Positions 1-10,155 of a DNA stretch of 10,155 bases are shown here, in pieces (the first letter of the stretch is position 1; the number at the start of each line of letters is the position of its first letter). Source of the stretch: Candidatus Omnitrophota bacterium (lineage in GTDB: Bacteria > Omnitrophota > Gorgyraeia > 2-02-FULL-51-18 > JAGOUK01). A program made the translations under genes and the position numbers. The notes under the pieces were generated by a model. That model did not search any database. It had not been told where the DNA came from and saw nothing but the letters and a program-made list of their open reading frames with translations. Location of the stretch: NCBI GenBank assembly GCA_020058965.1, contig JAGVCY010000033.1, positions 1-10,155 on the forward strand. Direction: 5' to 3'.

Positions 1-1036
1 AGAATCTAACTTGTAAGAGGTTGCTTTGAATAAAATTCCTCACGCCCCCCAAGATCGCTTCGAACGTCGAGAAAATAAAAATCTTCATCTCTTCAAACTT
101 GATCCGAAGAAGCCCGATGAAATCTAAAATGCCGGCGATTACGGTCGTGACGATGGCGAGCGCCGTTTCGTACACCATGCGGATCCCGAGGATCCACTTG
201 GCGATAAAGCCGCCCGCGTGAATGAGCGCCGGTATGACGCGCTCGATCCAAGACGTGATCGTTTCTCGGTTTTCTTTTACCTTTGCGGTGAGCGCGATAA
301 GTAGATCTGTGAGGATTTTGAAGACCGCCTGAATGGCGTCAGACTTCGTGATCGTGTCACCCAGCGCTTCCTTGAAGTCGTCGAAGTAATTCGACAGCTG
401 CTTCAAGCGCCCGCTAAACGTATTAAGCTCACCCTCCGCCATGCCGCCGTAGAGCCGTTGCAGGACGCTTAAGGCATACGCCGCCTTTTCGCTCTGCGTC
501 ATGTGCTTTAGGATTTCGTTGTTGGAAGCCCGTAGCTCGGGGATGTAGCGGCCAAGCTGCTCGACGTTTCCGGCTAAGGCGTTTCCGACGAGTTTGGCCG
601 ATGATTCGTAATCGACGAGGCCCGAGGCGGCCAGATCGGTCGCAAGACGCGCTCCACGCATCGCCTGATCCAAATCTTTCGTGTAGGGAATGAGCTTCTG
701 AAGAAGCGTGTAGGCCTGCGTATCGGTGTAGAGCGTCGACTTTTGGATGGAGTCGGCAAAGCTCTCGATTTTTTCTTTGTTGTCTTTGAAAGAGATGCCG
801 ACGTTCGTGAGGGATACGCCGAGTTTTCGGATAGCTGCTTCTTCCTCGGCGGACTCTTTGATGATGTCTTTTAAGGCCAGACCAAACCCGATGGCTGCGA
901 CGGTGGTCGTGACCCAGTTAGTTGCAAGACGCTTTATGTCATCGGCGAAAACCTTGATCCTTCCCCGCACTCCCTTCAGTACCGGTGAAAGATGATCCTT
1001 TAAAGTCAAAATCGCCTGGAGTTCTTTTTTCTCCAT
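1..1036 (-). CDS. Tail tape measure protein, N-terminal 345 residues (runs off the left edge)
   Basis: The minus-strand frame is open from ATG 1036 to the left edge, giving 345 codons and no stop. Tape measure proteins set tail length and are packed inside the tail tube; they are usually the longest tail gene, so most of this one lies outside the window. Visible support: a helix-rich sequence, an early hydrophobic patch (about residues 43-58), amphipathic helical segments rich in Lys, Glu, Leu and Ala through about residue 260, and a strongly hydrophobic region at about 268-312 that could form membrane-spanning helices, as in many tape measures. The start follows the T-like stop by two bases and has an AAGGA eight bases upstream. 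Position directly after tube and chaperone genes matches lambda H. Function is inferred from position plus composition; no specific motif was recognised. Confidence 0.85.
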   Translation of the reverse strand, partial: MEKKELQAILTLKDHLSPVLKGVRGRIKVFADDIKRLATNWVTTTVAAIGFGLALKDIIKESAEEEAAIRKLGVSLTNVGISFKDNKEKIESFADSIQKSTLYTDTQAYTLLQKLIPYTKDLDQAMRGARLATDLAASGLVDYESSAKLVGNALAGNVEQLGRYIPELRASNNEILKHMTQSEKAAYALSVLQRLYGGMAEGELNTFSGRLKQLSNYFDDFKEALGDTITKSDAIQAVFKILTDLLIALTAKVKENRETITSWIERVIPALIHAGGFIAKWILGIRMVYETALAIVTTVIAGILDFIGLLRIKFEEMKIFIFSTFEAILGGVRNFIQSNLLQVRF

Positions 1037-1038
1037 GC

Positions 1039-1350
1039 TTATTTTCCTTCATTCGTTTTTCGAATAGCTTCAATTTCATGCTCGATCACCGAAAAAGCTT
1101 CGAGAAGCTTCGCGGGCTGTAATGCAATCGTTCCTTCATTCACTAAAAAGCCCCTGCGGTAATACGCGAAATACTTGAGGTATAACGCGCTTTGGAAGCT
1201 GACAAGCGACACCGGGCACCGATCAAGCGGCTCTCCGTCAAACTCCCATCTGTTGGGAACGGGGCTCGGCCGCGCGAAGCCGTGATCGACCCTCTCGGCC
1301 GTCGTGCATTTACGGCAATCCAGCCCCAGCTCCGAGGCGTGGACTGCCAT
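1039..1350 (-). CDS. T-like tail assembly chaperone extension (normally reached by -1 frameshift)
   Basis: This 103-aa frame lies between the G-like gene and the tape measure, the slot of lambda T. Residues carry a CxxC pair (C12, C15), H23 and a third cysteine at 45 in RCPVS; the C-terminal half is helical and charged. It has an ATG at 1350, but the nearest SD-like GGAG (1371-1374) is more than 20 bases upstream, a poor distance for independent initiation. The frame is in -1 register with the G-like gene and continues without a stop back to the slippery site, so it is most likely made as the C-terminal part of a G-T fusion. In lambda the T domain recruits tube subunits onto the tape measure-chaperone complex; that role is inferred here. 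Free initiation at the ATG cannot be excluded. Confidence 0.8.
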   Translation of the reverse strand: MAVHASELGLDCRKCTTAERVDHGFARPSPVPNRWEFDGEPLDRCPVSLVSFQSALYLKYFAYYRRGFLVNEGTIALQPAKLLEAFSVIEHEIEAIRKTNEGK

Positions 1351-1763
1351 TCTTAGTTTTTTCTTTCTGTCTCCGAGAGAGCATTGCCCTTGCGGATTTC
1401 CTGCGCGAGCTCCCGGATGATGTCGGCCGGGATCCGCTGAAGCACCCTGTCACTCAAAACTTGGGATGACCCGCCGGCACGTCCTATCGTGTTGAAATCG
1501 GGTTTGATTTCCTCGCCGTTTTTGCCGCAGAAGTTCTGCCAGCCCTTGAGACCGTAGCGCACGAACTCGAGCTCCCGGCCCATGAGGTTGGCTTTGATCT
1601 TCGTGTCTTCGGTGTCCATGTTGTATTCGACATCGACCTTGTCGAGTTTGGACATCGTGATCGAATCGATCACGCCGATTTTCCAAACGGTGGGCTTTTC
1701 GGACTTCTCGTCCGCTTTGCAGACGTAGTCGCGTGTTTCGTTGATGTCGACCGCGTAAATCAT
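1039..1763 (-). CDS. G-T fusion tail assembly chaperone, predicted -1 frameshift product
   Basis: Joining the 136-codon G-like frame to the T-like frame by a -1 slip at 1356-1362 gives a protein of about 241 residues: 136 from G, two linking residues (Leu, Arg) and the 103 T-like residues. In lambda a small fraction of ribosomes make gpGT, and the G to GT ratio is needed for tail assembly; both proteins are absent from the finished virion. The same arrangement is conserved in position in many long-tailed phages even where sequence similarity is lost. The slippery sequence, register and stem-loop are seen here; actual shifting and its efficiency are inferred. Confidence 0.8.
1314..1374 (-). 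promoter_or_regulatory. Programmed -1 ribosomal frameshift signal of the G/G-T chaperone pair
   Basis: Read on the minus strand. The heptamer AAAAAAC (1362-1356) is phased A AAA AAC in the G-like frame, followed at once by stop TAA (1355-1353). An SD-like GGAG (1374-1371) lies eight bases upstream of the heptamer, comparable to the stimulator in dnaX. Seven bases downstream (spacer TAAGAAT) begins a stem: GGCAGTCC (1348-1341) pairs with GGATTGCC (1321-1314), eight pairs with one G-U. Inside it, after an A-U pair and a bulged C, GCCTC (1338-1334) pairs with GGGGC (1327-1323), closing a six-base loop. Slipping back one base reads CTA AGA ATG GCA into the T-like frame. All three standard elements of a bacterial -1 signal are present at ordinary spacings. 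Confidence 0.9.
1353..1763 (-). CDS. G-like tail assembly chaperone, 136 aa
   Basis: The start is ATG 1763, preceded by AAGGAG at an eight-base spacing and lying 16 bases after the tail tube stop; longer in-frame starts would run back into the tube gene and ignore this site. The protein begins MIYAVDINETRDYVC, is acidic and mixed alpha/beta in the first 90 residues, and ends in a charged helix finishing ETERKN. Length matches lambda gpG (about 140 aa). It would bind the tape measure protein and keep it extended or soluble during tail assembly. Identification rests on its place between tube and tape measure, its length and the frameshift signal at its 3' end, since sequence in this family is poorly conserved. 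Confidence 0.85.
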   Translation of the reverse strand: MIYAVDINETRDYVCKADEKSEKPTVWKIGVIDSITMSKLDKVDVEYNMDTEDTKIKANLMGRELEFVRYGLKGWQNFCGKNGEEIKPDFNTIGRAGGSSQVLSDRVLQRIPADIIRELAQEIRKGNALSETERKN

Positions 1764-1779
1764 GGTTTTTTCTCCTTTT

Positions 1780-2712
1780 TTAAGTGAATACGATGGAAAG
1801 TTCGTCGTCGCCCGACGTGTTTTCTGCGAGCATGAACTGCGTGTCGTAGACCGCGACACCCTCGTCGTCGGAATACTTAACGCCGGTCGAGACGCACTTC
1901 GGGGCACTTATCGTGCAAATGTTCCCCGCTTGGGCACCGATCACGATCCCCAAGGCGCGTGCCGTCGAAGCCTTCCAATCGCCCCAAAAAGGATGCGTCG
2001 CCTCAACCACGGCTTCCGGATTGAATGACCCTTGAGGTTTCCGGTCGCCGATGCGGAAAGACCCCACGCCCGAAGGCGCATTGAAGCTTTCCCGGCGCGA
2101 AAGAGCGTTGCCGTAATCGATGCTCAATGCCGACGCCACCGCCGCGTAGCCGCCCCAAGTGAACGAGGCGTTGTAGACAATGGGCGGGAGCGTCGTTTCG
2201 CTCATCGTGATCGAGGGCGCGGCGGCCGCGGACACGTCGTTGTAGAGCCCTTTGAACGTCCAGCTGATCGTTCCGTACTTTCCGGCTTCGAGATTTAAGA
2301 CATAGGTGCCGCGGGCTCCGGTGATCTTGTGAAGATTGCCGTCTTTGTAGACGTAGAACGTGAGCGATTTGACGCTCGTCTCGGCCGATTGCGGCGCGTA
2401 GGTGACAGACACGCCCGCCGAAATCGTTTGGCCCATTCCGCACCCTTGAAGGAGTTTTCCGATCTTGGGTGCGGTACCGGCCGCGCCTGAGCCTTTGATT
2501 TCGGTTTTGAAGGTGAGTTGGGCTTCTTTCATGCCGATGACGGGTGCGGCCTTGGAAAGCGTGTCGCGGTAATAGTCACGCTCCAAGACTTCGCCGGTCG
2601 GCTCGACTTCAACATCTGCCGCGTAAATGCCGTCATCCGCCGCCACCGGCACCGGATCCGTTCCGTAGGTGCTTTCGAGTTCCAAGAGAATTACTGTTTT
2701 TCGTGTAAGCAT
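1780..2712 (-). CDS. Major tail tube protein (gpV position), 310 aa
   Basis: Starts at ATG 2712 with GGAGGAG directly upstream. The N-terminus (MLTRKTVILLELESTYGTDP) and the following stretch on paired beta segments (YYRDTLSKAAPVIGMKEAQL) resemble tail tube proteins of long-tailed phages. The body is rich in Gly, Ala, Ser and Thr with alternating beta-strand patterns, as expected for a beta-sandwich subunit that stacks as hexameric rings. A central segment (about 150-160, YGTISWTFKGLY) is typical of tube folds. At 310 aa it is longer than lambda gpV (about 246 aa); the extra C-terminal part could be an outward-facing domain, as in gpV, but that is inference. It sits just before the tail chaperone pair and after the terminator-like gene, the standard tail order. 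Confidence 0.85.
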   Translation of the reverse strand: MLTRKTVILLELESTYGTDPVPVAADDGIYAADVEVEPTGEVLERDYYRDTLSKAAPVIGMKEAQLTFKTEIKGSGAAGTAPKIGKLLQGCGMGQTISAGVSVTYAPQSAETSVKSLTFYVYKDGNLHKITGARGTYVLNLEAGKYGTISWTFKGLYNDVSAAAAPSITMSETTLPPIVYNASFTWGGYAAVASALSIDYGNALSRRESFNAPSGVGSFRIGDRKPQGSFNPEAVVEATHPFWGDWKASTARALGIVIGAQAGNICTISAPKCVSTGVKYSDDEGVAVYDTQFMLAENTSGDDELSIVFT

Positions 2713-2729
2713 TTTTCTCCTCCCTAGAT

Positions 2730-3194
2730 TTAAGCCGCCTGCGCGGAGTTATCCGCCAGGTGGCGGTAAAGAATTTCGACGCCGATAATGAGTCCCGCGT
2801 GACCGTTGCCGACCTCCGCTCCGAAAGGAATCACTTCCTGAATGTCGGTGTCAACGGCTTTCCCGCCGCGCGTGACGTCGGCGTAAAGCGCTTTTTCGAT
2901 GTCCTTCAAAATGCTATTCAGCACCGTGTCCGTTGCACTCGCGTCGCCCTCGTCTTGCCGCGTATAAAGCTCGAGATAAACTTTGAGCCGCGCGGTGATG
3001 AGCGGGTTCGGGCCCTTCTTTTTCTCCTCAGGTCCCGCCGTGATCACGATGCAGGGAACGTCTTTCAGCGGGTTGCCTCTTTGCTTCCAGCGCTGGACGC
3101 TTGCGACGTCATTCTCGAAGCCGTTTGCTATCCCGATTCCGCTTAAAACTGTCTCGATGTCGCTTAAGATTGCCTCCCGAACGGATACCGGCAT
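2730..3194 (-). CDS. Tail terminator-like protein (gpU position), 154 aa
   Basis: ATG 3194 directly follows the TAA of the upstream gene (TAAATG), with no strong SD, so translation is probably coupled to that gene. The N-terminus (VREAILSDIETVLSGI) is a helix typical of the small alpha/beta tail terminator or tail completion proteins; a central segment (CIVITAG, then LKVYLELYTR) looks like the strands, followed by a helix (about 88-105) and a final strand (IIGVEILYRHL). Such proteins cap the head-proximal end of the tail tube and stop its growth. Length is close to lambda gpU (131 aa). The assignment comes from order between the gp10/Z-like and tube genes plus this secondary-structure pattern; it was not recognised from a catalytic or unique motif. 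Confidence 0.7.
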   Translation of the reverse strand: MPVSVREAILSDIETVLSGIGIANGFENDVASVQRWKQRGNPLKDVPCIVITAGPEEKKKGPNPLITARLKVYLELYTRQDEGDASATDTVLNSILKDIEKALYADVTRGGKAVDTDIQEVIPFGAEVGNGHAGLIIGVEILYRHLADNSAQAA

Positions 3195-3794
3195 TTATTT
3201 ACTCAGCGCTTTCCCGATGGCGCGGTTTAGAATCGCGAACGATTCGTTCCCCATCGATTCCCAGAGGTTGTAAAAGCCGAGTCTCGGCTTGATCTCGACT
3301 TCATCCTTCAAAACGTAACGAAACTTTTTCTCGCGGCTTTTTTTCTTCGCTTGGGCGAGAAATATTTTTCCAGAAAGCTTGATCGCGACGATGTTTTTGA
3401 GATTGCGGATTTTCTTAAAACGCTCTCGGAGTTTTCCTTTGGCCGTGAACATGTCCGTCTGAAAACTCAAAGGCACCGCGATCTTGCCGCCCGCCGGATC
3501 GCGGACGATACCGCCCTCTTCGTGGAGCTTGGCGATTTTGGAATCGGAAAAAATGATGACGCCCATGTCGTCTATTTCGGGCGCGACTTTGAAAACGCGC
3601 TTAAAGTGCGTGAAGATGCCGCGATTCGACCCGCGAATCCCCGGAGGCCCTTGAAGCCGCTCCGATCTAAAGCGCTTGAGAAACTTGCGGCTCACGTGAT
3701 CAAGCGCGTCTCCGATCTCGTGCTTTAAGTTCTGCGGCGCAAGATGAAGCGCTCGCTCGAAACCCGCTGTATTGAGCCGCAAATCCATCTGCAT
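3195..3794 (-). CDS. Tail completion / minor tail protein, gpZ or HK97 gp10-like, 199 aa
   Basis: A basic protein with the segment KLHEEGG (about residues 89-95) followed by a Gly-rich turn and IAVPL (about 105-109), a pattern seen in gpZ and HK97 gp10-type proteins that join the completed tail to the head connector. Length (199 aa) is near lambda gpZ (192 aa). The start chosen is ATG 3794, which overlaps the previous stop as TGATG, a common coupling junction. A GTG at 3818 would add eight residues (207 aa), and an ATG at 3788 would remove two; neither has a convincing SD. The next gene starts immediately after the stop. Family assignment is moderate, from motif, charge and position. Confidence 0.7.
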   Translation of the reverse strand: MQMDLRLNTAGFERALHLAPQNLKHEIGDALDHVSRKFLKRFRSERLQGPPGIRGSNRGIFTHFKRVFKVAPEIDDMGVIIFSDSKIAKLHEEGGIVRDPAGGKIAVPLSFQTDMFTAKGKLRERFKKIRNLKNIVAIKLSGKIFLAQAKKKSREKKFRYVLKDEVEIKPRLGFYNLWESMGNESFAILNRAIGKALSK

Positions 3795-4141
3795 CACTTC
3801 TGCACCAAAAGACGCCACATACCGTCGTCTTTATTTATGACGTCGACAACGAACCAGCTCACAGGCGATCCTCCCGGCTGCTCTGGGAAAGACAAAGTGT
3901 CCTTTCCCTTTTGCACGGACAGCACTCCGCTTGCCGCGCGATTTGCCAAATACACTTCGCACTGGTTCTCAAGGACGTGTCCCTGATCCTGCTCGTCGGC
4001 CTCGATTTGTTTTCGGGCAATGACGGCATTGATCGACACAGGTGGCCCCCCAAAGGGGGTGTATGTGATCTCCTCGGCGAATTCGTCCGGATTCAGGAAG
4101 GAGTGACGCGCGTCATCTGGGATTTGAGACTTGAGCGTCAT
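3794..4141 (-). CDS. Head-tail connector / stopper, gpFII-like, 115 aa
   Basis: ATG 4141 lies three bases after the stop of the 61-aa gene, without a strong SD, so reinitiation is likely. The N-terminus (FLNPDEFAEEITYTPFGG) is characteristic of small phage head-tail joining proteins: a helix with FxNxDEFAE leading into a beta-rich body with a late strand segment (SWFVVDVI) and a final MWRLLV. Such proteins complete the connector below the portal and offer the tail a binding surface. Length is nearly that of lambda gpFII (117 aa). Order between the FI-position and Z-like genes agrees. A C-rich hairpin-like stretch inside it (about 4046-4059) encodes the FGGPP turn and is probably only codon-level coincidence. 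Confidence 0.72.
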   Translation of the reverse strand: MTLKSQIPDDARHSFLNPDEFAEEITYTPFGGPPVSINAVIARKQIEADEQDQGHVLENQCEVYLANRAASGVLSVQKGKDTLSFPEQPGGSPVSWFVVDVINKDDGMWRLLVQK

Positions 4142-4144
4142 AGG

Positions 4145-4330
4145 TCATTTGTCGTCTTTGGCCTCACGGAGCTCGACCTGCACCTGCCCAAGTTGCACCG
4201 CCTTGGCGACGTCCTCGGCCGAGATGTTCCGCGCCAAAGCCCCTTCCATGAGAACCGTGCCCGCAAGGATGTCGGCTCCCCGGATTTTTTTTGTTTCGGC
4301 CAAAACAAGACATACTTTTCCCTTTGCCAT
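4145..4330 (-). CDS. Small unknown phage protein in the FI position, 61 aa
   Basis: ATG 4330 has AAGGAG nine bases upstream. The protein begins MAKGKVCLVLAETKKIRGAD and continues with a short segment (about 21-47) in which Gly, Leu and Val alternate, then a charged C-terminus (ELREAKDDK). It is about half the length of lambda gpFI and shares no motif I recognise with it. The site between capsid and connector genes is where many phages carry a short beta-rich protein of unknown role. A second ATG overlaps in another frame five bases earlier (ATGAAAAATGG) but yields a shadow reading. I consider the gene real because of its SD, its tight spacing to the next gene and its plausible composition; function is unknown. 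Confidence 0.7.
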   Translation of the reverse strand: MAKGKVCLVLAETKKIRGADILAGTVLMEGALARNISAEDVAKAVQLGQVQVELREAKDDK

Positions 4331-4362
4331 TTTTCATGACTCCTTGATTTTCAAAGAACCGA

Positions 4363-5355
4363 TTACGATAAAGTGCCCAGAACCCCGTGTTGCCAATAGC
4401 CGTAACCGACGTTTCGGCTGGCCTTGATGCCGAAAAGCCACTGGTTGTTCTTGAACTCTTCTTCGGAGCCCTCGGCGATGGACTGCACTTGGATCCCGAG
4501 TGACTCGTCGTTAGCCTGCGACGCGCCGTCGAGCAACTCCGCCTGACGGATGAAGGGCTTCGCCCGGCCGTCGGTGCGGAACACCGCGAGCTTGTCCGTC
4601 CATGTGAGCTCGGGGTTCGCCTCGACATCGAGCCGCCAGCCCCTGTCCATGAGACCAGCCAGCGGGTTGTTGCGGACACCCGCGCCGGTCTCGAGGTTGC
4701 GCTCGAAGATGGCCTGCTGAGCCGCGCCGAAAAACGACACCGGCACCATCACGAGAAACTGCTTGGCGAAGCGGTTCATCGGACGGTTCTGGTCGTTTTT
4801 GAGCGTGTACATGTGCTGGATCATCTTCATGATGACGTTTGCGAGCTCGTTCGCCGTGGGATTGGTCGGAGTCGTGATGTTGAGCTCCGAGTAATCCGAC
4901 GCCGAGAGGTCGTTTGATTGAGCCGGGCTGTCGCCTTCCTGATGATCCGTGTCGAAGAAGAACTGCCCGTCATAACAGGCAGACGACTCCGCGTTTTGGA
5001 TGAGCGCCGTCAGAAGCGTCGCCCAATGCGAGATCGCCTCGTCCACCTGCTCGCCGATGCGGATTTTGATCTGCCCGGTTTTGTCGCGCCGGATGTCGTC
5101 CACATCGATGCCGAGCGTCCCCTCATAGAGCAGGTTCTCGATCGTGATGCCGTTGACGCGCAGACCCTTCGCCTGACGTTCCCCGATCCAGCGCCTCAAG
5201 GCCGGTGAGAAGCCGAGCCATTTGTAGTTCTCGAACTGCTGGTTCGAAGGAAAAAGCATACTAACCTTCGGAATCCATGTGACACCCGACGCGGCCTCCA
5301 AGGCCTCGAAGAACTGGCCAATGACGTCGCGGCTTGAAAGTTGTTTAAGACCCAT
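4363..5355 (-). CDS. Major capsid protein, Mu gpT-like, 330 aa
   Basis: ATG 5355 has AGGAGG closely upstream. The sequence shows the layout of the Mu-like major head subunit (gpT) family: an early RRWIGER (about 54-60) followed by a short strand, an NLLYEGTLGID segment (about 74-84), an acidic-basic DDIRRD (86-91), and GQFFFDTDH (130-138) followed by a Gly/Ser loop and SNDLSA. The C-terminal half alternates helices and strands, ending in an aromatic Gly-rich tail (YGYWQHG). Mu gpT is about 305 aa. The protein would form the icosahedral shell with the HK97 fold. It lies after protease, scaffold and decoration genes, the lambda E position. Abundant product expected; its strong SD agrees. Confidence 0.88.
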   Translation of the reverse strand: MGLKQLSSRDVIGQFFEALEAASGVTWIPKVSMLFPSNQQFENYKWLGFSPALRRWIGERQAKGLRVNGITIENLLYEGTLGIDVDDIRRDKTGQIKIRIGEQVDEAISHWATLLTALIQNAESSACYDGQFFFDTDHQEGDSPAQSNDLSASDYSELNITTPTNPTANELANVIMKMIQHMYTLKNDQNRPMNRFAKQFLVMVPVSFFGAAQQAIFERNLETGAGVRNNPLAGLMDRGWRLDVEANPELTWTDKLAVFRTDGRAKPFIRQAELLDGASQANDESLGIQVQSIAEGSEEEFKNNQWLFGIKASRNVGYGYWQHGVLGTLS

Positions 5356-5383
5356 TTTTTGATCCTCCTTTTTCGATTAAAAA

Positions 5384-5800
5384 TTAAAGCGACCTGACCT
5401 GCACGCCCTCGAAGTACACGACACAGCGCGTACCCGAAACCCACCTGGCCACCTTGCCGATGGCCGAGTTGCCGGATGAGGTGAGCGTGAAGGCGTCGTC
5501 ATCCGACGCATACACCGTCTGTCCCACATCGTCGGCGGATGCCACGCCCGTGACGTTGAGCTCGATTTTGCCGCGCTCAAAAACCTTCACGTTTCGCGCG
5601 CTCGCGGCCCCGGCCGAATTGTCGCAACGTTCCTTGGCGAATCCGAGAAAAGGGTCCGCCGCCACAAGAGGCCTGGCCAACCCCGATCCGTTGTCGCCGA
5701 CGGCCGCGCCTTCGTAGATGATGTCCGACGCGATGACCGGTAGTTCGTTGAATTCCCCAGCACCGAATGCGCGGGGCTTGTCCTGAGCGAGTGTTGCCAT
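5384..5800 (-). CDS. Capsid decoration / cement protein (DUF2190-like), 138 aa
   Basis: ATG 5800 follows AGGAGG (5815-5810). The small Gly, Ala, Val and Asp-rich protein has the run VTGVASADDVGQTVYASDDD (about 84-103) followed by FTL and IGKVARWV, a pattern characteristic of DUF2190-type capsid cement proteins, which bind the outside of expanded shells and stabilise them. Length is a little above lambda gpD (110 aa). It precedes the capsid gene with 28 bases between them, as D precedes E in lambda. Cement proteins of this kind often accompany Mu gpT-type capsid genes. The function is assigned from this family resemblance and location. Confidence 0.8.
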   Translation of the reverse strand: MATLAQDKPRAFGAGEFNELPVIASDIIYEGAAVGDNGSGLARPLVAADPFLGFAKERCDNSAGAASARNVKVFERGKIELNVTGVASADDVGQTVYASDDDAFTLTSSGNSAIGKVARWVSGTRCVVYFEGVQVRSL

Positions 5801-5825
5801 TTTTCAGTTCCTCCTTTTCGAGTAG

Positions 5826-6281
5826 TTATTTCTTAAGTTCTTTGACCTGTCCGCGTTTCACCGCCTTCACATAGGCGGTGTACGAGCCCAGCGACGAGAA
5901 TTCCTTCTGGATCCCGGGCTTCGTCTCCCAGTCGCGCTTGCACTGCTCATCAACCGAGAGATTCGAAGCATCCCCGGCCTGGTCGCCGTCGCCCGGGCCC
6001 GGCGTTTTCGGGGCGTGGGTTTCAAGGTCCTTGATCCGCTGATCCTTGAACTTTCCCTCGGCGGCGTCGACGCTGTCCCCGTTCTCAATCGCCGTCTTCG
6101 AAAGCACCCGCATGTTGAGATATTCGGGAAGCTCCGATTTTGCGAGAATCCCGAGAACACGCTTTCTTTCGCTCGCCGCGCCTTCCGAAAGACCCGCGGC
6201 CTTGGCCTCGCTCGACAACGCGTCGGCAAGATCCGGCCGTTCGGCCTTCAACATTTCAAGTGTCAAACTTTTAAGATCCAT
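5826..6281 (-). CDS. Nested scaffold protein from an internal start, 151 aa
   Basis: An in-frame ATG at 6281 within the protease gene (Met238) is preceded by AGGAGG (6295-6290) at an ideal eight-base spacing. The predicted product contains only the helical scaffold region (starting MDLKSLTLEMLKAERPDLAD) through the basic C-terminus, without the protease. This mirrors lambda Nu3, made from a start within gene C, so that many scaffold copies accompany few proteases. Codons for the linker residues KKEES (AAA AAG GAG GAG AGT) create the SD, so it could be partly coincidence of Lys-Glu coding; the position exactly at the domain boundary argues against that. Confidence 0.75.
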   Translation of the reverse strand: MDLKSLTLEMLKAERPDLADALSSEAKAAGLSEGAASERKRVLGILAKSELPEYLNMRVLSKTAIENGDSVDAAEGKFKDQRIKDLETHAPKTPGPGDGDQAGDASNLSVDEQCKRDWETKPGIQKEFSSLGSYTAYVKAVKRGQVKELKK

Positions 6282-6992
6282 CTGACTCTCCTCCTTTTTG
6301 GATTCGTCCGATTTCATGTTTTGATATCTGTTCAAGAAAGCGCTCGCTTTCTCCACCGCTTCCGGATTTTGAATAAACCTTTCGAGAAATTCGGCGAAAC
6401 CCGCCGAGAGCTTCACGTTGTCCGGAAAGAATTTCCCGAAAAATCCCTCATTAGCCGCCGGTTCGTCCACGACGTCGACCGAAGAAAGTTTGGCGACCCG
6501 GAGCCGCGCGGGGAGGGTCTGACCTGCCGCATCTTTTTTCGGCGTCTTGCCGTCTGCCTCTAGCTGTTCCTCAAGGTCGTATTCCAGAAGAACAACCGAT
6601 GCCCCGAAGGCCTCCGGGTCGTTTTCGGCCAAATCCATCACATAGGTCGCAAGATCGCCGTCCGGCGTTTTGTATGCCGACTCGTCGAAGTAAAGATCGG
6701 CGCGGACGATGTCGCCTTCCTTGCCGAAGTTTTTGACTCGTCCCAAAAATGTCCCGAGCGCTTCGCTCGACATCATGGGGTGTCCAAAGCGCGACTTGAG
6801 GCCCGTTTTCAGGTTGTTTCCGGCCAAGACAACCTGATCGAGCGTCGCATCGTCGATTTCCCAACCTCTCTGGTCTTTGATGAACCCTTTGCTCATGACC
6901 GCGAAACCGCGGATGATTCCTTTTTCGCGGTCGACGCCGAACCCCTGCTTGATGCCTCTTGCGATTTCCGTTCTTAAAAGCTCACGCTTCAT
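5826..6992 (-). CDS. Capsid maturation protease with C-terminal scaffold domain, 388 aa
   Basis: The N-terminal part (about 1-185) looks like a phage prohead serine protease: SRFGHP places His71, AFGASVV places Ser132, and VDVVDEPA (172-179) is the conserved acidic segment near the end of such domains. After a charged linker (about 200-237) comes a helical scaffold-like region with AERPDLADAL and GAASERKRVLGIL, then a Gly/Asp-rich spacer and a basic C-terminus (KAVKRGQVKELKK) that could bind capsid subunits. The protease would cut scaffold and capsid termini and itself inside the prohead. The start is ATG 6992 (GGAG six bases upstream), overlapping the portal stop by 11 bases; TTG 7007 is an alternative adding five residues. 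Lambda gpC is about 439 aa, but whether this fold is of the gpC/S49 or the herpesvirus-like class was not tested. Confidence 0.85.
   Translation of the reverse strand: MKRELLRTEIARGIKQGFGVDREKGIIRGFAVMSKGFIKDQRGWEIDDATLDQVVLAGNNLKTGLKSRFGHPMMSSEALGTFLGRVKNFGKEGDIVRADLYFDESAYKTPDGDLATYVMDLAENDPEAFGASVVLLEYDLEEQLEADGKTPKKDAAGQTLPARLRVAKLSSVDVVDEPAANEGFFGKFFPDNVKLSAGFAEFLERFIQNPEAVEKASAFLNRYQNMKSDESKKEESQMDLKSLTLEMLKAERPDLADALSSEAKAAGLSEGAASERKRVLGILAKSELPEYLNMRVLSKTAIENGDSVDAAEGKFKDQRIKDLETHAPKTPGPGDGDQAGDASNLSVDEQCKRDWETKPGIQKEFSSLGSYTAYVKAVKRGQVKELKK
6290..6295 (-). promoter_or_regulatory. Internal ribosome binding site for the nested scaffold
   Basis: A perfect AGGAGG on the minus strand within the protease gene, eight bases before ATG 6281, which is in frame with the protease. 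It determines the scaffold start. Its strength is at least that of the decoration and capsid protein sites nearby, which fits a high scaffold to protease ratio. Confidence 0.7.
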
Positions 6993-8592
6993 TTTTGGCT
7001 CCGGCAAGCTCAGTTTCGGGCTCCGGATCCGGACCGCCGGAAGAAGCGCCGAGAATTTTTACGCCGTATTTTTCTTCGAGTTCTTTGACCTTCGCCGCCT
7101 CACGCGCGCGTTGTTCCAAGACTTCCTCCCAGTCACGGCCCTGGGATGCGGTTTCATCCGCAAGTGTCGATATTCCGATATCAATCGCCATCTCGGAGGA
7201 CTTGGCCTCCTTCACCGGATCCACCCACTGCCAGCCGGGCGCGATCCATCGGGCGCGGCACCAGTCGCTTTTTTTCTCGTAGAAAGTTTTGGCCGGAAGC
7301 TGGTTTTTTAGAAACGCTTCTTCCTGAAGCATGTCCCATGCGGGCTGGCAGAGCTTTCTTGAAAGCCAGGCCTGACGCACCATGAAATAACGCCGCGCTT
7401 CCAGTAGCGCCGCTCGGGCACTTGAATAATTCGTTTTCGAGAAATCCTTGGCGACGATTTCATACGGAAGATTAAGTCCCGTCGAAATGGCGCGAAGAAT
7501 CCGATCCACAAACGGCTCGAATTGGCCGCCCGGCCGATTGGGATTAAACGCCGAGATGTCCTCGCCGGGGCCCAGATAATCGATCATCCCCGGCTCCAGT
7601 TCCTGAATCCTCTGTCCTTTGGAATTGGTCTCGGCGGTGTTTCCGAGCGCGGCGGCGTAGTTGTCGTCTTTTTTGACGAAGATGGCGAAGCACGCGGCCA
7701 CCCGCGCGGCGACGAGCTCCGCTTCCATGTAGTCGGCCAAGTCTTTGAAGTAGTTCATGACCGGCGCGAAGAAAGGAACGCCTCTTGTCTGTCCCGGGCG
7801 ATTGACCCAATAAAGATGGAGCACATTCTTCCGCCTGGTTTCGCTGACGGCCGGAATCCGGATGTACCGCTTAACGCCGCGCTCCCTGGACAAGATCATG
7901 TCACCGGGATGCGTTTCACGAATGTGGTAAGCGACCGGCTCCCCGCGCTCGCCGATCTCGACGCCGTAGCGGATATTCTTGTCGGCTTTTTTGTCGGGCG
8001 GGGTTTCGAGGCGGTCGGCTTCCACGACATCGAACGCGAGCGAAAACGGCCGATCTTTGTCCTCGAGCATGAGCGGCAAAAGAACGATCTCCCCGTTTTC
8101 GAGGATTTGACGGTCGACGAGGTTCTGAATTTCGTAGAAGTCCATGCGGTTGCCCGCGTCGGCGAACGGGCACCACTTCTCCCAGTTGTCCTCGGCGGCT
8201 TCCTGAAAGACGGCCGCTTCTTCATCGGAGATACCGAGCTTCTTCGTCTTGACCCGCGACTGGGGCTTAATGCCGGTGCCGACGGTGTTGGAAGTGACGG
8301 TCGTCGTGATTCCGACCGCATGGGCGTCGTTGCGGTTTAAATCGCGGCTTCTCTCGCGCAAGGTCGCAAGATCCGGAAGCAGATCCTCATCCGCCGAACC
8401 CGATCCCGGCCACCAGCTGCCGCGAAGGCGCGTTTTATCTGCGCCTCGGTAGGAACCGAGCATCGATTGCGCCTTGCGGAACGCTTTTCGTTTGTACGCC
8501 GCACCCGGCGAAAAAATACCGATCAGATCGTCAATGCCGCGGGCGATTCGGTTGCCGAAGGATTCGTTTGCGGGAGTTCTTTTTTCGGTCAT
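6982..8592 (-). CDS. Portal protein, lambda gpB family, 536 aa
   Basis: ATG 8592 overlaps the gpW-like stop as ATGA. Length is almost that of lambda gpB (533 aa). Recognisable family features: RDLNRNDAHAVGITTTVTSN (83-102) ending in GTGI, an early region of the portal wing; ENGEIVLLPL (165-174); RPGQTRGVPFFAPVM (265-279); PGEDISAFNPNRPGGQF (342-358); and LPYEIVAKDFSKTNYSSARA (375-394), the conserved region before the stem helices. A charged, Glu/Lys-rich C-terminal tail follows. Twelve copies would form the ring at one vertex through which DNA is packaged and ejected and to which the connector attaches. The 3' end overlaps the protease gene by 11 bases. Confidence 0.93.
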   Translation of the reverse strand: MTEKRTPANESFGNRIARGIDDLIGIFSPGAAYKRKAFRKAQSMLGSYRGADKTRLRGSWWPGSGSADEDLLPDLATLRERSRDLNRNDAHAVGITTTVTSNTVGTGIKPQSRVKTKKLGISDEEAAVFQEAAEDNWEKWCPFADAGNRMDFYEIQNLVDRQILENGEIVLLPLMLEDKDRPFSLAFDVVEADRLETPPDKKADKNIRYGVEIGERGEPVAYHIRETHPGDMILSRERGVKRYIRIPAVSETRRKNVLHLYWVNRPGQTRGVPFFAPVMNYFKDLADYMEAELVAARVAACFAIFVKKDDNYAAALGNTAETNSKGQRIQELEPGMIDYLGPGEDISAFNPNRPGGQFEPFVDRILRAISTGLNLPYEIVAKDFSKTNYSSARAALLEARRYFMVRQAWLSRKLCQPAWDMLQEEAFLKNQLPAKTFYEKKSDWCRARWIAPGWQWVDPVKEAKSSEMAIDIGISTLADETASQGRDWEEVLEQRAREAAKVKELEEKYGVKILGASSGGPDPEPETELAGAKNEA

Positions 8593-8804
8593 GTGGGATT
8601 TGAGAACTTCGCGTAGGTTCTTGCGTTGCCGGATTCGGATGCGATCTCGCGCTTCAATTGATCGCGGAGCTTGCGAAGCTCTTCGAGCGTGATGTACTGA
8701 AGGTTCCGACCGCCGATGGAGTAGGACTGCACCGCCCCGCCCGAAAGACGCGCATCGAGCGCGGCCTCAACCTTATCGAGCAGATCTTGTTTTGCAACGG
8801 CCAT
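8589..8804 (-). CDS. Head-tail joining protein, gpW-like, 71 aa
   Basis: The start is ATG 8804, with GGAGG (8814-8810) five bases upstream; an ATG at 8831 would add nine residues but lies inside the outer arm of an inverted repeat and has no SD. The sequence KVEAALDARLSGGAVQSYS, then IGGRNLQYITLEELRKLRD, has the gpW layout: a helix, a beta-hairpin around a Gly-Arg turn, and a second helix (compare lambda gpW, 68 aa). gpW binds below the portal after DNA packaging, closing the connector before FII and the tail are added. Position just before the portal gene matches lambda W-B. This is the first gene after the terminator-like structure. Confidence 0.85.
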   Translation of the reverse strand: MAVAKQDLLDKVEAALDARLSGGAVQSYSIGGRNLQYITLEELRKLRDQLKREIASESGNARTYAKFSNPT

Positions 8805-8822
8805 CGCATCCTCCAAAAAGTT

Positions 8823-8914
8823 TCCTGACAACCAAATAAAAAAGGCAAGAAAGCGGGTCTAAAAGACCGGTGCTTTCTTGCCTTTCCGGAAAGGACTTTA
8901 TTCGATTGTCAGGA
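8823..8914 (-). repeat. 92-bp composite inverted repeat before the gpW-like gene
   Basis: The terminator hairpin is nested in a longer palindrome. Bases 8823-8840 (beginning TCCTGACAACC) pair with 8897-8914 (ending TTGTCAGGA): 18 positions, of which 16 are Watson-Crick and two are G-U when read as minus-strand RNA. The arms join the 14-bp inner stem directly on one side and through an 11-base bulge (8886-8896) on the other. As RNA this is one long hairpin of over 35 pairs ending nine bases before the SD of the gpW-like gene. No target-site duplication was seen around it, so a transposon-derived element is not supported. It could be an RNase III substrate, a protective 5' structure or a regulatory leader. 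Confidence 0.75.
8838..8885 (-). terminator. Intrinsic terminator facing the structural genes
   Basis: On the minus strand, AAAGGCAAGAAAGC (8885-8872) pairs perfectly over 14 bp with GCTTTCTTGCCTTT (8854-8841), with an extra inner stem AGACC/GGTCT (8868-8864 with 8860-8856). The stem runs straight into a T tract, TTTTTTATTT (8843-8834). The plus-strand direction lacks a T tract (TTTCC). The element should stop transcription coming from the SpoVG cassette. Only about 30 bases separate the T tract from the gpW-like ATG, so no complete promoter fits after it. Confidence 0.8.
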
Positions 8915-8986
8915 CGGCCGATTGATCAGATCGCCGCGAGAAATTCTTGATTTGCATTCAGTTTAAACCCGACTGCGAGTTCGTGA

Positions 8987-9023
8987 AAGGGGGTCGTTCC
9001 CAATTATTAGGAACGACCTTCTT
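8987..9023 (-). repeat. Hairpin spanning the stop codon of the 68-aa gene
   Basis: GGTCGTTCC (8992-9000) and GGAACGACC (9010-9018) form a perfect 9-bp inverted repeat around a nine-base loop (9001-9009) that holds the TAA stop of the upstream gene. Further pairs extend the stem to 8987/9023 in plus-strand RNA, where two of them are G-U. In the minus direction the stem is followed by CCCCCTTTCACG, with only three T, so it is at best a weak terminator; it may instead block 3' exonucleases or cause pausing. Confidence 0.6.
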
Positions 9024-9213
9024 GGCTGGATTTGAGCCGCCGCAACCGGCGCTTGGCCTTGGCAAGCTGATTTCGAAGATATTGATGGATCGCCCAGGCA
9101 ATTTTTTCGGATTCCGTCAATTGATCCTGATTTTTTATTCGTATCATTCGTGTCTCTCTTTTCTGGCCGGACTTGTGACCGCGCCCGTGCGTTAACCGGG
9201 GCCCGAAGGCCAC
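9007..9213 (-). CDS. Small basic protein of unknown function, 68 aa
   Basis: The frame runs from GTG 9213, which has GGAG six bases upstream, to TAA 9007. The C-terminal half is a Lys/Arg-rich helix (LAKAKRRLRRLKSS) after LTESEKIAWAIHQYLRNQ, suggesting a nucleic-acid-binding or electrostatic role. An internal ATG 9147, with a weak GAGAG upstream, would give 46 aa and keep this helical part, while the N-terminal 22 residues are low-complexity, rich in Gly, His and Arg. I do not recognise a family. It is the last gene of the cassette; the stop lies within a hairpin loop. Real coding is likely from helix composition and SD, but the start is uncertain. Confidence 0.5.
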   Translation of the reverse strand: MAFGPRLTHGRGHKSGQKRETRMIRIKNQDQLTESEKIAWAIHQYLRNQLAKAKRRLRRLKSSQEGRS

Positions 9214-9225
9214 CGGCCACTCCGC

Positions 9226-9573
9226 TTATTGTTCTGCCTTCTTTTTTCCCCAGCCCGACTTCCAGCGTTCGACCGCCTGCTTTTGGATTTCGGCCACGCG
9301 GTCCGCCTTGGCCCCGCCGACGATCTCGGCGAGCTCGACCTTGTTCATCACGCGAAAGTTTTTGATCCCGCGCGACTTCACCACCTCCATCAGCTGATTG
9401 CGGCTTTGACCCTCGGTCACGGCCTTTTCGACTTTCACCGGGGCGGGCTTCGCCGCCGCCTTTTTCTTCTTTGCCATCGTCTCCTCCTCTGTTTTGAACC
9501 CCATACGCTCCAGGACGGCGTCACCGCCCTGGGCGTTTATCACGACATCGTGATTCGGGCTTGTGTACTTCAC
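9226..9573 (-). CDS. Protein with SAP/Rho-N-like segment, GTG start, 115 aa
   Basis: GTG 9573 overlaps the SpoVG-family stop as GTGA, suggesting coupling. Residues 1-32 (KYTSPNHDVVINAQGGDAV, then LERMGF) read like short N-terminal modules of small phage proteins. A Lys/Ala/Pro-rich linker follows (AKKKKAAAKPAP), then NQLMEVVKSRGIKNFRVMNK (about 59-78) with VELAEIV, a helix-turn-helix pattern like SAP or Rho N-terminal domains, which bind DNA or RNA. The C-terminus is basic (WKSGWGKKKAEQ). A second in-frame start, ATG 9477, has GAGGAGGAG just upstream and would give 83 aa without the first module; both may be used. Function is not known. Confidence 0.65.
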   Translation of the reverse strand: MKYTSPNHDVVINAQGGDAVLERMGFKTEEETMAKKKKAAAKPAPVKVEKAVTEGQSRNQLMEVVKSRGIKNFRVMNKVELAEIVGGAKADRVAEIQKQAVERWKSGWGKKKAEQ

Positions 9574-9830
9574 TCTTGTTCGTAGGCCTCGAGAATTTTG
9601 GTCTCGATCTCCGCCTTCACCTCGTCGTTCAGAGGCGTAAGGATGTCGAACCACCGGCCGTCCTTCGACACCTTGCGCGGCATCGTCACGATGACACCCC
9701 GTTTTCCCATGACGACGTTGAAGCCCTTCACGATGATCGCGTCGGAGAATTTCACGTCCACGAAGGCCTTGAGATTGCCGTCGCCTGCGATCTTCCGGAT
9801 GTCGAGCACTTCGATATCAAGCGTTTTCAT
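9570..9830 (-). CDS. SpoVG-family nucleic-acid-binding protein, 86 aa
   Basis: ATG 9830 has AAGGA seven bases upstream. The protein fits the SpoVG family: an N-terminal strand pattern (LDIEVLDIRKIAGDG, then LKAFVDVKFSDAIIVKGFNV) followed by GKRGVIVTMPRK, DGRWFDILTPLN and a final helix (VKAEIETKILEAY), as in the core of Bacillus SpoVG. Bacterial SpoVG proteins are about 85-100 aa and, in Borrelia, Staphylococcus and Listeria, bind DNA or RNA and modulate gene expression. Here it is embedded in a phage operon, between a 60-aa unknown and the SAP/Rho-N-like gene. A regulatory role toward nearby transcripts is plausible but is inference. Family presence cannot assign the host, since SpoVG occurs in several phyla. 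Confidence 0.88.
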   Translation of the reverse strand: MKTLDIEVLDIRKIAGDGNLKAFVDVKFSDAIIVKGFNVVMGKRGVIVTMPRKVSKDGRWFDILTPLNDEVKAEIETKILEAYEQE

Positions 9831-9848
9831 TGGATATTCCTTTCTGTT

Positions 9849-10031
9849 TTACCGAACGTTTCTGTAAGTGATGCCGGAGCCGTTGCAATCCACGCCCTTG
9901 GCTTCCAGCGCTTCGAAGATCGTGTCGGAAAGCGAAAGCCCCATCACGAGCTTGCCGTTTTCGTCGAGCGCCTTGATGACGCCGCCTTCTACCACGACCT
10001 CGAACGCTTCCTTTGTTTTTGCAGTAGTCAT
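9849..10031 (-). CDS. Unknown small protein, 60 aa
   Basis: ATG 10031 has AGGAGAT with good spacing, and the frame ends 18 bases before the SpoVG-family start. The protein begins MTTAKTKEAFEVVVEGGVIK, continues with ALDENGKLVMGLSLSDTIF and ends in YRNVR; strands with Gly turns followed by a helix suggest a small folded domain. A single Cys (about 49) lies in VDCNGSG. I do not recognise a family. It is coding by SD, spacing and composition, and its partner genes suggest an accessory or regulatory role, which is not shown by the sequence itself. Confidence 0.65.
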   Translation of the reverse strand: MTTAKTKEAFEVVVEGGVIKALDENGKLVMGLSLSDTIFEALEAKGVDCNGSGITYRNVR

Positions 10032-10048
10032 TTTTTGATCTCCTTTCG

Positions 10049-10155
10049 TTAGCCTGCGATTTTGTATTCGTTCATGACTTCTTCGAACGAATAGTCGTGC
10101 TCGAAACACTCCCCGAAAAACCTCACCTCGACTTCTGCATAGTCCTCTTTGAGAT
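10049..10155 (-). CDS. C-terminal end of an unknown gene (runs off the right edge)
   Basis: A minus-strand frame is open from the right edge to TAA 10049-10051. Its last 34 residues include EDYAEVEVRFFGECFEH and end in FEEVMNEYKIAG, acidic and aromatic. The stop sits 17 bases before the next start, with the AGGAGAT of that gene between. Only the tail is visible, so neither length nor function can be judged; an acidic alpha/beta ending is all that can be said. Confidence 0.55.
   Translation of the reverse strand, partial: LKEDYAEVEVRFFGECFEHDYSFEEVMNEYKIAG

Follow-up and report, generated by a model that had tools for sequence, protein, structure and literature searches.

The 92-bp palindrome at 8823–8914 of the window (the whole stretch of 10,155 nucleotides that we analysed, DNA of an uncultured phage on a Candidatus Omnitrophota contig) belongs, judging from sequence comparisons, to a conserved type of leader RNA, of which it is one variant. 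This RNA consists of a hairpin (P1), an outer stem (P2) and a terminator (P3), followed by the gene start. We consider it probable that the palindrome forms the 3′ part of a structured leader at the 5′ end of the late transcript, which carries the head and tail genes; in this leader transcription would stop by default and readthrough would gate the genes downstream. The architecture, pairing and position of the element are conserved. The same design was found with different letters across many related phages, which suggests an undescribed late-gene switch.

The leader region in the window

The structural genes of the window encode a gpW-like head-tail joining protein, a lambda-family portal, a maturation protease and a Mu-gpT-like capsid, and the portal gene comes next after the gpW-like one; the gpW-like open reading frame matched head-tail joining/adaptor PHROGs and no Pfam family. 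The palindrome before it comprises a 14-bp terminator stem and a U6 tract, enclosed by a near-complementary outer stem (Table 1). Complementarity was 100% for the inner 14-nt arms and 89% for the outer 18-nt arms. The element has the form of an intrinsic terminator, with a G+C-containing stem directly before a U tract. Read 5′ to 3′ on the minus strand, the TTTTTT after the stem is followed by ATTTGG, and part of this T tract and the bases after it pair with the outer 5′ arm. From the end of the outer 3′ arm (8823) there are 8 bases to the GGAGG and 18 bases to the gpW ATG (8804–8802). Folding of minus-strand RNA 8800–8960 gave −61.3 kcal/mol (z = −5.06), and equal stability was reached in 0 of 200 dinucleotide shuffles. 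A terminator pattern scan of the window, which allowed short loops only, matched just the apex hairpin here (8868–8856) and missed the 14-bp stem.

An earlier sequence-only reading of this DNA had described the perfect 14-bp stem with its T tract facing the gpW-like gene, 18 enclosing paired positions, and pairing of the outer arm with the T tract and the bases just past it. The stem and the enclosing positions proved real, and the pairing with the tract was confirmed for part of it. The palindrome does lie just before the gpW Shine-Dalgarno sequence, as had been stated, at a distance of 8 bases rather than nine. The statement that no promoter fits in the remaining 30 bases stands, for a consensus scan of the whole window revealed no promoter-like site, and the fold given above, which had been suggested as a check, came out in favour of a structured RNA. 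Our analysis added the candidate dyad and promoter module upstream, the P1 hairpin (8937–8915), the palindrome at 8894–8881 and a Twister ribozyme.

The predicted Twister-P5 ribozyme sits directly 3′ of the stop codon of the gene at 9226–9654. It was found in nine of ten related loci scanned (L004, L005, L006, L037, L038, L039, L041, L043 and L045) and was absent from L044; it is probably an upstream neighbour with a separate function. A SpoVG-like protein (PF04026, 8.5e-21) is also encoded upstream in the window phage contig, at 9570–9830 (−).

Searches for the element itself were negative. In Rfam release 15, nothing in the leader region of the window exceeded its gathering score, and matches in the window to MIR8008 (27.1 bits vs. 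66) and RsaD (20.6 vs. 50) were sub-threshold and judged to be chance. A nucleotide search of 50,697 named phages gave no match to the element; portal relatives occurred in 701 of these records, every one below 60% identity, and none was a close relative of the window phage. The leader element was not found in a literature search of titles and abstracts. No second copy was detected in the window's own genome (72% complete) beyond the element and its own reverse arm.

Table 1. Features of the leader region in the window; all lie on the minus strand.
Feature	Coordinates	Strand	Evidence
Imperfect dyad GGTCGTTCC...GGAACGACC then CCC, candidate activator site	8992..9018	-	inverted repeat I2; comparable dyads with GACC/GACT in relatives
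Candidate late promoter: TTTCAC (8988–8983), 17-nt spacer, TAAACT (8965–8960)	8960..8988	-	position as in relatives; weak consensus match
Twister-P5 self-cleaving ribozyme (predicted)	9167..9225	-	Rfam RF02684, 38.7 bits (gathering 37.6), E 2.6e-5
P1 hairpin, 7-nt loop CUGAUCA	8915..8937	-	fold; loop in 44/56 class-1 leaders; helix-1 covariation
P2 outer stem, 5′ arm	8897..8914	-	fold, inverted repeat, covariation
A:B palindrome CCTTTCCGGAAAGG, 14 bp; right half B is also the base of P3	8881..8894	-	palindrome search; A:B covariation
P3 terminator stem, 5′ strand	8872..8885	-	fold, inverted repeat
P3 terminator stem, 3′ strand	8841..8854	-	fold, inverted repeat
U tract, overlapping P3 base and start of P2 3′ arm	8838..8843	-	sequence
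P2 outer stem, 3′ arm	8823..8840	-	fold, inverted repeat, covariation
gpW Shine-Dalgarno GGAGG	8810..8814	-	sequence
Gene for a gpW-like head-tail joining protein of 71 aa (ATG at 8804)	8589..8804	-	phrog_5774 8.8e-13, phrog_118 1.4e-9
Portal gene, lambda-family	6982..8592	-	PF05136 6.7e-109, phrog_21

Conservation of the leader in related phages

Relatives were collected by portal homology from IMG/VR loci (in the second list, the best 80 of 219) and GTDB genomes; the host records are mostly Omnitrophota, and in one GTDB-genome set 17 of 25 records bore the name Omnitrophota, Omnitrophica or Velamenicoccus. Removal of near-duplicates and of stretches shorter than 120 nt from 122 parsed gpW starts left 66 non-redundant loci, three of which (L039, L041, L043) had been found via palindrome patterns and the others via portal homology. 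A few with misplaced starts (e.g., L012, L031, L060, L134) were retained and scored as misses. Pattern matches L042 and L149–L152 were judged to be chance.

A terminator-like hairpin (dG ≤ −8) was present within 120 nt 5′ of gpW in 58 of the 66 loci. Under a strict rule (dG ≤ −15, U tract at most 45 nt from the start), the count was 49/66 for gpW vs. 10/232 for other genes of the same loci. Hairpins that look like terminators after capsid-type genes (L043, L109, L018) were of another type than the leader. The leader terminator was absent from L013 and the near-identical L016, and the proposed gate is therefore not obligatory.

The window-type palindrome occurred in six more loci (L037/L008, L038/L007, L039, L041, L043, L044), which together with the window made up alignment A3. 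With the P1-P2-P3 structure, 93.4% of its cells were paired and 7 pairs were double-changed, either value being reached in 0 of 500 shuffles, and sliding the structures lowered pairing to 34–51%. In helix 1 (P1), both sides had changed in four of the seven pairs. These counts underrate L037, because MAFFT shifts the 3′ strand of its terminator by one column. One member, L044, is a different kind of phage: a phrog_38 terminase lies upstream of its leader (L044:2408-2523), a small open reading frame, a 685-aa gene without a PHROG match and a phrog_9953 capsid lie downstream, and it had no portal match among the loci tested for one. Its leader may represent module exchange between phage lineages.

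Replacement of P3 by the A:B helix in A3 (P1-P2-A:B) gave 95.9% paired cells, with three of the five A:B pairs double-changed. Read directly, the segments A/B/C are CCTTT/AAAGG/CCTTT in two loci, the window and L038. L041 and L043 share CCTTC/GAAGG/CCTTT, with one G-U, and in L037 all three segments had changed together to CCCAT/ATGGG/CCCAT. B is thus constrained by both of its partners. Covariation in the window class was seen for A:B as well as for B:C, and two mutually exclusive conserved helices, one of them the terminator, were found, as in an attenuator. When transcripts of the seven window-type loci were folded at equilibrium in growing lengths, P3 had displaced A:B in all seven once the U tract was out. 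Before the U tract, A:B was strong in L037, L041 and L043, variable in the window (0.07–0.82), short-lived in L038 and scarcely present in L039 and L044. Since it loses to P3 after the U tract emerges, and hardly forms in the last two loci, A:B as an antiterminator by itself was disfavoured.

A second type, class 1, was common among the relatives. It combines a P1 loop that reads CUGAUCA, or a variant of this, with the arms CCCAATA/TATTGGG and with a P3 whose apex is palindromic. A class-1 pattern scan of viral contigs returned 31 stretches with 24 distinct leaders, and a gpW-like open reading frame followed all 24. Alignment A2 held 56 class-1 leaders out of 67 segments, the rest being mostly reverse-strand readings or cut ends. 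In A2, 95.3% of cells pair and double-change cells numbered 130 vs. 45 in shuffles, and two of five measures did not rise above shuffles (double-changed pairs, 9 vs. 8.1; further pair types, 25 vs. 23.0). Because A2 was selected by CCAATA...TATTGG, its P2 is conserved by construction, and support for P2 comes from A3 and from the test of outer arms leader by leader. Rfam gave no match in ten class-1 and other loci, and Twister-P5 alone in ten window-family loci.

A covariance model of the 56 class-1 leaders (R1), from which the window class was left out, found the window at 8945–8831(−) with 21 bits and E 0.0044 in 207 kb, as rank four of nine matches. Among the other window-type loci, L043 was matched at E 0.19 and the remainder gave no forward match at E ≤ 1. 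R1 had matches at E ≤ 0.001 in 36 of 285 genomes of the phylum, several of the weaker of which read as ordinary terminators or coding sequence; weak genome matches such as L195, L196, L198–L201 and L203–L209 were rejected as chance on the same reading. A window-type model (R2) matched only the window in these 285 genomes.

These data also bear on the idea that P1-P2-P3 is mainly an mRNA-end structure, that is, a cap-like 5′ element that is protective, or processed (e.g., by RNase III), for a stable late mRNA, with the terminator features secondary. We regard this as rather unlikely. It would account for the pairing of P2, kept in 98.2% of A3 cells though its 3′ arm lies past the U tract, for the 26 of 54 singly tested leaders whose outer-arm pairing ranks with the top 5% of shuffles, and for the many leaders in which the structure stops just short of the ribosome site. 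L044, however, retains the U tract though it has lost the innermost P2 pairs beside the tract, L010 and L018 have the terminator with weak outer-arm pairing, and the stand-alone copies described below have, by eye, P1 and P3 with no P2. Some of the P2 data count against the proposed gate itself: the 3′ arm of P2 is made after the U tract, so that P2 is unable to act on termination except at the tract overlap, L010 and L018 pair their outer arms weakly, and outer-arm pairing is convincing in no more than the 26 of 54 leaders just given.

Candidate promoter region, self-complementary apices and other copies

In the relatives, an inverted repeat lies 5′ of the leader, in many cases with CGACC after it; TTGnnA comes next, and TAnnnT follows at a spacing of 16–17 nt. 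A scripted search for dyad and hexamers matched 44 of 66 leaders vs. 45 of 283 control stretches, or 36/66 vs. 18/283 with arms of at least 6, and GACC or GACT came directly after the dyad in 29 of the scripted matches. The window is one of the 22 leaders without a script match; its weak candidate promoter was placed upstream of the hairpin by comparison with the relatives. Given a dyad and promoter-like sequence upstream, the terminator most likely lies in the 5′ leader of a late transcript.

This arrangement weighs against an insulator, in which the terminator would shield the structural genes from transcripts of the upstream operon and these genes would depend on a promoter elsewhere or on leakage. 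Terminators are common at operon borders, and the Twister ribozyme upstream would likewise cut readthrough RNA arriving from that side. But the dyad-promoter module lies upstream of the terminator in many relatives, little room for a promoter is left after it, and an insulator would leave P1, P2 and the self-complementary apices unexplained, so that we judge it distinctly improbable.

We sought a protein regulator such as an antiterminator gene, and the search turned up only a zinc-ribbon neighbour with weak family likeness. A Cys4 zinc-ribbon open reading frame was present at most 1.5 kb upstream of 45 of 64 leaders, and 32 of the 45 end 172–195 nt before gpW; the one in L026 appears unrelated. 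Scans of three of the proteins placed Ogr/Delta and other zinc families below the Pfam cut-offs (for Ogr/Delta, PF04606, 18.1 bits vs. a gathering score of 26.3, E 0.0026, in one of the three), and PHROG matches were weak. The motif was absent from the window contig. The Cys4 protein of the relatives is a candidate late regulator.

The apices of the leaders are often self-complementary. Within 120 nt upstream of gpW, 38 of 66 leaders had a perfect palindrome of at least 12 bp (those of L102 and L134 look unrelated), compared with 4.5% of shuffles and 2.8% of 996 stretches taken from elsewhere; allowing one G-U position, palindromes of at least 12 nt were seen in 48/66 leaders vs. 87/756 control stretches. 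The palindromic centre varies on constant arms: CCTT with AGCT, GTAC, ACGT or GCGC, CTCG with TCGA or TGCA, and CCAG with TCGA or CATG. Similarly, the P1 loops of the 56 class-1 leaders were CTGATCA (44), TTGGCCA (6), TTGGCCG (5) and TCGGCCA (1, with self-complementarity confined to the core GGCC), and CTCATGA was the loop in six of the seven window-type loci. The apices of L017, L018, L052, L086, L121 and L138 were self-complementary only via G-U pairs, though with a single fixed centre, GGTGCC. Palindromic apices as a general property of these genomes were rejected, since just 5 of 95 other terminators had at least 12 bp, two of the five (L064 + and L197) being leader-type elements themselves, although the marker used in this test was crude, with a palindromic apex in just 12 of 26 marked terminators.

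Intramolecular folding fails to explain the palindromic centres, because the four bases of a hairpin loop are unable to pair with one another. Both the apices and the P1 loops would be accounted for if separate RNA copies paired with each other, and the retention of self-complementary loops through double changes points to RNA-RNA contact in trans. Template switching in DNA may be the source of the palindromes. A purely DNA-level role, as sites for a dimeric DNA-binding protein, as recombination sites or as quasi-palindromic products of template switching, would fit their excess in the leaders but is very improbable, for the P1 stem arms are by eye one base out of register with the loop palindrome, the central four bases vary yet stay palindromic on constant arms, unlike a contact site, and six leaders achieve self-complementarity only with G-U pairs.

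Members were also found in other places. L064 (= L194) has P1-P2-P3 with arms GCCAATA/TATTGGC before a gene for 501 aa, and the open reading frame that bears gpW lies about 2 kb farther downstream. L202:1501-1591 (R1 30.6 bits, E 1.6e-4) has P1, P2 (CCCCAAACA/TGTTTGGGG) and a P3 with CCAGATCTGG; Replic_Relax (below cut-off), a TrbC/VirB2 pilin (above) and TraL (below) lie downstream, and a SpoVG-like gene lies upstream, as in the window. This is a candidate leader member that heads a conjugation-type operon.

Six further R1 matches (L211–L216), read by eye, consisted of P1 and P3 without P2 and without an adjoining gpW-like open reading frame. In L211, L212 and L214 the copy sits at one end of a small integrated element, with a DUF5659-like open reading frame about 0.42–0.52 kb from the copy start; a primase-like gene and then a MerR-type HTH come after it. 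In L212 and L214 a serine recombinase is present as well, and the element ends next to a miaB-like gene. Of the five markers, all of them scored as motif matches, L215 had just the recombinase, L216 had a miaB-like gene nearby, and L213 had none. Pfam identified DUF5659, NrS-1 polymerase-like, HTH_17/MerR and resolvase/recombinase domains in L212. The dyad-promoter was seen by eye 5′ of the copy in L211, L212, L214 and L215. We consider L211, L212 and L214 to be putative satellites or similar integrated elements. In L212, a noncoding stretch about 80–400 nt after the element start lies ahead of the replication gene; motifs recur in it (GACACTTT..., TATATACGCA), and it is possibly an origin.

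Proposed mechanism and comparison with known systems

In the mechanism that we infer, a dyad-activated late promoter just upstream would start transcription near 8953. The RNA would fold P1, then in some variants the short A:B hairpin, and then P3, which would capture B from A during synthesis of the U tract. Most polymerases would stop by default at 8843–8838 and release a leader RNA of about 110–120 nt. Late expression would then need readthrough, with an antitermination factor or RNA partner acting at the promoter, at P1 or on the A:B/P3 choice, and in readthrough transcripts P2 would close and cap the 5′ end of the mRNA just before the gpW ribosome site.

The sequence-only reading had held that, if the terminator works, the head and tail genes need antitermination, partial readthrough or a processed transcript. 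Because a terminator precedes the structural genes in most related loci, readthrough or antitermination is the natural inference, and to that extent this part of the claim is supported; any of the mechanisms it had listed (antitermination, partial readthrough or processing) may apply. It was right that the combination is unlike a plain intergenic terminator, and the compensatory changes in relatives that it proposed as a check were seen, the nested pairing being kept through double changes.

An extension of the proposal is that leader copies pair in trans via the self-complementary P1 loops (UGAUCA, UGGCCA, UCAUGA) and the P3 or A:B apices. Termination would then depend on leader dose, and satellite P1-P3 RNA could join in, tapping or disturbing the late programme of the helper. 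We hold this as speculative and, on present grounds, unlikely. The stand-alone copies at the ends of putative satellites would be a test system for RNA tapping of a helper's late switch. If the proposed mechanism is true, late genes of phages with mostly Omnitrophota host records are gated by a leader-RNA family that had no Rfam 15 match in any locus scanned.

In bacterial attenuators, a leader segment B pairs with an earlier segment A or a later segment C, and B:C is the terminator. Window-type B likewise pairs with A or C, but here the A:B helix is short and gives way as soon as C has been transcribed, and the apices are self-complementary.

The P2/P4 Ogr-Delta system has a dyad upstream of late promoters, a Cys4 zinc protein, and satellites that share the late promoters of the helper. 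A dyad, a nearby Cys4 zinc protein and putative satellites are all features of the leader loci as well, whereas the zinc-ribbon match fell below the cut-off, as given above. Phage P2 is not known to have a leader terminator.

The put RNA of HK022 is described as two stem-loops, with putL just after the promoter (PMC9378689). In that account, put belongs to early promoters and also suppresses terminators 10 kb away without a protein factor (PMC9378689). Compared by description, the leader resembles put in being a structured nascent phage RNA and differs from it in that the terminator here is part of the structure.

In the lambdoid Q system, as outlined in PMC6606751, the late promoter PR′ is followed by the leader terminator tR′, late genes need readthrough, and Q binds between −35 and −10. 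A candidate late promoter followed by a leader intrinsic terminator, with a regulator site at the promoter, recalls this PR′-tR′ arrangement. The layout, a candidate late promoter 5′ of the leader terminator, was found in relatives (36 of the 66 leaders); in the window the candidate promoter is weak, and neither the consensus scan nor the script detected it. Unlike the Q system as described there, the dyad here lies upstream of the −35 element and the leader RNA itself is conserved in structure (P1, P2, A:B/P3). Taken as an analogy, where the terminator stands and how the promoters are laid out in the relatives would both suit a late leader that stops by default and needs readthrough, as at lambdoid tR′.
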